From the NCBI RefSeq assembly GCF_009663395.1, contig NZ_QKNW01000001.1, positions 1,984,001 through 2,048,000 on the forward strand: a DNA stretch of 64,000 nucleotides, given 5' to 3'. This stretch comes from Halosegnis longus. GTDB taxonomy: Archaea; Halobacteriota; Halobacteria; Halobacteriales; Haloarculaceae. The notes under the pieces are model-generated. The model was given only the letters and a program-made list of their open reading frames with translations. It had not been told where the DNA came from and made no database searches. A program made the translations under genes and the position numbers. Of the stretch, positions 1-64,000 are shown piece after piece (within the stretch, counting starts at the first letter, position 1; each line of letters begins with the position of its first letter).

Positions 1-1
1 C

Positions 2-1144
2 CTCATCTGCGAGATGGAGACCTCCCGGGGCTGTGCCTACCGGTGTTCCTTCTGCACGGAGCCGATGTACGGCGACCCGGCCTTCCGGTCGGTGGACGCC
101 GTGACCGGCGAGGTGGCGGCGCTGTACGACCGCGGTGCGCGCCACTTCCGCCTCGGACGACAGGCCGACATCCTCGCGTACGGCGGCGACGGCGAGGCCC
201 CGAACCCCGACGCCTTACACGACCTCTATGCCGGGATTCGCGAGGTGGCTCCCGACCTGGAGACGCTCCACCTCGACAACATGAACCCCGTCACCATCGT
301 CGATTACCCCGAGCAGTCGCGGGAGGCGATTCGCACCATCGCGAAGTACAACACGGCGGGGGACACCGCGGCGTTTGGACTGGAGTCGGCCGACCCGCTC
401 GTCCAGGAGCAGAACAATCTGCTCGTCACGGCCGACGAGTGTCTCGAAGCCGTTCGCATCGTCAACGAGGAGGGCGGCTGGCGACCCGGCGAGTCCCCCG
501 AAGACGCTCCGTCCTTCGGCGAGGGGTCGGCGAACCGACTGCCGAAGCTGTTGCCGGGCATCAATCTCGTCCACGGGCTGATGGGCGAACGCCCGGAGAC
601 GTACGAGCACAACAAGCGGTTCCTCCACCGCGTCCTCGACGAGGGGCTGATGATTCGGCGCATCAACATCCGGCAGGTGATGGCCTTCGAGGGGACGGAG
701 ATGGCCGAGACGGGCGCGGACATCGCGAAAGCACACAAGCAGAACTTCAACGCCTACAAACAGGAGGTGCGAGAGCAAATCGACAATCCGATGTTGAAAC
801 GGGTCGCGCCCGTCGGCACCGTCCTCCCGGACGTCCACCTCGAATACCACCAGGACGGCCGCACCTTCGGTCGCCAGCTCGGCACGTACTCGCTGCTCAT
901 CGCCGTGCCGGGCGAACGGGAACTGGGCCAGTCGATGGACGTGGCGATTACGGGCCACGGCTACCGGTCGGTGACGGGCGTCCCCCATCCGCTCGACGTG
1001 AACGAGGCGTCGATGGACGAACTGACGGCGATTCCGGGTATCGGGGACGGCACCGCGGGCAATATCATCGTGGACCGGCCACACTCGGAACTCGACGCCG
1101 TCGCGCCGGAGGCTCCGACCGAGGACTTCTTCAGCGCCGACTGA
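2..1144 (+). CDS. Radical SAM protein with C-terminal helix-hairpin-helix (5' end outside window)
   Basis: The reading frame runs in from the window edge, so the N-terminus is missing. Close to the edge is the radical SAM cluster motif CAYRCSFC (C-x3-C-x2-C), which binds a 4Fe-4S cluster and cleaves S-adenosylmethionine. The last 50 residues contain a helix-hairpin-helix (ELTAIPGIGDGTAGNII), a nonspecific DNA- or RNA-binding element. The layout matches archaeal radical SAM proteins of unknown substrate, in which a further N-terminal domain normally precedes the Cys motif. The family call is firm, but the reaction is unknown. A NYN-domain protein follows 37 bases later on the same strand. Confidence 0.85.
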   Translation, partial: LICEMETSRGCAYRCSFCTEPMYGDPAFRSVDAVTGEVAALYDRGARHFRLGRQADILAYGGDGEAPNPDALHDLYAGIREVAPDLETLHLDNMNPVTIVDYPEQSREAIRTIAKYNTAGDTAAFGLESADPLVQEQNNLLVTADECLEAVRIVNEEGGWRPGESPEDAPSFGEGSANRLPKLLPGINLVHGLMGERPETYEHNKRFLHRVLDEGLMIRRINIRQVMAFEGTEMAETGADIAKAHKQNFNAYKQEVREQIDNPMLKRVAPVGTVLPDVHLEYHQDGRTFGRQLGTYSLLIAVPGERELGQSMDVAITGHGYRSVTGVPHPLDVNEASMDELTAIPGIGDGTAGNIIVDRPHSELDAVAPEAPTEDFFSAD

Positions 1145-1181
1145 GCGACACGCTTTCGGCACCACCGAAAGGAGAGATGGT

Positions 1182-1679
1182 ATGCCGCCACTACATGAAG
1201 CGCAGCGCGTCGCCGTGTTGGCCGACTCACAGAACCTCTATCACTCCTCGCACAGCCTCTATTCGCGCAATATCGACTACGAGACGCTGCTGGACACCGT
1301 AGTCGCCGACCGCGAACTCGTGCGCGCCATCGCGTACGTCATCCGCGCGGACTCCCCCAACGAAGAGGAGTTCTTCGAGGCGATCGAGGAGATCGGCTTC
1401 GAGCCGAAAATCAAGGACATCAAGACGTTCGCCGACGGCTCCAAGAAGGCCGACTGGGACGTGGGTATCTCGCTCGACGCCGTCACGCTGGGCGACCACG
1501 TCGACGTGGTCGCGCTCTGTTCCGGCGACGGGGACTTCTCGCGGCTCTGCTCGCATCTCCGCCATCAGGGCGTCCGCGTCGAGGTGTTCTCGTTCGGGAA
1601 CTCCGCGGCCGACGAACTGCTCGATGCCGCGGACTCGTTTGTCGACATGAGCGAGGAGAAAGAGCGGTTTCTGCTGTAG
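1182..1679 (+). CDS. NYN domain (LabA/DUF88-like) putative ribonuclease
   Basis: This 165-residue protein has the NYN/PIN-like layout of conserved acidic residues: LADSQNLY near the N-terminus, KADWDVGISLDA in the middle and CSGDGDFSRL in the second half. In this family these aspartates form a metal-binding nuclease site acting on RNA. It starts 37 bases after the radical SAM gene and probably shares its transcript, which would fit a role in RNA or tRNA turnover (inference). The length is typical of stand-alone NYN proteins, and no membrane segment is seen. The in vivo substrate cannot be told from sequence. Confidence 0.85.
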   Translation: MPPLHEAQRVAVLADSQNLYHSSHSLYSRNIDYETLLDTVVADRELVRAIAYVIRADSPNEEEFFEAIEEIGFEPKIKDIKTFADGSKKADWDVGISLDAVTLGDHVDVVALCSGDGDFSRLCSHLRHQGVRVEVFSFGNSAADELLDAADSFVDMSEEKERFLL

Positions 1680-1713
1680 TCTCACTCGCCGAATTTCGGC
1701 TTACAGCGCCGCG

Positions 1714-3093
1714 TCACCGGTCGATGTCGTCCACGAGGTCGGCCGCGACGCCGACGTAGTTCGTCGGCGCTATCGCGTGAAGCTCCGCGCGGACCGACTC
1801 GCTCACGTCGAGGTCGTCGAACAGCGCCCGGAAGTCATCGAGCGTGACGCGCTGTCCGCGGGTCAGCTCCTTCACCCGCTCGTAGGCGTCGTCGTGGCCC
1901 TCGCGCCGCAGAATCGTCTGGACGGCCTCGCCGATGATTTCCGGCGTCGATTCGAGTTCTTCGGACATCACCTGCTCGTTGGGCGTCACCTTCGCCAGCC
2001 CCCGGCTCGCCTTCTCGTAGCCGATGAGACAGTGGGCGAAGGCCGCGCCGATGTTTCGCTTCACCGTCGAATCGGAGAGGTCACGCTGGAGTCGCGACGT
2101 CGTCACGTAGTCGCCGAGGAAGACGAGGTCGGAGTTCGCCTTCGAGAGGTTCCCTTCGCTGTTCTCGAAGTCGATGGGGTTCACCTTGTGTGGCATCGTG
2201 GAGGAGCCGGTCTCGCCGGCGACGGTGTCCTGGCCGAGATAGCGCTTCGAGACGTACAGCCAGATGTCGCGGTCCATGTCGAGCAGGACGTTGTTCGCGT
2301 TCCGAAGCGCGTCGAAGACGGACTGGAGGTCATCACAGGGGTTCACCTGCGTGGAGAGCGCCCGGTGGGAGAGCCCGAGCGAGGCGACGAACGACTCGGA
2401 AAACGCCGGCCAGTCGATATCGGGGTAGGCGACCTGGTGGGCGGCGTACGTCCCCGACGCGCCGGCGAGCTTTCCCGTGAGGTTCGCGGCGGCGCGGTCG
2501 AGTTCGGCAATCGAGCGCCCGAGTCTGGCGGCGTAGACGGCGAGTTCCTTCCCGAACGTCGTCGGCGTCGCGGGCTGGCCGTGGGTGTGAGCCAACATCG
2601 CCACGTCGCGATTCGCCCGTGCCATCTCGGTCAGCGTGTCGCGAAGCTCCCGGAGCTTCGGGGCGAGCACGTCCTCGACTGCCGGCTTCACGAGCAGTCG
2701 CTGAGCGAGGTTGTTCACGTCCTCGCTGGTCAGTCCGAAGTGGATGAACGGGTGGGCGGACTCCGGGGCGTGCTCGCGGACGAAGTACTCGACTGCCTTC
2801 ACGTCGTGGTTGGTCGCCGAGTACCCCTTCCATCCCTCCGTCTCCAACTGCTTGACGACCGCGGCGTCGTCCTCGTCGAACGACTCGTAGCAGTCGCGGA
2901 GGCGGTCGCGCTCCTCGTCCGTGAGGTCGAACTCCTCGACGGTGTCGGCGAGCGCCGCGAGATACTCGACCTCGACGCGGACGCGGGCGCGGATGAGCGC
3001 CTGCTCGCTCGCGTAGGGGACCAACGGCTCCGTGTAGCGGGCGTACCGACCATCGAGCGGCGAGACGGCGGCGAGCGACGAACGACCTGTCAT
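1714..3093 (-). CDS. purB: Adenylosuccinate lyase
   Basis: The enzyme cleaves adenylosuccinate to AMP and fumarate, and SAICAR to AICAR, in purine synthesis. The 459-residue product has the N-terminal SPLDGRY motif, the HTHGQPATPTTFGKE catalytic stretch and the fumarase-superfamily signature GSSTMPHKVNP in the flexible loop. I chose the ATG at 3091-3093 (MTGRSSLAAVSPLDGRY). An upstream ATG at 3144 would add 17 residues not expected in the family. The gene is divergent from the purN-purH fusion, so the 168-bp gap probably holds both purine promoters. Confidence 0.97.
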   Translation of the reverse strand: MTGRSSLAAVSPLDGRYARYTEPLVPYASEQALIRARVRVEVEYLAALADTVEEFDLTDEERDRLRDCYESFDEDDAAVVKQLETEGWKGYSATNHDVKAVEYFVREHAPESAHPFIHFGLTSEDVNNLAQRLLVKPAVEDVLAPKLRELRDTLTEMARANRDVAMLAHTHGQPATPTTFGKELAVYAARLGRSIAELDRAAANLTGKLAGASGTYAAHQVAYPDIDWPAFSESFVASLGLSHRALSTQVNPCDDLQSVFDALRNANNVLLDMDRDIWLYVSKRYLGQDTVAGETGSSTMPHKVNPIDFENSEGNLSKANSDLVFLGDYVTTSRLQRDLSDSTVKRNIGAAFAHCLIGYEKASRGLAKVTPNEQVMSEELESTPEIIGEAVQTILRREGHDDAYERVKELTRGQRVTLDDFRALFDDLDVSESVRAELHAIAPTNYVGVAADLVDDIDR

Positions 3094-3261
3094 GGTTCGC
3101 GCTCCAGACGGCGCGGGCAAAGGCGTGTCGGTTGCGTGATGCACGGCCGTGTTGACTCGTCTGTCGATTGGCGGCTCAACGCCGCGGTACTGTGCACGAA
3201 CGCGGATAGCGACCGGCTCGGGACCGCAACGTCTTTGCGTCGTCCGTCACCGACTCCGGGT

Positions 3262-4839
3262 ATGAACGTCGCAGGCATGCTGTCGAACCGCGGGCGGAAC
3301 CTCCTCCACATCGCCGACACCGTCACCGAGGTCGACTTCTCCGTCGTCGTGAGCAACGACGCCGACGCGCCGGGACTCGACGGCGCGAGCGAGCGCTCGA
3401 TTCCGACCGAGGTCGTCGAACGCGGCGCGGACGAATCACGCGAGGCGCACGAACGCCGGGTGCTCGACGCGCTCGACGGCTACGAGTTCGACTTGCTGCT
3501 CCTCGACGGCTACATGCGCGTGCTCACCGAGTCGTTCCTCGATTCGGTCCCGACGACGCTGAACGTCCACCCGAGTCTGCTCCCCGCCTTCGACGGCTTC
3601 GACGCCCACGAGCAGGTGCTCGATTCGGGCGTCCGGATGACCGGCTGTACGGTCCACGTCGTCGACGAGACGGTCGACGGCGGGCCGATCGTCACCCAGG
3701 AGCCGATACCGGTCTTCGAGGACGACGACGAGGACAGTCTGAAAACGCGCGTCCTCTACGAGGGCGAGTTCAAGGCGTATCCCCGCGTCGTCCGGTGGTT
3801 CGCGAACGACCGCGTCACCGTTGAAGACGGCGATGTGACGGTTGAGGGCGACGACGGCGGGGAGTTTCCCGAACGCCGGGTCGTCGCCGAGGAGTTCGCC
3901 GCCGACCTCCGCTACGGCGAGAACCCACATCAGGACGCCGCGCTGTACGCCGACCGCGCTGTCGAGGAGGCGAACGTCGTCACCGCGCCACAGCTGAACG
4001 AGGGTGCGAAGGCGCTGTCGTACAACAACTACAACGACGCCGACGCCGCCCTCGGACTAATCAAGGAGTTCGACGAACCGGCGGCCGCGGTCATCAAACA
4101 CACCAATCCGGCCGGGTGTGCGACGGCCGACACGCTCGCGGAGGCGTACGCCGACGCGCTCGCGACCGACCCGATGAGCGCCTTCGGCGGTATCGTCGCC
4201 CTGAATCGTGAGTGTGACGCCGCGACCGCAGAGCAGGTCGTCGACTCGTTCAAGGAGGTCGTCGTCGCGCCCCGCTACACCGACGCCGCCCTCGACGTGC
4301 TCTTCGAGAAGGACAATCTCCGCGTGCTCGCCGTCGGCGACCTCGACCGCGAGGGAACCGGCCCCTCGCTCACCGAGAAGCCGCTCGTCGGTGGCCGACT
4401 CGTACAGGAGCGCGACACGTGGGCTCCCGAGCGCGAGGACTTGGAGTTCGTCACCGAACGCGAGCCGACCGACGAGGAGGTCGAGACGATGCTGTTCGCG
4501 TGGCGCGTGCTCAAACACGTCAAGTCGAACGGTATCCTGTTTGCCGACGGCACCGAGACGGTCGGCGTCGGGATGGGACAGGTGTCGCGCGTCGACGCGG
4601 TCCGACTCGCCGGCATGAAGGCCGACGAACACGCCGAAGGGAAAGGCTCCGAGGGTGCGGTGATGGCGTCTGACGCGTTCTTCCCGTTCCCGGACGGCAT
4701 CGAGGAGGCTGCCGATGCAGGCATTGAGGCGGTCATCCAGCCCGGCGGCTCAGTCAACGATGAAGACGTTATCGAGGCCGCCAACGAACACGGGATGGCG
4801 ATGGCGTTCACCGGCAACCGAACCTTCCGTCACCAGTAG
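3262..4839 (+). CDS. PurN-PurH fusion: GAR formyltransferase plus AICAR formyltransferase
   Basis: This 525-residue fusion carries two folate-dependent purine steps. Residues 1 to about 190 are a PurN-type glycinamide ribonucleotide formyltransferase, with HPSLLPAFDG and the catalytic-loop TGCTVHVVDETVDGGPI. The rest, from about residue 215 (DLRYGENPHQ), is the AICAR formyltransferase domain of PurH, with the catalytic KHTNPAGCA. The IMP cyclohydrolase domain of bacterial PurH is absent. Archaea commonly use separate PurO for that step, and no purO is seen in this window. The start ATG at 3262 gives a normal PurN N-terminus; the long upstream open frame is antisense to purB. It is divergent from purB. 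Confidence 0.95.
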   Translation: MNVAGMLSNRGRNLLHIADTVTEVDFSVVVSNDADAPGLDGASERSIPTEVVERGADESREAHERRVLDALDGYEFDLLLLDGYMRVLTESFLDSVPTTLNVHPSLLPAFDGFDAHEQVLDSGVRMTGCTVHVVDETVDGGPIVTQEPIPVFEDDDEDSLKTRVLYEGEFKAYPRVVRWFANDRVTVEDGDVTVEGDDGGEFPERRVVAEEFAADLRYGENPHQDAALYADRAVEEANVVTAPQLNEGAKALSYNNYNDADAALGLIKEFDEPAAAVIKHTNPAGCATADTLAEAYADALATDPMSAFGGIVALNRECDAATAEQVVDSFKEVVVAPRYTDAALDVLFEKDNLRVLAVGDLDREGTGPSLTEKPLVGGRLVQERDTWAPEREDLEFVTEREPTDEEVETMLFAWRVLKHVKSNGILFADGTETVGVGMGQVSRVDAVRLAGMKADEHAEGKGSEGAVMASDAFFPFPDGIEEAADAGIEAVIQPGGSVNDEDVIEAANEHGMAMAFTGNRTFRHQ

Positions 4840-4840
4840 C

Positions 4841-4852
4841 ACTTTTTGTCGG
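4841..4852 (+). terminator. T-rich stretch after purN-purH
   Basis: A run of five T (CACTTTTTGTC) begins four bases after the stop codon of the purN-purH fusion. Archaeal transcription commonly ends at such T runs without a hairpin. The assignment rests on position and composition only, since the next gene starts 30 bases later on the same strand. Confidence 0.35.
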
Positions 4853-4871
4853 CTCGCGCCTTCCGTCGGGT

Positions 4872-5192
4872 ATGGCAGTACTCGACGACCGACGGCTGTG
4901 GTGGCTCTCGGGCGCACTCCTGTTCGTGTTACTCTCCGGCCTGAGCGTGATTGCCGTCGGTCTGCTCCGACTCGTGGGGACGTTCACCGGCGACCCGACG
5001 CCCGGAACGCTGTTTGCCGTCGTCGTGCCGTATCTCGTCGGATTGTTCGTGCTCGCCGTCGTCGGGACAGCGATGCTCGCGTGGTTGGTGCTTCTGCTCG
5101 CTCGCCACGCCAGCGACGAGTTCGAGTCCCGGCGACTCCGGGAGGTGTCAGAGCGTGCAGCGGAGAATGCAGTCGTGAAGCTGCTCCGGTGA
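4872..5192 (+). CDS. Small two-helix membrane protein, unknown function
   Basis: This 106-residue protein has two clear hydrophobic segments, about residues 10-35 and 48-75, separated by a short Pro/Thr loop. A charged C-terminal tail (ESRRLREVSERAAENAVV) could form a short coiled coil. I do not recognise a family. It follows the purN-purH fusion by 32 bases and could be co-transcribed. Its stop codon overlaps the first bases of the palindrome-ended element that fills the next 300 bases, so the extreme C-terminus may have been altered by that element. Confidence 0.6.
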   Translation: MAVLDDRRLWWLSGALLFVLLSGLSVIAVGLLRLVGTFTGDPTPGTLFAVVVPYLVGLFVLAVVGTAMLAWLVLLLARHASDEFESRRLREVSERAAENAVVKLLR

Positions 5193-5493
5193 GGCTGGGT
5201 TTGGCTTTGGATACTGTCTCTGGTCTCTTCTTCTGGGTTGCTCGGACCACGCTACTGCACGACCCTGATTTACCAAGCAACTGAGGCGGTGGCCTGACGC
5301 ACCGCGCCCGTGGCGCGTGTGCGTCGTGGGGAACGGTTGGTGCGGTCCGTCCTCCCCTCGTGGCGCGACTCGACCGCTGCGGTCGCGGTGCGGTTTCCCC
5401 GAGGCCAAGCCATCGGAGTGGTCGCGGTGCTGTCGGAGTCGAACTCATCAGCGCGGTGCTGTCGAAACCGAAGCCAAACGCGCACAGCCTCAC
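5190..5493. repeat. Intergenic element with inverted terminal repeats and internal hairpins (MITE-like or structured)
   Basis: The 375-base gap between 5193 and 5567 holds no convincing gene. Its ends are inverted: GTGAGGCTGGGTTTGGCTT at the left matches, with small gaps, the reverse complement of AAGCCAAACGCGCACAGCCT plus CAC at 5471-5493. Inside are a 13-bp stem with one bulge and a 3-base loop at 5296-5325 (GACGCACCGCGCC / GGCGCG-T-GTGCGTC), a CGACCGC-T-GCGGTCG palindrome at 5371-5385, and a repeated CGCGGTGCTGTCG-like unit at about 5423 and 5452. No transposase is present. It could be a miniature transposable element, a dispersed haloarchaeal intergenic repeat, or a structured RNA. Confidence 0.55.
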
Positions 5494-5567
5494 TGCCACA
5501 CGAAAACAATCTAGACACAGATGCCCGTCTCCGACACGCCTAAACACGCGCCCGAACGACCACAGGT

Positions 5568-7964
5568 ATGCAGTATCACGAGGCGGCGACGTGGCTGTTC
5601 GACCTCCGGCGACACTCCCCGCGCACGGGCGTCGAACACACGCGTCACCTCCTCGATTCGCTCGACTCGCCCGACGAGAGCTACGCAGTCGTCCAAATCG
5701 CCGGCTCGAACGGCAAAGGCTCGACGGCCGCTCTCTTGGACCGCGTGCTCAGAGAGGCCGGTCTCGACGTGGGACTGTACACCTCGCCACACCTCTCGGA
5801 CGTGCGCGAACGCGTGCAGGTGAACGGCCGAAAGATGCCGAAACGCGCGCTCGCCGAGTACGTCGAGACGGTCGAACCGTACGTGAGGAATCGCGGCGCT
5901 GCCGGCGAGTCGCCGACCTTCTTCGAGACCGTCACCGGCATGGCGCTGTGGGAGTTCGACAGACAGGACGTTGACGTGGCGATCCTCGAAGTCGGTATCG
6001 GCGGGAAACACGACGCCACCTCCGCGACGAGTTCCGTCGCCAGCGCGGTCACGAGCGTCACGCTCGAACACGCCGACCTGCTCGGGGGGACGGAGGCGGA
6101 AATCGCCCGCGACAAGGCCCACGTCGCGACGGACCGCCCGCTCGTCACCGCAACCACGGGCGAGGCGTTCGACGCGGTCCGCGACCACACCGACGGGAAC
6201 GTGCTCACGGTCGGCGGGGACGGACGCGACGTAACTACGCGCTACGAGGGTCGCGTCGGCATCGAGAGCGACATCTCACTCGCCGGTCCGGACTGGGCGG
6301 TCGAGACGCGACTCGCGATGCTCGGGGCACACCAGGCCGAGAACGCGGGCGTCGCGGCCGCACTCGCCAGACAGGTCGGCGACGAACTCGACACGGACGT
6401 GTCGACCGACGACCTCGCGCGGGGACTCCGGAGCGCCCACTGGCCCGGTCGCTTCGAGGTGATGAGCCGCGAGCCGCTGGTCGTGCTCGACGGCGCACAC
6501 AACCCCGGCAGCTGCGAGACGCTCACCGACACGCTCGGTGAGTTCGACTACGACGACTGCCATCTCGTCGTCGGCGCGATGAGCGACAAGGACCACGCCG
6601 GGATGGCCGCCGCGCTCCCCGAGACCGACGCGGTGTACACCTGCCGGCCCGACTTCGCGCGCGCCGAACGGCCGGAGGTGTTGGCCGAATCGTTCCACGA
6701 CGCGACGGCGTTCGACACCGTCGGCGCGGCCGTCGAGGCGGCGCTCGGTGCCGCCGGCCCGTCGGATGCGGTCGTGGTCTGCGGCTCGCTGTTCGTCGTC
6801 TCCGAGGCGCGAGACCGCTGGACTGCGACGGCGACGCCGAAGCGCATCCGTGACGCCGACGACGCCCGCGCGGCCCTCGATGGGGCGGACGTGCCAGCGT
6901 CCGAACAGCAGCCGGCCGAGCTGGTCCACGAGACCCGGACCCTGACCGTCCGGCCCGCGCAGGCGCGGCGACTCGACACCGCGATGGCGGCCGTGGGCGG
7001 GAGCTGTTCCGTCTCGGGACTCGACGCGCAGGCCCGCGAGCCGGTTTCGGTCGTCCTGTCGGGGACGACCGCGGAGTTCGACGCGCTCGATGCGCGACTG
7101 CGAGAGACCGACCCCGTGCTCGCCGACCGCGTGGCCGACGACGCCGCGACCGATGTCGACTACCCCTGGACCGACCGCACCGCAGTCATGGGCATTCTGA
7201 ACGTGACGCCCGACTCATTCCACGACGGCGGCGAGTACAACGCCGTCGACGCCGCGGTCGAGCGCGCCGAGGAAATCGTCGCCGAGGGCGCGGACATCAT
7301 CGACGTGGGCGGCGAATCCACGCGCCCGGGCGCAGAGCCGGTTCCCGTCGACGAGGAAATCGACCGCCTCGTTCCGGTCATCGAAGAAATTCGCGACCTC
7401 GATGCGCTCATCTCCGTGGACACGCGGCGGGCCGAGACCGCACGCGCGACCCTCGATGCCGGCGCGGACATCATCAACGACGTGTCCGGACTGGCGGACC
7501 CGGGGATGCGCTTCGTCGCCGCCGAGTACGACGTCCCCGTCGTCGTGATGCACTCCATCAACGCCCCCGTCGACCCCGACGTGACCGTCGAGTACGACGA
7601 CGTGGTGAGTGACACGATCGCCCAGCTCCGCGAGCGCATCCTGCTCGCCGAGCGCGCCGGTCTTGCTCGCGAGCAGATTATCGTCGACCCCGGCATCGGG
7701 TTCGGCAAGTCGGCGACAGAGAGCTTCGAACTGTTAGACCGCACGGGTGAGTTCGCCGCGCTCGGCTGTCCGGTCCTCGTGGGCCACTCCCACAAGTCGC
7801 TGTTCGAGCGCGTCGACCACGCGGCCGAGGACCGCTACGAGGCGACCGTCGCCGGCAGCGCCATCGCGGCCGACCGCGGGGCCGATATCGTCCGCGTGCA
7901 CGACGTGGCGGGAAACGTCGCCGCCGTCCGCGTCGCGGAAGAGACCCGCACTCAGGGCTCCTGA
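5568..7964 (+). CDS. FolC-FolP fusion: folylpolyglutamate/dihydrofolate synthase plus dihydropteroate synthase
   Basis: A 798-residue bifunctional folate enzyme. The N-terminal half is a Mur-ligase-type FolC, with the ATP loop AGSNGKGSTAAL near residue 42, YTSPHLSDVRERVQVNG and LDGAHNPGS. The C-terminal part from about residue 540 is dihydropteroate synthase, with MGILNVTPDSFHDGG, GGESTRPGAEPV, DPGIGFGKS and the closing GHSHKSLF. Fusion of these two activities is established in haloarchaea. A linker of about 110 residues between the domains is not part of either classical enzyme. The ATG at 5568 gives a normal FolC start. It converges on the next gene with a 13-base overlap. Confidence 0.95.
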   Translation: MQYHEAATWLFDLRRHSPRTGVEHTRHLLDSLDSPDESYAVVQIAGSNGKGSTAALLDRVLREAGLDVGLYTSPHLSDVRERVQVNGRKMPKRALAEYVETVEPYVRNRGAAGESPTFFETVTGMALWEFDRQDVDVAILEVGIGGKHDATSATSSVASAVTSVTLEHADLLGGTEAEIARDKAHVATDRPLVTATTGEAFDAVRDHTDGNVLTVGGDGRDVTTRYEGRVGIESDISLAGPDWAVETRLAMLGAHQAENAGVAAALARQVGDELDTDVSTDDLARGLRSAHWPGRFEVMSREPLVVLDGAHNPGSCETLTDTLGEFDYDDCHLVVGAMSDKDHAGMAAALPETDAVYTCRPDFARAERPEVLAESFHDATAFDTVGAAVEAALGAAGPSDAVVVCGSLFVVSEARDRWTATATPKRIRDADDARAALDGADVPASEQQPAELVHETRTLTVRPAQARRLDTAMAAVGGSCSVSGLDAQAREPVSVVLSGTTAEFDALDARLRETDPVLADRVADDAATDVDYPWTDRTAVMGILNVTPDSFHDGGEYNAVDAAVERAEEIVAEGADIIDVGGESTRPGAEPVPVDEEIDRLVPVIEEIRDLDALISVDTRRAETARATLDAGADIINDVSGLADPGMRFVAAEYDVPVVVMHSINAPVDPDVTVEYDDVVSDTIAQLRERILLAERAGLAREQIIVDPGIGFGKSATESFELLDRTGEFAALGCPVLVGHSHKSLFERVDHAAEDRYEATVAGSAIAADRGADIVRVHDVAGNVAAVRVAEETRTQGS

Positions 7965-8251
7965 ATCGTCCACTCGTCGGTCGCGACCGCTGATTCGAGC
8001 GGACTGCCGTCTTCCTCCGCCATGTTCGTGAGCGCAATCTGGACCGCGCGCCGCGGGGCGAACACGCGATTCGTGAGCTCCGCGGTCGTGACGTGGACCG
8101 TGCCGCCGCCTTCCTCCTGCAGGACGCGCGCGAGTTCCTGCTGGAGTGCGCTACAGGTGTCGAGATAGCTGTCGCGTGCCGTCGCTGGGTCGTCGGTGTC
8201 GAACGCGTCCATCAGCGTCTCGGGGTCGATTTCGGGCGGAATAGCTCCCAT
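7952..8251 (-). CDS. Small haloarchaeal protein of unknown function
   Basis: This acidic 99-residue protein has no Cys, membrane segment or signal peptide. It has a helical N-terminal half (PETLMDAFDTDDPATARDSY, then a Leu/Gln-rich helix) followed by a GGGTVHVTTAELTNRV stretch that may be a strand-turn-helix. It overlaps the 3' end of the folate fusion by 13 bases in convergent orientation. Its ATG lies 31 bases after the stop of the upstream SQR-like gene on the same strand, so the two may share a transcript. I do not recognise the family. Confidence 0.65.
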   Translation of the reverse strand: MGAIPPEIDPETLMDAFDTDDPATARDSYLDTCSALQQELARVLQEEGGGTVHVTTAELTNRVFAPRRAVQIALTNMAEEDGSPLESAVATDEWTIQEP

Positions 8252-8281
8252 ACGCGTCCGTCGGCCCCCGCGGAGAAAAGC

Positions 8282-9529
8282 TTAGACGCCCAGCAGATAC
8301 CCCCGGAGCCACACCTGCCAGTAGAGGCGCGGAATCGCCTCCACGTCTGCCAGCCACCCCACGCGCGACTCCACGGCCGGGAACATCGCGCCGTCGTAGT
8401 CGTACCCTGCGAGAATCGCCTTTCCTTCCTGTGTGAGCAGGGGACAGGCCGCGAACCCGTCGTAGTGCGACTCGTACGCGCGCCCCGCCGCGTCGGCGGT
8501 GAGGTTGTCCGCGAGCGCGGCGGCCTGCTTGCGCGCGGCGGCGGCCGTCTTCGAGGTCGGTGCGTCGGTGCAGTCGCCGAGCGCGTACACCCGGTCGTGC
8601 GTGCGGTGGCGCATCGTCTCGCGGTCGACGGCGACGTACCCCTCCTCGCTCGCTGCGGTCAGGGGCGACTCGTCGGTCAGGACGGTCGGACACCGCTGTG
8701 GCGAGACGGGGAGATAGAGGTCGTACGCGAGCGTTCGGCCGTCCTCGCTCTCGATTCGCCGGTCGGCCACCTCGTCGACGACGAAGCCACCCTCGTACCG
8801 TACGCCCCGCGCAGCGAACACGTCGGCGAGTTCGGCGTCGTAGCGTGCCTTCTTCCCGGTCCCGAAGACGTGGTCGTCCGGACCGGCGAGGGTCACGTCA
8901 CACGGGACACCGTGGTCGGCGAGATAATCCTCGGCGAGCAGGGCGGCCTTCGCCGGCGCGCCGCCACAGGAGACGCTCCCCTCGGGTTCGGTGACGACGA
9001 CCCGGAGCGGACGCGTTGTCGTCGGTGTCGGGAGCGTCGGCTCGGTTCCCGTCGTCGCGACCCCGCCGTCGGCCGCGACCGGCGGCTCCGCGTCGGCTCC
9101 GTTCGCCCTCTCGACCAACGCGTCGAGCGTCTCGCCGAGTGCGCGTGCCCCCTCGGGCCGGTAGAACGGGTAGACGTGTGGCTCGCCCGCCCACGGGCCG
9201 GCGACGGTCTCGTGGCCGAGCGCGACGACGAGCCGGTCGTACTCGATGTACCCGCCCTCCGTCGCGACCGTCCGTTCGTCTGGGTCGATACCCGTCACGG
9301 TCGCCTCGCAAAACCGCACGTCGGCACGCAGGTACTCGCGCACGTCGCGGGTGTGGGCGTCGATGTCGGCGTGGCCGAACGGGTGGAGATAGAAGGCCGG
9401 CTGGTAGCGGTGGGTCGGCGTCCGGTCGAGGACGACCACCTCGGCCAGCCCGCCGAGTTCGCGGTCCAGTCGGTTCGCGACCATCGTCCCGCCGGCTCCG
9501 CCGCCGAGGACGATGACACGCTCAGTCAT
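8282..9529 (-). CDS. Sulfide:quinone oxidoreductase-like flavoprotein
   Basis: This 415-residue FAD enzyme of the two-dinucleotide-binding-domain family begins with the Rossmann motif VLGGGAGGTMVANRL. Two Cys-containing motifs match sulfide:quinone oxidoreductases rather than type II NADH dehydrogenases: SCGGAPAKAALLAEDYL in the centre, and YDGFAACPLLT near the C-terminus (human SQRDL has CAGAPQK and TSCPLVT). These two Cys hold the sulfide-derived sulfur next to FAD. YALGDCTDAP is the second FAD contact. The start is ATG at 9527-9529, so the glycine motif lies at the usual position. The gene is divergent from cyanase. It could be a paralogue acting on another reductant. Confidence 0.8.
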   Translation of the reverse strand: MTERVIVLGGGAGGTMVANRLDRELGGLAEVVVLDRTPTHRYQPAFYLHPFGHADIDAHTRDVREYLRADVRFCEATVTGIDPDERTVATEGGYIEYDRLVVALGHETVAGPWAGEPHVYPFYRPEGARALGETLDALVERANGADAEPPVAADGGVATTGTEPTLPTPTTTRPLRVVVTEPEGSVSCGGAPAKAALLAEDYLADHGVPCDVTLAGPDDHVFGTGKKARYDAELADVFAARGVRYEGGFVVDEVADRRIESEDGRTLAYDLYLPVSPQRCPTVLTDESPLTAASEEGYVAVDRETMRHRTHDRVYALGDCTDAPTSKTAAAARKQAAALADNLTADAAGRAYESHYDGFAACPLLTQEGKAILAGYDYDGAMFPAVESRVGWLADVEAIPRLYWQVWLRGYLLGV

Positions 9530-9614
9530 GTAAAGAGATACGTGTCTTTCGCCGGAAAAGGTGGTGGCGAACATCTCCACCGGCTTTCATGCCCGTACCG
9601 GCCGAACGACGCGT

Positions 9615-10064
9615 ATGCTCTCGCGAGCCGACGCCACGGCACGACTGACGGAGGCAAAACACGAACAGGGGCTCGATTTCGTCGACCTCGCGGACGCAAT
9701 CGACCGCGACGAGGTGTGGACGGCCTCGCTCGTCTTCGGCGACGTGAGCGCGAGCGAGACGGAGGCCCGCGAGCTGTGTGCGCGACTCGGTATCGAGGAC
9801 GAGGCGGTCGTCGATGCGCTCCAGCGGGAACCGTACAAGGGCGACGAGGAGGCGACGATTCCCTCGGACCCGATGTTGTACCGGCTCTACGAGATTCCAC
9901 AGGTGTACGGCGACGCCATCAAGGCCTGCGTCCACGAGGAGTTCGGCGACGGCATCATGTCGGCCATCGACTTCGAGTGTCACGTCGACAGAATCGACCA
10001 CGACGACGGCGACCGCGTCCGAATCACGTACGAAGGGAAGTTCCTCCCGTACAAGAAGTGGTGA
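9615..10064 (+). CDS. cynS: Cyanate hydratase (cyanase)
   Basis: The enzyme decomposes cyanate with bicarbonate to ammonia and CO2. The 149-residue product has an N-terminal helical domain and the highly conserved C-terminal catalytic domain: MLYRLYEIPQVYGDAIKACV, then EFGDGIMSAIDF. By alignment with the E. coli enzyme (156 residues) the catalytic triad is Arg90, Glu93 and Ser116, all present. It starts at ATG 9615; an upstream in-frame ATG at 9561 would add 18 atypical residues. It is divergent from the SQR-like flavoprotein across 85 bases. That pairing would suit a cell meeting both sulfide and cyanate, for example from thiocyanate breakdown (inference). Confidence 0.95.
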   Translation: MLSRADATARLTEAKHEQGLDFVDLADAIDRDEVWTASLVFGDVSASETEARELCARLGIEDEAVVDALQREPYKGDEEATIPSDPMLYRLYEIPQVYGDAIKACVHEEFGDGIMSAIDFECHVDRIDHDDGDRVRITYEGKFLPYKKW

Positions 10065-11117
10065 CTACCGGCCAGCGCCGAGGTCGCGATACAGCGCGAG
10101 CAGTGATTCGAGCACCGCCTCGCGGTCGAACTCGCGGAAGTCGTCGTCGATGGTCCGGTGGTCGAGTTCGCGCGACGCCTGAATCGCGTCGGCGATCTCC
10201 TCGGAGGTGGTGACTCGGAAGCCGCGGGGTCGCCGCTCTACGAGTTCGTGGGCGGCCGAGTCGCTCTGATACTCCACGACACCGGTACAGCCACAGGCGA
10301 GTGCCCACATGAGTTCGGTGGCGAATGATTCTCGGCGAGCTGTGTGGACGAAGGTGTGGGCGTTCCGGTAGTGGGCGATGCGCTCCTCGCGCGGGACGTC
10401 GCCGACGAACTCGACGCGGTCGCCGATTCGGAGGTCGGCGGCCGTCTGCTCGAACTCCTCGCGGGCCGGACCGTCGCCGATAATCGTCGCGGACCAGTCC
10501 TCGCGTCTGAGTTCGGCCAAGCCGAGAAACAGCGACTCCAGATTCGCGTCCGAATCGAGCCGGCGGCCCGCGACGATGTGCTCTTCGCCGGCCGGCTCGA
10601 CGGCCTCGATGGCATCGAACTCCAGGAACTCGGGCAGGATCGTAAGGAAATCGCCCCCGATGCCGTCCTCGCGCAGGCCGGATTCGACGTACTCGGAGGG
10701 GACGACCGTGTGACTCGGGGCGCGCCGGGCCGGGCCGAGAAGCCGGGAGTCGAACTGCTCGTCGCCGTACCAGTCACAGACGAGCGGGGCACGCGAGAGC
10801 GTCGCTCCGACCTTGGCCGCGAGCAGCACCTCGGGCGGTGCGGGCGTGGCGTGAATCACGTCCGGACGGAACCGCGCCAACTGGAACGGGAGGCGGGCGA
10901 CCGAGGAGAGCACGTCGGGGGCGATGTCGATGCGGCGGTGTCTGAGGTCGTCGTCGATTCGCCACGGGCCGGCGTCGGGCCCGTACCACCACTGCGTACA
11001 GAAGACGGTCACGTCGTGGCCACGCCGGGAGAGCGCCCGCGCCAGCGACTCCGTGCGCTCGACGCCGGCCCTGGCTGTCCGGTGTGTGGTCTCGAAGGCG
11101 ACGACGGCAATCCGCAT
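10065..11117 (-). CDS. Family 4 glycosyltransferase
   Basis: The 350-residue GT-B enzyme has an N-terminal acceptor half (RIAVVAFETTHRTARAGVER, then RPDVIHATPAPPE). The C-terminal donor half carries GRRLDSDANLESL, a GDGP turn and an E-x7-E-like stretch (RRESFATELMWALACGC) typical of family 4 retaining enzymes using nucleotide-activated sugars. It has no membrane segment. It converges on cynS, whose stop codon ends one base before this stop. A TATA-like AAAAA/TTTTTAT lies about 28 bases before its ATG, divergent from the XPB helicase promoter. Donor and acceptor are unknown. Confidence 0.85.
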   Translation of the reverse strand: MRIAVVAFETTHRTARAGVERTESLARALSRRGHDVTVFCTQWWYGPDAGPWRIDDDLRHRRIDIAPDVLSSVARLPFQLARFRPDVIHATPAPPEVLLAAKVGATLSRAPLVCDWYGDEQFDSRLLGPARRAPSHTVVPSEYVESGLREDGIGGDFLTILPEFLEFDAIEAVEPAGEEHIVAGRRLDSDANLESLFLGLAELRREDWSATIIGDGPAREEFEQTAADLRIGDRVEFVGDVPREERIAHYRNAHTFVHTARRESFATELMWALACGCTGVVEYQSDSAAHELVERRPRGFRVTTSEEIADAIQASRELDHRTIDDDFREFDREAVLESLLALYRDLGAGR

Positions 11118-11141
11118 TACCTCTGGTTCCCGCCGGCGGGG

Positions 11142-11149
11142 ATAAAAAA
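11142..11149 (-). promoter_or_regulatory. TATA box for the family 4 glycosyltransferase gene
   Basis: On the minus strand the A/T run reads TTTTTTAT, centred about 28 bases before the ATG at 11117. That is the spacing expected of a leaderless or nearly leaderless haloarchaeal transcript. Confidence 0.6.
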
Positions 11150-11169
11150 CCTCTCAGCCCGACGCGGCG

Positions 11170-11178
11170 GATTTTTAC
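11170..11178 (+). promoter_or_regulatory. TATA box for the XPB-Bax1 operon
   Basis: GATTTTTAC is centred about 28 bases before the ATG at 11202. With the opposing TATA box at 11142-11149 it makes a compact divergent promoter within an 84-base gap. Confidence 0.6.
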
Positions 11179-11201
11179 CTGCAAGCGTCGACCTTCCGAC
11201 G

Positions 11202-12539
11202 ATGGTGTCGCTCACGTACGACGAGGGGACGATACGCGTCGACGGCGAGGTGTCCGTCCCGCTGCCGGGCGTCGAGCGCGACCCCCGCTCGGAGTCGGGT
11301 CGTGCGCCCGCCTACCGGTACGCCCAGCTCCGGGACGCGCTCCGCCCGCTCGCGACGGACGTGCGCGACGACGTACTCGACCTCGCCGACGTGTCCGACC
11401 TCCACTCGTCGTACGACCTCCGCGACTACCAGCGGGACGCGCTGGAGGCGTGGGAAGACCACGACCGCCGCGGCGTGCTCGAACTCCCGACCGGGAGCGG
11501 GAAGACGGTCATCGCCATCGGCGCAATCGAGCGGCTCGCGACGCCGACGCTGGTCGTCGTGCCGACTATCGACCTGCTGAATCAGTGGCGCGGCGAACTC
11601 GAAGCCGAGTTCGACGTACCGGTCGGGCAACTGGGCGGCGGTGAACAGCGCGTCGAACCGCTCACCGTGGCGACCTACGACTCGGCGTATCTCCGCGCCG
11701 ACGAACTCGGCGACCAGTTCGGCCTGCTCGTCTTCGACGAGGTCCACCACCTCGGCGGGGAGGGCTACCGCGACATCGCGCGACTGATGGCCGCCCCCGC
11801 CCGCCTCGGCTTGACCGCCACCTTCGAGCGCCCCGACGGCGCACACGAGGCCATCGAGGAACTGGTCGGCCCGAAGGTGTACGACCTCGACGTGGACGAC
11901 CTCGCGGGCGACCACCTCGCTCCATACGACATCAAGCGCATCGAGGTGTCGCTCGACCCGGCGGAACGCGAACGCTACGACGAGGCACAGGGCACCTTCA
12001 CCGACTACCTCCGCGAGTCCGACATCCAGCTTCGGTCGGGGAGCGATTACCAGGAACTCGTCAAGCGGTCGGGCACCGACCCGAAGGCGCGGGAAGCCCT
12101 TCTAGCAAAACAGCGCGCGCGCGAAATCGTCGCCAACGCCGACCGCAAAGTCGAGACGCTTTCGGACATCTTCGAGCGCCACGCCGATGATAGAATCATC
12201 GTCTTCACCGCGTACACGGACCTCGTCTACCGGCTCTCCGAGCGGTTTCTCCTGCCGGCGATTACGAACGAAACTGGTACGCCAGAGCGCAGACAGATTC
12301 TCGACCGCTTTCGCGAAGGCGACTACTCTCGCGTCGTGACGGCGAACGTGCTCGATGAGGGCGTCGACGTACCTGACGCGAACGTCGCAGTGGTGCTCTC
12401 GGGGTCGGGGAGCCAACGGGAGTTCACCCAACGGTTGGGTCGCGTGCTCCGGCCGAAGGAGGACGGCGGCCGCGCCTTGCTGTATGAGGTTGTGAGCGAA
12501 GAGACGAGCGAGGAACGCGTGGCGGCACGGAGGCGCTAA
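11202..12539 (+). CDS. XPB/Rad25-type DNA helicase
   Basis: A 445-residue superfamily 2 helicase. Motifs in order are the Q-like SYDLRDYQRDALEAW, Walker A LPTGSGKT, Walker B DEVHH, motif III GLTATFERPDG, and the second RecA fold with VTANVLDEGVDVPDANV and QREFTQRLGRVLRP. The DEVHH box and short length match archaeal XPB, the homologue of the TFIIH subunit used in nucleotide excision repair and DNA opening. Its stop codon overlaps the next start by one base (TAATG). The next gene is its known partner nuclease Bax1, so the pair is probably translated as a unit. Confidence 0.92.
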   Translation: MVSLTYDEGTIRVDGEVSVPLPGVERDPRSESGRAPAYRYAQLRDALRPLATDVRDDVLDLADVSDLHSSYDLRDYQRDALEAWEDHDRRGVLELPTGSGKTVIAIGAIERLATPTLVVVPTIDLLNQWRGELEAEFDVPVGQLGGGEQRVEPLTVATYDSAYLRADELGDQFGLLVFDEVHHLGGEGYRDIARLMAAPARLGLTATFERPDGAHEAIEELVGPKVYDLDVDDLAGDHLAPYDIKRIEVSLDPAERERYDEAQGTFTDYLRESDIQLRSGSDYQELVKRSGTDPKAREALLAKQRAREIVANADRKVETLSDIFERHADDRIIVFTAYTDLVYRLSERFLLPAITNETGTPERRQILDRFREGDYSRVVTANVLDEGVDVPDANVAVVLSGSGSQREFTQRLGRVLRPKEDGGRALLYEVVSEETSEERVAARRR

Positions 12540-14044
12540 TGCTGACGAAGGACCTGCTTCGCGTCTCGCGGCGGGGTGGCGGCTACTACCCGCAGTTCGT
12601 CGGTGAGGACGCCGCGGCGCGTGACCTCGCGGCCTGCGTGCTCGGGGTGTATCAGGGCCACGTCGGGGAGACGCGCGGCGACCTCGATTCGGCGCTCGCC
12701 GACCTCGAAGCGGAGTTCGAGTTCAAACTCGTGCGCGGGTTCGCCAAGCTACTCGACCGGGAGGCCACTTTCGAGACGCGCGCGCCACTCGATCCCGAGC
12801 GCACCCGGCGTATCGTCTTCGAGTGCGCCGAGTCGGTGGGCGTCGCTACCGACGCCGACCGACGGGAGGCGCTCTCACGCGCGGCCGAACGGATGCGCGT
12901 CTCGACCGACGACATCGAGCAGTCGCTGTACGCCGACCGCGAGGTGGCACAGGTGCTCTGTGCGTTCGATTCGCGGTGGACGCCCGAGACGCTGTGTGAA
13001 CAGTACGACCTCTCGCTCGCCCAGACCGCGCTGTTCGACGCGACCGAGGTGCGCGTTCGGTCGTCGGACCCGGCGACGCTCGTCTCGACGGTGAAGCGGC
13101 TTCGCCTGCTGTACGAGATTCGCCGCACGGACGAGGGTCGAGAGGTCGTCGTCACCGGACCGGACGCGCTGTTCACGCGGTCGCGCCGCTACGGGACCCG
13201 GTTCGCGCGCCTGCTCCGAACGGTCGCGGGCGCGAGCGAGTGGACGCTGGAGGCGACTATCGACGACCGCAACGCCGAGCGCACGCTCCGGCTGGACGAG
13301 TCGGACGTGTCTGTCCCCGGCGTCGAGCCGGTGACCGAGATGACCTTCGACTCGGGCGTCGAGGCCGACTTCGCGGCCCGGTTCCAGTCGCTCGACTTGG
13401 ACTGGTCGCTGGTGCGTGAACCCGAGCCGCTCGCCGCCGGCGAACACGTCGTCATTCCGGATTTCGCCTTCGACTGGAACCACGGCGAGTTCCGCGTCTT
13501 CTTGGAGGTGATGGGCTTCTGGACGCCCGAGTACGTGGAGAAGAAGCTCTCCCGCTTTGGCGACCTCGAAGACGTGGCCTTCCTCGTCGCCGTCGACGAA
13601 TCGCTCGGCGTCGGCGAGGCGGTCGAGGCGCTGACCGACGGCGCGATACCCTACTCGGGGACGGTCCGGGTGAAGGACGCGGTCGACGCGCTGCGCGAGT
13701 ACGAGACCGACCTGCTCGCCGAGGCGCGCGACGCGCTCCCCGACGAACTGCGGCCCGACGACGACGTGATTTCGCTCGCCGACCTCGCCGACGCGCACGG
13801 CGTGAGCGAGCAGGCGCTCGACTCGGTGGCGTTCCCCGACCACGATGTCGTGGGACGCACCCTCGTCCGGCCGACCGTGCTCGAGACCGTCGCGGAGACC
13901 ATCGAGGCCGGGCAGTCGCTCGACGCCGCGGAGTCGACGCTGGCCGAGCACGGTCTCTCGGACACGAGCGCCGTCCTCTCGCGGCTCGGCTACCGCGTCG
14001 AGTGGGAGGGGCTGGGCGGCGGCGTCCTCAGAGCAAAATCCTAG
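12539..14044 (+). CDS. Bax1-type XPB-partner nuclease (DUF790)
   Basis: The 501-residue product matches the DUF790 family, of which archaeal Bax1 is the studied member: it binds XPB and cuts DNA near bubbles. The nuclease core lies near residues 300-340. VIPDFAFDWNHGEF precedes VFLEVMGFWTPEYVEKKL, fitting a PD-(D/E)xK-like metal site. The N-terminal part resembles the XPB-binding region of the family. The start codon overlaps the helicase stop by one base, a strong sign of coupled translation. The gene converges on a secreted-protein gene with overlapping stop codons. Confidence 0.88.
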   Translation: MLTKDLLRVSRRGGGYYPQFVGEDAAARDLAACVLGVYQGHVGETRGDLDSALADLEAEFEFKLVRGFAKLLDREATFETRAPLDPERTRRIVFECAESVGVATDADRREALSRAAERMRVSTDDIEQSLYADREVAQVLCAFDSRWTPETLCEQYDLSLAQTALFDATEVRVRSSDPATLVSTVKRLRLLYEIRRTDEGREVVVTGPDALFTRSRRYGTRFARLLRTVAGASEWTLEATIDDRNAERTLRLDESDVSVPGVEPVTEMTFDSGVEADFAARFQSLDLDWSLVREPEPLAAGEHVVIPDFAFDWNHGEFRVFLEVMGFWTPEYVEKKLSRFGDLEDVAFLVAVDESLGVGEAVEALTDGAIPYSGTVRVKDAVDALREYETDLLAEARDALPDELRPDDDVISLADLADAHGVSEQALDSVAFPDHDVVGRTLVRPTVLETVAETIEAGQSLDAAESTLAEHGLSDTSAVLSRLGYRVEWEGLGGGVLRAKS

Positions 14045-14535
14045 ATCTCCTCGACGCTCGGGTCGCCGCCGGTCTTGCGGATGCGGTACTCCGTGCCGTC
14101 TGGGTACAGGAGTTCGACGCCGAACAGCTCCGGCCCCGGATGCGGGACCTGCACCGCGGTCTGTGCGTCGACGGCCGGCGCGCGCCCCTCGGGACAGTCG
14201 AGGGTTCGCGGCGTGGTCGTGTACGTGAGTTCGTAGGTGGTCCGGTCGAGCTGTTCGAGCGTCGCGTCCGTGACGCGGGCGCGGTTCTCGCTCACGGGTA
14301 TCGCCCCATCGATGGAGACGTAACTGCCTTCGGTGTCGTTGTTGATCGTCACCATCGGCGCGTCCGTATCCGCGGGCAGACAGGTGGCGTTGCCACCCTC
14401 GAAGTAGGTGACTGCGGGTGTCGCTTCCGCCCGCTGGTCGAAGGTGCCGGTCGAGTCGAGATAGACGCCCGCGCCGATGCCGCCGACGAGCAACAGCACG
14501 GAGGCCGCCGTCACTGCGAGGAACTGCCGGTCCAT
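14041..14535 (-). CDS. Membrane-anchored extracellular protein, unknown function
   Basis: This 164-residue protein has a single N-terminal hydrophobic segment (LAVTAASVLLLVGGIGAGVYL), either an uncleaved anchor or a Sec signal. The outside part is small and strand-rich with two Cys (TCLPADTD and TLDCPEG), which could form a disulfide. There is no lipobox. The stop codon overlaps that of Bax1 on the other strand. I do not recognise the family; it looks like one of many haloarchaeal secreted proteins. Confidence 0.7.
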   Translation of the reverse strand: MDRQFLAVTAASVLLLVGGIGAGVYLDSTGTFDQRAEATPAVTYFEGGNATCLPADTDAPMVTINNDTEGSYVSIDGAIPVSENRARVTDATLEQLDRTTYELTYTTTPRTLDCPEGRAPAVDAQTAVQVPHPGPELFGVELLYPDGTEYRIRKTGGDPSVEEI

Positions 14536-14572
14536 ACGCCCACGTCGTGGGCCACCCGTATCAGTATGCGGA

Positions 14573-15079
14573 CTACAGGTCGCGCTGGCGACCCTTCGGT
14601 ATCTGCGAGCGCAGTTCGCCGTACAGATACAGTCCCGTGCCGATCGGCTCCGGCTCGACGCCGATGTCGTGGGTGACGACCAGATACCCCCAGTCCCCCT
14701 CCCAGCGGTCGATGTCCTGGTCGTGGCCCGCGAGGAAGGCCGTCGCCTCCGGGTCGTCGAGGTGGATGACGCAGTCGGTCGCCAGTCCGCCGAAGCGCTG
14801 GGCCGCGTTCGTCGTCGGCTTCCAGTGTTCGTGGTCGGTCCGGAGCACCGACATGCCGAGTCCCTGAATCCGGGCGGGGGAGGGCACCTCGCCGTGGAAC
14901 GCCCAAATCTTCCCGGAGCCGCGCTCCCAGAAGGAGTAGTCGTCCCACGTCGCGGTCGGGATGCCGTAGCGGTCTTGCCAGAAGTCGACGACTGCCTCGC
15001 GGGTCGGGCGACCCTCGACCTCGCGGTCGGACTCGGTCGCGGGGAGCCGGCCGAACTGGTGGCCGTCGTTGTCTCTCAT
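14573..15079 (-). CDS. PUA-like accessory protein of the adjacent RNA methyltransferase (DUF7122-like)
   Basis: A 168-residue soluble protein. The stretch GLGMSVLRTDHEHWKPTTNA resembles the start of the C-terminal PUA-like region of RsmF/NOL1-type RNA methyltransferases, which carry a similar G-L-x-lR...KPs pattern. Its ATG overlaps the stop codon of the upstream methyltransferase by four bases (ATGA), so the two are translated together. My reading is that the methyltransferase and its RNA-binding module are encoded as two chains. The DUF number is from memory. The start at 15079 is preferred because the longer frame upstream is antiframe to the methyltransferase. Confidence 0.75.
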   Translation of the reverse strand: MRDNDGHQFGRLPATESDREVEGRPTREAVVDFWQDRYGIPTATWDDYSFWERGSGKIWAFHGEVPSPARIQGLGMSVLRTDHEHWKPTTNAAQRFGGLATDCVIHLDDPEATAFLAGHDQDIDRWEGDWGYLVVTHDIGVEPEPIGTGLYLYGELRSQIPKGRQRDL

Positions 15080-15987
15080 GCGTGCACCTCCAGCTTCGCA
15101 CAGAAGAATCCGCCCGTGTCGTTCAGGTGCGGGTAGACGCGCTTGGCCTGCTGCACTGAGGGGTCGAACTCCTCTCCGTCCCACTCGGTCACGCCGGGGC
15201 GCGTCTCCAGCGGGAGGTCGTAGTCGACGAGGGACACGTCGTGCTCGCCGAGCACGTGGTCGAGGACGGCCTCGTTCTCCTCGGGCGCGAAGGTACACGT
15301 CGAGTAGACGACCGTGCCGCCGGGTTCGGTCACCTCGATGGACCGGGAGAGCACGCCCTTCTGGATGCCCGCGATGCCGTGGACGTGGTCCAAGGTCCAT
15401 TCGTCGAAGGTGTCGGGGTTCTTCCGAACGGTGCCCTCACACGAGCAGGGAACGTCCGCGAGCACGCGGTCGAACCGCTCGCCGCCGAAGGGCTTGAGCG
15501 AGAAGTTCCGGGCGTCGGATTTCGTGACGGCGACGTTCGTCAGCCCGCAGCGCTCGGTGTTCGACCGGAGCGCCGACAGCCGCCCGAGATTCGAGTCGTT
15601 GGCGACGAGCAGGCCGGTGTCGTTCATCAGCGCGGAGAGGTGTGTGGTCTTCGAGCCAGGTGCAGCACACGGGTCGAGCACGCGCTCGCCGGGCTGTGGG
15701 TCACAGACGAGCCCGGGAATCGCGGACACCTCCTCCTGTCCATAGAGCCAGCCGTGGACGTACGGCCACGTGTTGCCGGGCTTTTCGAGGTCCAGTCGCA
15801 GGAGGTCCTCGTACCAGTCGGCCTGTTCGTAGGCGATGTCGGCGTCGTCGAGCGCCGCCGTCGCCCGGTCGGTCGTCGTCTTGACGGTGTTCACCCGGAC
15901 GACCTGCGGGAGCGGCTCCGCGCAGGTGGCCCGGAACTGCTCGTAGTCGTCGATGAGCGGCTCGTAGCGGGCGAGCGGGTCGTCCAT
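15076..15987 (-). CDS. NOL1/NOP2/Sun-family RNA (cytosine-5) methyltransferase
   Basis: A 303-residue SAM-dependent enzyme. The SAM-binding signature LDPCAAPGSKTTHLSALM is followed by LADVPCSCEGTVRKNP, with the catalytic Cys of motif IV, and by GGTVVYSTCTFAPEENE, with the second conserved Cys of motif VI. This two-Cys arrangement is diagnostic of m5C RNA methyltransferases. The short N-terminal extension (PLPQVVRVNTVK) is the family pre-domain. The C-terminal RNA-binding part is short, and the following gene appears to supply it. Candidate targets are tRNA or 16S rRNA; sequence alone does not decide. Confidence 0.92.
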   Translation of the reverse strand: MDDPLARYEPLIDDYEQFRATCAEPLPQVVRVNTVKTTTDRATAALDDADIAYEQADWYEDLLRLDLEKPGNTWPYVHGWLYGQEEVSAIPGLVCDPQPGERVLDPCAAPGSKTTHLSALMNDTGLLVANDSNLGRLSALRSNTERCGLTNVAVTKSDARNFSLKPFGGERFDRVLADVPCSCEGTVRKNPDTFDEWTLDHVHGIAGIQKGVLSRSIEVTEPGGTVVYSTCTFAPEENEAVLDHVLGEHDVSLVDYDLPLETRPGVTEWDGEEFDPSVQQAKRVYPHLNDTGGFFCAKLEVHA

Positions 15988-16032
15988 GTCTCACGGAGCG
16001 ACCCCGGAGGCTTGGGGATTTCGAGTCCCGAC

Positions 16033-16794
16033 TCAGACCGGCCGGACCTGCTCGCCGTCCCACCGGAGCCGCCCCTCGACGGCCAGCTTCTCGACGTGGG
16101 CCTCGACGGTCGCCACCGCGAGCTCGCGAACCGCGGAGATATCCTTCGTGTACGCGCCGTCGGTCACGGCATCGAGGGTGTCGGCTCCGTCGGCGACCAC
16201 GTCGAGAATCCGGCGCTCGCGCTTGCGCCGGTGTGCGATGAGTCGCTCGCAGGCGTCTCTCGCGTCCTCGATAATCGGTCCGTGACCCGGGTAGATACGG
16301 TCGGGTGCGCGCGCCCAGACCCGGCGTAGGGAGGTGACGTACGCGCGCATGTCCCCCTCGGGTGCGGCGACGGCGACGGACCCTTCGCCGATGGCGAGGT
16401 CGCCGGCAATCAGCCCCTCGGGCGTCGCGAACGCGACGTGTTCGGGGGCGTGGCCGGGCGTGTCGACGACGCGCACGCCGGCGATAGTCGTTCCTTCACG
16501 GTAGGTTCGGTCGGGGTCGACGCCGGTCGCCGCCCGGAACTCGGCGACGCGGCCGGCGCGACAGGCGACGGTCGCGTCGTGCTCGCGGGCGTAGTGGGCG
16601 ATACCGCCCGCGTGGTCCGAGTGGTGGTGCGTCGCGAGGACGTAGTCGAGCCCGCGGTCGGCGACGAGACTGTCGAGTTCGGGGTGGCGCTCGGGCGGGT
16701 CGACGAGGACCGTCGACTCGCCGGCGAGCAGATAGGCGTTGACGGAGCCGGTCGGGACGTTCGGGAACGTCACCGGGACGCGGTGGACGTGCAC
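16033..16794 (-). CDS. Metallo-beta-lactamase fold hydrolase
   Basis: A 253-residue hydrolase with the zinc motif THHHSDHAGG near residue 57, a later VVDTPGHAPEHV stretch and IYPGHGPII, supplying the remaining His ligands. The C-terminal 70 residues form a helical, possibly winged-helix extension (RKRERRILDVVADGADTL ... RELAVATVEAHVEKL), as in the LACTB2/glyoxalase-II-like subgroup. It is probably a thioesterase or RNase-type hydrolase; the substrate is unknown. It is 24 bases downstream of a winged-helix regulator on the same strand. Confidence 0.88.
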   Translation of the reverse strand: MHVHRVPVTFPNVPTGSVNAYLLAGESTVLVDPPERHPELDSLVADRGLDYVLATHHHSDHAGGIAHYAREHDATVACRAGRVAEFRAATGVDPDRTYREGTTIAGVRVVDTPGHAPEHVAFATPEGLIAGDLAIGEGSVAVAAPEGDMRAYVTSLRRVWARAPDRIYPGHGPIIEDARDACERLIAHRRKRERRILDVVADGADTLDAVTDGAYTKDISAVRELAVATVEAHVEKLAVEGRLRWDGEQVRPV

Positions 16795-16818
16795 GGTTCC
16801 CGAACGCGGCGCGTCGAC

Positions 16819-17091
16819 TTAGTTGGCGAGGAAGTAGACCTGTTTGCGGGCGTCGTGGAAGCTGTAGCGCGAGCCGACGAGGCCCTCCTCCTCCAGGCGG
16901 TTCAGGGCGTAGCGGACGGTGCGGTCGGGCAGCAGCGATTCCTCGGCGAGCTGGCCCTGCGAGAGCGGGCTCTCGTCGTCCAGCACCTTCGCGACGAGCT
17001 TTGCGCTCGGCGGGAGTTCACGCAGGGTCTCGCGGAACTCGGGGTCGGACAGTGGGTTCTCTTCGACGGACTTCTCGGTTAGTGCGCTCAT
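16819..17091 (-). CDS. Winged-helix transcriptional regulator (MarR/TrmB-like)
   Basis: This 90-residue protein is almost entirely one winged helix: SAKLVAKVLDDESPLSQGQL, LLPDRTVRYALNRLEEEGL as the recognition helix, and a wing ending in KQVYFLAN. The short N-terminal tail is charged. Such stand-alone proteins are common in haloarchaea as small DNA-binding regulators. The A/T-rich region upstream contains a palindrome at 17163-17183 that could be its operator or that of the divergent F420-type gene. The start is ATG at 17089-17091. Confidence 0.8.
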   Translation of the reverse strand: MSALTEKSVEENPLSDPEFRETLRELPPSAKLVAKVLDDESPLSQGQLAEESLLPDRTVRYALNRLEEEGLVGSRYSFHDARKQVYFLAN

Positions 17092-17162
17092 ACCATCCGC
17101 TGCCTGTGGACGGTGGTAAGTGTTCCCTATATTCAGGTCATAACACTCGAAACACCACCAAG

Positions 17163-17183
17163 TGTATAATTACCCCTTATACA
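17163..17183. promoter_or_regulatory. A/T-rich inverted repeat, candidate operator
   Basis: TGTATAA at 17163-17169 and TTATACA at 17177-17183 form a perfect 7-bp inverted repeat with a 7-base spacer. It sits in the 165-bp gap between a winged-helix regulator (minus) and an F420-type oxidoreductase (plus). Either arm could itself act as a TATA box. Confidence 0.5.
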
Positions 17184-17223
17184 TAGCGCGCTGTCATATC
17201 TTGCCAGCACCGAAACTGTGTGC

Positions 17224-17232
17224 AATATTTAC
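17224..17232 (+). promoter_or_regulatory. TATA box for the F420-type oxidoreductase gene
   Basis: AATATTTAC is centred about 29 bases before the ATG at 17257, leaving little or no room for a leader. Confidence 0.6.
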
Positions 17233-17256
17233 GTACGACGGCGTCGTCGGGCGTGC

Positions 17257-17658
17257 ATGGCGACGATTCCACCCGCGTTCCACGACTTATTCGAGAAACA
17301 GACCTTCGCGCACATCTCGACGCTGCTGCCCGACGGTGCGCCACAGACCACGCCCGTCTGGGTGGACTACGACGCCGACGCGAACGAGGTGCTCGTCAAC
17401 ACGGCCCGCGGCCGTCGCAAGGAGAAGAACATCCGGAAAGACTCACGTGTCGCCGTCAGTATGACCGACCCCGAGGACGGCTACCGGTATCTCGCCGTGC
17501 GCGGGACGGCGGAACTCACGACCGACGGCGCGGTCGCACACATCGATAAGCTCGCGGCCCGCTACATGGGCGTCGACGAGTATCCACACCACGGCGAGGA
17601 GGACGGCGAGCGCGTGCTCGTCCGCATCTCGCCCGACTCGGTCACCCACACCGGCTGA
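17257..17658 (+). CDS. PPOX-class F420/flavin-dependent oxidoreductase
   Basis: This 133-residue split beta-barrel protein has FAHISTLLPDGAPQTTPVWV at the N-terminus, ending in the W-V dyad typical of the pyridoxamine-oxidase-like F420 family. RRKEKNIRKDSRVAVSM then lines the phosphate-binding groove. These enzymes use deazaflavin F420 or FMN to reduce varied substrates; the substrate cannot be predicted. It starts at ATG 17257, about 29 bases after a TATA box, so the message is probably leaderless. A YkgJ-type cysteine protein follows 38 bases later. Confidence 0.85.
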   Translation: MATIPPAFHDLFEKQTFAHISTLLPDGAPQTTPVWVDYDADANEVLVNTARGRRKEKNIRKDSRVAVSMTDPEDGYRYLAVRGTAELTTDGAVAHIDKLAARYMGVDEYPHHGEEDGERVLVRISPDSVTHTG

Positions 17659-17696
17659 GCGGAATCTTTCTCCCCGCGCGGGCCAAACGGCCGGCT

Positions 17697-18341
17697 ATGG
17701 ACTCACTCGAAACCGAACTCGCCCGCGCCCGCGAACTTGACACCGCGAGTCTCGCCGACGCAATCGAATCAATCGGCTTCGAGTGTACCCACTGTGGAGC
17801 CTGCTGTACGGCCGAACCCGACGACGACCACACCGCCACCGTGTTCCCCGACGAGGTGCGCGAGCTCACCGACGACGAGTGGCGCGACGTGGCCCGCCCG
17901 ATGCCGTACGGGCTCGAAGACGGGCCGGACGGCCCGGAGGGGGAGACGTTCGAGTGGGCGCTCCAGACGGACGCCTGCGGCGACTGTGTCTTCTACGACG
18001 GCGACGACTCCGGCGGCTGTACCGTCCACGACGACCGGCCGCTCATCTGTCACACGTACCCCTTCTCCGTCGCGTTGGGTGGAACCTCACAGCCGATGGG
18101 CGAGGCCGTCGACTCGGAAGGGATGGTCCGCGCCCACGAGTGTGAGGGGCTCGGGCGCGACATCTCCCGATCCGAGGCCGAGGAGCTGGCCGCCGCGCTC
18201 AAGGAGCGTGCCGTGCGCGAACTGGAGGAGGCAATCGGCGTGCGCGACAACTACGAGCCGGTCGTGACCGCGACCGGTGAGGTGGTCGTTCACGACTCCG
18301 AGGGACCGAAGCGGCCCGACGGCACTCCCGTGGGACAGTGA
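17697..18341 (+). CDS. YkgJ-type cysteine-cluster protein
   Basis: A 214-residue protein with the family Cys spacing: FECTHCGACC near residue 29, DACGDCVFYDGDD and GGCTVHDDRPLICHTYPF in the middle, and a final HECEGLG. Proteins of this family bind zinc or an iron-sulfur cluster; the biochemical role is not established. The C-terminal 60 residues are a charged helix followed by an acidic tail, likely a haloarchaeal extension. It shares orientation and close spacing with the F420-type gene before it, which could make it a redox partner (inference). Confidence 0.85.
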   Translation: MDSLETELARARELDTASLADAIESIGFECTHCGACCTAEPDDDHTATVFPDEVRELTDDEWRDVARPMPYGLEDGPDGPEGETFEWALQTDACGDCVFYDGDDSGGCTVHDDRPLICHTYPFSVALGGTSQPMGEAVDSEGMVRAHECEGLGRDISRSEAEELAAALKERAVRELEEAIGVRDNYEPVVTATGEVVVHDSEGPKRPDGTPVGQ

Positions 18342-18379
18342 AAGACCTTTAAACTCCCCGGGAGATGTATCGCGCGTCT

Positions 18380-18787
18380 ATGGAGATCTCCGAGAAACTC
18401 CTCTGTCTGTTCAGCGCCGATGTCGAGAGCGACGACGACCGGTACGTGGTCGAGGTGCCGCGCCGCGAACTCGACACCGGTGAAATCGAGGAGGGTGAGA
18501 CGTACCGCGTCGCCCTCATCGCTGCCGGCGAGGACGACGCCGCAAGCGTCGAGAGCGACCGCGCCGAGACCGCCGGCGAGACCGCGAGCGGCGAGCCGCG
18601 CCCGCCCGTCGAGCCGGGCGAGATTCGCTACGTCGAAGTCGAGGATATCGGCAAACAGGGAGACGGCATCGCCCGCGTCGAGCGCGGCTACGTCATCATC
18701 GTCCCGGACACCGACATCGGCGAGCGCGTCAAGATAGAGGTGACGGAAGTGAAGTCCAACTTCGCGGTCGGCGAGGTCATCGAGTAA
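18380..18787 (+). CDS. TRAM-domain RNA-binding protein
   Basis: This 135-residue protein ends in a TRAM domain (EVEDIGKQGDGIARVERGYV, then GERVKIEVTEVKSNFAVGEV), a small beta-barrel that binds RNA. Single TRAM proteins in archaea have been linked to RNA chaperone activity in the cold. The N-terminal 35 residues form a second small strand-rich segment, joined by an acidic Ala/Glu linker. I chose ATG 18380 (MEISEKLLCLF); the ATG five codons upstream is possible but gives no family match. The gap to the next gene is 163 bases. Confidence 0.87.
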   Translation: MEISEKLLCLFSADVESDDDRYVVEVPRRELDTGEIEEGETYRVALIAAGEDDAASVESDRAETAGETASGEPRPPVEPGEIRYVEVEDIGKQGDGIARVERGYVIIVPDTDIGERVKIEVTEVKSNFAVGEVIE

Positions 18788-18923
18788 CCACACGCGTTCG
18801 GTCACCGATTTCTCTCCTCTACCAGCGACGCGGCTCACTCCCCTGTCATCCACCCTCGTGGTCGTCTCCCGGCACGCGAAACCGACAGACAGCGCCGGAT
18901 TTAACACGGTGTACCAAACGGCA

Positions 18924-18943
18924 TTTTATACGGTAGCGGTATA
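18924..18943 (+). promoter_or_regulatory. TATA box overlapped by inverted repeat
   Basis: TTTTATAC at 18924-18931 is a TATA box 23-27 bases before the ATG at 18951. Its last five bases (TATAC) pair with GTATA at 18939-18943, giving an inverted repeat over the core promoter, as expected for a repressor site. Confidence 0.5.
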
Positions 18944-18950
18944 CTGAGGT

Positions 18951-19196
18951 ATGAGCGCGACAGCCGCCCCGGCGACCACGACCGACCTGAGCGAGAAACA
19001 ACAGCGAATCCTCGCGTATCTGCGTGAGGCGGCCGCCACGGAGACCTACTTCAAATCGCGCGCCATCGGCGAGGAACTCGGCCTGTCGGCGAAGGAGGTC
19101 GGCACCAACATGGGTGCCATCTGCGAGGGCGACTTCGACATCGACGTGGAGAAGTGGGGGTACTCGTCGGGAACGACCTGGATGGTCACGACGTAG
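18951..19196 (+). CDS. Small winged-helix protein (DUF7123-like)
   Basis: An 81-residue protein that is mostly one winged helix: EKQQRILAYLREAAATETYF, then SRAIGEELGLSAKEVGTNMG as helix-turn-helix, and a wing ending in SGTTWMVTT. It is conserved among haloarchaea as far as I recall (DUF7123, from memory); the regulatory target is unknown. The TATA box is so close that the message is probably leaderless. An inverted repeat over that box makes autoregulation plausible. It overlaps the next gene by 11 bases in convergent orientation. Confidence 0.75.
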   Translation: MSATAAPATTTDLSEKQQRILAYLREAAATETYFKSRAIGEELGLSAKEVGTNMGAICEGDFDIDVEKWGYSSGTTWMVTT

Positions 19197-19803
19197 GGTC
19201 GTACGAGAGGAGGTCGCTCGCGTCGGCCGCGAAGGCGACCGCCTCCGGTCCGAAGGAGTCCGCGTACCGGACCACGAGCACGAGCAGTCGCTCGGGGGCG
19301 ACGAGCGCGTAGCCGTCCTCGCGCGAGAGCAGGCCCGCCGATTCGAGTTCGCCGACGTACCGGCTCACGGTCGGGCGCGAGACGCCCAACTCCGCCGCGA
19401 GGTCTCCGCCCGTCGCGTCGGGATTCGACAACAGCGCGAGCACGAGCTTTCTGGCCGTCTCGCGCCGCAGGTAGCCGAGGGCGCGCTTTTCGAACGCCGA
19501 GAAGCGGCCGCTCGGGAAGTAGCGCCGGTAGTCGCCGTCCTTCTCCGACTCGACGCTCCCGTCGGATTCGAGCCGGCGGAGGTGGTGTTGTGCCTCGCCG
19601 GTGCCGAGCTTGAGGTCGTCGCGCAGCTTCGAGAAGTGTGCGCCTGGGGTGGTGGCGAGATAGCCGACGATGGCCTCACGACGGTCCGAGCGGTCCTGCC
19701 CGTCGTCGTCGTTGTCGCCGGCAAAGCGGGCGAACGGCGACACAGCGCCGATTGCGCCGAACCGCTTCAGCGTCGCCCGCTTGCTCTCGTCCACCTCGTC
19801 CAT
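19186..19803 (-). CDS. Tandem winged-helix transcriptional regulator
   Basis: A 205-residue protein with two helix-turn-helix units. The first, about residues 40-95, is ArsR-like (TTPGAHFSKLRDDLKLGTGE, then HHLRRLESDGSV). The second, about 105-165, contains NPDATGGDLAAELGVSRPTV and LESAGLLSRED. The C-terminal 35 residues (RLLVLVVRYADSFGPEAVAF) may be a dimerisation or sensor segment. It has no transmembrane segment. Two-winged-helix proteins of this type are frequent in haloarchaea, with mostly unknown targets. It lies 37 bases downstream of the SPFH gene's stop codon on the same strand, so it may be the last gene of that operon. Confidence 0.78.
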   Translation of the reverse strand: MDEVDESKRATLKRFGAIGAVSPFARFAGDNDDDGQDRSDRREAIVGYLATTPGAHFSKLRDDLKLGTGEAQHHLRRLESDGSVESEKDGDYRRYFPSGRFSAFEKRALGYLRRETARKLVLALLSNPDATGGDLAAELGVSRPTVSRYVGELESAGLLSREDGYALVAPERLLVLVVRYADSFGPEAVAFAADASDLLSYDPTS

Positions 19804-19840
19804 ACTCCGCGTGAGTCAGTGACGGATAAAACGGCTTCGG

Positions 19841-21004
19841 CTACTCCTGTTCCGTCTCCGCGTCGCCCATCGCTTCGCGCATCTCTTCTTTGGTCTCGGC
19901 GTCCATATCCGAGTCCATCTCCGCAATCACGTCGTTGGCGTTCTTGATATCTGCCTCGTCGGCGCCGGCCTTGATAGCCTCCGCCTCGGCTTCCATCTGT
20001 TGGACATCCATCTCGGCGTCCTCGTCGATGCGACCGAGGATCTCCTCGATGTCGTCGAGTCCGAGCATCTCGCGGGTCTCCTCGTCGAAGTCCATCGAGT
20101 CGAGCACGCTCTCGGACTGTTGGACGTCCGAGCCGGTCATGTGCTTGCCGTAGCGACCGACGAGCGACGTGAGCTCCTGTGGGAGCACGAACGTCGTGGA
20201 CTCGCTGGTCCCCATCTCGGCGAGCGTCTCCATTCCCTTGTCGATGACGGCACGCTCGCCCATCGACTCGGCGGATTTCGCGCGCAGCACGGTCGAAATC
20301 GCGTCACCCTGTGCTTCCAGAATCTGGCTCTGCTTTTCACCCTGTGCGCGGATGATGTTCGACTGCTTTTCACCCTCTGCCTCCTCGACGGCCGAGCGTC
20401 GCTCACCCTGTGCCTCCAGAATCATGGCACGGCGGCGGCGCTCCGCGGAGGTCTGTTGCTCCATCGCCTGCTGCACGTCTTTGCTCGGGTTCACCTCACG
20501 CACCTCGACGGACTCGACGCGGACGCCCCACTCGTCGGTCGGCTCGTCGAGGTCCTTCCGGATGCGCGCGTTGATCTCCTGGCGCTTGTTGAGCGTGTCG
20601 TCGAGTTCCATGTCGCCGATGACGGCACGCAGCGTCGTCTGTGCGAGATTCGAGACGGCCCGCTCGTAGTCGTCGACCTCGAGGAACGCCTTCTTCGCGT
20701 CCATCACCTTGATGTAGACGACGGCGTCGGCCGTCACCGGAGAGTTGTCCCGGGTGATGGCCTCCTGTCGAGGCACGTCGAGCGTCTGTGTTCGCATGTC
20801 GAACGCGTACGTCGCGGAGACGAACGGCACGACGAGATTGAAGCCGGGTTCGAGCAGCTTCTGGAACTCACCGAACCGGGTGAGGGCTTTCTTCTCGTAC
20901 GCCTGTACGATGACGACCGAGGACGCTACCGTGATGATGGCGAGCGAGAGGAGGACCAGCGCGACGATCGGCCCGGCAAATCCCGCTTGGAGTGCTGTCA
21001 GCAT
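19841..21004 (-). CDS. SPFH/Band 7 membrane scaffold protein
   Basis: This 387-residue protein has one N-terminal transmembrane helix (IVALVLLSLAIITVASSVVI). The Band 7 domain follows: GEFQKLLEPGFNLVVPFV, AITRDNSPVTADAVVYI, and VRVESVEVREVNPSKDV. A long charged coiled coil carries three imperfect repeats of EAQGE(R/K)xS between residues 200 and 245. The C-terminal 120 residues are very acidic, a haloarchaeal feature. SPFH proteins form oligomeric rings on membranes and often work with NfeD, which is the next gene upstream. Partner proteases of the HtpX or NfeD-peptidase type are not in this cluster. Confidence 0.92.
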   Translation of the reverse strand: MLTALQAGFAGPIVALVLLSLAIITVASSVVIVQAYEKKALTRFGEFQKLLEPGFNLVVPFVSATYAFDMRTQTLDVPRQEAITRDNSPVTADAVVYIKVMDAKKAFLEVDDYERAVSNLAQTTLRAVIGDMELDDTLNKRQEINARIRKDLDEPTDEWGVRVESVEVREVNPSKDVQQAMEQQTSAERRRRAMILEAQGERRSAVEEAEGEKQSNIIRAQGEKQSQILEAQGDAISTVLRAKSAESMGERAVIDKGMETLAEMGTSESTTFVLPQELTSLVGRYGKHMTGSDVQQSESVLDSMDFDEETREMLGLDDIEEILGRIDEDAEMDVQQMEAEAEAIKAGADEADIKNANDVIAEMDSDMDAETKEEMREAMGDAETEQE

Positions 21005-21054
21005 GACTTAGTCTTAGGCCAAACAGCGCATAAGGATTCCCCCGCCAGCGGCGT

Positions 21055-21684
21055 TCAGGCCGACTCCGGTTCCCGGTCGGATTCCGACCCACCGTCGGCG
21101 TCCGCGTCACCGTCGGACTCTGAGACGCGGTTCGTCTCGGCGTCGCCGGTCGCGCCCGCCGCTCGATCCTGCTCGCGTGCCTCTCGGAGCGCGCGGTCGA
21201 TGTCGTCCTCGTTGGCCGGCGCGACGGTGACGACGTTTCCGCCGCCGGGGTCCATCACGACGACTTCGGTGCCGACCTCGATATCCCGGTCCATCGCCCG
21301 CGCCCGGTAGTAGGGGTTGAAGCCGCCGTCGTCGAGCTTGACCTCGCCGCCGTCGCTCGTCACCCGTTCCGTCACCGTTCCGGTGTTTCCACGCAGCGAG
21401 GAGGAGTCGGTTGTCTTGCTCCCGGACCCGCCGGTGCCGATGCCCAGCCGTCGGTAGCCGGCGAGCGTCGCGCCGCTCGCCAGCAGAAAGACGAGCGTCA
21501 TCAGGAGGATAATCGCCACCCCGCCGATGAGCGGACTCAACAGGACGCCGACGAGTCCGGCCACCGTCAGCCCCGAGCCCAGCACGATGAAGTTGGCACC
21601 CGGCGCGAGCGCCTCCGCCAACATCAGCCCCGCCCCCGCCAACAGCAACACCATCGACAGGGGAAGCCCGAAGATATCGACCAT
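21055..21684 (-). CDS. NfeD-like membrane protein
   Basis: A 209-residue protein with three to four hydrophobic segments in the first 100 residues (LSMVLLLAGAGLMLAEALA, then LTVAGLVGVLLSPLIGGVAI). A soluble OB-fold follows (SLRGNTGTVTERVTSDGGEV ... EVGTEVVVMDPGGGNVVTV), then an acidic disordered tail. This is the short NfeD type without the ClpP-like protease. NfeD and SPFH proteins are widely paired and thought to organise membrane domains, and the SPFH gene follows 50 bases downstream. I chose ATG 21684; the longer frame would need an unlikely N-terminal extension. Confidence 0.85.
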   Translation of the reverse strand: MVDIFGLPLSMVLLLAGAGLMLAEALAPGANFIVLGSGLTVAGLVGVLLSPLIGGVAIILLMTLVFLLASGATLAGYRRLGIGTGGSGSKTTDSSSLRGNTGTVTERVTSDGGEVKLDDGGFNPYYRARAMDRDIEVGTEVVVMDPGGGNVVTVAPANEDDIDRALREAREQDRAAGATGDAETNRVSESDGDADADGGSESDREPESA

Positions 21685-21721
21685 GGGGCCGATAGGCTCC
21701 CCGGTCGCGTAAGCGTTCGCC

Positions 21722-21955
21722 TCAGAGCACGCCGCTCGCGAGCCGCACCAACACCAGTGTCGCGAACAGCGCACCGAGCAGGACGAAGGCCGCGTGCTCG
21801 GGAGAGATGTCGCCGGGCGTTATCGGGTCACGCTCGTCGCCTCCGACGAACGACTCGCCCTCCGTGGCGACGTTCAACGCCCCGGCGTCGTCTTCCTCCT
21901 CCTCTTCGTCCCACACGCCGGGCGGGTCGTCCCACTCGCGCTCGTCGTCGGTCAT
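21722..21955 (-). CDS. Small acidic single-pass membrane protein (DUF7312-like)
   Basis: A 77-residue protein with an acidic N-terminal 50 residues, including the run DEEEEEDDAG, and one C-terminal transmembrane helix (AAFVLLGALFATLVLVRLAS), so it is probably tail-anchored with the acidic part inside. The family name is from memory. It is 37 bases upstream of the NfeD gene on the same strand. That suggests a three-gene membrane set (small protein, NfeD, SPFH). Function unknown. Confidence 0.7.
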   Translation of the reverse strand: MTDDEREWDDPPGVWDEEEEEDDAGALNVATEGESFVGGDERDPITPGDISPEHAAFVLLGALFATLVLVRLASGVL

Positions 21956-21992
21956 ACCCGGAGTACTGCCCTCGATAAGAAAAGTGCGCGGG

Positions 21993-24110
21993 CTATCGGA
22001 CGCGCGTGCCGACGACGCTGTCGCCGTGCGTCGTCAGCAGGTCGGCCTGCTCGCCGGCCGCGAGCACCATCCCGTTCGACTCGACGCCGAACAGCTCCGC
22101 CGGCTCCATGTTCGCGACGACGACGACCTTCGTTCCGGGCAGTGTATCGAGGTCGTGGAGCTGTTTGATACCCGCGACAATCTGTCGGACCTCGTGGCCG
22201 ATGTCCACCTCCAGCTTCGCGAGGTCGTCGGCCCCCTCGATGCCGTCCGCGGTCTGAATCTCGCCGACCCGGAGGTCGAGGTCCTGGAACTCCTCGAAGC
22301 CGATGGTGTCCTCGACGATCGGTTCGAGGTCGACGGACTCGGCCTCGCTCGCCTCGTCGTCCGTCTCCTCGCTCTCTTCGCTCTCCTCGCCCGCGTCCTC
22401 GACGCGCGATTCGAGGTCGGCGTTGAGTTCCGCGACGGTGTCGTCTTCGATTTGCTCGAACAGCTCCGTCGGCTCACCGAACTCTGCCGGCGGGGCTTCG
22501 AGCGCGTCCGAGAGCACGGCGTCGTGGACGCTGCCGTCCTCGCCCAGCTGTGCCCACAGCTCCTCTGCCTTCCCCGGGAGGACCGGCTCCATGAGCACGG
22601 CCGTCGCCTTCACGAGCTGGACGCAGTCGCGGATGACCTGCGCCGCGCGCTCGGGGTCCTCGTCGGTGAGCTTCCACGGCTCGTTGCGCTGGATGTACTC
22701 GTTGCCGAAGCGCGCGAGGTCGATGGGAGCCTCCCCGAGCCCGCGCACGGAGTAGTCGTTGACGGCCTCGTGGACGGCACCGATTGCCCCGTCGATGTGT
22801 TCGCGCACGTCCTCGCTCACGTCGGCGTCGGGCGTACCGTCGAAGTTGCGCTCGGCGAACAGCAGCGACCGGTAGGCGAAGTTGCCGAGCACGCCCACGA
22901 GGTCGTTGTTCGTCCGCTCTTGCAGCGCGTCCCACGAGAAGTTCACGTCGGCGGTGAACTCCGAGCCGGTGATAATCTGATACCGGAACAGGTCGGGGTC
23001 GAGTCCCGTCTCGAGGTAGTCGTCGGCCCACACCGCGCGGTTCCGGCTCGTCGAGAAGGCCTTCCCCGCGAGGTTGACGAACCCGCAGGCCATCACGGCG
23101 CGGGGTTCGTTGTAGCCCGCTCCCCGGAGCATCGCCGGCCAGAACACGGTGTGGTGTTGGATGATGTCCTGCCCGATGATGTGGATGAGGTCACCGCCGT
23201 CGTCGCTCCATTCGTCCTCCCACTGCGCGCCGGGGCGCGTCTCGCCGTCGAACTGCCACGCCGCCTCCCAGTCGAAGTCGGATTTCTCGCTGTACTGCTT
23301 CGTCGCAGAGACGTACTCGATGGGCGCGTCGACCCACACGTAGAGCACGAGGTCGTCTTCCCCCTCCCCGGGGTAGTCGATTCCCCAGTCCATGTCGCGG
23401 GTGATACAGAGGTCTTCGAGTTCGCCCTCGACCCACTCGCGGGGCTGATTCTGGGCGTTGTCGGTCCCTTCGAGCCGGTCGAGGAACCCCGACAGATACT
23501 CCTGGAAGTCGCCGAGTCGGAGGAACTTGTGCTCGCGGGTGCGGTACTCCGCGGGGTTTCCGGTCAGCGTGGAGACGGGGTCCTCGATTTCGCCGGGTTC
23601 GAGGTGGCGCTGGCAGCCGTCGTCACACTCGTCGCCGCGGGCCGTCTCCCCGCAGTAGGGGCAGGTCCCTTCGACGTAGCGGTCGGGGAGGGGTTGGTCC
23701 TCGTCGGCGTCCCACGCCACCTGAATCTCCCGCTCGAAGATGTGGTCGTTGTCCAGCCACGACTCGACGAACGACTGGGTGAGCTCGGTGTTGGTCGCGT
23801 CGTGGGTGTCGCCGTAGTGGTCGAACTCGACGTTGAACTGCGGGAACGTCGCCTCGTACTGGTCGTGGTACTCGTAGGCGTACGACTCGGGGTCGACGCC
23901 GGCCTCGGCGGCGTTGACGGCAATCGGCGTCCCGTGCATGTCGGAGCCGGAGACGAACGCCGTCTCCTGGCCGAGACTGTCGAGCGCACGGGCGAGGGCG
24001 TCACCGCTCACGTACGTGCGCAGGTGGCCGACGTGGAGGTCACCGTTGGCGTACGGCAGCCCGCAGGTGACCACCGCCGGCTCGTCGGTGGGATACTCGT
24101 CGCGTGTCAT
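21993..24110 (-). CDS. metG: Methionyl-tRNA synthetase with C-terminal tRNA-binding domain
   Basis: A 705-residue class I synthetase charging tRNA-Met. HVGH, the HIGH motif, is at residues 26-29. Zinc-binding Cys pairs follow (CPYCGETARGDECDDGC), and the KMSKS-equivalent is GKAFSTSRN. After the anticodon domain comes a roughly 40-residue acidic linker (EESEESEETDDEASEAES). The last 110 residues are an EMAPII-type OB fold (LDLRVGEIQTADGIE ... GTKVVVVANMEPAEL). Fusion of that domain, as in E. coli MetG, gives tighter tRNA binding and dimerisation. The start is at ATG 24110; a TATA-like TTTAGG lies about 26 bases upstream. Confidence 0.97.
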   Translation of the reverse strand: MTRDEYPTDEPAVVTCGLPYANGDLHVGHLRTYVSGDALARALDSLGQETAFVSGSDMHGTPIAVNAAEAGVDPESYAYEYHDQYEATFPQFNVEFDHYGDTHDATNTELTQSFVESWLDNDHIFEREIQVAWDADEDQPLPDRYVEGTCPYCGETARGDECDDGCQRHLEPGEIEDPVSTLTGNPAEYRTREHKFLRLGDFQEYLSGFLDRLEGTDNAQNQPREWVEGELEDLCITRDMDWGIDYPGEGEDDLVLYVWVDAPIEYVSATKQYSEKSDFDWEAAWQFDGETRPGAQWEDEWSDDGGDLIHIIGQDIIQHHTVFWPAMLRGAGYNEPRAVMACGFVNLAGKAFSTSRNRAVWADDYLETGLDPDLFRYQIITGSEFTADVNFSWDALQERTNNDLVGVLGNFAYRSLLFAERNFDGTPDADVSEDVREHIDGAIGAVHEAVNDYSVRGLGEAPIDLARFGNEYIQRNEPWKLTDEDPERAAQVIRDCVQLVKATAVLMEPVLPGKAEELWAQLGEDGSVHDAVLSDALEAPPAEFGEPTELFEQIEDDTVAELNADLESRVEDAGEESEESEETDDEASEAESVDLEPIVEDTIGFEEFQDLDLRVGEIQTADGIEGADDLAKLEVDIGHEVRQIVAGIKQLHDLDTLPGTKVVVVANMEPAELFGVESNGMVLAAGEQADLLTTHGDSVVGTRVR

Positions 24111-24199
24111 ACTTTTGCTAACCTCGTGAGCGACCTAAACCCCGCCGATTCGGGACTGAGCCGCGGCTGCCGCCGGGGGAGTCCCGCGAGCGAGTCGCC

Positions 24200-24742
24200 T
24201 CACAACACCGAGGTGAGAGTATCGAAGAAGGCAATCCAGACGAGCAGTCGGCCGACGCTGCCGACGAAGGTGGCGGCGGCGAACTTCGCGTAGTTCTCCT
24301 CCAAGACCGTAAACGCGTAGATGGAGATGGTGTCGGGGAAGAACGGAATCGAGAGGGCGAAGGCGAGCCCGATGTAGCCGTACTCCTGTGCGACTTCGAC
24401 GGTCTTGCGTTCAGACCACGCGACCACGTCGATCGGAGAGCGCCGGAGCGCGCGAATCACGGGACCGGACTCCTTGACGCCGTGGCCGACCCGGAAGGCG
24501 AACACCGAGCCGGCGGCCTTCCCCAGCCCCGAGACGAGGATGAGAATCGTCAACTCGACGGCCGGCGGCAGCCCGAGGTTCGGCGTCGCGAAGAGGACGA
24601 TTTCGCTCGGCAGCGGGAGGACGACGGCGATGAGAAACGAGTAGACGGCCACGGCGAGCAGCGAGAGGAGCCCGCTCGACGACTCGACGAACTCGACGAG
24701 CGGCGAGAAGTCGAAACCGAGAACCAGTGGGACCAGTGACAC
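24200..24742 (-). CDS. VTT-domain (SNARE-associated/DedA-like) membrane protein
   Basis: This 180-residue multi-pass protein has about four hydrophobic segments, including LLSLLAVAVYSFLIAVVLPL near the N-terminus and a C-terminal YAKFAAATFVGSVGRLLVWI. The half-helix pattern LPSEIVLFATPNLGL, then GLGKAAGSVFAFRVGHGV, matches the VTT/DedA superfamily, whose members transport or scramble lipid carriers. The position-specific charged residues of DedA are partly present. The substrate is unknown. It lies between mfnA and metG on the same strand but with gaps of 41 and 89 bases. Confidence 0.8.
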   Translation of the reverse strand: MSLVPLVLGFDFSPLVEFVESSSGLLSLLAVAVYSFLIAVVLPLPSEIVLFATPNLGLPPAVELTILILVSGLGKAAGSVFAFRVGHGVKESGPVIRALRRSPIDVVAWSERKTVEVAQEYGYIGLAFALSIPFFPDTISIYAFTVLEENYAKFAAATFVGSVGRLLVWIAFFDTLTSVL

Positions 24743-24783
24743 ATCGAATCCCTCGTCGGGGACCCGCCTAAGCGTATCGCTCT

Positions 24784-25842
24784 CTATCGGAGGTTGTCGA
24801 GGTCGGCGAGGAACGCACGCAGCGTCTCGCGCGTGACGTGCGGCTGCATGACGAACCGGGCTTCACCCTGTTCGGTGCGCGAGAGCCGCCAGCCCGCCTC
24901 GCGAACCGCGTCGATCGTCTCGGTGCCGATGTCGGCCGCGACCAGCGGGAGCGTCGGCGAGACGACATCGGCCCCTCGCGAACGCAGTTCGGCCGCGAGC
25001 CACTCGGCGTTCGCCTGTGATGTCTCGTACTGCTCGCGGTAGCCTTCGGGCCACAGCGCGTCGAGCGCCGCGGCCGCGCTCGCCACGCCCGCCCCCGAGC
25101 GTGTCCCCGTCAGGGTAATCTGGCTCGTGGACTCGAGATACGGCGTGTCGACGGCGAGTTCGGCAAGCAGCGACTCCTCGCGCGCCAGTAGTCCACCGGC
25201 CGGCACGACCGCCTGACCCATCTTGTGCGGGTCGATGGTGAGCGTGTCGACGGCGGCGTCGGCGAACCCCCACGCGTGGTCGGTGAACGGCAGGACGAAG
25301 CCACCCCACGCGGCGTCGACGTGGAGGAGTGGGTCGCCGGGCGCGTCGGCGACGAGGTCGGCGAGCGCGGGAATCGGGTCGACGCGGCCGTACTCCGTCG
25401 AGCCGGCGACGCCGACGACTGCGACCGTGTCCTCGTCGATGAGTTCGGTGACCGCCTCCAGCGAGACGGTGTAGCCGTCGAGCGGGGCGACCCGGAGTTC
25501 GACGCCGAGCACGTCCGCGGCCTTCGTGAACGAGAAGTGGCCCGACGCCGGGACGACGACGTTCGGGTCGGGGGTGTCGGCCCGGTTTCGGGCCAGCCGG
25601 AGCGCCTGAATGTTCGCCTCGGTGCCGCCGGAGGCGACGTAGCCGGCCGGGTCGGCGAGGCCGGTGATATCTCCGAGGCGGTCCACGACCGTCGATTCGA
25701 GGTCGGCGACGGTCTCGTAGGTGCCGGGGTCGCCCGGGTTGGTGGCGATGAACCGCTCTGCGGCCTCGCGGGCGGCCGGGTGCGGCTCCGTACACATCGA
25801 CGAGAGCACGCGCGAGAACGACTGCGGAATCCCCAACTCCAT
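24784..25842 (-). CDS. mfnA: MfnA-type L-tyrosine/L-aspartate decarboxylase
   Basis: This PLP-dependent group II decarboxylase (352 residues) has the Schiff-base lysine at 207 in [20 protein letters not shown] holds the aspartate that contacts the PLP nitrogen, and [11 protein letters not shown] the phosphate site. In methanogens MfnA makes tyramine for methanofuran. In non-methanogenic archaea the same family makes beta-alanine from aspartate for coenzyme A, which is the likely role here because haloarchaea lack methanofuran. A CTTTAATC/GATTAAAG TATA box lies about 29 bases before the ATG. Confidence 0.9.
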
Positions 25843-25867
25843 CTACCGACACGAGGCGGACGAGCGA

Positions 25868-25875
25868 CTTTAATC
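25868..25875 (-). promoter_or_regulatory. TATA box for mfnA
   Basis: On the minus strand it reads GATTAAAG, centred about 29 bases before the ATG at 25842. It forms a divergent promoter with the plus-strand box at 25903-25910. Confidence 0.55.
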
Positions 25876-25902
25876 ACTCTACTTCGGCGGTCGCGTGGGT
25901 GG

Positions 25903-25910
25903 ACTTATCT
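25903..25910 (+). promoter_or_regulatory. TATA box for the enoyl-CoA hydratase gene
   Basis: ACTTATCT is centred about 27 bases before the ATG at 25933, which suggests a leaderless message. Confidence 0.5.
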
Positions 25911-25932
25911 GCCGGGCCGGAGACGCTCGGAT

Positions 25933-26700
25933 ATGAGCGAGCGAGTCCGACTGGCATTCGACGGCGACGTTGCGACGCTGACCATCGACCGGCCCGAGCA
26001 GTACAACGCGCTCGACACCGCCACGCTGGAGGCGCTCGATGCGGCGCTGGACGAGGCTCGCGGCGAGGCGCAGGCCCTCGTCGTTACGGGCGCTGGCGAC
26101 GACGCGTTCGTCGCCGGCGCGGACATCCCGGAGATGGCCGAGATGGACACGACGGAGGCCGAGGCGTACTCCCGGCTCGGCCACGACGTGATGTCGGCAG
26201 TCGAATCGTTCCCCGCGCCGGTCATCGCGGCCATCAACGGCTACGCCATCGGCGGCGGCTGTGAACTCGCCTTGGCGTGTGACTTCCGGGTCGCGAGCGA
26301 GCGGGCCGTCGTCGGCCACACCGAAATCGACCTCGGCATCACGCCGGGGTGGGGCGGCACACAGCGGCTCCCCAGACTCGTCGGCGACGAGACGGCGCGG
26401 CGGCTCATCATGTTCGGCGAACGAATCGACGCGAGCGACGCCTACAACCTCGGACTCGTCGGCGAGGTCGTCGCCCACGGCGAACTGGACGACCACGCCG
26501 CCGGGATGGCGCGCGACCTCGCGGCGAAGCCGACGACCGCGATGGCCGCCGCCAAGGAGTCACTCAATCAGGCGCGCGCGACCGACCTCGATGCGGGACT
26601 CGCCTTCGAGCGCCGGACGTGGGCGTCGCTGTTCGACACCGACGACCAGCGGGAGGGGATGGCGGCGTTCATCGAGAACCGCGACCCCGAGTTCGAGTAG
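25933..26700 (+). CDS. Enoyl-CoA hydratase/isomerase family protein
   Basis: A 255-residue crotonase-fold protein. The oxyanion-hole segments are DAFVAGADIPEM and AINGYAIGGGCELALACD. The two catalytic acids of hydratases match the Glu of GGGCELAL (position of rat Glu144) and the Glu of GHTEIDLGITPGWGGTQRL (position of Glu164), so water addition to enoyl-CoA is plausible. The C-terminal trimerisation helices end in AAFIENRDPEFE, as usual. Haloarchaea carry many paralogues for fatty- or amino-acid breakdown, and no pathway partner sits next to this one. The start ATG at 25933 follows a TATA box. Confidence 0.9.
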   Translation: MSERVRLAFDGDVATLTIDRPEQYNALDTATLEALDAALDEARGEAQALVVTGAGDDAFVAGADIPEMAEMDTTEAEAYSRLGHDVMSAVESFPAPVIAAINGYAIGGGCELALACDFRVASERAVVGHTEIDLGITPGWGGTQRLPRLVGDETARRLIMFGERIDASDAYNLGLVGEVVAHGELDDHAAGMARDLAAKPTTAMAAAKESLNQARATDLDAGLAFERRTWASLFDTDDQREGMAAFIENRDPEFE

Positions 26701-27996
26701 TCAGGTCACGGCCGGCGCGGTCTCTTCGACCTCGGCGTAGGTCAACACGAGCGCGACGGCCGCCAGCGCCGCGACCGTCAGGAAGGGCCACGCGAAGCCG
26801 AACCGGACGAGCACGCCGGACACGAGCGGACCGGCGGCAATCCCGAAGCCGAACGCCGTCGTGAGCACCGACAGCGTGGTGCCGGACTCACCCTCGCGGG
26901 CGAGGTCACCGGCCACGGCGAGTCCGGGCGCGAACACCATCGCCACCGAGATTCCCTGCAGGAGTCGGAAGGCGAGCATCAACAGCGAGCCGGTGCCGAC
27001 CCCGGCGACGGTCGCCGGAAGCACGTCCACGAACGCCGGAATCAGCCCCTGGAACGCGAGTGACGGAATCAGGAGGACGAACCCCCACACGAGGAAGGGC
27101 CGGCGGCCGTAGCGGTCCGACGCCCGGCCGATTGGCACCTGAAACAGCACGTTCGCGATGACGACCGCCGCGAACTGTATGGAAAAGAGAAACGGCGTCT
27201 GTCCGAGTTCGGCGTTGATGACCTCCTGTAGCGTCGCGAAGATGCCGATGCCGGTCGCCATCAAGAAGGTGCCGAGCCCGACGACGAAGACGGGGTCGAA
27301 CCCGTCTTCGGTGCGGATGCGAATCGAGAGGTCCTCGCTCGCGGAGCCTTCGAGGTCCTCGGGGTCGTCGACGAGAATCGAGACGAGGACGAACGCGACG
27401 AGCGCACCGACGACCGCCACGGCGAAGGCGGCGTCGAAGCCCGACACCGTCGTCCCGAGCAGGTCGTAGCTGACGACCGTCTCGGAGGCGACGCCACCAG
27501 TGATGAGCAGCCCGGCGATAATCGGGCCGAAGCCGAAGCCGATGAGTCTGAAGGTGTTGAAAATCCCGAAGTCGTTGCCGCGGCCGGCGTCGTCGCTGTA
27601 GTCGTTGACCAGCGCGAGCACGATGGGGACCGTCAGCGCCGCGCCGATACCCTGCATCGCCCGCGCGGCCAGGACGGCCCAGTAGGAGGTGACGAACGGG
27701 TAGATTGCGCTCCCGACCGCGAGCACGACCAGTCCGGCGAGGATGTAGCGCTTCCGCGCGCCGGTCCGGTCGGAGAGCCGGCCGGTGAACGGCTGGAGCG
27801 AGCTGTTGAGCAGGCCGAACAGAGAAAGCACTACGCCGATGAGCAGTTCCGTCGAGACGCCGTCGAGTCCGGCGAGCGATACCTCGCCCGAGGCGATGTA
27901 CAGCGGGAGGACGATGATGAGAAAGGAGTTGCCGAGCGAGTCGGCCATCCGGGCGAAGGCGAGCGCGAGCACACGATTGTCGGTCCCCAGAACCAT
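26701..27996 (-). CDS. Major facilitator superfamily transporter
   Basis: A 431-residue protein with about 12 hydrophobic segments in two halves of six. The cytoplasmic loop between helices 2 and 3 has the MFS signature GRLSDRTGARKRYI, repeated in the second half as GRASDRYGRRPFLV. A central acidic loop (DDPEDLEGSASEDLSIR) divides the halves. The pattern resembles drug/metabolite exporters of the DHA1 type, but no substrate can be inferred. It converges on the enoyl-CoA hydratase gene with adjoining stop codons, and a 26-base gap separates it from the lipoprotein gene downstream. Confidence 0.9.
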   Translation of the reverse strand: MVLGTDNRVLALAFARMADSLGNSFLIIVLPLYIASGEVSLAGLDGVSTELLIGVVLSLFGLLNSSLQPFTGRLSDRTGARKRYILAGLVVLAVGSAIYPFVTSYWAVLAARAMQGIGAALTVPIVLALVNDYSDDAGRGNDFGIFNTFRLIGFGFGPIIAGLLITGGVASETVVSYDLLGTTVSGFDAAFAVAVVGALVAFVLVSILVDDPEDLEGSASEDLSIRIRTEDGFDPVFVVGLGTFLMATGIGIFATLQEVINAELGQTPFLFSIQFAAVVIANVLFQVPIGRASDRYGRRPFLVWGFVLLIPSLAFQGLIPAFVDVLPATVAGVGTGSLLMLAFRLLQGISVAMVFAPGLAVAGDLAREGESGTTLSVLTTAFGFGIAAGPLVSGVLVRFGFAWPFLTVAALAAVALVLTYAEVEETAPAVT

Positions 27997-28022
27997 TCAC
28001 CCGACGTAGCGGCGAGACCGGC

Positions 28023-29069
28023 TTAAATCCAGACGCCTGCCGTCGGCGTCGGGGTCACCGTCCCGCTGTTGAGTCGCTCGATGGCCTCCGGGCCGACGGC
28101 GATGTCAGCGTAGATGACCCGGCCGTCGCGCGCGACGCCGATGCGCTCGATATCGAGGTCCGGCCCCTCCTCGTCCTCGTCGGCAAACAGCTCATCGAGG
28201 AGCGAGCGGAGGCGGTCCCGAGAGAGGAGGTCCGAGGGGTCGAAGACGACCGCCACCCGCAGTCTGTCGGGGTCGAACCGGTAGCCGAAGACGAGTCCCT
28301 TCGCCAGCGCGAGCGCGCGCTCGCCGTCTCCGGTCGTCTCCTGCTGGAGCGTCGCCAACCCCGTCTCGGAGACGCCGGCGACGAGCGCGTGGCCGTTCGT
28401 CACCGACAGACAGTGCCGGACCGGAGCGCGCTCGGTGAGCCGTGGGCCGGTGCCCGTCCGGGCGTCGATAGCCGCGTGGACGCCGTCGAGCGCGTTCAAC
28501 TCGATCCCGAGCGTGACGCTCGCGACGAGCGCGCTCGAATCGTAGCCGACGCCGAAGGTGAAATCCGGCGGCTCGGGCTGGTCCGGCCCCTGAAACTGCG
28601 GCCAGTTGCGGCCGAGCGCGGGGGCGGAAGCGTAACACTGGTAGCCGCGATACGTCCCTTCGGGCGTGACGAGCCCGTCCTTGACGGGCCGGAAGGTGTC
28701 TGCTATCTCGGCGTCGATGGCGTCGGCGTCGAAGTCTCCCGTCGCGACGAGGGTGAGCCCCGCCTGCCCGCGCTGTGGCCGGCCGTACCCCGTCGCGAGG
28801 AGTCGGTTCACGTCGTCGAGTGCAATCGCCTCCGAGAAGTCGCGCGCGCGGTCGAGTCCGGACTGGAGTTCCTCGGGGAGCCGGTCGCTGTTCGCCCGCA
28901 GCGTCGGGACGTGGAGATTGGCGTAGACGTAGCTGTCGGTGTCGAACACCGCGCTCGCGCCGTGGTGCCAGCGAGCAGAGCGGGGTGGACCGTCGTCGAG
29001 GGCCGTACAGCCGGCGAGGGCGGCGACGCCGAGTGCACCGGCGGCGAGTACGTCACGACGGGATGGCAT
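28023..29069 (-). CDS. Tat-exported lipoprotein, unknown function
   Basis: This 348-residue protein starts MPSRRDVLAAGALGVAALAG followed by Cys20. That combines a twin-arginine motif (SRRDVL) with a lipobox (AALAGC), the standard haloarchaeal Tat lipoprotein signal, so the mature protein is folded inside and anchored outside by a lipid on Cys20. The remainder is a soluble alpha/beta domain without recognised motifs. It is probably conserved in haloarchaea, but I cannot name the family. It is downstream of no clear partner, and is divergent from the transcription factor S gene. Confidence 0.8.
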   Translation of the reverse strand: MPSRRDVLAAGALGVAALAGCTALDDGPPRSARWHHGASAVFDTDSYVYANLHVPTLRANSDRLPEELQSGLDRARDFSEAIALDDVNRLLATGYGRPQRGQAGLTLVATGDFDADAIDAEIADTFRPVKDGLVTPEGTYRGYQCYASAPALGRNWPQFQGPDQPEPPDFTFGVGYDSSALVASVTLGIELNALDGVHAAIDARTGTGPRLTERAPVRHCLSVTNGHALVAGVSETGLATLQQETTGDGERALALAKGLVFGYRFDPDRLRVAVVFDPSDLLSRDRLRSLLDELFADEDEEGPDLDIERIGVARDGRVIYADIAVGPEAIERLNSGTVTPTPTAGVWI

Positions 29070-29134
29070 ACGTGTCTCTCCGTAGCCACGAGGGAAGGTG
29101 TTTCGTCCGACCGTGGCGGCTCCACAACCCCGGG

Positions 29135-29140
29135 TTTAAG
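29135..29140 (+). promoter_or_regulatory. TATA box for transcription factor S gene
   Basis: TTTAAG is centred about 29 bases before the ATG at 29167. Confidence 0.5.
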
Positions 29141-29166
29141 TTCCGCGCCGAGTCAACCAGGATACG

Positions 29167-29496
29167 ATGCAGTTTTGCGACGAGTGTGGCTCGATGATGC
29201 ACGCTGACGGCGACACGTGGGTGTGTCGCTCCTGCGGGTACGAAGAGCTGCGCGATTCAGCAAGCGAAGGTGCAATGACCACGACCGAAGGACAGGAGGA
29301 CGACGACGTCGTCGACATGTCCGAGGTCGAAGACACCGAAATCGGGCCGACGACGGACGCGCGGTGTCCGAATCCCGACTGCGACGGCGAGCGCGCCCGC
29401 TACGAGATGAAACAGATTCGGGCGGCCGACGAGTCCGAGACGCGGTTTTTCACCTGTGTCGAGTGTGGCAAGAAGTGGCGCGAGGACGACAACTGA
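29167..29496 (+). CDS. Transcription elongation/cleavage factor S (TFS)
   Basis: A 109-residue protein with two zinc ribbons. The N-terminal one (CDECGSMM ... CRSCGY) resembles RNA polymerase subunit RPB9. The C-terminal one (CPNPDCDG ... CVECGKKW) is the TFIIS type. Between the C-terminal Cys pairs, RAADESETRFFTC holds the acidic Asp-Glu pair that reaches the polymerase active site and triggers cleavage of backtracked RNA, so the factor should be active. A 40-residue acidic linker joins the ribbons. A conserved hypothetical gene follows 40 bases later. Confidence 0.93.
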   Translation: MQFCDECGSMMHADGDTWVCRSCGYEELRDSASEGAMTTTEGQEDDDVVDMSEVEDTEIGPTTDARCPNPDCDGERARYEMKQIRAADESETRFFTCVECGKKWREDDN

Positions 29497-29536
29497 CCGG
29501 ACGTAGCTTTTCGTAGCTGTGGCCCCTCGCTCCGGT

Positions 29537-30073
29537 ATGAGCGACCAGTGGCCCACGGTGTCCGACGGGGAACTCGAACGGGGTGGGTGGCGGCTGGCCG
29601 ACCGGACGCGCGAGCGGCTGTTCGAGTTGCCACGGGTCACCGTCGACGGCCACACCTGCATGTACGAGGAGCCGAGCGTCGCCGCGCAGTTCGACACCGA
29701 GGAGCCGCTGTGTTTCTTCTTCGCCACGCGACTCGCCTTCCAGCCGGAGCTTCCGGGTGGGGCGAGCCGGCTCGTGGAGCCGATGATTCGGACCCGTGCC
29801 CGCTCGCAGTTTCTGGACGACCTTCGCGACCGCGGCTTCGTCGACCTGCAGTACCGGACCGACGACGACTTCCGGACCGCCGACGGCCACGGCGGCCAGT
29901 TGACGACCGTCCGCGGTCGGTGTCAGATCGACGACCGGACGCTGGACGCGACCGGCTGGCTGGCCGTCTGGCGGGCGGACGGGTTCTTCGTCGCCGGCGG
30001 TGGCTACCCGACCATCGACACCGAGCGAAACTACCGCGAGGAACTGTTGACGCTGCTCAGAAACGTCAGATAG
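29537..30073 (+). CDS. Conserved haloarchaeal protein, unknown function
   Basis: A 178-residue soluble protein. It contains TCMYEEPSVAAQFDTEEPLC and a FFATRLAFQPELPGG stretch in the first half. In the second half are alternating strands (LTTVRGRCQIDDRTLDATGW, LAVWRADGFFVAGGGYP) and a final charged helix. I do not recognise a domain. The start at ATG 29537 was chosen because a TSS just upstream fits the 40-base gap after TFS. It converges on the TrmI gene with an 8-base overlap. Confidence 0.7.
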   Translation: MSDQWPTVSDGELERGGWRLADRTRERLFELPRVTVDGHTCMYEEPSVAAQFDTEEPLCFFFATRLAFQPELPGGASRLVEPMIRTRARSQFLDDLRDRGFVDLQYRTDDDFRTADGHGGQLTTVRGRCQIDDRTLDATGWLAVWRADGFFVAGGGYPTIDTERNYREELLTLLRNVR

Positions 30074-30791
30074 GCGTCCGCGCGAAGGTGAGGTAGCCGG
30101 TGTGGCCGACGCCCCGGGTCGACGGCCGCGACCCGCGGTCGTCGAACGTCATCTCCCGCTGGATGGTCTCGACCGTCTCCACGCCGACGAGTCCGACCTC
30201 GCGGGCCGTCTCCACGCAGTCGCGCGAGGATTCGATGAACGGCGAGTACACCGCGACCGGGCCGCCGGGGACGAGCAGGTCGGGAGCCTGCGCGACGACC
30301 GACGCCGCGTCACCGGTGTCGAGCGTCAGCCCGTCGAACCCGGAGAGGGAATCGAGGTCGTCGGTCACGTCGCCGGTCCGCACGTCGACGCGGTCGGCGA
30401 CCCCGGCCGTCGCCATGTTCTCGCGGGCCACGTCTGCGAAGTCGGGGTCTCGTTCGTAGGTGACGACCTCGATACCGTGGCGGGCGAGATAGACGGAAAG
30501 AATCCCGGTGCCGGTCCCGGCATCGAGCACGCGGTCGCCGTCGCCGAGTCCGAACTCGCCGAGGATGAGCCCTATGTCGCGGGGCATCATCGGCGCGCCG
30601 GTGCGGTCGAGGTGGTCGAACAGGTCCGGCCCGCGCGGTTCGCGAACCTCGAACGCCTCGCCGATGTGGGTCTCGACGGTGTCGCCCGGCTGTACGTCTG
30701 CGGGCACCTCCAGCACGCCGAGGTCGGACTCGTGGCGGTCGCCCGGCGCGAGCAGGAGCTCGCGGTTCTCGCGGACGAACAGGTAGCTCAC
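30066..30791 (-). CDS. trmI: tRNA (adenine-N1)-methyltransferase TrmI
   Basis: This 241-residue SAM-dependent enzyme methylates N1 of adenine at positions 57/58 of tRNA. An N-terminal beta-barrel is followed by the Rossmann domain, with [20 protein letters not shown] and [16 protein letters not shown] as the SAM loop. Later motifs are [15 protein letters not shown] and [20 protein letters not shown], matching archaeal TrmI. The start is a GTG at 30791, inside the stop codon of the upstream NAC gene (GTGA overlap), so translation is coupled to NAC. An ATG further upstream would run into the NAC frame. Confidence 0.9.
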
Positions 30792-31201
30792 TCCAGCCGT
30801 TCGACGGCCGCCGCGAGGTCGCCGTCGGTCGCCTCCAGCGCTTCGCGGGCCTCCTCGGCCGTGACGCCCGTGCGCCCGGCGACGATTTCGATGTCGGACT
30901 CGGGGATTGCGGCTTCTTCGTCCGCTTCGTCCGCTTCGTCGCTCTCTTCCCCAGCGGACGCGTCGCCGGCCTCGATGGCATCGGCGTCCAGCGGGCGCAC
31001 GTCCGGTTCGCCGACGACCTGGTAGGTCGCCTGTCCCTGGGCGTCCATCTTCTGGACCTCCGCGTCGTCGAAGACGTACTCCTCGTCGTCCGTGCGGATG
31101 ATGACCTCGTTGGCGTCGATTTCGGTGAGGTCGATACCCATCTGGTTCATCATCTGTTTCATCTTGCGCGGGTTCATGCCGCCGCCGCCTCCTCCAAACA
31201 T
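30788..31201 (-). CDS. nac: Nascent polypeptide-associated complex protein (archaeal NAC)
   Basis: A 137-residue homodimer-forming NAC. The Gly-rich start [20 protein letters not shown] is typical of the family. The NAC domain (ITDANEV-like [18 protein letters not shown] ... TYQVVGEP) forms the beta-barrel that contacts nascent chains at the ribosome exit. An acidic linker leads to a C-terminal UBA domain ([20 protein letters not shown]). It starts at ATG 31201. It overlaps the GTG start of TrmI by four bases, so protein biogenesis and tRNA modification share a transcript. Confidence 0.93.
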
Positions 31202-31352
31202 ACACGACCGGTGGCTCGCGTCGCTGAAAAGTGCTCCCTTTGTCCGGCTCCCGAGGTTCAAGTCGGATAGCGAACCACGCCCGACGTGACATAACAGTCA
31301 CTCGCGGGGGTTCGCGGTAGTGCCGGCAGTCCCGCGAGGCGAGGCCGGCCTG

Positions 31353-31859
31353 TTAGCCCCGATTTCCGGACTTCACCTTTACCGCCATCCCGGTGTCGAA
31401 CGTCTCGATAGCCGACGCCGGAAGCTCCGCGCGCCCGACGGCGAGCAGCCGCCCCGCCTCGTGGACGACGGCCACCTCGTCGCCCGGTCGAACCTCGCTG
31501 CCGACGGCCTGCACGAACTTCGCGAACACGTTCTTCCCCTCGCGGACGAACGGCTCGGACTCGTCCCCGACGACCACCCTCGCGGCCGGCGACGGGAGCG
31601 CGTCCATCAGCCGGCGACCGCCGGCGAGCCCGAGTCGGAAGCGCCCGTCGTCGCCGTAGGAGACGAGCCGCTCGCCGGCCGGCCGGCCGAGGTCGTCGTG
31701 GCCGCCGGCGTCCGGCCCGACGTGAATCTGCGACGGTCGCCCCGAGGTGGTGCGTCGCACCGCCGGCTCCTCGTCGTCGGGAAACAGCGCCGCGCCAGCG
31801 CCGCGGCCGAACTGGTAGTCGGCCACGGTCGCGAGCTGTCGGCGTTCGGTAGCGTCCAT
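31353..31859 (-). CDS. PUA-domain RNA-binding protein
   Basis: A 168-residue protein with a C-terminal PUA domain from about residue 85: LPSPAARVVVGDESEPFVRE, GKNVFAKFVQAVGSEVRPGD and EVAVVHEAGRLLAVGRAELP. Stand-alone archaeal proteins of this architecture are relatives of the PUA part of archaeosine tRNA-guanine transglycosylase. They bind RNA, and a role in tRNA modification is likely (inference). The N-terminal half (YQFGRGAGAALFPDDE) is a pre-PUA domain. The gap of 151 bases to the NAC gene suggests a separate promoter for NAC. Confidence 0.85.
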   Translation of the reverse strand: MDATERRQLATVADYQFGRGAGAALFPDDEEPAVRRTTSGRPSQIHVGPDAGGHDDLGRPAGERLVSYGDDGRFRLGLAGGRRLMDALPSPAARVVVGDESEPFVREGKNVFAKFVQAVGSEVRPGDEVAVVHEAGRLLAVGRAELPASAIETFDTGMAVKVKSGNRG

Positions 31860-31898
31860 ACCACGAGATGCGCGGTCCGGGTGATACGGCTTTCGCGT

Positions 31899-32990
31899 TC
31901 ACGCGAACGGGTCCGTCCCGAGCGCCTGCGCCACCAGCGCCCGCGCCACGTCACCCAGCCGCCCCGGCTCCACGCCGACGCGCAGGTCCGCGACGACGCC
32001 GGCGTGGTCGGATGGCCACAGTCGCTGGTCACCGGCCTGCACGCGCGCGGCGTCGTCCACTGCCGTGAGCCGGGTCCCCAGCGGCCGCGCCGGCCCACCC
32101 GTCAGGACGAAATCCAACCGGAAGCCGAGTCCGCCACCGTCGAGTGTCGGGTCGCGACAGCAGGTGAACCCCGGCTCGCCGGTCGCGGCCGCGGCGTCGG
32201 TGAGTTGGCCGGCGAGCAGACTGTACGCCGACGGGTCCTCCGCGAGCGGACGGCTGTTCAGGTCGGCGAGCAAGACGAGCGCTCGCTCCTCGGGCAGTTG
32301 GTTGGCGAGCGCCTGTGCCTGCACGTAGCGGATGCGCCGGTCGGCAGCCGAGAGGTGCGTCGAGATTCCGACGACCGGCACGCCGTCGACGAAACAGTCC
32401 GCCCGACAGAAGCCGCGCGTCGCGACCAGCCGCCGGCCGTCGAGTCGCCGGCTCGCGTTGACGGTGAACTGCTGGGCGTCGGTCGCCTCGACCGCTACGT
32501 CCTCACGGACGAACAGCGCGTCCCGGTCGTGAAACCGCACGTCGAACTCCTCGCCGTCGTGTGCCGCGGGAAGTGTGATATCCGCGTTCGGCGAGACGGC
32601 GACCCGACGGTACTCCCCGCCCGCCTCCGCGACCCCTCGTTCGAACAGCGAGAGGAAATCAAACACCGGCTCGCCGTCGCGTTCGACGAGCGCCCCCTCC
32701 TGTACCCCGATGATGGCCGGCGACTCGGCCGTCAGTTCGGCGGCGAGAACGGCCATCCGCTCGGAGACGGGACTCGCTGCCAGCCGCGCGAATCGCTCTC
32801 CGACGAGTGCGGGGTCGAGTCGCTCCTGCGTGAGCAAATCGAGCAACGGAACGCCGAGCCCGAGGTTCTGCGTCGCGACCGTGGCCGAGGTCGCGAGCAA
32901 CGGCCCGGTCGTCGCCGCGTAGCCCGCGCCGGCCACGAGTCCCCCACCGGCCCGGAGCGTGTCGCGTCTGGAGAGCTGCACGAGTACCAC
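31899..32990 (-). CDS. Endonuclease/exonuclease/phosphatase family protein with Tat-like signal
   Basis: A protein of about 360 residues. The start is a GTG at 32990 (another in frame at 32981), because no ATG fits. The N-terminus LSRRDTLRAGGGLVAGAGYA has a twin-arginine motif and hydrophobic stretch, suggesting export. The EEP fold follows: AIIGVQEGALV with the metal-binding Glu, VVGISTHLSAADRRIRYVQ, ALVLLADLNSRP with Asp-x-Asn, LDFVL, and WPSDHAGVVADLRV with the catalytic Asp-His. The family includes DNase I-like nucleases and phosphodiesterases; the substrate here is unknown. The lysA stop codon lies 33 bases upstream, so it may be the last gene of the lysine operon transcript. Confidence 0.82.
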   Translation of the reverse strand: MVLVQLSRRDTLRAGGGLVAGAGYAATTGPLLATSATVATQNLGLGVPLLDLLTQERLDPALVGERFARLAASPVSERMAVLAAELTAESPAIIGVQEGALVERDGEPVFDFLSLFERGVAEAGGEYRRVAVSPNADITLPAAHDGEEFDVRFHDRDALFVREDVAVEATDAQQFTVNASRRLDGRRLVATRGFCRADCFVDGVPVVGISTHLSAADRRIRYVQAQALANQLPEERALVLLADLNSRPLAEDPSAYSLLAGQLTDAAAATGEPGFTCCRDPTLDGGGLGFRLDFVLTGGPARPLGTRLTAVDDAARVQAGDQRLWPSDHAGVVADLRVGVEPGRLGDVARALVAQALGTDPFA

Positions 32991-33022
32991 TCTCTCCCCC
33001 CGAGATGAAAAAATCGCCCGAG

Positions 33023-34243
33023 CTACTGCTCGACGCGCGTTACGTCGTCCAGCGTCTCGCGGCGGCGGACGACGCGCGTTTCGCCGTCCTCGATGGCGAC
33101 CTCTGCGGGCCGCGGCTGTGAGTGGAACTGGCTCGCGAGCTCGTAGCCGTACGCGCCGGCGTTGCCGATGGCGAGGAGGTCCTCGCGGCGCGGCTCTGCG
33201 ATAGGACGGTCCGTGCAGAACACGTCTGCGCTCGTGCAACACGGGCCACCGACGGAGACCGGCTTCGGCTCGCGGCCCGGTGTCGTGACGTTGCGAATCG
33301 GGTGGTACGAGTCGAACATCGCCGGCCGGATGAGCGTCGCGAGGGACGCGTCCACGCCGACCACTGTCGACCCGGGGGCCTCCTTCACCGTGTTGACCTC
33401 CGTGAGGATGAGCTCGGCGTCGGCGACGACGTACCGCCCGGGTTCGAGCTTGAGCTGTGCACCGAGGTCGCCGACCGCGTCGCGAATCTTGTCGGCGACG
33501 GACTCGATGTCGAGGGGTGGTTCGTCCTCGTGGTACGGGACGCCGTAGCCGCCCCCCACGTCGACGAACTCGAGGTCGTCGTCGCCCACGGCGCGGGCGA
33601 TGTCCGCGACCTTGCCGACCGCGCGGGCGTGTTCGTCCACGTCGTCGGTGAGCACGCCGCTCCCGATGTGGGCGTGGATACCGACGAGGTCGAACCGCTC
33701 GCGCACGTCGGCAGCCACGTCCTCGACGGACGCCTCGGGGATGCCGAACTTCGCGTCCTTGCCGGTGGCGACCTTCTCGTGGTGGCCGGTCCCGATACCC
33801 GGATTGATGCGGATTGCGACGCGGCCGTCGTAGCCGCGTGCTTCGAGCCGGTCGAAGGTGTCGCGCGCACCGCCGGTGATGGTGAGCCCCGGATGCTCCT
33901 CGGCGAGTTCGACTGCCCTATCGAGGTCGCGGTCCGGCGGATTGACGGCGGTGTACTGGAGCGTGTTCGGGTCCGCGCCGGCGTCGATAGCGCGCTGGAG
34001 TTCCCCCCACGCCGCACACTCGATGTCGGCTCCCGCATCGAGCAGCGCCGAGAGGACGGCCTGTCCGGTGTGTGCCTTCGCCGCGTACATGACGTGTGCA
34101 TCGGGGAAGGCGGCGTCGAACCGCTCGTAGTTGGCCTGCACGCGGTCGACATCGAGCACGTACAGCGGGGTGTCGTGCTCGGCGGCCAGCCGGTCGAGGC
34201 GGTCGTGGTCCCAATCGCTGAGCCGCTTGACGAGGTCGCTCAT
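33023..34243 (-). CDS. lysA: Diaminopimelate decarboxylase
   Basis: The last step of lysine synthesis, meso-diaminopimelate to lysine. The 406-residue alanine-racemase-fold PLP enzyme has its Schiff-base lysine at 56 in VMYAAKAHTGQ. HIGSG and FVDVGGGYGVPY bind the phosphate. The C-terminal beta-domain contains GPCCTSADVF with the active-site Cys, and IGNAGAYGYELAS. The start ATG at 34243 overlaps the stop of dapD by four bases. It is the last pathway gene of the dap operon here. It requires the meso isomer, and the epimerase gene dapF is not adjacent. Confidence 0.96.
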   Translation of the reverse strand: MSDLVKRLSDWDHDRLDRLAAEHDTPLYVLDVDRVQANYERFDAAFPDAHVMYAAKAHTGQAVLSALLDAGADIECAAWGELQRAIDAGADPNTLQYTAVNPPDRDLDRAVELAEEHPGLTITGGARDTFDRLEARGYDGRVAIRINPGIGTGHHEKVATGKDAKFGIPEASVEDVAADVRERFDLVGIHAHIGSGVLTDDVDEHARAVGKVADIARAVGDDDLEFVDVGGGYGVPYHEDEPPLDIESVADKIRDAVGDLGAQLKLEPGRYVVADAELILTEVNTVKEAPGSTVVGVDASLATLIRPAMFDSYHPIRNVTTPGREPKPVSVGGPCCTSADVFCTDRPIAEPRREDLLAIGNAGAYGYELASQFHSQPRPAEVAIEDGETRVVRRRETLDDVTRVEQ

Positions 34244-35073
34244 TCGCGGAGGGCGTCCTCGCGCTGGGTGGCTTCGAGCGTCTGTTCCTCGACGTGGGTG
34301 GCGACGACCGCCGGCTTGTACGCGCCCCCTTCGAAGAGGTCGTGGTCGCCGACGCTGGACTCGACGTAGCGGATGAACGCGCGCCGCTCCGGCGGGAGTT
34401 CGCCGTAGAGAATCTCCTCCTCGACGAGGTCGTAAACCGGGATGCGGGGCGTGAGCAGCGTGTTCTCGCCGACGACGGAGTTCTCTCCGACGACGAAGCC
34501 GGAGGTGACTCGACAGCCCGCGCCGAGCGAGACGCCGTCCTCGACGATGACCGGCGCGCTCTCGACGGGTTCGAGGACGCCGCCGATGAGCGTGTTCGCG
34601 CCGAGCTTCACGTCGTCGCCGATTTGGGCACACGAGCCGACCGTGTCACACGAGTCGACGAGCGTCCCGTCGCCGACGTGTGCGCCGATGTTGACGAAGC
34701 TCGGAGACATCATGATTGCGTCCGCGCCGATGTGTGCGCCACGGCGGATGACGGTCCCGCTTGGGGTGTTGCGCGTTCCCCGCGTCGGGAGGTCGTCCGT
34801 GTCGCGCAGCGGGAGCACGTCGTGGTAGCCCACGCCGCCGTGCTCGAAGGTCTGGATGGCGCGCAGTCCGAAGTTGAGGAGAATCCCCTGTTTGACCCAC
34901 GCGTTCGCCTCCCACTCGCCGTCGCGCTTCTCGGCGGCCCGCACCTCGCCGGCTTCGAGCGCGTCGAGGAACGCGTCGAGGGTGTCGTACGCGTCCGCGT
35001 CGGCGGAGTCGGCGTCCACGGCGTCGGTCTGATAGCGGTCCCACAGGGTCGTGATCTCGGATTCGAGTGTCAT
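34240..35073 (-). CDS. dapD: Tetrahydrodipicolinate N-succinyltransferase
   Basis: This 277-residue left-handed beta-helix acyltransferase uses succinyl-CoA and tetrahydrodipicolinate. Hexapeptide-repeat features include VIRRGAHIGADAIMMSPSFV, NIGAHVGDGTLVDSCDTVGS, and GGVLEPVESAPVIVEDGVSL. The N-terminal helical domain (LESEITTLWDRYQ) is typical of DapD. Its presence points to the succinylase branch of the DAP pathway, which also needs a transaminase and DapE. The gene overlaps lysA and dapB by four bases on each side, so the operon is translationally coupled. Confidence 0.95.
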   Translation of the reverse strand: MTLESEITTLWDRYQTDAVDADSADADAYDTLDAFLDALEAGEVRAAEKRDGEWEANAWVKQGILLNFGLRAIQTFEHGGVGYHDVLPLRDTDDLPTRGTRNTPSGTVIRRGAHIGADAIMMSPSFVNIGAHVGDGTLVDSCDTVGSCAQIGDDVKLGANTLIGGVLEPVESAPVIVEDGVSLGAGCRVTSGFVVGENSVVGENTLLTPRIPVYDLVEEEILYGELPPERRAFIRYVESSVGDHDLFEGGAYKPAVVATHVEEQTLEATQREDALRE

Positions 35074-35804
35074 AGTACGTCTGGAAAGTCGTACTCGCCG
35101 GCCGGTCGGCCCGCGAGCGCTTCGGCCGCATCGACCGCGCCCGCCGCGAAGACGCGGCGCGACTCGGCGCGATGGGTGAGCGTCACCACCTCGTCGTTGC
35201 CGGCGAGCAGCACCTCGTGTTCGCCCCGGACGTTGCCCGCCCGGCGAACGTGGACGCCGACCTCCTCGGGCGCGCGCTCGTGCTCGCCCTCGCGGCCGTG
35301 CGTCCGGTCGAGTTCGGTCTCCCGTGCGTCCTCGATATCGTCCAGCAGGGTGAGCGCGGTCCCGGACGGGGCATCGCGCTTCCCGTTGTGGTGGGTCTCC
35401 GTCAGTTCGACATCGTACTCGGGAAGGGCTTCGACGCCGGCCTGCACGATGTCGCGCAGCGCGTGCACGCCCCTCGCGAAGTTCGACGCTCGGAGCACGG
35501 GAATCTCGCGGGCGGCGTCGGCAAGCGCGGCGAACCCGTCGTCGTCGAAGCCCGTCGTCCCGACGACGAGCGGAACCCCTGTCTCGGCCGCGACGGCGGC
35601 GTGTTCGACGGTCGCCTCGGGCACGGTGAAGTCGATGAGTGCATCGGGGTCGGTCTCAGTCAGGACGGCCGCGAGGTCATCGAGGTCGCGCTGGTCGTCC
35701 GTCGGGTCGCGGGAGAGCGCGAGCACGTCGTGGTCGCGCTCCCGGAGTTCGGCGACGATTTCGCTGCCGGTGCGGCCGGTCGCGCCGGCGACGGCGACCT
35801 TCAT
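35070..35804 (-). CDS. dapB: 4-hydroxy-tetrahydrodipicolinate reductase
   Basis: A 244-residue enzyme reducing the dipicolinate intermediate with NAD(P)H. The N-terminal Rossmann motif is VAVAGATGRTGSEIV. In the middle, DFTVPEATVEHA and VVGTTGFD carry the cofactor contacts, and ETHHNGKRDAPSGTAL holds the His-His and Lys of the active site. The chosen start ATG at 35804 gives the standard N-terminus. It overlaps the stop codon of dapA by four bases (ATGA), and dapD overlaps its own 3' end, so all four lysine genes are coupled. Confidence 0.96.
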   Translation of the reverse strand: MKVAVAGATGRTGSEIVAELRERDHDVLALSRDPTDDQRDLDDLAAVLTETDPDALIDFTVPEATVEHAAVAAETGVPLVVGTTGFDDDGFAALADAAREIPVLRASNFARGVHALRDIVQAGVEALPEYDVELTETHHNGKRDAPSGTALTLLDDIEDARETELDRTHGREGEHERAPEEVGVHVRRAGNVRGEHEVLLAGNDEVVTLTHRAESRRVFAAGAVDAAEALAGRPAGEYDFPDVL

Positions 35805-36691
35805 ACGTCCAGCCCGAGGTCGGTCAGGACGGCGCGCAGTTCCTCGCGACTCTCCTCTCGCAGCCGCGACAGCGGCGGGCGCATTGTCACTGGCTGCTGG
35901 TCGCACATCGCCTGTGCCTCCTTAATCGGAATCGGGTTCGTCTCGACGAACAGCGTTCGGAACAGCGGCCCGAGTTCGAACTGGAGTTCGCGGGCGGCCG
36001 CGTACTCGTCTGCGAGCGCGTGCTCGACCAGCCGGCTCGTCCGCTCGGGGACGAGGTTCGCGGCGACGGAGATGGCTCCCTTTCCGCCGAGTGACATGAC
36101 GGGGAGCGTCAGCGCGTCGTCGCCGGAGAGCACGGCGAAGTTCTCCCCCCGGGTGCGCTCGATGACCTCGCCGACGCGGCCGAGGTCGCCGGATGCGGCC
36201 TTGTAGCCGACGATGTTCTCGTGGCTCGCGAGCGATTCGGCCGTCTCGACGGCGATGTTGCGTCCCGTCCGGCCGGGGACGTTGTAGACGATTTGGGGTA
36301 GATCCACCTCGTCGGCAACGGTGCGGAAGTGCTCCTCCATCCCCGCCGGCTCGGGAGTGTTGTAGTACGGCGAGATGAGCAGCAGGCCGTCCGCACCGGC
36401 CTCGGCTGCGCGCCGCGAGAGGTCAAGCGCCTCCTCGGTGTTGTTCGAGCCGGAGCCGGCGACGACGGGGACCGAGTCGACCGCCTCGACGGCCGCCTCG
36501 ATGACGGCGACGTGTTCGTCGTGGGTCATGGTCGCGGACTCGCCGGTGGTGCCGACGGGAACGACGCCGTGGACGCCCTCGCGCTCGACGCGGCGAACGT
36601 TCTGTTTGAAAGTCTCGAAGTCGATGCTGCCGTCCTCGTGGAACGGGGTCGTGAGTGCCGGCATCGCGCCGGTGAATGTATCGTGTGTCAT
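35801..36691 (-). CDS. dapA: 4-hydroxy-tetrahydrodipicolinate synthase
   Basis: The first committed step to lysine, condensing pyruvate and aspartate semialdehyde. The 296-residue TIM barrel has the Schiff-base Lys164 in IVGYKAASGD, Tyr136 in QIVYNVPGRTG, and PVGTTGESATMTHDEH. The start ATG at 36691 fits the family. It is the first gene of the lysine operon, and the 250-base gap to aglD upstream should hold its promoter. I see no riboswitch, as expected for an archaeon. Confidence 0.96.
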   Translation of the reverse strand: MTHDTFTGAMPALTTPFHEDGSIDFETFKQNVRRVEREGVHGVVPVGTTGESATMTHDEHVAVIEAAVEAVDSVPVVAGSGSNNTEEALDLSRRAAEAGADGLLLISPYYNTPEPAGMEEHFRTVADEVDLPQIVYNVPGRTGRNIAVETAESLASHENIVGYKAASGDLGRVGEVIERTRGENFAVLSGDDALTLPVMSLGGKGAISVAANLVPERTSRLVEHALADEYAAARELQFELGPLFRTLFVETNPIPIKEAQAMCDQQPVTMRPPLSRLREESREELRAVLTDLGLDV

Positions 36692-36941
36692 GGGTTTCGG
36701 TAGGTACTCGAAGTCTGTGCTCGGCCCGACCAACGACGGGTCGCCATCCCGCCGAGAGTCACAACTGCGCTCACTTCGACTTCGAGCAGTCACCGTCGCG
36801 GGCGGGGGCAACGGTAACAGCGCCAGAACCCGGAGACGGATGCATACACCAGACGCGAGCGCGCGACCAGTTAGCGTTTGCGCCCTCGGCACGTCTCTCG
36901 CTCCCAGAAGGTTCATACCCGCCTGTTTACAACCGACGGTA

Positions 36942-38780
36942 ATGAGCGAGGTCGCGGTGAGCGTCGTCCTCCCGGCGTACAACGAGGAGGAGACCATCGA
37001 ACACACCGTCCGGACGACTCTCGACACCCTCGGGGCGTTTCTCCCAGCGGGGAGCTTCGAGGTCATCATCGCCGAGGACGGCTGTGACGACGCCACCCCC
37101 GACATCGCAGACCGACTCGCCGCCGAGGACTCCCGCATTCGACACTTCCACTCCGACGAGCGACTGGGCCGCGGTGGCGCACTCGAACGTGCCTTCCGGG
37201 CGAGCGAGGGCGAGACGCTCGTCTACTTCGATACGGACCTCGCGACCGACATGTCCCACCTCGAAGAGCTGGTCGAGTCCGTCCGGACCGAGGGGTACGA
37301 CGTGGCGACCGGCTCCCGCCGGATCCCCGGCGAGAAACAGGACCGCGAGCCACAGCGTGGCTTCGCGTCGACCGGGTACAACACGCTTGTCAAGCTGTTC
37401 TTGCGCTCTGACCTCCACGACCACCAGTGTGGATTCAAGGCGTTCGACCGCGCCGTGTTGTTCGACTTACTCGAGAACACGGAAGACGACCACTGGTTTT
37501 GGGACACGGAGGTGCTCGTGCGCGCACAGCGGGCGGGCTACGATATCAAGGAGTTTCCCGTCCGGTGGACGCCGAAAGGCGACACGAAGGTCGACCTCGT
37601 CCGAGACGTGTTCGGGATGGGGAGCCAGATTCTCCGCGTCTGGTGGGAGTTTTCGATTAGGCCGCGGGCGACCCGCCGGGCCGGACTCGTCGCCGGGACG
37701 CTGCTCACTCTCGCCGCGCTCGCGTTGATGACGGTGTATCTCGACCCCGACGCGATTCTCGACGCCATTCGCGGGGCCGACTACCGGCTGGTCGCGCTCG
37801 CCGCCGGCGTCTACGCCCTCTCGTGGCCGCTGCGGGGACAGCGCTACCGCGACATCCTGCGCGAACTCGGCTACGACGGCGACCTGCTGTTCATGACGGG
37901 CGCGGTGTTCATCTCACAGACCGGCAACCTCGTCTTCCCCGCCCGCGCGGGCGATGCCGTGCGCGCGTACGTCGTGAAAGCCCGCCGGAAGATTCCGTAC
38001 CCGAGCGGCTTCGCCTCCCTCGCCGTCGAGCGCGTCTTCGATTTGCTTGCGATTACGGTGCTCGCCGGCGCGGTCCTCGTCGGCTTGCTCGCCACGGGTG
38101 GAGCCGACGGGCTGGCGGAGGCGATCGCGGCCGACATCGGCACCGTCGAGATTGGCGGGCAATCAATCGCGCCGGGTGCAGCGGCCAGAACCGCGCTCCG
38201 GGTGGCCGCGGTGGTCGGCGTGCTCGCCATCGCCGGCGTCGCCGTCATCGTCGCGAGCGCGCGCCGCGACACCGACCTCGTCCACCGGTTCGTCAGCGCC
38301 ATCAGCGACGACTCCTACGCCGAGTACGTCTCGACGGCCATCGGCCAGTTCGTCGGCGACGTGCAGGCGGTCGCCGGCGACGGCGGTGCCTTCGCCCGCA
38401 TCGGACTGTCGAGTCTCCTCGTGTGGGGTATCGACGTGGTGACGGCCATCGTCGTGCTCGCCGCGTTTCAGGTGCCGGTGACGCCGTATCTGATTGCGGT
38501 GTCCTTCTTCGCCGTCAGCGTCGGCAACCTCGCGAAAATCGTCCCGCTCTCGCCGGGCGGTATCGGTCTGTACGAGGGAGCCTTCACCCTCATCGTCGTC
38601 GGCTTCACCGCCAACATCACCGCGCCGGTCGCCATCGCGGTCGCCGTCCTCGACCACGCGGTCAAGAACATCGTCACGATGATCGGTGGAATCGCCGCCA
38701 CGCTCGTGTTCAACGTCTCGCTCGTCGAGGCCGTCGAGGGAGCCGCCGAGGTGGACGAGCCGGTCAGTAGTGAGCAGTGA
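36942..38780 (+). CDS. aglD: AglD-type fusion: family 2 glycosyltransferase plus flippase-like membrane domain
   Basis: This 612-residue protein has a GT2 catalytic half, residues 1 to about 245. VSVVLPAYNEEETI, IIAEDGCDDATPDI and VYFDTDLATDMSHL (DxD) are followed by KAFDRAV and WFWDTEVLVRAQ. The C-terminal half has eight or so membrane helices of the LPG-synthase/flippase-like family, with VSFFAVSVGNLAKIVPLSPG. This matches Haloferax AglD, needed for the final hexose on the dolichol-phosphate carrier in S-layer N-glycosylation. The start ATG at 36942 follows a TATA-like TTCATACC. It is divergent from dapA and converges with the NTPase gene (17-base overlap). Confidence 0.9.
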   Translation: MSEVAVSVVLPAYNEEETIEHTVRTTLDTLGAFLPAGSFEVIIAEDGCDDATPDIADRLAAEDSRIRHFHSDERLGRGGALERAFRASEGETLVYFDTDLATDMSHLEELVESVRTEGYDVATGSRRIPGEKQDREPQRGFASTGYNTLVKLFLRSDLHDHQCGFKAFDRAVLFDLLENTEDDHWFWDTEVLVRAQRAGYDIKEFPVRWTPKGDTKVDLVRDVFGMGSQILRVWWEFSIRPRATRRAGLVAGTLLTLAALALMTVYLDPDAILDAIRGADYRLVALAAGVYALSWPLRGQRYRDILRELGYDGDLLFMTGAVFISQTGNLVFPARAGDAVRAYVVKARRKIPYPSGFASLAVERVFDLLAITVLAGAVLVGLLATGGADGLAEAIAADIGTVEIGGQSIAPGAAARTALRVAAVVGVLAIAGVAVIVASARRDTDLVHRFVSAISDDSYAEYVSTAIGQFVGDVQAVAGDGGAFARIGLSSLLVWGIDVVTAIVVLAAFQVPVTPYLIAVSFFAVSVGNLAKIVPLSPGGIGLYEGAFTLIVVGFTANITAPVAIAVAVLDHAVKNIVTMIGGIAATLVFNVSLVEAVEGAAEVDEPVSSEQ

Positions 38781-39270
38781 GGAAGGGACCGAGTGACCCC
38801 GCCACCGCTGTCCGGAGCGCTTCCGTTCGGTTCGTCACGCCGCCCGTGAGTGCGCCGGCAGCGCCTTGACTCTCCGCCACGCCGTCCTCGTTTAGCACGT
38901 CGTCCATCACCGGGCCGAGTTCCTCGCCGGCGTCGACGCGCGCGGTGATGGCGTCGGGGAGCCGGAGGGACGGCCCGCTGCCGCGACCCCACCGTTCACC
39001 GTCGGTCGCTGCGGCCCACATGATGAGCCAGAGACCGTCCGTGTCGGGGAGTCGTGCGACCCCGCCCTCCAGTCCGACACCGAGGTCCGCGTCGGTCGCG
39101 GCGAGTGCGTTCGCCGCGCGGGTCTCCGCACCCTCGACGGTCTCGGCGATGCCGACCGGCTGTTCGCTCACGCCCGACTCGACGCCGACCGCCTCGACCG
39201 TCGCCGAGTCGTGTGCCCTCGCGACTGCGTCGCGCTTCACCGGATTACCGCTGCCGACTGCGATGTGCAT
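38764..39270 (-). CDS. Inosine/xanthosine triphosphatase (YjjX/DUF84 family)
   Basis: A 168-residue enzyme expected to hydrolyse non-canonical purine nucleoside triphosphates and so clean the nucleotide pool. Family signatures are the N-terminal IAVGSGNPVKRDAV, GVESGVSEQPVG, ETVEGAETRAANAL and DLGVGLEGGVARL. The start ATG at 39270 gives the normal N-terminus; the longer open frame upstream is not expected. It overlaps the 3' end of aglD by 17 bases in convergent orientation. Confidence 0.88.
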   Translation of the reverse strand: MHIAVGSGNPVKRDAVARAHDSATVEAVGVESGVSEQPVGIAETVEGAETRAANALAATDADLGVGLEGGVARLPDTDGLWLIMWAAATDGERWGRGSGPSLRLPDAITARVDAGEELGPVMDDVLNEDGVAESQGAAGALTGGVTNRTEALRTAVAGSLGPFLTAHY

Positions 39271-39489
39271 ACCCCCTCTGTTCGCCGGGCGCGGTTGTGT
39301 GTTTGCACACAACTATCCTGATAAATAGGCACTGTCTCTCCGAGCGACGGCGTTGTTTTCGCCAGATACGCGGCGTCTACAACGCGCGACCAGAACACTC
39401 TTATACTGGGTTCGTGAATGTCAGGTCAAGCGTTCGCTATCGGGCCGTCTGGAGTATCCACGTCCGGTAGCCCCCGCCAGCTACCATCC

Positions 39490-40452
39490 ATGAGCGACCA
39501 CCTTCGCATTCACACGTCCGAGGATGAGACCGAGACCGAGGAAACGAGCGAGAGCCAGACCGGCTGTCCCGAGTGTGGCGGCAACGTCACCACGACCAGC
39601 GACCACGAGACCGTCTGTGAGGACTGCGGGCTCGTCGTCGACGAGGACAACATCGACCGCGGGCCGGAGTGGCGCGCGTTCGACTCCGCCGAGAAGGACA
39701 AGAAGTCCCGCGTCGGTGCGCCGACGACGAACATGATGCACGACAAGGGCCTCTCGACGAACATCGACTGGCGCGACCAGGACGCGTACGGCAACTCGCT
39801 GTCCTCGAATCAGCGCCAGAAGATGCAGCGGCTCCGGAAGTGGAACGAGCGGTTCCGCACCCGCGACTCCAAGGAGCGCAACCTCAAGCAGGCGCTCGGC
39901 GAAATCGACCGCATGGCTTCTGCTCTCGGTCTCCCCGAAAACGTCCGCGAAACAGCGTCGGTCATCTACCGGCGCGCGCTCGACGAGAACCTCCTGCCCG
40001 GCCGCTCCATCGAGGGCGTCTCGACCTCGGCCGTCTACGCCGCCGCGCGACAGGCCGGTGTCCCACGCAGCCTCGACGAGATTGCTGACGTGTCCCGGGT
40101 CGAGAAGGACGAAATCGCGCGCACCTACCGCTACGTCGTGCGCGAACTCGGCCTGGAGGTCGCCCCCGCCGACCCCGAGAGCTACGTCCCCCGGTTCGCC
40201 TCCTCGCTCGGACTCTCCGACGAGGCGGAAAACCGCGCGCGCCAGCTCCTGAAGAACGCCAAGGAACAGGGCGTCCACTCCGGCAAGTCGCCGGTCGGAC
40301 TCGCCGCCGCCGCGGTGTACGCGGCCGCGCTACTCACGAACGAGAAGACGACGCAGGCTGCCGTCTCGGAGGTCGCCGACATCTCCGAGGTCACCATCCG
40401 CAACCGCTACCACGAGCTGCTGGAGGCCGAGCAGGGTCTCCCGATGGCGTAG
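39490..40452 (+). CDS. tfb: Transcription initiation factor TFB
   Basis: Archaeal homologue of TFIIB, 320 residues, recruiting RNA polymerase to TBP-bound promoters. The N-terminal zinc ribbon is CPECGG ... CEDCGLVVDE. The B-reader (RGPEWRAFDSAEK ... RVGAPTT) follows, and then two cyclin-like repeats with their C-terminal helix-turn-helix for BRE contact (AAVSEVADISEVTIRNRYHE). I prefer ATG 39490 because the upstream ATG at 39418 lies only about 14 bases after the TATA-like CTTATACT at 39399-39406. Haloarchaea carry several TFB genes, and this one has no partner nearby. Confidence 0.95.
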   Translation: MSDHLRIHTSEDETETEETSESQTGCPECGGNVTTTSDHETVCEDCGLVVDEDNIDRGPEWRAFDSAEKDKKSRVGAPTTNMMHDKGLSTNIDWRDQDAYGNSLSSNQRQKMQRLRKWNERFRTRDSKERNLKQALGEIDRMASALGLPENVRETASVIYRRALDENLLPGRSIEGVSTSAVYAAARQAGVPRSLDEIADVSRVEKDEIARTYRYVVRELGLEVAPADPESYVPRFASSLGLSDEAENRARQLLKNAKEQGVHSGKSPVGLAAAAVYAAALLTNEKTTQAAVSEVADISEVTIRNRYHELLEAEQGLPMA

Positions 40453-40528
40453 AGCCGATCTCCGTTTCTTCTACGGATACGTCTCGTTCCGCTGTGTTCT
40501 GTCGGGAGTACGAACGACGACTGCAGGC

Positions 40529-41728
40529 TCAGATACCCTTACTCATCAGGTGTGAGCGAATCACGTCGGCGTCTTTGCTCCCCGCGCCGGTGTTGAGTAA
40601 GACGACGATGTCGTCCTCGCCGAACGCACCCTCCTCCGCGAGCTTCTGTGCGCCCGACGTTGCCGCCGAGCAGGTGACGCCCATCTCGACGCCCTCCTTC
40701 TGCGCGACGGTGAGTGCCGCCTCCAGAATCTCCTTGTCCGGGGTGGCGACCGCGCCGCCGCCCGATTCTTCGAGCGCGTCGAGGATGAGCGGGCTCGCAC
40801 CGGGGTCCGGAATCTCGATGCCCCCGCAGATGGTGTCGGGCTGTTCCCACGGCTCGTGTTCCGCTGCCCCGGACTCGAACGCCTTCACGATGGGCGCACA
40901 CCCGTCCGACTGTGCGGCCCACATCGCCGGGAGGTCGTCGGTGAGACCTAGCTCTTGCAGTTCGGTCGCGGCCTTGTGCATCCCGACGAGCCCGACGCCG
41001 CCGCCCGTCGGGTAGACGACGTGGTCGGGCACTTCCCAGTCCAGCTGTTCGACCGTCTCGTACAGCATCGTCTTCTTCCCCTCGTGGCGGTACGGCGTCA
41101 CGAACGTCTTGACCGAGTGCCACTCCGGGTGGTCGGCGATAGCGTTCTCGTAGGCCGCGCCGGCGTCGCCGATGCGCCCCTCGACGACCGTCATCTCCCC
41201 GCCGTGGACGTTGATCATCGCCTTGTTGACGAAGGACGCGCGCGTCGGGATGAACGTCTCCGAGTCCATGCCGGCGTTGGCGGCGTAGGCGCTCGCCGCC
41301 TGCCCGGCGTTGCCCGCCGTCGCGAGGGCGACGGTCTCCGCGTCGTGTTGGGCGGCCGCGGTCACGGCCATCGCCTGGCCGCGGTCCTTGAACGTCCCCG
41401 TCGGATTGCGCCCCTCGTCCTTGATGTACACTTGCCCGACGCCGAGCTCCTCGGCCAGGTTCGGCGCTTCCACGAGCGGGGTGTTCCCCTCGTCGAGCGT
41501 GACGGCGGCCGACTCGGGGAACGGCAGCAGCGACTCGTAGCGCCACAGCCCGCGTCCGTTCCCGGAGACGGTCGCTCGGGTCACGTCCAGCGCGTCGTAA
41601 TCGTACTCGGGGTCGAGGATGCCGCCGCAGTCGGGACACCGACCGGGGGCCTCGGCCGCGTCGAACAGCGTCTCGCAGTCCGTACACCGCAGTCCCGTGA
41701 ACGCGTCCGTCGTCTCCATACCGCTCAT
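40529..41728 (-). CDS. thrC: Threonine synthase
   Basis: A 399-residue fold-type II PLP enzyme converting O-phosphohomoserine to threonine. The Schiff-base lysine is Lys114 in GRNPTGTFKDRG, and VVYPTGGGVGLVGMHK is the phosphate-binding Gly loop. The N-terminal zinc-ribbon-like CTDCETLFDAAEAPGRCPDC is typical of the archaeal type. The start could be ATG 41728 or ATG 41719 (METTDAF), three codons later. It is divergent from a flavoprotein gene and stands alone, away from homoserine genes. The gap of 76 bases to tfb is convergent. Confidence 0.93.
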   Translation of the reverse strand: MSGMETTDAFTGLRCTDCETLFDAAEAPGRCPDCGGILDPEYDYDALDVTRATVSGNGRGLWRYESLLPFPESAAVTLDEGNTPLVEAPNLAEELGVGQVYIKDEGRNPTGTFKDRGQAMAVTAAAQHDAETVALATAGNAGQAASAYAANAGMDSETFIPTRASFVNKAMINVHGGEMTVVEGRIGDAGAAYENAIADHPEWHSVKTFVTPYRHEGKKTMLYETVEQLDWEVPDHVVYPTGGGVGLVGMHKAATELQELGLTDDLPAMWAAQSDGCAPIVKAFESGAAEHEPWEQPDTICGGIEIPDPGASPLILDALEESGGGAVATPDKEILEAALTVAQKEGVEMGVTCSAATSGAQKLAEEGAFGEDDIVVLLNTGAGSKDADVIRSHLMSKGI

Positions 41729-41800
41729 AGTCGCGGCGCGAACTAACCTCTATCCCTCTCGATACTGGTGGTTTTTCCTCGGGGCACCCGTACGCATGGT

Positions 41801-43057
41801 ATGCACATCACCGTCGCCGGCGCGGGGCTGGCTGGACTCACGGCCGCTGCCCGACTCGCCGAGGCCGGCCACGAGGTCACGGTCTTCGAGGAGCGCGAGA
41901 CGGTCGGCGGGCGCGTCCGCTCGACCCGCGCGGACGGCTACACCTTCGACCGCGGCTATCAGGTCCTGTTCACGGGATACCCCGCCGTCCAGCGGGAACT
42001 CGACGTGGACGCGCTCGACATCGGCTCGTTCGTGCCGGGCGCGACGCTCGCGCGCGACAACCACCGGTCGACGCTCGCCGACCCGCTGCGCGCCCCATCG
42101 ACCCTCGTCGACTCCGCGCTCAACCGCGACGTGCGTTTTCAGGACAAACTGAACACGCTTCGACTCCAGCGCTCGCTCGCCCGCGACGACTACGCCGACC
42201 TGCTCGACCGCGACGACCAGACCATCGCCGAGTATCTCCGCGAGTTCGGCTTCTCGGACGCCTACATCGAGCGGTTCGTCGCCCCCTTCTACGGCGGTAT
42301 CACGCTCGACCGCTCGCTCCAGACCGCGGCGAACGTCTTCCAGTACACGTACAAGGCGCTCTCCGACGGGAAGGTCGGGCTTCCCGCCGACGGGATGGGC
42401 GCCATCCCCGAGCAGTTGGCAGCCCGCGCCCGCGAGGCCGGCGCGCGCATCGAACTCGGTCGCGGGGTCGAGGAGGTACAGGCCGACGACTCGGGCGCGA
42501 CCGTCGCGGTCGGCTCGGAGACGGTCGAGGCCGACGGCGTGGTCGTCGCGACCGACCCGCACGCGGCGGGGGAGCTGACCGGCGTCTCGACGCCCGACGG
42601 CGCGAAGGCGTGTGTGACCCAACACTTCACCTTTCCCGCCCACCGGAAGCTCCGGACCGGGCGGCGCATCATCCTGAACATGGCCGACGGTCGACCGAAC
42701 ACCGTCTCCCCGACGACGGACGCACAGCCCGCCTACACGCCCGACGACACGCAACTGTTCGTCGCGAACTTCATCGGGGAACGCGAGGAGTCCGAGACGG
42801 AACTCGCAGAACAGGTCCGGGAGGCGATGGCGTCATGGTATCCGGAGACGCGCTTCGACGAGTTCGAGCTTCGCCACACCGACCGCGTCGAGTTCGCGCA
42901 GTTCCCACAGCCGCCGGGCTACCGAGGAAATCTGCCCGCGCCGGACGCGCCCGACGGGAACGCGGTGCTCGCGGGCGATTACACGCGCTGGTGTTCGATT
43001 CAGGGGTCGCTGGAATCCGGGCGCGTGGCCGCTGACCTCGCCGCGAACTTCGCGTAA
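41801..43057 (+). CDS. FAD-dependent amine oxidase/phytoene desaturase-like oxidoreductase
   Basis: This 418-residue protein opens with the FAD-binding motif ITVAGAGLAGLTAAARLAEA and FEERETVGGRVRSTRADGY, the form seen in amine oxidases and carotenoid desaturases. It closes with NAVLAGDYTRWCSIQGSLES, the second FAD contact. The middle (FGFSDAYIERFVAPFYGGIT) follows the substrate-domain pattern of haloarchaeal desaturase-like proteins. The substrate could be a carotenoid or an isoprenoid lipid; the family has many uncharacterised members. It starts at ATG 41801 and is divergent from thrC. Confidence 0.85.
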   Translation: MHITVAGAGLAGLTAAARLAEAGHEVTVFEERETVGGRVRSTRADGYTFDRGYQVLFTGYPAVQRELDVDALDIGSFVPGATLARDNHRSTLADPLRAPSTLVDSALNRDVRFQDKLNTLRLQRSLARDDYADLLDRDDQTIAEYLREFGFSDAYIERFVAPFYGGITLDRSLQTAANVFQYTYKALSDGKVGLPADGMGAIPEQLAARAREAGARIELGRGVEEVQADDSGATVAVGSETVEADGVVVATDPHAAGELTGVSTPDGAKACVTQHFTFPAHRKLRTGRRIILNMADGRPNTVSPTTDAQPAYTPDDTQLFVANFIGEREESETELAEQVREAMASWYPETRFDEFELRHTDRVEFAQFPQPPGYRGNLPAPDAPDGNAVLAGDYTRWCSIQGSLESGRVAADLAANFA

Positions 43058-43109
43058 CCCGCCAGCCACAGACCGAAGCGTTTTCTCTCGCGGGGGCCGG
43101 CGTCCGAGT

Positions 43110-43529
43110 ATGCAAGGTGGAGGCTCTACGGACATGACGCTCGCGTTCGAGCTGTCGGCACTCAAACAGCTCGCGGACCCGGAATCGGTGTTCGCGGACG
43201 CTCGGACGTGGAGCGAGTACGTCGGCGTCGTCAGTGACAAACCCACCTACGTGGTGACCAACTTCACGCGGAAAAACCGCATCCGGCAGGACTTCTTCTC
43301 CGGACCGCGGGGGAAAGCGGAGTCGCTGGAGAACGTCAAGCGCCAGTTCGACACCGACCGTCACGTCTTCATCGCCCCGCCGGGCGAGGACGAGGACGTG
43401 GCCGCCGAGGTCGGCTGGGAGTTCGTCCCCATCGAGCAGGCCGCCGAGGCCGCCGAGTGGGAGCTCGGCGACCCGGAGGCGACGCGCAAAGCCCGCGAAG
43501 GCGACGACGAACGCGACGACTGGCCGTAG
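43110..43529 (+). CDS. Conserved haloarchaeal protein (DUF7124-like), unknown function
   Basis: A 139-residue soluble protein. Features are TLAFELSALKQLADPESVFA, WSEYVGVVSDKPTYVVTNFT, and a basic stretch TRKNRIRQDFFSGPRGKAES, unusual in an otherwise acidic proteome, which may contact nucleic acid. The C-terminus is acidic. I recall this as the DUF7124 family of haloarchaea (number from memory). Its stop codon is immediately followed by the ATG of the next gene, so the two are cotranscribed. An alternative ATG at 43134 (MTLAFEL) would remove eight residues. Confidence 0.75.
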   Translation: MQGGGSTDMTLAFELSALKQLADPESVFADARTWSEYVGVVSDKPTYVVTNFTRKNRIRQDFFSGPRGKAESLENVKRQFDTDRHVFIAPPGEDEDVAAEVGWEFVPIEQAAEAAEWELGDPEATRKAREGDDERDDWP

Positions 43530-44360
43530 ATGGACGGACCGACCGCACTCACCGAAGCCGTCCGCGAACTCCGCGACCGCGGTGGAGCCCCGCTCGCGGC
43601 CTTCCTCGCGGCGGTCGGCGTCACGACGCTCGTGGCGCGCGACTCGATACTGCAGGCCATCACGCGCCGACAGGAGCTGCTCGACTCGATATACGCCTTC
43701 TACGCCGACGCCGGCATCGACCAGAGCCAGCTGCCGGACCTGACCAACCTCGCGACGCCGCTCGCCGTCGATATCTCCTACGGAGCCGGCGTCGCACTGC
43801 TGTTCGTCGCCGCGCTGCTCGCCGAGTTCGGCACCATCGTCGTGCTCCGCGTCGTCGCGGGTGAATCGCCCCGGCAGGCCGCGACGCGACGCATCGGCCG
43901 GACGCTCGTCTTCGGCTTCCTCGCCGGGACAGTCGTCCGGCTCCTGACGGTGTTCGGACTCGTCTTGTTCATCCTCCCCGGCATCTTCATCGGCGTGTCG
44001 CTGCTCTTCGTCCACGCGAGCATCGTCATCGACGACACCGGGCCGCTGGCGGCGTTCGGGCGGTCGTGGGAGCTCACGTCCGGTCGCCGGTTCGAGGTGG
44101 TCAGCGTCGGGCTGATGCTCGTCGCGCTGTACGCGACCCCGCGTGCCTTCGCCCCGCTCATCCCCGGGACGCCCGGCGTCGTCGTCATGGGCGCGGCCAG
44201 CGGGCTGGCCCTCCTCCTCTCGGCGGGCGTCGTCGGGCGGACGTACCTGGCTCTGCGCGACGGCGAGCCGGACGCCGAGTCCACCGACGACGAGCCGGAC
44301 GACGAGGACGACCCGTACGACGCGGCGCTGGGGGCGGACGACCTCCCGGAGCCGGAGTAA
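43530..44360 (+). CDS. Multi-pass membrane protein, unknown function (DUF7847-like)
   Basis: A 276-residue protein with about five or six hydrophobic segments, including AGVALLFVAALLAEFGTIVV, LLTVFGLVLFILPGIFIGVS and VVVMGAASGLALLLSAGVVG. It has the pattern of a GTPase-less membrane scaffold (ISYGAGVALL, then GPLAAFGRSWELTSGRRFEV) and a short acidic C-terminal tail. The family number is recalled from memory. It starts on the base after the preceding stop codon, so it belongs to that operon. No transport motif can be identified. Confidence 0.7.
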   Translation: MDGPTALTEAVRELRDRGGAPLAAFLAAVGVTTLVARDSILQAITRRQELLDSIYAFYADAGIDQSQLPDLTNLATPLAVDISYGAGVALLFVAALLAEFGTIVVLRVVAGESPRQAATRRIGRTLVFGFLAGTVVRLLTVFGLVLFILPGIFIGVSLLFVHASIVIDDTGPLAAFGRSWELTSGRRFEVVSVGLMLVALYATPRAFAPLIPGTPGVVVMGAASGLALLLSAGVVGRTYLALRDGEPDAESTDDEPDDEDDPYDAALGADDLPEPE

Positions 44361-44397
44361 GAGAGAGCTTTTACGTCGGGCGGTCGGAACGCGGACA

Positions 44398-44928
44398 ATG
44401 GCTGAGCCACGCGTCCCCGGCGGTCGCGGCGAGGTGTTAGAGCTACCGTGTGGCGAGGACAAGCCCGTCTACGACCTCGACATGGGACTGCGTGAGTTCG
44501 AGTGCGACTGCGGGGAGATCCACGCCGTCGTGGTCGACGTGCACCCCCTCTCGCGGTTCGTCCCGGAGTCGCTCGCCGACGTGCTACGGGGCGCAATCGA
44601 GACGAGTTCGGGCGCGGCATTTTCGATGACACACCTGATGGGGGTCGTTCTGGAGGAGTTTCCCGAGCAGGTGGTCGCCGCCGACGTGAGCGACGACGGC
44701 GAGGTGGGGTACGCGATGGTGTGGGTGACGGACTTCGACTCCCGGCGGCTCCACGCCGTCGTCGTCGAGCTCGTCGTGGAGCTGATGGAACACGCTATCA
44801 GCCACGCCGACGACGAGAGCGCGATTTCGAACTTCGAAGAGCAGATGCACGAGTTCGACGTGGACGAGTTCGTGGCGGCGTACCGGCGGGACCGCGAGTT
44901 CGCCAGCGAACACGACTCGCCCGCGTAG
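44398..44928 (+). CDS. Conserved haloarchaeal protein (DUF5815-like), unknown function
   Basis: This soluble acidic 176-residue protein has CGEDKPVYDLDMGLREFECD, then CGEIHAVVVDVHPLSRFVPE, whose three Cys and His may bind zinc. The second half is helical (LHAVVVELVVELMEHAISHA). I recall it as DUF5815 (from memory); the molecular function is not known. The start ATG at 44398 is 38 bases after the membrane protein stop codon. It is not related to the small regulator downstream. Confidence 0.72.
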   Translation: MAEPRVPGGRGEVLELPCGEDKPVYDLDMGLREFECDCGEIHAVVVDVHPLSRFVPESLADVLRGAIETSSGAAFSMTHLMGVVLEEFPEQVVAADVSDDGEVGYAMVWVTDFDSRRLHAVVVELVVELMEHAISHADDESAISNFEEQMHEFDVDEFVAAYRRDREFASEHDSPA

Positions 44929-44986
44929 CGTCCGACGCTGACAGACACTCCGCGCCCGCTTCGTCCCCGGATTCCACGCAGGGGCC

Positions 44987-45004
44987 GTCAGACGCCTGTC
45001 TGAC
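44987..45004. promoter_or_regulatory. Perfect palindrome upstream of the small wHTH gene
   Basis: GTCAGAC-GCCT-GTCTGAC is a perfect 7-bp inverted repeat with a 4-base spacer. It ends five bases before the TATA box GTATAAG at 45009-45015, so it overlaps the region of the BRE. It could be an operator, or the terminator hairpin of the preceding gene. Confidence 0.6.
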
Positions 45005-45008
45005 AGGG

Positions 45009-45015
45009 GTATAAG
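45009..45015 (+). promoter_or_regulatory. TATA box for the small wHTH gene at 45039
   Basis: GTATAAG is centred about 27 bases before the ATG at 45039, so the message is probably leaderless. Confidence 0.6.
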
Positions 45016-45038
45016 CCGTTGGCGTGGTATCTACACAC

Positions 45039-45266
45039 ATGCGCATACACCGGGGTGAGTTCGACCAGATCCGCCGCATCGTCGCGAAGAGCGACGCCGA
45101 CCAGCCGCTGACGGCGAACGAAATCCTCGCACTGCTGGAGGCGCACGGCGAGGAGTTCGACAGCGCCCACCGCGTCGCGACGGTGCTCGGCCGGGAGGCG
45201 CAACGCGACTCCGGGGTCGAGGTCGTCCGCGACCAGCCGTACCGCTACCGGTTCACCAACTGCTGA
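45039..45266 (+). CDS. Small winged-helix-like protein, possible regulator
   Basis: A 75-residue protein of mostly helical content: RIHRGEFDQIRRIVAKSDA, QPLTANEILALLEAHGEEFD, and SAHRVATVLGREAQRDSGVE, closing with a beta hairpin (VVRDQPYRYRFTN). The order helix-helix-helix-hairpin is that of a winged helix. A palindrome overlaps its promoter, which would suit autoregulation. I do not recognise the family. The start at ATG 45039 rather than 45024 is set by the TATA box distance. Confidence 0.65.
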   Translation: MRIHRGEFDQIRRIVAKSDADQPLTANEILALLEAHGEEFDSAHRVATVLGREAQRDSGVEVVRDQPYRYRFTNC

Positions 45267-45339
45267 TTGTCCGTTTCCGCCTCGCAGTGACGGAGAGCCG
45301 AGGGTCTCGCGCTTTTGAGTACGAAACGCGGAATACAGT

Positions 45340-45352
45340 TGCGAAATTCGTA
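45340..45352. promoter_or_regulatory. Candidate car operator upstream of carB
   Basis: TGCGAAATTCGTA fits the 13-bp palindrome TACGA(R)A(Y)TCGTA with one symmetry mismatch. The same word occurs on either side of the carA-Lrp intergenic region. Its centre is about 51 bases before the carB ATG and 14 bases before the carB TATA box. A related half-site TACGAAA is at 45320-45326. Confidence 0.7.
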
Positions 45353-45365
45353 GTGATTCGCCGGG

Positions 45366-45373
45366 CTTATTAC
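45366..45373 (+). promoter_or_regulatory. TATA box for carB
   Basis: CTTATTAC is centred about 28 bases before the ATG at 45397; the message is probably leaderless. Confidence 0.6.
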
Positions 45374-45396
45374 GATGTGCGAACTTCGTCGTCGTA

Positions 45397-48300
45397 ATGA
45401 GCGACGAGACCGAGGACAGAACCATCCTCCTCATCGGCAGTGGACCGATACAGATTGGACAGGCCGCCGAGTTCGACTACTCCGGTGCGCAGGCGTGTCG
45501 CGCACTCCAGGAGGAGGGCGCGCGGGTCGTCCTCGTCAACTCGAATCCGGCCACCATCATGACGGACTCCGAGATGGCCGACAAGGTGTACGTCGAACCC
45601 ATCACCGTCGAGGCGATTTCGGAGATTATCGCGACCGAACAGCCCGACGGCGTCATCGCCGGGCTCGGCGGCCAGACCGGGCTGAACGTCACCGCTGAAC
45701 TCGCCGAAGAGGGCGTCCTCGACGAGTACGACGTGGAGATTATGGGCACGCCGCTGGACACCATCTACGCGACCGAGGACCGCGACCTCTTCCGCCAGCG
45801 CATGGAGGCCATCGGCCAGCCGGTCCCGCAGTCGACGACCATCGAGCTGGACGAGGGCGAATCCGTGACCGACCTCACGACCGGGGGGCTGCAGGACCGC
45901 GTCGACGCGGCGGTCGAGGCGGTCGGCGGGCTGCCGGTCATCTCGCGTACCACCTACACGCTCGGCGGCTCCGGCTCCGGCGTCGTGGACGACATCAACG
46001 AGCTGTACGAGCGCGTCCGCAAGGGGCTGCGCCTCTCGCGCAACTCCGAGGTGCTCATCACCGAGTCCATCTCCGGGTGGGTCGAGTTGGAGTACGAGGT
46101 GATGCGCGACGCCGACGACTCCTGTATCATCATCTGCAACATGGAGAACATCGACCCGATGGGTATCCACACCGGGGAGTCGACGGTGGTCACGCCCTCG
46201 CAGGTCATCCCGGACGAGGGCCACCAGGAGATGCGCGACGCCGCGCTCGGCGTCATCCGCGAACTCGGGATTCAGGGCGGCTGTAACATCCAGTTCGCGT
46301 GGCACGACGACGGCACCCCCGGCGGCGAGTACCGCGTCGTCGAGGTGAACCCTCGCGTCTCCCGCTCCTCTGCGCTCGCCTCGAAGGCGACCGGCTACCC
46401 GATTGCCCGCGTCACCGCGAAGGTCGCCCTCGGGAAGCGGCTCCACGAAATCGACAACGAGATCACCGGCGAGACGACCGCCGCCTTCGAGCCGGCAATC
46501 GACTACGTCGTCACGAAGGTGCCGCGCTGGCCCATCGACAAGTTCGGCGACGTGGAGTTCGAGCTGTCGACGGCGATGAAATCCACCGGCGAGGCGATGT
46601 CCATCGGGCGCACCTTCGAGGAGTCGCTGTTGAAGGCGCTGCGCTCCTCGGAGTACGACCCGGCGGTCGACTTCGCGACGGTGGACGACGAAACCCTCGA
46701 AACGGAGTATCTGACCAAGCCGACGCCGGACCGCCCGTACGCGCTGTTCGAGGCGTTCTATCGCGGCTACGACACCGACGAACTCGTCGCGCTGACCGAC
46801 ATCCACGAGTGGTACGTCGAGCGCTTCGGCAACGTCGCGACGGCGGCGAAGAAGGCGATGGAGGGCGACACCGACGCCGCCACCGCCATCGGCTTCACGA
46901 ACCAGGAGGCGACGGCGCTCGCCGGCGGGGAGTTCAACGACACCCACGCCTCGTGGCTGCCGGCCGCGCTCCACGTCGAGACCGGCGACGAACCCGACGA
47001 GGTTGCCGCCGACGGTGCGGGTGCCGGCGCGAAGGTCGAGACCGTCGAGGAGACGGCCATCGACCGCCGTTTCAAGCAGGTGGACACTTGTGCTGGGGAG
47101 TTTGCCGCATCGACCCCGTACTACTACTCGGCGCGTGAACCCCTCTCGGAGATCTCCCGCGAGGAGGTGAAGGTCGACACCGACGCCGAGAGCGTCGTCG
47201 TGGTCGGCGGCGGCCCCATCCGAATCGGACAGGGCGTCGAGTTCGACTACTGTGCCGTCCACGCCGTGCGCGCCCTCCGCGAGCAGGGGCTCGACGCGCA
47301 CGTCGTCAACAACAACCCCGAGACGGTGTCGACGGATTACGACACCTCCGACGGGCTGTTCTTCGAGCCGGTCACGGCAGAGGAGGTCGCCGACGCCGTA
47401 GAGGCGACGAACGCCGACGGCGTGATGGTGCAGTTCGGCGGGCAAACGTCGGTGAACGTCGGCGAGCCGCTCGAACGCGAACTCGACCGTCGCGGCCTCG
47501 ACTGTGAGATTCTCGGCACGAGCATCGAGGCGATGGACCTCGCGGAGGACCGCGACCGGTTCAACGTCCTGATGGACGAGATGGGCATCGCACAGCCGGA
47601 AGGCGGCACGGCGACCTCCGAGGACGAAGCCTTGGACCTCGCCGACGACCTCGGCTACCCGGTGCTCGTGCGCCCGTCGTACGTGCTCGGCGGCCGCGCG
47701 ATGGACGTGGTCTACTCCGACGCGGAGCTGAAGGAGTACATCGAGGAGGCGGTGCGCGTCTCACCCGACAAGCCGATTCTCGTCGACGAGTTCCTCGCCG
47801 ACGCCGTGGAACTCGACGTGGACGCCGTCGCCGACGGCGAGGACGTGCTCATCGGCGGCGTGATGGAACACGTCGAGTCCGCGGGTGTCCACTCGGGCGA
47901 CTCGGCGTGCATGATTCCGCCCCGCTCCCTGTCGGCCGAAACCCTCGAACGCGTACGCGAGGTGACCGAGGATATCGCCACCGCGCTCGACACCGTCGGT
48001 CTGCTGAACGTTCAGCTCGCGGTTCGCGACGGCGAGGTGTACGTGCTGGAGGCGAATCCGCGCTCCTCGCGGACGGTTCCGTTCGTCTCGAAGGCGACCG
48101 GCGTCCCGATTGCGAAGCTCGCGGCGAAGGTGATGGCCGGCGCGTCGCTCGCCGACCTCGGCGTCCACGAGCAGGTGCCGGAACACGTCTCCGTGAAGGA
48201 GGTCGTCCTGCCGTTCGACCGCCTGCCCGGTTCGGATCCGCGTCTCGGCCCCGAGATGAAGTCCACGGGCGAGGTCATGGGAACCGCTCGCTCGTTCGGG

Positions 48301-48687
48301 AAGGCGTATCTGAAGGCGCAAGACGCCACCGGCAAGCCGATTCCGACGGAGGGCACCGCACTGCTCGACATCGAGACGCTGCGCGGGCTCTCACAGAAGA
48401 ACGAGGACCTCTCGGACATCGAGGAGAGTCTCGCGCGCAACTTCGAGGTGACCACGCCCGACGACTACGACGACCTCGCGAGCGCGGTCCAGCGCGGCGA
48501 ACTCGACTTGATCTGTTCGCGCGACCGCGACCTGCTCGAAACCGCGGTCGAAGAAGAGATTACGTACTTCTCCACGGTGCCGAGTGCCCGCGCCGCGATG
48601 GAAGCCATCGAGACAAAAGACGAACCGCTCGACGTGCTCGCCCTGTCGGAGCGTCCGACAGAGCGCCGCGATTGGGGGACGTTGTAA
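45397..48687 (+). CDS. carB: Carbamoyl-phosphate synthase large subunit
   Basis: This 1096-residue enzyme makes carbamoyl phosphate from bicarbonate, ammonia and two ATP for pyrimidines and arginine. Two homologous ATP-grasp halves each start with a Gly-rich loop (LLIGSGPIQIGQAAEFDY and VVGGGPIRIGQGVEFDY). Each contains the carboxyphosphate/carbamate-phosphate signature (SRTTYTLGGSGSG and VRPSYVLGGRAMD). The last 140 residues form the allosteric methylglyoxal-synthase-like domain (SAVQRGELDLICSRDRDL). Its ammonia comes from CarA, encoded 4 kb away in convergent orientation. The start ATG is preceded by a TATA box and a palindrome shared with carA. Confidence 0.97.
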   Translation: MSDETEDRTILLIGSGPIQIGQAAEFDYSGAQACRALQEEGARVVLVNSNPATIMTDSEMADKVYVEPITVEAISEIIATEQPDGVIAGLGGQTGLNVTAELAEEGVLDEYDVEIMGTPLDTIYATEDRDLFRQRMEAIGQPVPQSTTIELDEGESVTDLTTGGLQDRVDAAVEAVGGLPVISRTTYTLGGSGSGVVDDINELYERVRKGLRLSRNSEVLITESISGWVELEYEVMRDADDSCIIICNMENIDPMGIHTGESTVVTPSQVIPDEGHQEMRDAALGVIRELGIQGGCNIQFAWHDDGTPGGEYRVVEVNPRVSRSSALASKATGYPIARVTAKVALGKRLHEIDNEITGETTAAFEPAIDYVVTKVPRWPIDKFGDVEFELSTAMKSTGEAMSIGRTFEESLLKALRSSEYDPAVDFATVDDETLETEYLTKPTPDRPYALFEAFYRGYDTDELVALTDIHEWYVERFGNVATAAKKAMEGDTDAATAIGFTNQEATALAGGEFNDTHASWLPAALHVETGDEPDEVAADGAGAGAKVETVEETAIDRRFKQVDTCAGEFAASTPYYYSAREPLSEISREEVKVDTDAESVVVVGGGPIRIGQGVEFDYCAVHAVRALREQGLDAHVVNNNPETVSTDYDTSDGLFFEPVTAEEVADAVEATNADGVMVQFGGQTSVNVGEPLERELDRRGLDCEILGTSIEAMDLAEDRDRFNVLMDEMGIAQPEGGTATSEDEALDLADDLGYPVLVRPSYVLGGRAMDVVYSDAELKEYIEEAVRVSPDKPILVDEFLADAVELDVDAVADGEDVLIGGVMEHVESAGVHSGDSACMIPPRSLSAETLERVREVTEDIATALDTVGLLNVQLAVRDGEVYVLEANPRSSRTVPFVSKATGVPIAKLAAKVMAGASLADLGVHEQVPEHVSVKEVVLPFDRLPGSDPRLGPEMKSTGEVMGTARSFGKAYLKAQDATGKPIPTEGTALLDIETLRGLSQKNEDLSDIEESLARNFEVTTPDDYDDLASAVQRGELDLICSRDRDLLETAVEEEITYFSTVPSARAAMEAIETKDEPLDVLALSERPTERRDWGTL

Positions 48688-48707
48688 CCGTAGCCTGGGG
48701 GCCGATG

Positions 48708-49406
48708 TTAGCTCGCGCGCCGCGCGAGCAGGCCGACGCCGAGTAGCCCGGCAACCGCGCCGACGGCGGTGAAGCCGGGTTGGCCGGCTGCGGTCGTTCC
48801 GTCCGGACCGCCCGGACTCGCCGTCACTTCGAGCCCGTCGAGCGACGTGTTCGCGCTCCAGCGGAGCGTCCCGGCCACGTCAGCGTCGGGCGTCGGCATC
48901 GCCGAGAGCCGGTAGCCGTCGGGTGCTGTCACGACGAACTCCCGGTCCGGACTGTAGTCGCTGGCGAACGGCTCCGCGAGCGTCAACTGCTCGCCGTCGA
49001 CCGCCGCGAGATTCGTCCACGTCGCGGAGAGTTCGACCACGCCGGTGTCAGACTCCGTCCGCACGGTCGCGGCCGCGTCCGTTATCTCCATCTGCCGTCC
49101 CGTCTCCTCGCTGGCCGACGACGCGACGCCGGCGAGTCGACTCGCGAACGAGTCGCGCATCTCGTTGACCTCCGTCTGGTTCGCCTGCAGCGTCTCGAAC
49201 GCCTCGCGCTCGCTGTTCGTCGTCAAATCGAACGTTACTCGCAGCGTCACCTCGGCGTCGCCGTCGGCCGCGAGGTCGACGACGAACGCCTCACCGGGAT
49301 GGGAGTCGGCCGCCGCGGTGCCTGCGCCGCTCGCGACGACCGCGACGACCAACACGGCGAGACCGGCTCGCCGCAGCGCGGTTCCGACTGTGGTGTCACG
49401 GCTCAC
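48708..49406 (-). CDS. PGF-CTERM-type surface protein with DUF7345-like outside domain
   Basis: This 232-residue secreted protein has an N-terminal signal (AGLAVLVVAVVASGAGTAAA) and a roughly 150-residue outside domain. The C-terminal GQPGFTAVGAVAGLLGVGLL ARRAS carries the PGF motif, a hydrophobic helix and Arg, which is the archaeosortase-processed PGF-CTERM sorting tail. The outside domain aligns with that of the regulator at 51442 (EREAFETLQ vs ERRAYEEFQ; ETGRQM vs ATGREM; PTPDADVAGTLRW vs PTPDSRDDGTVRW). Its ATG overlaps the stop codon of the acidic protein by four bases, so the two are one operon. Function unknown. Confidence 0.82.
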   Translation of the reverse strand: MSRDTTVGTALRRAGLAVLVVAVVASGAGTAAADSHPGEAFVVDLAADGDAEVTLRVTFDLTTNSEREAFETLQANQTEVNEMRDSFASRLAGVASSASEETGRQMEITDAAATVRTESDTGVVELSATWTNLAAVDGEQLTLAEPFASDYSPDREFVVTAPDGYRLSAMPTPDADVAGTLRWSANTSLDGLEVTASPGGPDGTTAAGQPGFTAVGAVAGLLGVGLLARRAS

Positions 49407-51247
49407 TGTTCCGTCTGGGTCGCTGTTTCGGTTTCCTCGTCGGCTTCCGTCTCGTCGTCCTCCTCGTCCTCGTCGTCGTCCTCTTCATCCTCTTCGTCAT
49501 CTTCGTCCTCGTCTTCGGTCTCTTCTTCGTCCTCGTCGTCATCGCCCGCGTTCGCGTGGTCCGGCGGTCCGTTTTCGCCGTCCTCGTCACGCTCGGGGGC
49601 GCGGTCGCTTCGATTATTCTCGCCCTCGCCGCGGTCGTCCTCCTCGTCCTCGTCGTCTGCATCATCGTCGCTGTGACCGGGCGCCTCGTCGCTGCGGCCG
49701 CGGTCGCCGTTGTCACCAGCGTGTGGCCCCTCCGTCATCGAGAGGGTCCCGTCGGTGAGTTCGTACTCGAACTCCGCCTCGAACTCGCCTTTCACGATTT
49801 CGACTTCGAGCGACTCCGTGCCGTTCGGCACGGCAAAGGAGACGGTGCCGTTCGCGTCGGTCGTGCCGACCTGTTCGTCGTTCGCGTAGACGGACGCGCC
49901 GGCCACGCCGCTGCCCTCGTACTGGACCGTCGCGGTGACCGTGTCGCCGTCGAGCGTCGCGTCCGCGGTCAGGTTCCGGTACACCTCGTCGTCGTCCTCG
50001 CCGAGCTCGAACTCGAGTTCACCCTCGCCGGCTTCGAGTTCGACCTCGCCGCGCTCGGGGAGCGTCACCGACACGGTGCCGTCCGCGTCGGTCGTACCGA
50101 CCGATTCGCCGTTGAGCGTCACCGTCACGTTCGACGCCGGCTCGCCGTCTGCCAGCGCGCGGACGGTGATGGTGCTGTTCGGTGCGATGTCGCCCTCGGT
50201 GACGACGAGCGCGAGCTCGCGTTCCTCCTCCTCGTCGTCCTCGCTCTCGTCGTCGTCACCGCGCTCGCCGGCTTCCTCGGGCGGGCCGCGTCCGGGGTTC
50301 TCCTCGCTCGCCTCGTTGGCGTTGCCCGGACCTTTCTGCCGCGTGTTGGATTCCAGCTCAACGACCGTGCCCGCGGAGCCGTCGACGGTCACGCTGGCCT
50401 GTCCGACGGTCGTGTTCGTGTTCACGTGGAAGCGGAACTCGTAGGTGCCGTCCTCGCTGTCGATGCGGCTGTTCACGAGCCGCCACTGCTGGTCGACCGG
50501 CGGCAGCGCGTCGCGTGCGGTGTCGAGTGCCGCGCTCTGATTGACGGTCAGGTTCGCGGACTCGTCGCCCGGCCGATTCAGCTCGCGCGACTGCTCGCCG
50601 TCCTCGCTTTCCACCTCGATGGAGAGTCCGTTCGCCGATTCGATTTCGACCTCGCCCTCGCTCTCGCCGGTGAACTGCTGGAGCAGCGCCGACGCGCCCG
50701 CGCCGCTGACGCCGTCGAGGTCATCGACCGCGCCGTTGAGCGCGGACTGATTGAATCCCGCCGCGCGGAGTTCGAGCCCCGAGAAGGCGTTCGAACGCTC
50801 CGACAGCGCCTCGTAGGAGGCGAGCACGTTCGACGCCCGAGAGTTCAGCGTCGCGATGCGCTGTGCGTACTCGGATTTCGTCAGCTCGCCCTCCTCGTAG
50901 GCCTCGGTGGCTGTCTCGTACGCCTCAGCGATGCGGTTTGCACGCTCTTCGAGCGCGGCTGCTCGGTTCGCGAGTGCCTGTGCACGCGCTTCCTCGCTCG
51001 CGTTATCGTACTCTACCTCGAACTCGGTCTCTTCGACCTCGCTCTGTACGTCGTCGCTCGTCACCGCCAGCACCGTCGAGAGCTGCTGGCCGGTCGTGAC
51101 GTTGACGCTGCTGTTGTCGTCCTGTTGCAGTTCGGTCAGTTGGTCTGTGGTCGATGCCTCCGACGGGGTCACTGCCCCAACGCCGCCCACGGCACCCGCG
51201 GTGAGTGCGAGTGTCGCGAGCAGTATCGCGGTCAGTTTGCGAACCAT
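49403..51247 (-). CDS. Secreted protein with Ig-like/PEGA-type repeats and extremely acidic tail (DUF7096-like)
   Basis: The 614-residue secreted protein has a signal peptide at MVRKLTAILLATLALTAGAV. The N-terminal half is a helical domain (residues about 85-165, ALANRAAALEERANRIAEAY) of the DUF7096 type (number from memory). Two carboxypeptidase-regulatory-like repeats follow: NVTVTLNGESVGTTDADGTV and GASVYANDEQVGTTDANGTV. The last 110 residues are nearly all Asp, Glu, Gly and Arg. Several Asn-x-Thr/Ser sequons suit S-layer-type N-glycosylation. There is no PGF-CTERM or transmembrane anchor at the end. The start ATG at 51247 is preceded by a palindrome. Confidence 0.78.
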   Translation of the reverse strand: MVRKLTAILLATLALTAGAVGGVGAVTPSEASTTDQLTELQQDDNSSVNVTTGQQLSTVLAVTSDDVQSEVEETEFEVEYDNASEEARAQALANRAAALEERANRIAEAYETATEAYEEGELTKSEYAQRIATLNSRASNVLASYEALSERSNAFSGLELRAAGFNQSALNGAVDDLDGVSGAGASALLQQFTGESEGEVEIESANGLSIEVESEDGEQSRELNRPGDESANLTVNQSAALDTARDALPPVDQQWRLVNSRIDSEDGTYEFRFHVNTNTTVGQASVTVDGSAGTVVELESNTRQKGPGNANEASEENPGRGPPEEAGERGDDDESEDDEEEERELALVVTEGDIAPNSTITVRALADGEPASNVTVTLNGESVGTTDADGTVSVTLPERGEVELEAGEGELEFELGEDDDEVYRNLTADATLDGDTVTATVQYEGSGVAGASVYANDEQVGTTDANGTVSFAVPNGTESLEVEIVKGEFEAEFEYELTDGTLSMTEGPHAGDNGDRGRSDEAPGHSDDDADDEDEEDDRGEGENNRSDRAPERDEDGENGPPDHANAGDDDEDEEETEDEDEDDEEDEEDDDEDEEDDETEADEETETATQTEQ

Positions 51248-51258
51248 ATCTCCCCCGA

Positions 51259-51268
51259 GTAGCGCTAC
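51259..51268. promoter_or_regulatory. Palindrome before the secreted-protein operon
   Basis: GTAGCGCTAC is a perfect 10-base palindrome 12 bases before the ATG at 51247. Just upstream on the same strand is a TATA-like GATATGG. The position suits a repressor or activator site for the minus-strand operon. Confidence 0.45.
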
Positions 51269-51319
51269 CCATATCAACCGGGTCGACGCTGGCGGCGATT
51301 TGCGGTCGATTTCGGACCT

Positions 51320-51339
51320 TTGCAGACGCTTGCAGACGG
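51320..51339. promoter_or_regulatory. Tandem 10-bp direct repeat in the divergent control region
   Basis: TTGCAGACG occurs twice, at 51320-51328 and 51330-51338, one helical turn apart, in the 194-base gap between the secreted-protein operon and the membrane regulator. Repeats on one DNA face are typical of a multimeric regulator binding site. Confidence 0.5.
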
Positions 51340-51411
51340 TTGTACCCCGTCGCCTGCTGTCGATTTTGCTAACCTATCAACGAGGCGTTGTTTCCCTGCG
51401 TGCGTCTCAAG

Positions 51412-51419
51412 ATATTTAT
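51412..51419 (+). promoter_or_regulatory. TATA box for the membrane regulator
   Basis: ATATTTAT is centred about 26 bases before the ATG at 51442; the message is probably leaderless. Confidence 0.6.
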
Positions 51420-51441
51420 CCCGGACGTTAGTATCTCGCCC

Positions 51442-52467
51442 ATGAGACGGCTGGTCGTCGTGGCGACGCTCCTGCTCGTGGCCAGCACCATTGTCGTCGG
51501 GGGCGTCCAGCAGACGCCCGATGCCGACAACACCGTCACGCGCATCGCGGTCCAAGCGGACGGCGACGCCGAGTGGACGGTCACCGTCCGGACGCGGCTC
51601 GAAACCGACGAAGAGCGCCGGGCGTACGAGGAGTTCCAGTCGCGGTTCAGGGAGAACACCTCCGAGTACGTCTCGCCGTTCCGCACCCGCATCGAGGGCG
51701 TCGTCGCGTCGGGTGCGAACGCGACAGGCCGGGAGATGCGCGCGCAAAACGTCACGGCCGCGACCGACATCCGCCAACTGCCCCGCCGGTGGGGCGTCGT
51801 CACCTACTCGTTCACGTGGACGCAGTTTGCAGCGACTGACGGGGAGAGCCTCGCCGCCGGTGACGTGTTCGCGGGCGGCTTCTTCATCGGCGAGAACGAC
51901 ACGCTCGTCGTCACGACGCCGCCGGAGTACACGCTCGCGAGCGTCGAGCCGACCCCCGACAGCCGCGACGACGGGACGGTCCGGTGGCGCGGGCAACGCG
52001 ACTTTGCCGACAGCCGCCCGGCACTCCGATTCGACCCCGTCCCCGGAGGGACGACAGCACCGGCCGACACCGGTGACGGACTGCCACTTACGGCGCTTGC
52101 AGGACTATTCGCCTTCGCTGTCGCAGCACTCGGCGTCGGCGCGTATCTGTACTACGGGAGAGACGAGACGGCTGGGGGCGAGCCGTCGGGAGCCGAGCAA
52201 CAGAACTCGGAGCCGGCACTGAATGGCGGGCCGGACCAAGCGTCAGGAGCAGCGGCGGCCGCGTCGGACCCGACGCTCACGGACGGTGAGCGCGTCGAGC
52301 AGTTGCTCGCAGACAACGACGGCCGGCTGAAACAGGGCGACATCGCGGAGGCGTTCGGGTGGTCGGCCTCGAAGACCTCTCGCGTGGTCTCACAGCTATC
52401 CGACGAAGACCGGGTAGAGAAGTTGCGTATCGGGCGCGAGAACGTCGTCTCGCTGCCCGAAGAGTAG
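51442..52467 (+). CDS. Membrane-anchored one-component regulator: DUF7345-like sensor plus winged helix
   Basis: A 341-residue protein with a signal/anchor at the N-terminus (RRLVVVATLLLVASTIVVGG) and an outside domain of about 160 residues. It has one transmembrane helix (LPLTALAGLFAFAVAALGVG, about residues 214-240) and an inside C-terminal winged helix (DGERVEQLLADNDGRLKQGD, then SKTSRVVSQLSDEDRVEKL). The outside domain is paralogous to the PGF-CTERM protein at 48708. Architecture and position suggest an envelope-sensing regulator of the divergent operon (inference). A similar layout is known in haloarchaea as DUF7345/DUF7343 (numbers from memory). It converges on carA with one base between stops. 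Confidence 0.8.
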   Translation: MRRLVVVATLLLVASTIVVGGVQQTPDADNTVTRIAVQADGDAEWTVTVRTRLETDEERRAYEEFQSRFRENTSEYVSPFRTRIEGVVASGANATGREMRAQNVTAATDIRQLPRRWGVVTYSFTWTQFAATDGESLAAGDVFAGGFFIGENDTLVVTTPPEYTLASVEPTPDSRDDGTVRWRGQRDFADSRPALRFDPVPGGTTAPADTGDGLPLTALAGLFAFAVAALGVGAYLYYGRDETAGGEPSGAEQQNSEPALNGGPDQASGAAAAASDPTLTDGERVEQLLADNDGRLKQGDIAEAFGWSASKTSRVVSQLSDEDRVEKLRIGRENVVSLPEE

Positions 52468-52468
52468 A

Positions 52469-53527
52469 TTACGCCGTCAGCTCGGCGTCCTCGGCGAGCG
52501 CGAGCACGTCGTCGAAGAAGTCGAGCGAGTCGTTCGGCCCGGGGTTCGCCTCGGGGTGGTACTGGCGCGTAATCACGTCGAGGTCGTCGCTCTCCAGCCC
52601 CTCGGGGGTGTCGTCGTTGACGTTCACCTGCGTGACTTCGAGCCGGCCGGGTTCGGAGACGGTGTAGCCGTGGTTCTGCGTCGTCATGACGACGCGGCCC
52701 GAACGGAGGTCGCGCACCGGCTGATTGACGCCGCGGTGACCGAAGTCCATCTTCTCGGTCTCGCCGTCGAGCGCGCCGGCGATGACCTGCTGGCCCAGAC
52801 AGATGCCCGCGAGCGGCACCTCGCCGACGAACTCCTCGACGAGCGCGTGGGCGGCGGTGAAGTTCTCCGGGTCGCCCGGTCCGTTCGAGATGAACAGGAT
52901 GTCAGGATCGAGATGTTCCACGTCGGCGGCCGTCGCATCGTACGGGAGGATGTCGACGACGGCGCCGCGCTCGACGAGCGACGAGGTGATGGAGCCTTTC
53001 GCGCCACAGTCCACGAGCGCGACGTGTGGACCGTCGCCGTTCGGGTTGTGCGTGTGTCGCTCCGCGACGGAGACCTGCTGGCCGATGTCGGTGTGTTCGC
53101 TCATCCCTTTACACTCCGAGAGCTCCGCGCGGGCGGCTTCCTCGGTGGCGTCGGGACCAGCGGCGATACCGCACTTCATCGCGCCCTCCTCGCGGATGCC
53201 GGTGACGAGGTCGCGGGTGTCGAGGTGGTCGATAGCCGGGACGTCCTCCTCGGTGAGCCACTCGGCCACGTCGTCGGTGAGTTCGCGCGCGACCACCGCA
53301 CGCGGGTGGACGCGGTCGGACTCGAACCGCTCCTCGCGGACGCCGTAGTTCCCGATGAGCGGGTACGAGAAGGTGAGCACCTGCTCCTCGTAGGAGGGGT
53401 CGGTCAGCGACTCCTCGTAGCCGGTGTATGCGGTCGTGAAGACGAGTTCTCCGCGGGTGGTCCCCGGTGCGCGACTGCGGGCCTCCACCACACGGCCACC
53501 CTCCAGCGCGACGTATGCCGTTTCCAT
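52469..53527 (-). CDS. carA: Carbamoyl-phosphate synthase small subunit (glutamine amidotransferase)
   Basis: This 352-residue subunit hydrolyses glutamine and channels ammonia to CarB. The N-terminal half is the CPSase small domain (GELVFTTAYTGYEESLTDPS). The C-terminal half is class I amidotransferase, with nucleophile Cys243 in PLAGICLGQQVIAGA and the His-Glu pair in QYHPEANPGPNDSL. The start ATG at 53527 is immediately preceded by a 13-bp palindrome that also appears upstream of carB. It is divergent from an Lrp/AsnC regulator and is separated from carB by the surface-protein module. Confidence 0.97.
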   Translation of the reverse strand: METAYVALEGGRVVEARSRAPGTTRGELVFTTAYTGYEESLTDPSYEEQVLTFSYPLIGNYGVREERFESDRVHPRAVVARELTDDVAEWLTEEDVPAIDHLDTRDLVTGIREEGAMKCGIAAGPDATEEAARAELSECKGMSEHTDIGQQVSVAERHTHNPNGDGPHVALVDCGAKGSITSSLVERGAVVDILPYDATAADVEHLDPDILFISNGPGDPENFTAAHALVEEFVGEVPLAGICLGQQVIAGALDGETEKMDFGHRGVNQPVRDLRSGRVVMTTQNHGYTVSEPGRLEVTQVNVNDDTPEGLESDDLDVITRQYHPEANPGPNDSLDFFDDVLALAEDAELTA

Positions 53528-53540
53528 TACGAGACTCGTA
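53528..53540. promoter_or_regulatory. Candidate car operator at the carA start
   Basis: TACGAGACTCGTA is a perfect 6-1-6 palindrome directly abutting the carA ATG. With a TATA box (GATTAAC, 53554-53560) about 30 bases upstream and a likely leaderless message, a bound protein would block the start of transcription or translation. Confidence 0.75.
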
Positions 53541-53553
53541 CTCTCGCGCCGTT

Positions 53554-53560
53554 GTTAATC
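53554..53560 (-). promoter_or_regulatory. TATA box for carA
   Basis: On the minus strand it reads GATTAAC, about 30 bases before the ATG at 53527. Confidence 0.55.
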
Positions 53561-53579
53561 GTTCGGTTCGAAGCCAAGC

Positions 53580-53592
53580 TACGAAATTCGCA
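53580..53592. promoter_or_regulatory. Candidate car operator between carA and the Lrp/AsnC gene
   Basis: TACGAAATTCGCA matches the palindromes at 53528 and 45340, with one symmetry mismatch. Its centre is about 59 bases before carA and 43 bases before the regulator start, so it could control both. Confidence 0.7.
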
Positions 53593-53628
53593 ACCGTCAA
53601 GTGTTGCCGGTCGAACTCTCACATCTCA

Positions 53629-54042
53629 ATGGATGACCTCGACCGGTCGATACTGAACATCCTGCGGCGAGACGCACGCACCCCCTACACCGAGATTGCA
53701 GAGCGGGTCGGCACCTCCGAGGGGACCGTCCGCAACCGCGTGGAACGAATGTTGGAGGAGGGCGCTATCGAGCGGTTCACCGTCGCCACCCGCACGGGGA
53801 ACGTGAAGGCGATGGTCGAGGTCGGGGTCGCCGTCGACGTGGACACCCGCGCCGTCTCGGAGTCGATGGCCGACTGGGACGCCGTCGACTACGTCTGGCA
53901 GGTGTCCGGCGACGAAGACATCGTTCTCGTGGTCGACGCGACCGACACCAGCGCCCTGAACCAACTCATCACCAAGGCGCGGGAACTCGACGACGTGGTC
54001 TCGACCAAGACGCGGCTCATCCTCAACGAACGGCTCGGCTGA
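53629..54042 (+). CDS. Lrp/AsnC-family transcriptional regulator
   Basis: A 137-residue regulator. The N-terminal helix-turn-helix is LDRSILNILRRDARTPYTEI, then AERVGTSEGTVRNRVERML. The C-terminal RAM (AsnC_ligand) domain, strands from AMVEVGVAVDVDTRAVSESM and a final EDIVLVVDATDTSALNQL, would bind an amino-acid-like effector and drive octamer formation. In haloarchaea an Lrp gene next to carA is recurrent as far as I recall. The shared palindromes suggest this protein controls both car genes and itself (inference). The start ATG at 53629 has no clear Shine-Dalgarno. Confidence 0.92.
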   Translation: MDDLDRSILNILRRDARTPYTEIAERVGTSEGTVRNRVERMLEEGAIERFTVATRTGNVKAMVEVGVAVDVDTRAVSESMADWDAVDYVWQVSGDEDIVLVVDATDTSALNQLITKARELDDVVSTKTRLILNERLG

Positions 54043-54080
54043 CCGACACCGTTAATCGCGTCCTGAACGTTCAGTCAGCC

Positions 54081-55034
54081 ATGAGCGCGATACGGACGGC
54101 GGGGTTGACGAAACGGTACGGCGAGACCGTGGCCGTCGACGACCTCTCCGTCACCGTGGAGTCGGGGGAGGTGTTCGGCATGCTGGGGCCGAACGGGGCC
54201 GGCAAGTCGACACTCATCGGGATGTTGTGCACCCTCGCGACGCCGACCGACGGCGACGCGACGGTCAACGGCTTCGATATTCGCAGCGAGCGCGACGCCG
54301 TCCGTGACAGCATCGGCGTCGTGTTCCAGGAGCCGGCGCTGGACGAGGAGCTCACCGCCGCCGAGAACCTCGCCTTCCACGCCCGGATGTACGGGCTGTC
54401 GCGCAGCGAGCGCAGCGAGCGAATCACCGACCTGCTCGAGCTCGTCGAACTCGCGGACGTGGCCGACGACCCCGTCGGCGAGTACTCCGGCGGGATGAAA
54501 CGCCGCCTCGAAATCGCCCGCGGGCTGATTCACGAACCGGAGGTGCTCTTTCTCGATGAGCCGACGCTCGGGCTCGATGCACAGACCAGACGCGCGACGT
54601 GGCGCTACATCGAGCGCATGAACGAGGAGCGCGGCGTCACCGTCGTGTTGACGACCCACTACATGGAAGAGGCCGACCACCTCTGTGACCGGGTCGCCAT
54701 CGTCGACGACGGCAACATCATCGCGCTCGACACCCCTGCGACGCTGAAGACACAGCAGGGTGGCGACATGCTCGAACTCGGGCTGGAGGGCGACGTGGCG
54801 GCGCTCACAGCGCGACTGGAAGAGACGTCGTGGGTCGAGTCCGTCACCGCCACCGACGCCGGAGTACAGGTCGCGCTCGCGGACGACCGGACGCGCGTCC
54901 CCGACGCGGTGCGGCTGGCGGACGAGACGGGCGTCGCCATCACGGCGATAGAGGTCCACCGGCCGAGTTTGGAGACGGTGTTCCTCGCGTTGACCGGGAG
55001 CACGATTGCCGAGGCCGCCGAGGGGGACCAGTGA
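54081..55034 (+). CDS. ABC transporter ATP-binding protein (ABC-2 / DrrA type)
   Basis: A 317-residue ATPase. Walker A is GPNGAGKSTLIG near residue 40, the ABC signature is YSGGMKRRLEIARGL, and Walker B is VLFLDEPTLGLD followed by the H-loop TTHYMEEADHL. The last 70 residues form the C-terminal domain common to DrrA-like exporters. Its stop codon overlaps the GTG of the permease by four bases, so it forms a half-transporter pair. Substrates of such systems range from drugs to lipid-linked glycans; none is indicated here. The start ATG at 54081 is 39 bases after the Lrp stop codon. Confidence 0.93.
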   Translation: MSAIRTAGLTKRYGETVAVDDLSVTVESGEVFGMLGPNGAGKSTLIGMLCTLATPTDGDATVNGFDIRSERDAVRDSIGVVFQEPALDEELTAAENLAFHARMYGLSRSERSERITDLLELVELADVADDPVGEYSGGMKRRLEIARGLIHEPEVLFLDEPTLGLDAQTRRATWRYIERMNEERGVTVVLTTHYMEEADHLCDRVAIVDDGNIIALDTPATLKTQQGGDMLELGLEGDVAALTARLEETSWVESVTATDAGVQVALADDRTRVPDAVRLADETGVAITAIEVHRPSLETVFLALTGSTIAEAAEGDQ

Positions 55035-55801
55035 GCCTCCTCGACCCACAGGCCGTGTACGCGCTCTGGCTGCGCGACGTGAAGCGGTTCGTCCGGACGC
55101 CCTCGCAGGTGGCTGGGACCCTCGTCTTCCCGCTGATGTTTCTCGTCTTTCTCGGGACGGGATTCAGCGACGCGACTCTCCCCGGAATACCGGCGGGCGT
55201 CGAGTATCTCCAGTATCTCGTTCCCGGCATCGTCGGCTTCACCATGCTGTTCGGTGCCTCCTTCGCCGGACTCGCCATCCTCGGCGCACAGGACACGGGC
55301 TTCCTGAAGGAGATTCTGGTCGCGCCGGTGAGCCGCACCTCCATCGTCCTCGGCTGGATTGCCGGCGGCGCGACGACCGCGCTGATTCAGGGGTCGCTCG
55401 TCTTCCTCATCGCCATCCCACTCGGCTTTCGGGTGGCGAACCCGCTTCTCTTGCCCGTCGTCGCTCTCGTCCTGCTGCTGCTCGCGGTGACGTTCGTCGG
55501 CTTCGGCGTCGCGCTCGCCTCGCAGTTCTCGGACACGCAGGGGTTTGGCCTGCTCATCCAGTTCATCGTCTTCCCCATTTTCTTCCTCTCGGGAGCGCTG
55601 TTCCCGCTGAGTGAACTGCCCGCGGTGGCCCAGTATCTCGGCCGCGTGAATCCCCTCACCTACGGCGTCGACGCGCTCCGGGGTGCACTGGTCGGGACCT
55701 CGACGTATCCGCTCGCGCTCGATGTACTCGCGCTCGGCGTGTCGGCCGCCGTGATGGTCGCCGTCGGCGCGTGGCTGTTCGGTCGCGTCGAGTCCGTCTG
55801 A
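55031..55801 (+). CDS. ABC-2 type transporter permease
   Basis: This 256-residue membrane protein has six hydrophobic segments (such as GTLVFPLMFLVFLGTGF and LLIQFIVFPIFFLSGALFPL) and the ABC-2 signature LSELPAVAQYLGRVNPLTYG before the last helix. It begins with GTG at 55031, inside the stop codon of the ATPase gene, so the two proteins are made in a fixed ratio. No ATG lies nearby in frame. It is followed by idi after 52 bases. Confidence 0.9.
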   Translation: MSLLDPQAVYALWLRDVKRFVRTPSQVAGTLVFPLMFLVFLGTGFSDATLPGIPAGVEYLQYLVPGIVGFTMLFGASFAGLAILGAQDTGFLKEILVAPVSRTSIVLGWIAGGATTALIQGSLVFLIAIPLGFRVANPLLLPVVALVLLLLAVTFVGFGVALASQFSDTQGFGLLIQFIVFPIFFLSGALFPLSELPAVAQYLGRVNPLTYGVDALRGALVGTSTYPLALDVLALGVSAAVMVAVGAWLFGRVESV

Positions 55802-55853
55802 ACGCCGACGGCCAGTCGAAGGGTAATTAACCGCTGTTGCCGTCCCCACGCGT

Positions 55854-56432
55854 ATGAGTACGGACTCCGACCCGACCGGCGCGGTCAACGAAGACGCCGC
55901 CCACGAGAACGCCGGCCAGGACGTCATCGCGGTCGACGCCGACGACAACGAGGAGCGACTCGTCAACCGACTCGACGCCCACACCGGCGACGGAATTCGC
56001 CACCGCGCGTTCACCTGTCTCGTCTTCGACAGCGACGGCCACGTCCTGCTGGGCCAGCGCGCGCCGGACAAGCGGCTCTGGGACACACACTGGGACGGCA
56101 CCGTCGCCTCCCACCCGGTCCAGGGCCAGACGCAGAAGGAGGCCACCCGCCAGCGGCTCGAAGAGGAACTCGGCGTCACCCCCGACCAGTACGACGACCT
56201 CCGCGTGACGGACAAGTTCGAGTACAAGCGCTACTACCTCGAAGAGGGGCTCGAATGGGAGGTGTGTGCCGTCCTCAAATGTACGCTCGACGACCGGACG
56301 CTCGACCCCGACCCCGAAGAGATCGCCGGCACGATGTGGGTCCCGTACGAGCGACTCCACGAGCACCCGCGCTGGTACCGCCAGCTCCGGCTGTGTCCGT
56401 GGTTCGAGATTGCGATGCGGCGCGACTTCTAA
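55854..56432 (+). CDS. idi: Isopentenyl-diphosphate isomerase, type I-like (Nudix), with catalytic Cys replaced
   Basis: The 192-residue Nudix enzyme would interconvert isopentenyl and dimethylallyl diphosphate for archaeal lipids. It has the Nudix box (QKEATRQRLEEELGV) and the metal ligands of type I IDI: His43, His50, His87 and Glu134/Glu136 (GLEWEVCAV). The catalytic Cys of E. coli Idi (Cys67 in VCGHP) is replaced: the corresponding stretch is TVASHPVQG, with Ala85. The adjacent Ser86 might substitute, or the enzyme may do another diphosphate hydrolysis. The start is ATG 55854. The N-terminal 30 residues are acidic. Confidence 0.8.
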   Translation: MSTDSDPTGAVNEDAAHENAGQDVIAVDADDNEERLVNRLDAHTGDGIRHRAFTCLVFDSDGHVLLGQRAPDKRLWDTHWDGTVASHPVQGQTQKEATRQRLEEELGVTPDQYDDLRVTDKFEYKRYYLEEGLEWEVCAVLKCTLDDRTLDPDPEEIAGTMWVPYERLHEHPRWYRQLRLCPWFEIAMRRDF

Positions 56433-57340
56433 CGCCGTTCGAACGCGTCGAGAAACGCGGTCGGCTGTTCTGCGTGCGGGAGGAGGTCCGTCCCGTCGAT
56501 GCTCGTGAACGACGCCCCGGCAGTGTCGGCCATCGCCCGCCCGACCTCCGGTTCGGGCATCTCTGCCTCGCTTCCCCAGATGATGGTGACGGGTACGTCA
56601 AGCTCGCCCAACTCCACTCCGAGGTCCGCATCGATATCGAGGAAGCCGGCGATGAACGACGCCGGCGCGAACCGGGCGTTCGGCTGGTGGGCAGTCTGCC
56701 AGTCGTACTCGACCCAGTCGTCGGTGACGGCGTCGGTCTCGGAGAAGCCGTGGTCGGCGAGGAACCACCGGATGGACGGCTTCGAGGTGAGCAGATTGTA
56801 CAGCCCCTCCCCGAGCACGGGCGAGCGAAACAGCGACCGGACGAACGGGTGTTCCCCGGGAATCGTCGTCGGCGTCGGACAGACTAACACCAGCTCCGCG
56901 ACCGGAACCTCACTCGCGGCGCGGGTCGCGTAGGCGGCCGTGAGCGAGGAGCCGACCACGACCGGCTCGTCGCTCTGCTCGCGCAGGAAGTCGGTGACGA
57001 AGGCGGTGTACAGCGACCCCGAGTAGAGCAGCGGCGGCCGCTCGGAGCCGCCGAACCCGGGGAGGTCCGGCGCGATGACGTGGTACTCCTCGGCGAGCGT
57101 CTCGACGACGTGGACGAACTCGTGGGAGGAGCCGGCGGCGTTCAGCCCGTGCAACAGGACGAGGTCCTGGTCGTCGGGGTCGCCGAGTTCGGTGTAGGCG
57201 ATATCGAAGCCGCGCCAGCGGAACGTGGCCTGTTCGTGGCCCAGCGGCGGCTCGAACTCGTCGGCACGCAGCGTTCGGTTTCCGAGCAGGAGTCCGCCGA
57301 CAGCGCCGGCTGCGCCAAGCGCAAGCGTTCTGGGTCGCAT
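56429..57340 (-). CDS. Alpha/beta hydrolase
   Basis: A 303-residue alpha/beta-hydrolase-fold protein. An N-terminal hydrophobic segment (LGAAGAVGGLLLGNR) may anchor it. The oxyanion region is LVLLHGLNAAGSSHEF. The nucleophile elbow VVVGSSLTAAYATR has the G-x-S-x-x form GSSLTA, not the usual G-x-S-x-G. Near the end, DGTDLLPHAEQPTAF contains the catalytic His, and an acid precedes it in TIIWGSEAEMPEPEV. It is typical of esterases or C-C bond hydrolases; the substrate is unknown. It converges on idi with a four-base overlap of stops. Confidence 0.82.
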   Translation of the reverse strand: MRPRTLALGAAGAVGGLLLGNRTLRADEFEPPLGHEQATFRWRGFDIAYTELGDPDDQDLVLLHGLNAAGSSHEFVHVVETLAEEYHVIAPDLPGFGGSERPPLLYSGSLYTAFVTDFLREQSDEPVVVGSSLTAAYATRAASEVPVAELVLVCPTPTTIPGEHPFVRSLFRSPVLGEGLYNLLTSKPSIRWFLADHGFSETDAVTDDWVEYDWQTAHQPNARFAPASFIAGFLDIDADLGVELGELDVPVTIIWGSEAEMPEPEVGRAMADTAGASFTSIDGTDLLPHAEQPTAFLDAFERR

Positions 57341-57382
57341 ACCCGCAGTTGGGGCGCGATGCCGAAAAGTACCGCTGTCGCC

Positions 57383-57724
57383 CTACTCGCTGTTTGCCGT
57401 GTCGTCCGTCGACCCGTCGCTCGCCGCGTCACTCGCCGACTCGCCGTCCGTCGGCTCGTTGTCGTCGTCGCTTTCCGCCTCCTCGATTGCTGCCGTCGCC
57501 GCGACCTGTTCCACGTCGATGTCGTGCTCGGCGGCGACTGCCTCGATGAGTGCGCGCTGTTCGTCCACCTTGCGTTCGAGTCGGACGACACGCTGGTGGG
57601 TGTCGTCCACCTGCTCCTGTGTCGCGTCGACCTTCTCGCGCACCTCGTTCATCCGGACGTAGAGCTTCTCGGCGAGGTCAGAGAGCTGTTGTATCTTCTT
57701 TGCCGCGTTTCCGAGTCCAACCAT
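57383..57724 (-). CDS. Small coiled-coil protein (DUF5798-like), unknown function
   Basis: A 113-residue protein with an N-terminal amphipathic helix (LGNAAKKIQQLSDLAEKLYV), a coiled coil (VDATQEQVDDTHQRVVRLER) and an acidic disordered tail rich in Asp, Ser and Glu. It is conserved in haloarchaea as far as I recall (DUF5798). The amphipathic start may associate with membranes or another helix. It is 42 bases upstream of the hydrolase on the same strand. Function unknown. Confidence 0.72.
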   Translation of the reverse strand: MVGLGNAAKKIQQLSDLAEKLYVRMNEVREKVDATQEQVDDTHQRVVRLERKVDEQRALIEAVAAEHDIDVEQVAATAAIEEAESDDDNEPTDGESASDAASDGSTDDTANSE

Positions 57725-57806
57725 ACTCTCCCGTGTGTGGCGAGGGTGGTGACTGTTTCCCTTCGACTCTCGGCACGGTTAACTGTCGGCCGGTCCGAGT
57801 TCGCCC

Positions 57807-58241
57807 ATGGTCTCTCTTCGCACGCCACCCACGGTGGGTATCGGTGCCGCGCTGGTCGTGCTCGGACTGCTCGCCGCGCCGTATCTCCTCATCCCCGAGG
57901 CCTCCGCGGTCGGCACGTACTACAACGCCGGGGCGGTGACGCCGCTCGTCGCCGGGCTGTTCGCGTTGGTCTCCGTCGTCGTCTTCGCCGCCGGCCGTGA
58001 GGGGCGCACCGACCCCGCGACCGCGGCCGGCGTCGCGATCGTCTTCGGCGGCTTCGCCACGCTCGTCGCCCTCGTGTGGACGCTCACCATCCCGAATCCC
58101 GCCTCGCTCGTCGGCTCGCTCGGCAGCGTGCGCGGGGCCGGCGCGACATTCTTAGAGTACCACCGCTATCTGGTGTTCCTGGCGACGACGGGCGTCGCTG
58201 TGTGTGGCGGCTGGTTCGCGCGAGAACTCGGGCTGTTGTGA
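57807..58241 (+). CDS. Membrane protein of four helices, unknown function
   Basis: A 144-residue protein with about four hydrophobic segments: TVGIGAALVVLGLLAAPYLL, VTPLVAGLFALVSVVVFAAG, GVAIVFGGFATLVALVWTLT, and a final FLATTGVAVCGGWFARELGL. It has no charge motif for transport. It resembles small haloarchaeal membrane proteins without assigned function. The start ATG is at 57807, and it converges on the SRP RNA gene. Confidence 0.65.
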   Translation: MVSLRTPPTVGIGAALVVLGLLAAPYLLIPEASAVGTYYNAGAVTPLVAGLFALVSVVVFAAGREGRTDPATAAGVAIVFGGFATLVALVWTLTIPNPASLVGSLGSVRGAGATFLEYHRYLVFLATTGVAVCGGWFARELGLL

Positions 58242-58267
58242 CTCGGCAGTCGATGACGGAATGAATG

Positions 58268-58578
58268 GGTGGACCCCGGCATTGCCTGGCCGTTCCAGCA
58301 TGGGGAATCCCGGTTGCCTCCTCCACCCCGCGACCCCACGGGCGACAGCTGTCCGCAGGCCCGCTGCTCACTTCCGTGCCTGACGGATTACCTGCGGTCA
58401 ATCGCGCCACATGCCTCCCTGCAGAGGCTGGAACGCGAACCGCTGCCCTCGTGGGACGAGGTTTCTACGTTGGCTCCCGGGGCCCACACTGGGCGGGCCA
58501 GACGCGACCGGGCTTCGGTCCCTGCTGAAGACCATACTGCAGGTGACGAGCGGGGCCTAACCGCCCGACCTAGTCCAC
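58268..58578 (-). ncRNA. ffs: Signal recognition particle (7S) RNA
   Basis: On the minus strand the conserved helix 8 region GTCAGGCACGGAAGTGAGCA followed by GC (complement of 58363-58384) matches the SRP54-binding loop with its GGAA and AGCAG elements. The ends pair: GTGGAC at the 5' end (58578-58573) with GTCCAC at the 3' end (58274-58269), the archaeal helix 1. The length of about 311 bases is normal for archaeal 7S RNA. The RNA would join SRP54 and SRP19 to target membrane proteins. It is located between a membrane-protein gene and mscS. Confidence 0.92.
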
Positions 58579-58594
58579 TCGAAAGAAGCACAGT

Positions 58595-58608
58595 GGCCCA
58601 TAAGGGCC
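58595..58608 (-). promoter_or_regulatory. SRP RNA TATA box within a palindrome
   Basis: GGCCC-ATAA-GGGCC is a perfect 5-bp inverted repeat around CTTATGG (minus), which is centred about 25 bases before the RNA 5' end. It lies just after the mscS stop codon, so it may also act as the end of that transcript. Confidence 0.6.
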
Positions 58609-58620
58609 TTTCGTTCAGCG

Positions 58621-59547
58621 TCAGTCGTCGCTCTCGACCAGCTGCCGGGTCGCCAGCGCGTCGGCGGCCTTGCCGCGGCCCGACACCACGCGCTGTGGGT
58701 ACGGGATGGAGATGCCGGCGTCGTCGAACGCCTGTTTCACCTTCGTCACGTACTCGCCGCGCGTCCGAACGAAGTCGGCGCGCGACGGCTGGGAAATCCA
58801 GATGCGCGACTGGAGTCCGACGTACGAGTCGGCCAGTTCGGTGAGCCGGACGGACGGCTCGGGGTCGTCCAGAATCTCCGGATGTTTCTCCGCCTCGTCG
58901 ATGATGATTTCGGTCGCCTTGTCGATGTCGTCCTCGTAGTCGATTCCGAAGACGAACTTGAGCCGGAGCTTGTCCTTCGCGACGGGGTTCTTGATCACCC
59001 CGTCGGTGAGCTGGCTGTTGGGAACCGTCAGCAGTTCGTTGTCGAACGTGCGGACGCGCGTGACGCGCAGGGAGATGTCCTCGACGATGCCGCGGTTGCC
59101 GTCCCACTCGATCCAGTCGCCGATGCGGAACGGCTTGTCCGTGTAGATGAACAGCCCGGCGACGAAGTTCGCGAGCACGTCCTGCATCGCGAACCCGATA
59201 GCGAGTGTCGCGGCCGCCGCGATGGTGGCGAGCGACTGGAGGAAGTTGCCGAAGCCGGCCAGCCCGAACGCGACCGCGATGGCGATGAAGACGACCACGC
59301 CGCCCACGAGCTTCTTGATGGGTCGCTTCGCGTGGGCGTCGAGGTCACGCCGGTTGAGCAGGCGGTCGGTAAACGGCCGAACCAGGAGCCGACCGAGCAG
59401 ATACACCGCGATGAAGACGACGAAGAAGATGACCACCGCGCCCAGCGGATTCGCGATGGAGGCGGGGACGCCGAGTTCGGTGAGGAAGTTCGCCACCGCG
59501 GCGGGAGCCTCGGTGGGGTCCGGCGTCGTCTGCTGGAGCAGGAACAT
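58621..59547 (-). CDS. mscS: Small-conductance mechanosensitive channel (MscS family)
   Basis: A 308-residue channel that opens under membrane tension to release osmolytes. It has three N-terminal hydrophobic segments (AVVIFFVVFIAVYLLGRLLV and VGGVVVFIAIAVAFGLAGFG). The pore helix SLATIAAAATLAIGFAMQDVL contains the small-residue packing motif typical of MscS TM3. It is followed by the soluble beta-domain (GNRGIVEDISLRVTRVRTFD ... TVPNSQLTDGVIKNPV). The length and order fit E. coli MscS (286). Its ATG overlaps the stop of the upstream CRM-domain gene by one base. Confidence 0.93.
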   Translation of the reverse strand: MFLLQQTTPDPTEAPAAVANFLTELGVPASIANPLGAVVIFFVVFIAVYLLGRLLVRPFTDRLLNRRDLDAHAKRPIKKLVGGVVVFIAIAVAFGLAGFGNFLQSLATIAAAATLAIGFAMQDVLANFVAGLFIYTDKPFRIGDWIEWDGNRGIVEDISLRVTRVRTFDNELLTVPNSQLTDGVIKNPVAKDKLRLKFVFGIDYEDDIDKATEIIIDEAEKHPEILDDPEPSVRLTELADSYVGLQSRIWISQPSRADFVRTRGEYVTKVKQAFDDAGISIPYPQRVVSGRGKAADALATRQLVESDD

Positions 59548-59789
59548 CAGTGGAACACCCCGGTGTGTCCACGCGTCTCGACGAGTTCGGCGTCGACGGC
59601 GTCGGCCAACTCCTCGGCCAACTCCTCCGTGGTCGTTCCGCCTCGGGCAGACCGGAGGAACTTCACCTTCACTAGGTCACGCTCCTGTAGCTGGGAGGCG
59701 AGTTCGTCGGCGACGGACTCGATGCCGCCTTTGCCGACGCGGACTGTCGTCTCCACGTCGTGTGCGCGCGCTTGCAGGTCCTTCGACAT
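59547..59789 (-). CDS. YhbY/CRM-domain RNA-binding protein
   Basis: This 80-residue protein is one CRM domain: ETTVRVGKGGIESVADELAS forms the N-terminal strand and GxxG-like loop, and RDLVKVKFLRSARGGTTTEE the middle. It ends in a strand with VETRGHTGVFH. CRM proteins bind structured RNA, and the bacterial homologue YhbY joins the pre-50S ribosome. The gene is next to Rnp4 on one side and mscS on the other. A ribosome- or RNase P-related role is plausible (inference). Confidence 0.87.
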   Translation of the reverse strand: MSKDLQARAHDVETTVRVGKGGIESVADELASQLQERDLVKVKFLRSARGGTTTEELAEELADAVDAELVETRGHTGVFH

Positions 59790-59833
59790 ACCACGACTTC
59801 AACGCGGGATGCTTTGAAAGTTGCCGCCCACGG

Positions 59834-60112
59834 CTACCGATAGGGGTAGCGGGCGTGTGAGCCACAGTCACACGTAATCGTAATGTGGCCGTTACGGGTC
59901 CGAACCCGTGCGTTGCGCCCGGGAATCAGATACCGGTCGCAGTCGTCACAGGAGAACCGTTTCAGCCGCGTCGGCAAATCGAGCCGGTGGCGCTCGGCGA
60001 CGCGGCGGGCGCGGCGGACGTACGATCGAGCACGCTCCGTCTCACCCTCGCGAGCGGCCGCGCGGGCGAGGTCGCCGAGCCGGTCGATACGGTCGGCCGC
60101 GAGCGTCGACAT
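59834..60112 (-). CDS. rnp4: Ribonuclease P protein component 4 (Rpr2 family)
   Basis: A 92-residue subunit of archaeal RNase P, which trims the 5' end of pre-tRNA with the catalytic RNA. Two N-terminal helices (DRIDRLGDLARAAAREGETE) are followed by a basic linker and a zinc ribbon: FSCDDCDRYLIPGRNARVRT, then TITCDCGSHARYPYR. The four Cys match Rpr2/Rnp4. The start is ATG 60112; an ATG further upstream at 60166 is in frame but adds non-family residues. It is the first gene of the Rnp4-CRM-mscS group. Confidence 0.92.
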   Translation of the reverse strand: MSTLAADRIDRLGDLARAAAREGETERARSYVRRARRVAERHRLDLPTRLKRFSCDDCDRYLIPGRNARVRTRNGHITITCDCGSHARYPYR

Positions 60113-60192
60113 ACCGGGCGAACGGACGCCCGCGGCTTGTCGGTTCCGGTGTTCCGGCAGTTTCAAGCCGACGCCCGGGACAGTTTCGACAA

Positions 60193-61212
60193 ATGGCGAT
60201 GCGCGTCAGCCACTACTTCGAGTGGGAGCGGGCCATCACCGGCGGACAGGCCCAGTCGGTGGCGAACCAGCGACGGATCCTCGACGACCACGGCATCGCC
60301 TACACCACGTCTCCGGACGTGTCGGCCGACATCCTCCATCTCAACAACATGGGACCGCGGTCGGTGTACCACGCGCGCCGGGCGCGACAGGCGGGGACGC
60401 CGGTCGTCGTCCACACCCACCAGACGGCCGCCGACTTCGAGAACAGCTTCGCTTTCTCGAACCTGTTGGCGAAGCCGATGGGGCCGTATCTGGAGTACGC
60501 CTACGGGCTGGCGGACGTGCTCGTCTGCCCCTCCGAGCACAACCGTGCGGTCGTCGACCGCTACACCGGCGTCCCGAAACGCGTCATCTCCAACGGCTTC
60601 GATCCGAACAAACTCGACGGCTACGACGACCCCGACCTCCGCGCCGCGTACCTCGACCGCTACGACCTCGACCCGCCGGTCGTGTTCAACGTCGCGCACG
60701 TCCTCGAACGCAAGGGGCTGGAGACGTTCGTCGAGACGGCCCGCGCCATGCCCGACATCGACTTCGTCTGGTTCGGCTATCTGAATCCGACCGGTGGCTT
60801 CTTCGGGCAGTTCCTCCAGTCGAGCGAGTCCAAGCGGCTCGTCGAGAGCGCCCCGGACAACTGCACGTTCACCGGCTACGTGGAGGACATCGCCGGCGCG
60901 TTCGCCGCGGGCGATATATTCTACTTCCCGACCCACAACGAGAACGAGGGGATGGCGCTGCTGGAGGCGATGTCCACCGGCGTCCCACCCGTCATCCGTG
61001 ACATCGACACCTACGACTGGCTCGACGACGGACAGACGTGTCTCAAGGCAGATTCTGTCGACGGCTTCGGGACCGCGCTTCGAGCGCTCGTCGACGACCC
61101 CGACGAACGCGACCGCATCGGACAGAAGGCTCGGACGGAAACGGAGCGGTTCACCCTCGACACCGTCGGTGACCAGCTCGTCGCACTGTACCGCGACCTC
61201 GTTGACGGATGA
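60193..61212 (+). CDS. Family 4 glycosyltransferase, first of a pair
   Basis: A 339-residue GT-B enzyme. The N-terminal half carries HYFEWERAITGGQAQSVANQ and ADILHLNNMGPRSV. The C-terminal half has RVISNGFDPNKLDGY, VVFNVAHVLERKGLETFVET and the E-x7-E motif THNENEGMALLEAMSTGVPP, typical of family 4. No transmembrane segment. Its stop overlaps the next start by four bases, so the two glycosyltransferases are coupled and may add successive sugars to one acceptor, such as a glycolipid (inference). The start is ATG 60193; ATG 60199 is also possible. Confidence 0.87.
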   Translation: MAMRVSHYFEWERAITGGQAQSVANQRRILDDHGIAYTTSPDVSADILHLNNMGPRSVYHARRARQAGTPVVVHTHQTAADFENSFAFSNLLAKPMGPYLEYAYGLADVLVCPSEHNRAVVDRYTGVPKRVISNGFDPNKLDGYDDPDLRAAYLDRYDLDPPVVFNVAHVLERKGLETFVETARAMPDIDFVWFGYLNPTGGFFGQFLQSSESKRLVESAPDNCTFTGYVEDIAGAFAAGDIFYFPTHNENEGMALLEAMSTGVPPVIRDIDTYDWLDDGQTCLKADSVDGFGTALRALVDDPDERDRIGQKARTETERFTLDTVGDQLVALYRDLVDG

Positions 61213-62321
61213 CTGGCGACCTCCCGGCCGTCGCGGCGTTCACCGACACCTACCTGCCGACGGTCAACGGCGCGACGTACACTATCGAGTCGTGGCGCGA
61301 CCGCTGGGAGCGCCGAGGGGGCCGGATGCACGTCGTCTACCCCGCCAGCGACTACGAGCCGACGGCTCGCGAACACCCAGTCGAGAGCCTCTCGTTTCCG
61401 TTCTACGATGGACTCTACGTCAGCACCCCCCGCACGCCCCGCGGACTCTACGATATCGACATCGTCCACACGCACACGCCGTTCTCGCTCGGCATCGCGG
61501 GCTACCGGTACGCCCGCAAACACGACGTTCCACTCGTCGCCTCCTACCACACGCCGACGAGCGAGTACGTCGAGTATCTGCCCGCAGGCGTGCTTTCGGA
61601 GTCGCTCGCCTCCATTGCGTCGGGTTACGAGCGCCGATACCTCGACCGGGCCGACGCCGTCACGGTCCCGTCGGAACCCACCCGCGACCACCTCCGTGAC
61701 CTCGGGGTCGACACCCCCATTACGGTCGTCCCGAACGGCATCGACACCGAGCGGTTCCGCCCGGTCGGGGCCGACGAGCGAGCCGCGTTTCGCACTCGCC
61801 ACGGACTTCCCGACGGGCCGCTGGTCGGCTACACAGGTCGCCACGGCTACGAGAAGGAACTCGACGCAATCTTGGATATCGCGCCCGACATCGACGCGAC
61901 GGTCGTCTTCGGCGGCGACGGACCCGCCCGCGAATCGCTCCAGCGCCGGGCGGAGGATATCGACGCCGACGTGCGATTTCTCGGCTTCCTCGACCGCGAT
62001 GAACTGCCCGCGTTTTACGCCTCACTCGACGTGTTCGTCTTCCCGAGTCCGGTCGAGACGCAGGGACTCGTCGCGCTGGAGGCGAACGCCTGTGGCACGC
62101 CGGTCGTCGGCGTCGATGCCGGCGCGCTCGCCGAGACGATTGTCGGCGGCGAGACGGGGTATCACTTCGAACGCGGCGACACCGACGGGTTCCGGCAGGC
62201 GACGGAGCGTGCACTCGCCGCGAGCGAGACGCTACGGGAGGCGTGTCTCGCGCGGCGTGAAAACGTCGGCGTCGGTGCGGCCGTCGATGCGCTCGCTGAC
62301 GTGTACGACTCGGTTCGGTAG
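61209..62321 (+). CDS. Family 4 glycosyltransferase, second of a pair (glycolipid-type)
   Basis: A 370-residue GT-B enzyme. The acceptor half starts AAFTDTYLPTVNGATYTIES, followed by IDIVHTHTPFSLGIAGYRYA, a pattern shared with mono- and sulfoquinovosyl-diacylglycerol synthases. The donor half has TVVPNGIDTERFRPVG, VGYTGRHGYEKELDAILDIA and PVETQGLVALEANACGTPVV (E-x7-E). This makes a glycolipid product likely, but the sugar donor is unknown. The ATG lies inside the stop codon of the preceding glycosyltransferase (ATGA). The next gene converges. Confidence 0.87.
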   Translation: MTGDLPAVAAFTDTYLPTVNGATYTIESWRDRWERRGGRMHVVYPASDYEPTAREHPVESLSFPFYDGLYVSTPRTPRGLYDIDIVHTHTPFSLGIAGYRYARKHDVPLVASYHTPTSEYVEYLPAGVLSESLASIASGYERRYLDRADAVTVPSEPTRDHLRDLGVDTPITVVPNGIDTERFRPVGADERAAFRTRHGLPDGPLVGYTGRHGYEKELDAILDIAPDIDATVVFGGDGPARESLQRRAEDIDADVRFLGFLDRDELPAFYASLDVFVFPSPVETQGLVALEANACGTPVVGVDAGALAETIVGGETGYHFERGDTDGFRQATERALAASETLREACLARRENVGVGAAVDALADVYDSVR

Positions 62322-62750
62322 CTACTCCAGCGCCTCGCCGATGCGCTCCAGTTCGCGCCGGATGTCGTGGAGTTCGTCGCGGACCTTCCGGACCTCGCGG
62401 ACGAGTTCCTCGTCTGCCTTCGAGGAGCCGCCGCTCTCTCCGCCAGCGCCGGGTGCGCCGCCGGGGCCGCCACCCATGCCGCCCATGCCGCCGGGACCGC
62501 CGCCACCGCCCATCGCACCGCCCGGGCCGCCGCCCATCATGCCGCCCATCATCTGAGCGAACGGATTACCCCCCATACCGCCGGGTCCGTCACCGCCCAT
62601 CATCTCCTCGAGCCGCTCCTCTCGCGAGCGGTCGTCGTCGCCTTCCTCGCGCTCGTCGGCGCGCTGTTGGCGTATCTCCTCGACGCGCTCGCGGAACGAT
62701 TTCTCCTCGTCTCCCTCGCCGGACTCCTCGGGCTGTTCGTCGTCGGACAT
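62322..62750 (-). CDS. Gly/Met-rich low-complexity protein with terminal coiled coil
   Basis: This 142-residue protein has a charged acidic N-terminus (SFRERVEEIRQQRADEREEG). A roughly 50-residue low-complexity core of Gly, Met and Pro repeats follows (GGMGGNPFAQMMGGMMGGGP, then GGPGGMGGMGGGPGGAPGAG). The C-terminus is a helix of heptads (ELVREVRKVRDELHDIRREL). The Met-Gly core is reminiscent of heat-shock or metal-binding tails, but no function is known. It converges on the second glycosyltransferase, with adjoining stop codons. Confidence 0.72.
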   Translation of the reverse strand: MSDDEQPEESGEGDEEKSFRERVEEIRQQRADEREEGDDDRSREERLEEMMGGDGPGGMGGNPFAQMMGGMMGGGPGGAMGGGGGPGGMGGMGGGPGGAPGAGGESGGSSKADEELVREVRKVRDELHDIRRELERIGEALE

Positions 62751-62796
62751 ACCACCGCCTTGCTTCGCGCCCCGGATAAGGATGCTGGATGCGCGG

Positions 62797-63519
62797 CTAC
62801 TCGAACGAGCCGAGCGACGACTGGCGCGGTCGCTCGTCGCCGTCGGTGAGTTCGTGGCCGACGAGGTCGCGCATGTCGACAGCGTACGTCGTGCCGTCGC
62901 GGTCGAGCACGAGAATCCGGCCCTGCACGCCGCGGACCGTCCCGGACGCCAGCGTCTCGTGGACCGGCTGAGCTGCGAGGTCGAGCCCGTAGTCGAATCG
63001 GAACGTCGCGAGCGGGTCGTACTCGTCGAGCAGTCCGTCCCACGCCGCCGTGTCGACCGACCGGCCGAGACTCGCGAGCTTCCGGCGAGTGCGAACCCGC
63101 TGTGTCAGGTCGCGACCGAGGCGTTCCTCCACGTCGCGGGCCGTGTCGCCGTCGGGCACCGTCTGGAGGTGCGCGCCGCGGTCTGCACCTTGCTCGCGAA
63201 GGCGCGTCTCCAGCCGGTCGTGACGGGTAATCCCGACTTTGAACACGTCGGGCGCGAAGGCGGCGAGATAGACGGCGTGGTCGCCGGTGCGGTCGCGCAG
63301 CGTCGACTCGTCGAACTGCGATTCGTGTCGTCGACAGTAGGGGGTTCGGGACTCCCGACACGGGATGTGGTGGTCGTTCTGTATCATCCCGGCGCAGTGG
63401 CGCTCGCCGAGACCGTACGCGAGTTTCCGCCCGGTCGTGAGCGCCAGCCGTTCGACCGGCCCGCCGTCTGCGAGCAAGAGGGCCGGCTCCGGGACGGGGC
63501 GGTATCCGACGACCTGCAT
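62797..63519 (-). CDS. DUF2797 family protein with GIY-YIG-like core
   Basis: A 240-residue protein of the DUF2797 family. The central stretch DHAVYLAAFAPDVFKVGITR resembles the GIY-YIG nuclease core, with VYLA and KVGIT flanking the usual Tyr and Gly positions. Upstream, HCAGMIQNDHHIPCRESRTP and YCRRHES contain Cys and His that could bind zinc. No experimental function is assigned to the family as far as I know. The gap to the epimerase gene upstream is only 40 bases, so it may be the distal gene of a glycan cluster. Confidence 0.8.
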   Translation of the reverse strand: MQVVGYRPVPEPALLLADGGPVERLALTTGRKLAYGLGERHCAGMIQNDHHIPCRESRTPYCRRHESQFDESTLRDRTGDHAVYLAAFAPDVFKVGITRHDRLETRLREQGADRGAHLQTVPDGDTARDVEERLGRDLTQRVRTRRKLASLGRSVDTAAWDGLLDEYDPLATFRFDYGLDLAAQPVHETLASGTVRGVQGRILVLDRDGTTYAVDMRDLVGHELTDGDERPRQSSLGSFE

Positions 63520-63559
63520 GCGTCTCCGTTCGGCGAGACGCGCAAGTGTCTGCCGGTCG

Positions 63560-64000
63560 CTACTCGGCGAGCAGTTCCTGCACGCACCGCCGGACGGCGT
63601 CGTCGCTCGACTCGTCGGGCTCCCAGCCGAGCGCCGAGAGCTTCTCGATGGAGAGACGCATCCGCGGCACGTCGCCGGTCCAGCCGCGCTCCCCGCCGGT
63701 GAACGTGTACTCGGGGTCGAGTCCCATCTCGTCGGCGACGATGTCGGCGATGGTCGTCACGCTCGTCGTCGTGCGCGTGCCGAGGTTGTAGGTGTTGACC
63801 GGCGCGTCGGCGTGTTCGACGACGTGACACATCGCGTCGACGCAGTCGTCGATGTGGAGATACGACTTCTCCTGTCGCCCGTCGCCGAGGATTTCGAGTT
63901 CGTCGGGCGACTCCTCCAGCTTCTGGATGAAGTCGGGGATGACAGAGCCGAGTTGGAGCCGCGGCCCGACGATGTTGGCGAACCGGAAGTTCCACACCGT
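63560..64000 (-). CDS. NAD-dependent epimerase/dehydratase, C-terminal part (start beyond window)
   Basis: The 3' end of a short-chain nucleotide-sugar enzyme: the frame runs through the window edge, so the N-terminal Rossmann part is not seen. The visible 145 residues include the substrate-domain motif FRFANIVGPRLQLGSVIPDF, ILGDGRQEKSYLHIDDCVDA and VNTYNLGTRTTTSVTTIADI. This matches UDP-glucose 4-epimerase-like enzymes of haloarchaeal glycosylation clusters. The catalytic Tyr-x3-Lys should lie just outside the window. With the glycosyltransferase pair at 60-62 kb it suggests a glycan locus continuing past the window. Confidence 0.85.
   Translation of the reverse strand, partial: TVWNFRFANIVGPRLQLGSVIPDFIQKLEESPDELEILGDGRQEKSYLHIDDCVDAMCHVVEHADAPVNTYNLGTRTTTSVTTIADIVADEMGLDPEYTFTGGERGWTGDVPRMRLSIEKLSALGWEPDESSDDAVRRCVQELLAE

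Follow-up and report, generated by a model that had tools for sequence, protein, structure and literature searches.

A sulfide:quinone oxidoreductase homologue and a cyanase encoded as a divergent pair in Halosegnis: a putative, jointly inherited detoxification cassette

The window analyzed here is a stretch of 64,000 nucleotides from Halosegnis longus (G000:C1:1984001-2048000; the genome, G000, has 2.77 Mb). It contains a divergent pair of genes, one coding for a flavoprotein and the other for a cyanase, which is bordered by folCP and a glycosyltransferase gene. The genes are arranged as follows:

5568 to 7964, plus strand: folCP, a folate synthesis fusion gene (the name is our reading), conserved throughout the family; left border of the insertion site
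7952 to 8251, minus strand: ORF of 99 aa, no assigned family, in the gap between folCP and SQR; found in G000, G314 and G391 only
8282 to 9529, minus strand: homologue of SQOR-type sulfide:quinone oxidoreductase (SQR), 415 aa
9530 to 9614: divergent spacer between the start codons of SQR and cynS, 85 bp
9615 to 10064, plus strand: cynS, cyanase (cyanate hydratase), complete, 149 aa
10065 to 11117, minus strand: glycosyltransferase gene (GT4-like), bordering the insertion site on the right

Positions, orientation and spacing of the two central genes are as given in an earlier sequence-only reading of the window. Beside the pair, there is neither a cyanate importer nor a regulator gene.

The product of cynS is confirmed by sequence comparison as a full cyanase (CynS, EC 4.2.1.104), as had been proposed, and is predicted to catalyze the bicarbonate-dependent decomposition of cyanate. 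It scores above the curated cutoffs of TIGR00673 (154.3 over 113.3), NF002773 (172.4 over 150) and PF02560, and it also matches PF21291 in Pfam. The YRLYE and MSAIDF motifs are aligned, and the Arg, Glu and Ser that we take to be the catalytic triad are all present. Cyanase is rare in haloarchaea, since PF02560 is encountered in only 10 of 391 genomes from the class, and the window cyanase as query finds a match in only 8 of 146 genomes from the family.

The flavoprotein had been called SQR-like because of two Cys motifs, and this assignment stands. In a phmmer search of the PDB, the top four of 27 sequences are chains of human SQOR (5.5e-40). A profile built from 11 haloarchaeal SQR sequences matches human SQOR over the whole protein at 4.7e-81, and the next protein follows only at 4.4e-34. 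General family models are less specific: Pfam assigns the PF07992 domain alone (64.6 bits, cutoff 26.1), and among the NCBIfam models, no equivalog exceeds its cutoff, the best being the type III SQR model with 191.9 of the 525 bits needed. The N-terminal dinucleotide-binding domain for FAD carries its GxGxxG motif at residues 9-14. Two cysteines are of special relevance:

8966 to 8968, minus strand: Cys188 codon; the residue belongs to the motif CGGAP and is aligned to the first of the two redox cysteines in human SQOR
8444 to 8446, minus strand: Cys362 codon; the residue belongs to the motif ACPLLT and is aligned to the second of these redox cysteines

In human SQOR, the corresponding motifs are CAGAP and SCPLVT. 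Counted in the alignment, the matching positions of the human chain are 178 residues apart, as are Cys201 and Cys379, the redox cysteines of SQOR as numbered in PMC11039317. Cys188 and Cys362 are invariant in the alignment of the 11 haloarchaeal sequences and also in one of 15 sequences, the copy from G342, which is in two pieces, having been excluded from both. Between about residues 137 and 175, the proteins from the genus carry an insert with many Thr, Pro and Ala residues, which is missing from 11 other haloarchaeal SQRs in the alignment. A structure model computed from a two-sequence alignment reached a mean pLDDT of 39.8. Based on the sequence comparisons, the product of 8282-9529 is confirmed as a homologue of type II (SQOR-like) SQR, for which sulfide-dependent quinone reduction is predicted. 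It resembles the human mitochondrial enzyme (PDB 6oi5, 6mo6) in the full-length profile match and in both aligned redox cysteines; it differs in being archaeal, in having the additional insert at 137-175 (about 35-45 residues) and in that its activity is predicted.

Five of the six genomes from the genus code for a cyanase, and the same five have the SQR. In all five, the genes are divergent neighbors between folCP and the glycosyltransferase gene, with spacers of 85, 89, 89, 90 and 89 bp. The sixth genome (G391) has neither gene and retains folCP, the 99-aa ORF and the glycosyltransferase gene. The outer flanks of G131 and G392 are unlike those of the window, while the pair and its two border genes are retained. 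Both genes are under constraint, with dN/dS values of 0.16-0.28 for SQR (6 pairs from the genus, dS 0.17-0.80) and 0.13-0.36 for cynS (10 pairs, dS 0.25-0.76). These dS values are similar to or slightly lower than those of the flanking glycosyltransferase gene (0.21-1.04, 10 pairs). Synonymous divergence like that of the flank, combined with dN/dS of at most 0.36, fits a single old insertion followed by vertical descent under purifying selection. In G342, a deletion that also changes the reading frame has taken out the stretch of SQR around Cys188, with an intact cynS beside it (L050 10379-11522); this is a draft genome and an assembly fault is possible. If real, the damage would mean that the two partners may be separable.

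The expectation that the genes are linked in relatives is thus borne out inside the genus, for all five genomes having either gene, and fails outside it. At E<=1e-30, the window SQR finds matches in 45 of the 391 class genomes. Both proteins co-occur in four class genomes, all from the genus, where 1.15 would be expected by chance (Fisher p 0.019, a value that ignores kinship). The six other cyanase-bearing genomes (G300, G384, G179, G240, G242 and G334) lack such an SQR at this threshold. Under a relaxed threshold, all 12 genomes tested yield distant flavoproteins (about 26-40% identity), none of them next to a cyanase. Among the best 80 cyanase loci of the genome collection, an SQR is located beside cynS in one, from Halobacteriales archaeon QH_7_66_36; this check used tblastn at E<=1e-6 with flanks of at most 7 kb, and as many contigs are shorter, absence is weak evidence. 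Around the related cyanases of G240, L076 and L077, no SQR occurs within the 14-20 kb examined.

Some of these related loci have peculiarities of their own. The cyanase of G240 (L056 9795-10296), which is near the type of the genus, has its active-site region broken by a stretch with hairpin-like repeats. Loci L076 and L077 (about 5300-7450; Nanosalinarum J07AB56 and archaeon A07HR60) have near-identical cyanase regions with an adjoining ORF resembling triosephosphate isomerase, and this near-identity suggests transfer or a mixed assembly.

Haloarchaeal cyanases are also found in a second setting. In six genomes (L051-L055 and L218, from G384, G300, G179, G242, G334 and G407), the cyanase gene is adjoined by a formate/nitrite-type (FNT) channel (PF01226) in all six cases and by DabA (PF10070) in five. 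The enzyme is the same, with 49-54% identity to the window cyanase, but it belongs to a separate clade, and its neighbors are the channel and inorganic-carbon genes rather than SQR. This channel is missing from the genus, where only two of six genomes have a match, with 23% identity and at a distance from the pair. The cluster of cynS, FNT channel and DabA/DabB (about 8300-15300 in L051-L055, and L218) resembles a module for cyanate use that is supplied with bicarbonate, as cyanase needs bicarbonate. The titles and abstracts covered by our literature search contain nothing on DabA or an inorganic carbon transporter together with cyanase.

The usual setting of haloarchaeal SQR is different as well. 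A survey by eye of 13 other loci (L057-L069) revealed many SQR genes near those for DUF1641, rhodanese, rhodanese-metallo-beta-lactamase, cytochrome bd and peroxiredoxin proteins (DUF1641 and two rhodanese proteins were confirmed by Pfam). These SQRs have the same cysteines and, for the seven compared, 41-48% identity to the window protein, but in contrast to the latter they never adjoin a cyanase. The SQR of the genus has departed from the usual DUF1641/rhodanese/cytochrome bd setting. Bacterial cyn operons (cynTSX of Escherichia coli, cynFABDS of Pseudomonas) share the cyanase core with the window and, according to PMC6627978, contain a carbonic anhydrase, a cyanate transporter and a regulator, all of which the pair lacks, having SQR instead.

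The border genes indicate how the pair may have arrived. folCP is present in 36 of the 37 family genomes searched. Outside the genus, its surroundings were examined in 18 family genomes; none has the pair near folCP, and 14 have a homologue of the glycosyltransferase there, which directly adjoins folCP in, for example, G394 from a sister genus (41 bp) and G050. Because sister genera have the two border genes without the pair, it was most simply inserted as a unit, and entry of SQR and cynS into the genome as one unit is most likely. On whether G391 lost the pair or never had it, the trees disagree. It groups with G000, G314 and G342 in the concatenated tree (86%) and the folCP tree (59%), which implies loss of the pair; in the glycosyltransferase tree (67%), it is basal, which allows for a late gain. 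Windows of 1 kb across the pair have a G+C content of 0.65-0.72, inside the range of the surroundings. A viral source was considered and dismissed, as no relative of the SQR was found in viral contigs (nine stretches fit a pattern, none was confirmed). In the plasmid search, no accession is common to the best 15 of 25 SQR matches and the best 15 of 89 cyanase matches listed.

The junction between folCP and the glycosyltransferase gene (7965-10064 in the window; L199, L207, L210 and L216) is variable and contains different single genes across genera. It has gained about 1.5 kb in G342, where two extra ORFs are located between the glycosyltransferase gene and cynS (L050 8459-9768), one of which begins with a P-loop-like sequence (GPSHSGKST).

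The spacer was inspected for signals in the five genomes with the pair:

9556 to 9559, minus strand: AAAA (TTTT on the minus strand), candidate TATA-like element of SQR; starts 27 bases upstream of the gene in all five spacers
9585 to 9587, plus strand: TTT, candidate TATA-like element of cynS; its end is 28-29 bases ahead of the start codon in each of the five spacers
9568 to 9572: CGAAC, left arm of a palindrome; between AAAA and TTT in all five spacers
9560 to 9581: repeat GGTGG (9560-9564) and CCACC (9577-9581); in G000 and G314 only

Leaderless transcripts are usual in haloarchaea, and we consider AAAA and TTT to be candidate TATA-like boxes of such transcripts. The GGTGG/CCACC repeat had been suggested as an operator. 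It is present, but beyond G000 it is found only in G314, the closest relative, which speaks against this role. At least one 5-bp inverted repeat is found in 73% of shuffled spacers; the window spacer has five, the shuffled mean being 1.6, and 4.8% of shuffles reach five. The palindrome with the CGAAC arm (14 bp) is perfect only in G131, where it reads CCGAACGCGTTCGG (p 0.014 against shuffles). Six of seven positions pair in G342 and G392 and five of seven in G314; in G000, the right arm is lost to a 4-bp alignment gap, and pairing is no better than chance. As it is perfect in G131 alone and not significant once the testing of five spacers is considered, it was rejected as a conserved operator. 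A loose version of the pattern occurs 3-8 times per genome of the genus (34 match rows in total, counting the self-complementary G131 site on both strands) and is thus not a rare regulon mark. The promoter layout makes shared regulation of the two genes plausible; the motifs give no proof of it.

Joint function was originally suggested in terms of thiocyanate, which would be split into sulfide and cyanate so that SQR and cyanase clear the products. This chemistry is coherent, and a type II SQOR could also form thiocyanate from cyanide (PMC11039317). A search of G000 for a thiocyanate hydrolase (PF02979, TIGR03887), however, found no such gene; PF02979, which covers nitrile hydratase alpha and thiocyanate hydrolase gamma subunits, is also missing from G314, G342 and G391. 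G131 and G392 have one PF02979 gene each, adjoined by a fused beta subunit; this gene scores 261.0 bits with TIGR01323 (cutoff 249.85) and only 158.9 of the 291.45 needed with TIGR03887, so that the NCBIfam result and the neighboring genes identify a cobalt-type nitrile hydratase, and the assignment as thiocyanate hydrolase was rejected. Two haloarchaeal loci (L167 8914-9960, L168 9092-10138) code for a nitrile hydratase alpha subunit whose C-terminal domain resembles the beta N-terminal/accessory protein. In addition, PMC6504805 describes the cyanate pathway as yielding sulfur, not sulfide, and cyanase as an unreliable marker of this pathway. On the hydrolase search and this pathway chemistry, the thiocyanate route is not supported, and we regard it as very improbable, although the genome may code for a thiocyanate dehydrogenase (TcDH).

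A related proposal replaces thiocyanate by cyanide: SQR would transfer sulfur to cyanide, forming thiocyanate, and cyanase would clear cyanate arising from cyanide oxidation. It draws on the in vitro use of cyanide as a sulfur acceptor by human SQOR (PMC11039317) and on the induction of cyanase activity by cyanide in Pseudomonas pseudoalcaligenes, even though cyanate is not an intermediate of the cyanide route of that organism (PMC6627978). As nothing in the sequence points to it directly and it is a matter of conjecture whether hypersaline archaea encounter cyanide, we consider this proposal improbable. Also unlikely, in our view, is the possibility that the pair handles one substrate or stress that frees sulfide and cyanate together in the cell. 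Thiocarbamate, which would arise from carbonyl sulfide and ammonia, is a candidate. If this were true, the pair would be the first dedicated unit joining the removal of cyanate and sulfide under one regulator.

The more serious question is whether the genes belong together at all. SQR and cynS may be passive neighbors, two useful but unrelated detoxification genes that arrived on one piece of DNA, at a junction of convergent genes that tolerates insertions, and that have not yet been split. We regard this as possible, if doubtful. There is only one event in one genus, the junction accommodates other single genes in other genera, an additional ORF is present in some genomes of the genus and not in others, about 1.5 kb were added in G342, and the SQR of that genome looks damaged beside an intact cynS. 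Against it are the joint absence of both genes from G391, the divergent spacing of 85-90 bp and the promoter layout kept in five of five genomes while the outer flanks of G131 and G392 are rearranged, and the purifying selection acting on both genes. On the gene identities, the catalytic cysteines, the joint presence at one insertion site, the selection and the conserved promoter layout, we build the reading that SQR and cynS form a co-inherited two-gene detoxification cassette, gained horizontally, with activities, shared regulation and a physiological signal that are inferred; we judge the case for it to be evenly poised. Counting against this cassette are the single insertion event, the absence of the pairing outside the genus, with free-standing cyanase relatives (G240, L076, L077), the variable junction, the damaged SQR of G342 and the lack of a transporter or regulator gene next to the pair. 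As all five pair-bearing genomes descend from one insertion, they represent one event, not five.

In such a cassette, the SQOR-type flavoprotein would oxidize sulfide via a persulfide relay between Cys188 and Cys362; the quinone of the membrane would take up the electrons, and a small acceptor the sulfur. In vitro, the human type II enzyme can also use cyanide as this acceptor and then forms thiocyanate (PMC11039317). Cyanase would convert cyanate and bicarbonate to ammonia and CO2. The pair would have been gained jointly, in the gap between folCP and the glycosyltransferase gene and near the origin of the genus, and would have been retained as a unit with back-to-back promoters about 85-90 bp apart. 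We speculate that it serves one stress response to small toxic anions (sulfide, cyanate and possibly cyanide) rather than catalyzing consecutive steps of a thiocyanate pathway.

In the literature covered, which includes few subscription journals, there is no description of a gene pair of cyanase and sulfide quinone reductase. The pair represents known enzymes in a new partnership, most likely for detoxification and with a putative shared chemistry; it is a local oddity rather than a new kind of system. Haloarchaea offer two contrasting, testable settings of cyanase: with SQR, pointing to detoxification, and with a channel and a carbon-concentrating module, pointing to the supply of nitrogen and bicarbonate.

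Follow-up and report, generated by a model that had tools for sequence, protein, structure and literature searches.

Single-pass membrane regulators of the ToxR/CadC type control bacterial genes from the membrane, often together with a partner protein. Transmembrane transcription regulators (TTRs) form a known class, most commonly of the single-pass type, with about four members per archaeal genome (PMC10269533). Two described archaeal systems that act on surface-structure operons are particularly relevant here. ArnR and ArnR1 of Sulfolobus acidocaldarius are membrane-bound one-component activators that possess an N-terminal helix-turn-helix (HTH) domain, HAMP-like and sensing domains and two C-terminal transmembrane (TM) helices, and the ArnR boxes, which are inverted repeats, are located within -43 to -84, upstream of the BRE (PMC6396743). 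EarA of Methanococcus maripaludis uses several short repeated sites, namely four 6-bp consensus sequences, just upstream of the BRE, with recruitment of TFB as the proposed mode of action (PMC5512572).

Here we describe a locus from the 64-kb window (the whole stretch of Halosegnis longus DNA that was analysed) in which a membrane-anchored regulator is encoded next to the genes of an acidic secreted protein and a PGF-CTERM surface protein (Table 1). The three genes occupy the gap between carB (45397-48687, + strand) and carA (52469-53527, - strand), the latter adjoined by an Lrp gene within the window. The acidic gene is divergent from the regulator gene, and its end overlaps the start of the PGF-CTERM gene by 4 bp (49403-49406). 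When re-checked on the sequence, the genes, strands and coordinates given for this trio in the preliminary description were all correct. A close counterpart of the locus is present in Halosegnis rubeus (L053).

Table 1. Features of the regulator/acidic protein/PGF-CTERM protein locus (window positions)
Feature	Position	Strand	Basis
Membrane-anchored regulator: signal-like N-terminus, DUF7345 ectodomain, one TM helix, DUF7343 winged helix	51442..52467	+	Pfam, AlphaFold
Regulator ectodomain, model residues 29-200	51526..52041	+	AlphaFold
DUF7345 match in regulator, residues 34-163	51541-51930	+	Pfam
Regulator TM helix, residues 216-240	52087..52161	+	AlphaFold model; sequence
Regulator DUF7343 winged HTH, residues 279-339, MarR/ArsR-like fold	52276..52458	+	Pfam, model
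TATA-like element ATATTTAT of regulator gene	51412..51419	+	position; inference
Putative operator: four 10-bp direct repeats, minus strand CGTCTGCAAG CGTCTGCAAA GGTCCGAAAT CGACCGCAAA	51300..51343	-	lag score, shuffles, alignment
TATA-like element TTGATATG of acidic/PGF operon, ~26 bp from ATG	51270..51277	-	position; inference
Large acidic protein, secreted, probable divergent member of the DUF7096 family	49403..51247	-	profile and sequence comparison
DUF7096-like helical domain, residues 32-193	50669..51154	-	Pfam, alignment, model
Alpha/beta region, residues 198-304, PepSY-like in our reading	50336..50656	-	inference
Two beta-sandwich (Ig/carboxypeptidase-regulatory-like) domains, residues 345-510	49718..50215	-	Pfam, model
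Asp/Glu-rich tail of acidic protein, residues 516-614	49406..49702	-	sequence
PGF-CTERM surface protein with DUF7345 domain	48708..49406	-	Pfam, TIGR04126
DUF7345 domain of PGF-CTERM protein, residues 43-165	48912..49280	-	Pfam
PGF-CTERM sorting tail, residues 205-230	48717..48794	-	TIGR04126 above cut-off

The architecture originally proposed for the regulator, an outside domain followed by a single membrane helix and, on the inner side, a winged helix, is borne out by both profile searches and structural modelling. The Pfam matches to DUF7345 (PF24036; E = 2.5e-37, 128.4 bits against a gathering score of 27.5) and to DUF7343 (PF24034; E = 2e-26, 92.1 bits against 27.6) are highly significant, and in the AlphaFold model a well defined ectodomain (pLDDT ~96) is followed by one membrane-type helix, a linker of low confidence and, at residues 281-338, a winged helix. 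No convincing solved relatives of the ectodomain were detected in a sequence search; fold matches to the sheets of the FMO protein and to LppM of M. tuberculosis (TMt 0.45) are weak, with low TM-scores, and were set aside. The start codon of the regulator gene is backed by the TATA-like element ~26 bp upstream, and the transcript is likely to be leaderless.

The regulator thus combines a predicted DNA-binding domain with a TM helix, which is the structural hallmark of the TTRs. In the ToxR/CadC-type proteins the topology is the opposite, with an N-terminal DNA-binding domain inside, and the outside domains are not known to be related. Like the TTRs, the regulator is membrane-embedded, carries its DNA-binding domain on the inner side and does without a separate kinase, whereas neither DUF7345 nor a linked secreted partner is treated in the accessible part of the TTR survey (PMC10269533). 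As to the functional trait of the class, control of transcription from the membrane upon an external signal, the conserved promoter array described below is an indirect pointer. The architecture of the ArnR family (N-terminal HTH, HAMP-like domain and two C-terminal TM helices) is not found in the regulator, which instead has an N-terminal ectodomain, one TM helix and a C-terminal winged helix, and is associated with direct rather than inverted repeats. CsmR of Haloferax, a small winged-helix protein of ~13 kDa, is not comparable.

The PGF-CTERM protein contains the same outside domain (DUF7345, E = 8.5e-26, 91.1 bits against 27.5), with 37% identity to that of the regulator in a pairwise alignment (E = 6e-23), as had been surmised from the sequence alone. 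Its C-terminal tail scores 29 bits against 24.5 for TIGR04126, above both curated cut-offs, and an archaeosortase A gene is present in the same genome (314.6 bits against 75). With its motif, TM helix and basic tail, the protein fits the PGF-CTERM family, whose tail it has in common with the other surface proteins of the PGF-CTERM/archaeosortase A type; it differs from these in carrying the sensor domain of a regulator and in belonging to an apparently regulated operon. In the phylogenetic tree of 51 DUF7345 domains, the 17 short surface-type domains form a single clade (support 100/96) apart from the module regulators, which themselves fall into two groups, divergent-type and same-strand-type. 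The surface copy is accordingly an old, separate line rather than a recent local duplicate.

The acidic protein, with its start at 51247, signal-like N-terminus and Asp/Glu-rich tail, is indeed large and of the secreted type, and the overlap with the PGF-CTERM gene is in line with the operon suggested earlier. It scores 23.0 bits against DUF7096 (PF23379), for which the gathering score is 27; the aligned relatives L036, L041 and L046, to which its homology is clear, score 28.3, 28.0 and 34.8 bits, and on the basis of this comparison we classify it as a probable divergent member of the DUF7096 family. A Pfam search with the alpha/beta region yielded no match. In sequence searches the DUF7096 domain matched aldehyde dehydrogenase and coiled coils, which we took as generic helices; fold matches of the acidic protein to Fc receptors were taken as generic beta sandwiches.

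At least 58 of 59 haloarchaeal relatives encode DUF7345, which also occurs in a minority of the other genomes of a phylum-wide draw. An alignment of the N-terminal domain of the acidic protein yielded 124 usable DUF7096-like matches in 60 haloarchaeal genomes, and for 82 of these matches a DUF7345 frame of 300 amino acids or more is located no further than 4 kb away. Among these linked pairs, 51 are divergent, 31 are encoded on the same strand (29 with the regulator first and two with DUF7096 first) and none are convergent, so that the divergent order emphasized in the preliminary description is real but is one of two arrangements. The trio is found beside carA/carB in Halosegnis-like genomes, beside A-ATPase genes in Halorubrum, beside argG/argH, on the same strand, in Halorientalis and other Haloarculaceae, and beside pdxT/hisE-like genes in Halomicroarcula, and is also present in Halobellus. 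Given this recurrence in changing contexts, the neighbours of the module are incidental. The idea that unrelated surface genes came to lie between carA and carB by chance draws on the fact that these two neighbours are functionally unrelated to the trio, but it is contradicted by the recurrence in several genera and contexts and by the linkage statistics, and can be dismissed for practical purposes.

The regulator and PGF-type genes also adjoin each other at other loci. However, the pairing of the regulator with the PGF-CTERM protein in the preliminary description needs to be revised: the module is real and recurrent, but the commonest partner of the regulator is the acidic DUF7096 protein, whereas the PGF-type gene is missing from 30 of the 44 linked regulator-DUF7096 loci examined by six-frame scans of the fetched sequences. 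Where both are present in the fetched loci, the PGF-type gene is always located 3' of DUF7096 on the same strand, and is thus an optional third member of the module. These patterns bear on the question whether the two DUF7345 proteins communicate at all. The domain could be common to them by ancestry only: the signal for the regulator would then be a small ligand or the state of the membrane, and the PGF-type protein would be a further effector that makes no contact with the regulator. The absence of the PGF-type gene from most loci and the deep separation of the two DUF7345 types in the tree both speak for this possibility; nearly all the PGF-type genes found sit just downstream of DUF7096, which argues against it, although part of this sample was fetched via the PGF-type gene itself. 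We regard shared ancestry without contact as a serious contender, albeit one with somewhat less than an even chance of being correct.

New evidence for dedicated control of the acidic/PGF operon, as originally suggested, comes from the intergenic DNA. The conserved 10-bp-phased array in the divergent promoter lies 53-96 bp upstream of the acidic gene start; the regulator gene's TATA-like element is about 70-110 bp away. Upstream regions of 130 bp were scored, lag by lag, by their best self-match over 30 bases. The window array reaches 22 of 30 at lag 10, a value attained by none of 5000 dinucleotide shuffles and nowhere else in the 64 kb. The mean lag-10 score is 17.4 for 36 DUF7096 upstream regions, compared to 11.9 (sd 2.1) for 485 other upstream regions, and this first set has no excess at lags 7-9 or 11-15. 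Among the 20 loci fetched later, mostly of the same-strand type, the 19 that were scored average 15.3 versus 12.0 (p = 6.6e-5), with nominal p values of ~0.04 at lags 11 and 13 that would fail correction for nine lags; the regions upstream of the regulators of this fresh set score 12.2, a control-like value with no array excess. The array is therefore kept in many genera and in both the divergent and the same-strand arrangements, and its presence before DUF7096 but not before the regulator makes the DUF7096 operon the most likely target in both. The related promoters of a paralog near etf and of L064 and L073, as well as L048 and L079, lack a clear array, which weighs against the proposed role of the array, although several low scores result from doubtful start codons assigned by a simple gene caller, and these loci were left in. 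A search of the complete 2.77-Mb genome for the two-unit pattern gave one perfect match, at this promoter, and matches with one mismatch elsewhere are single, scattered and at the control level, so that a regulon extending beyond the adjacent operon is not supported. An array-like match in L085, a single pair in an apparent coding sequence, was discarded.

The position of the array is informative with respect to the sign of regulation. Repression of the operon, with release of the array upon sensing of a ligand or of envelope damage by the outside domain, would be in keeping with the MarR/ArsR-like winged helix of the regulator, as such domains often belong to repressors, and with the location of the array between two divergent promoters. 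However, ~25 bp separate the array from the TATA-like element of its putative target, and some 70 bp or more separate it from that of the regulator gene, so that it lies upstream of the target promoter elements rather than over or past them. In the EarA article, archaeal repressor sites are said to usually overlap or follow the promoter elements, whereas sites upstream of the BRE are typical of activators (PMC5512572). Repression consequently appears unlikely, and the placement upstream of the BRE/TATA region fits that of an activator site, the role that we infer for the regulator by analogy with ArnR.

Aligned divergent intergenic regions contain a repeated TTGCRGAC-like unit, and the same-strand loci have a distinct, TTAATCSGG-like unit before DUF7096. 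The repeat type tracks the predicted recognition-helix region of the linked regulator: WSxSKTSR, in the divergent clade, occurs with CGNYYGMAA-like units, and WT(D/A/E)AKTSQ, in the same-strand clade, with TTAATCSGG-like units. This co-variation supports the linked regulator as the probable binder, although it is confounded by ancestry given that there are only two main clades. Another factor, such as a TFB variant or the Lrp protein encoded nearby, might bind the array while the DUF7345 regulator acts elsewhere, and an Lrp gene does adjoin carA in the window; yet the array also accompanies the DUF7096/regulator module where carA and Lrp are lacking (argGH, A-ATPase), and the two regulator clades have different repeat units, which renders this alternative even less likely than repression.

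Starting from the domain architecture, the homology, the linkage of the genes and the phased array conserved at the DUF7096 promoter, all of which are direct observations, we consider it reasonably probable that the module is a haloarchaeal membrane-bound one-component regulator that drives one adjacent surface-protein operon. Under this model, DUF7345 would be exposed outside the membrane, with one helix and a flexible linker tethering the winged helix inside, and the regulator would bind the array at the DUF7096 promoter and activate the operon from the membrane. Since the 10-bp step is about one helical turn, the bound subunits would all be located on one face of the DNA, an arrangement that would suit regulators held in one membrane plane. 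The products would be the secreted DUF7096 protein and a surface protein that bears the regulator's own outside domain and probably feeds back on the regulator. The earlier proposal that the regulator senses the PGF-CTERM protein is plausible, and the shared domain naturally leads to the hypothesis that the two proteins make homotypic contact or compete for one ligand, for example the DUF7096 protein. Feedback by the PGF-type protein cannot be general because this partner is absent from most loci, and the core circuit can exist without it. A closed envelope-homeostasis loop, in which membrane-tethered regulators on the phased array activate the operon and the PGF-anchored product switches the regulator off, either through ectodomain pairing or by titrating away the DUF7096 protein, to which both would bind, is a speculative extension that we put forward only tentatively.

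The assertion that no characterised system has this form holds in part. Membrane-bound one-component regulators are known, including archaeal ones (PMC6396743 and, for the TTRs, PMC10269533), but no paper on DUF7345, DUF7343 or DUF7096 was found in the literature searched. What the present module adds to the TTR class is the conserved DUF7096 partner, the optional paralogous surface protein and the 10-bp-phased promoter array; this combination was not found in that literature, which was mainly open-access. The module resembles the EarA system in the short repeated sites just upstream of the BRE of a surface-structure operon, but the EarA sites are not 10-bp-phased repeats, and the accessible part of the article describes no membrane-anchored, DUF7345-bearing or partner-linked protein (PMC5512572).

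Cell-surface sensing in haloarchaea is little described, and few archaeal membrane-bound regulators have a defined target site. The module, which is spread over haloarchaeal families, offers a specific regulator, a candidate operator and an operon, and the DUF7345 family extends to Haloferax volcanii, a species with routine genetics. The phasing at 10 bp points to a simple physical rule by which membrane-tethered DNA-binding proteins can be lined up on one promoter.

The third DUF7345 protein of the genome is another DUF7345-DUF7343 regulator, which adjoins an electron-transfer-flavoprotein-like gene and is accompanied by a divergent DUF7096-like gene of its own. Such a divergent pair is present in most haloarchaeal relatives; a clear array of 10-bp repeats is absent from the pair in this genome. 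The module of the window, for its part, separates carA from carB, which point toward each other.

Coordinates of the features discussed
Feature	Locus or sequence	Position
carA-module-carB region	window	45397-53527
PGF-CTERM gene with in-frame TAG, Halosegnis rubeus	L053 (= L033)	7001-7720
Locus of the third DUF7345 protein	L064	4643-7145
The same locus (L064) in the genome	G000:C1	~1440642-1443144

In the PGF-CTERM gene of Halosegnis rubeus, a TAG stands in frame where a conserved tryptophan would be encoded, and downstream of it the remaining frame, PGF tail included, is intact; this points to either a recent pseudogene or a sequence error. At four loci from Halorubrum and one other genome (L060, L062, L063 and L041), the short DUF7345 protein lacks the PGF motif and retains the C-terminal hydrophobic stretch and basic tail.

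In several loci where the regulator and DUF7096 lie on the same strand (L037, L056 and relatives), a CCGCAGGACTGCGG-like inverted repeat follows the regulator gene, preceding DUF7096, and could perhaps be a terminator or a second site. DUF7096 genes also occur without a linked regulator (L065, L066 and L069-L072). Upstream of those in L069-L072, TTGAACGG/ATTAAACG-like units are spaced ~10 bp apart, and these genes could perhaps be remote targets of a regulator of that kind.
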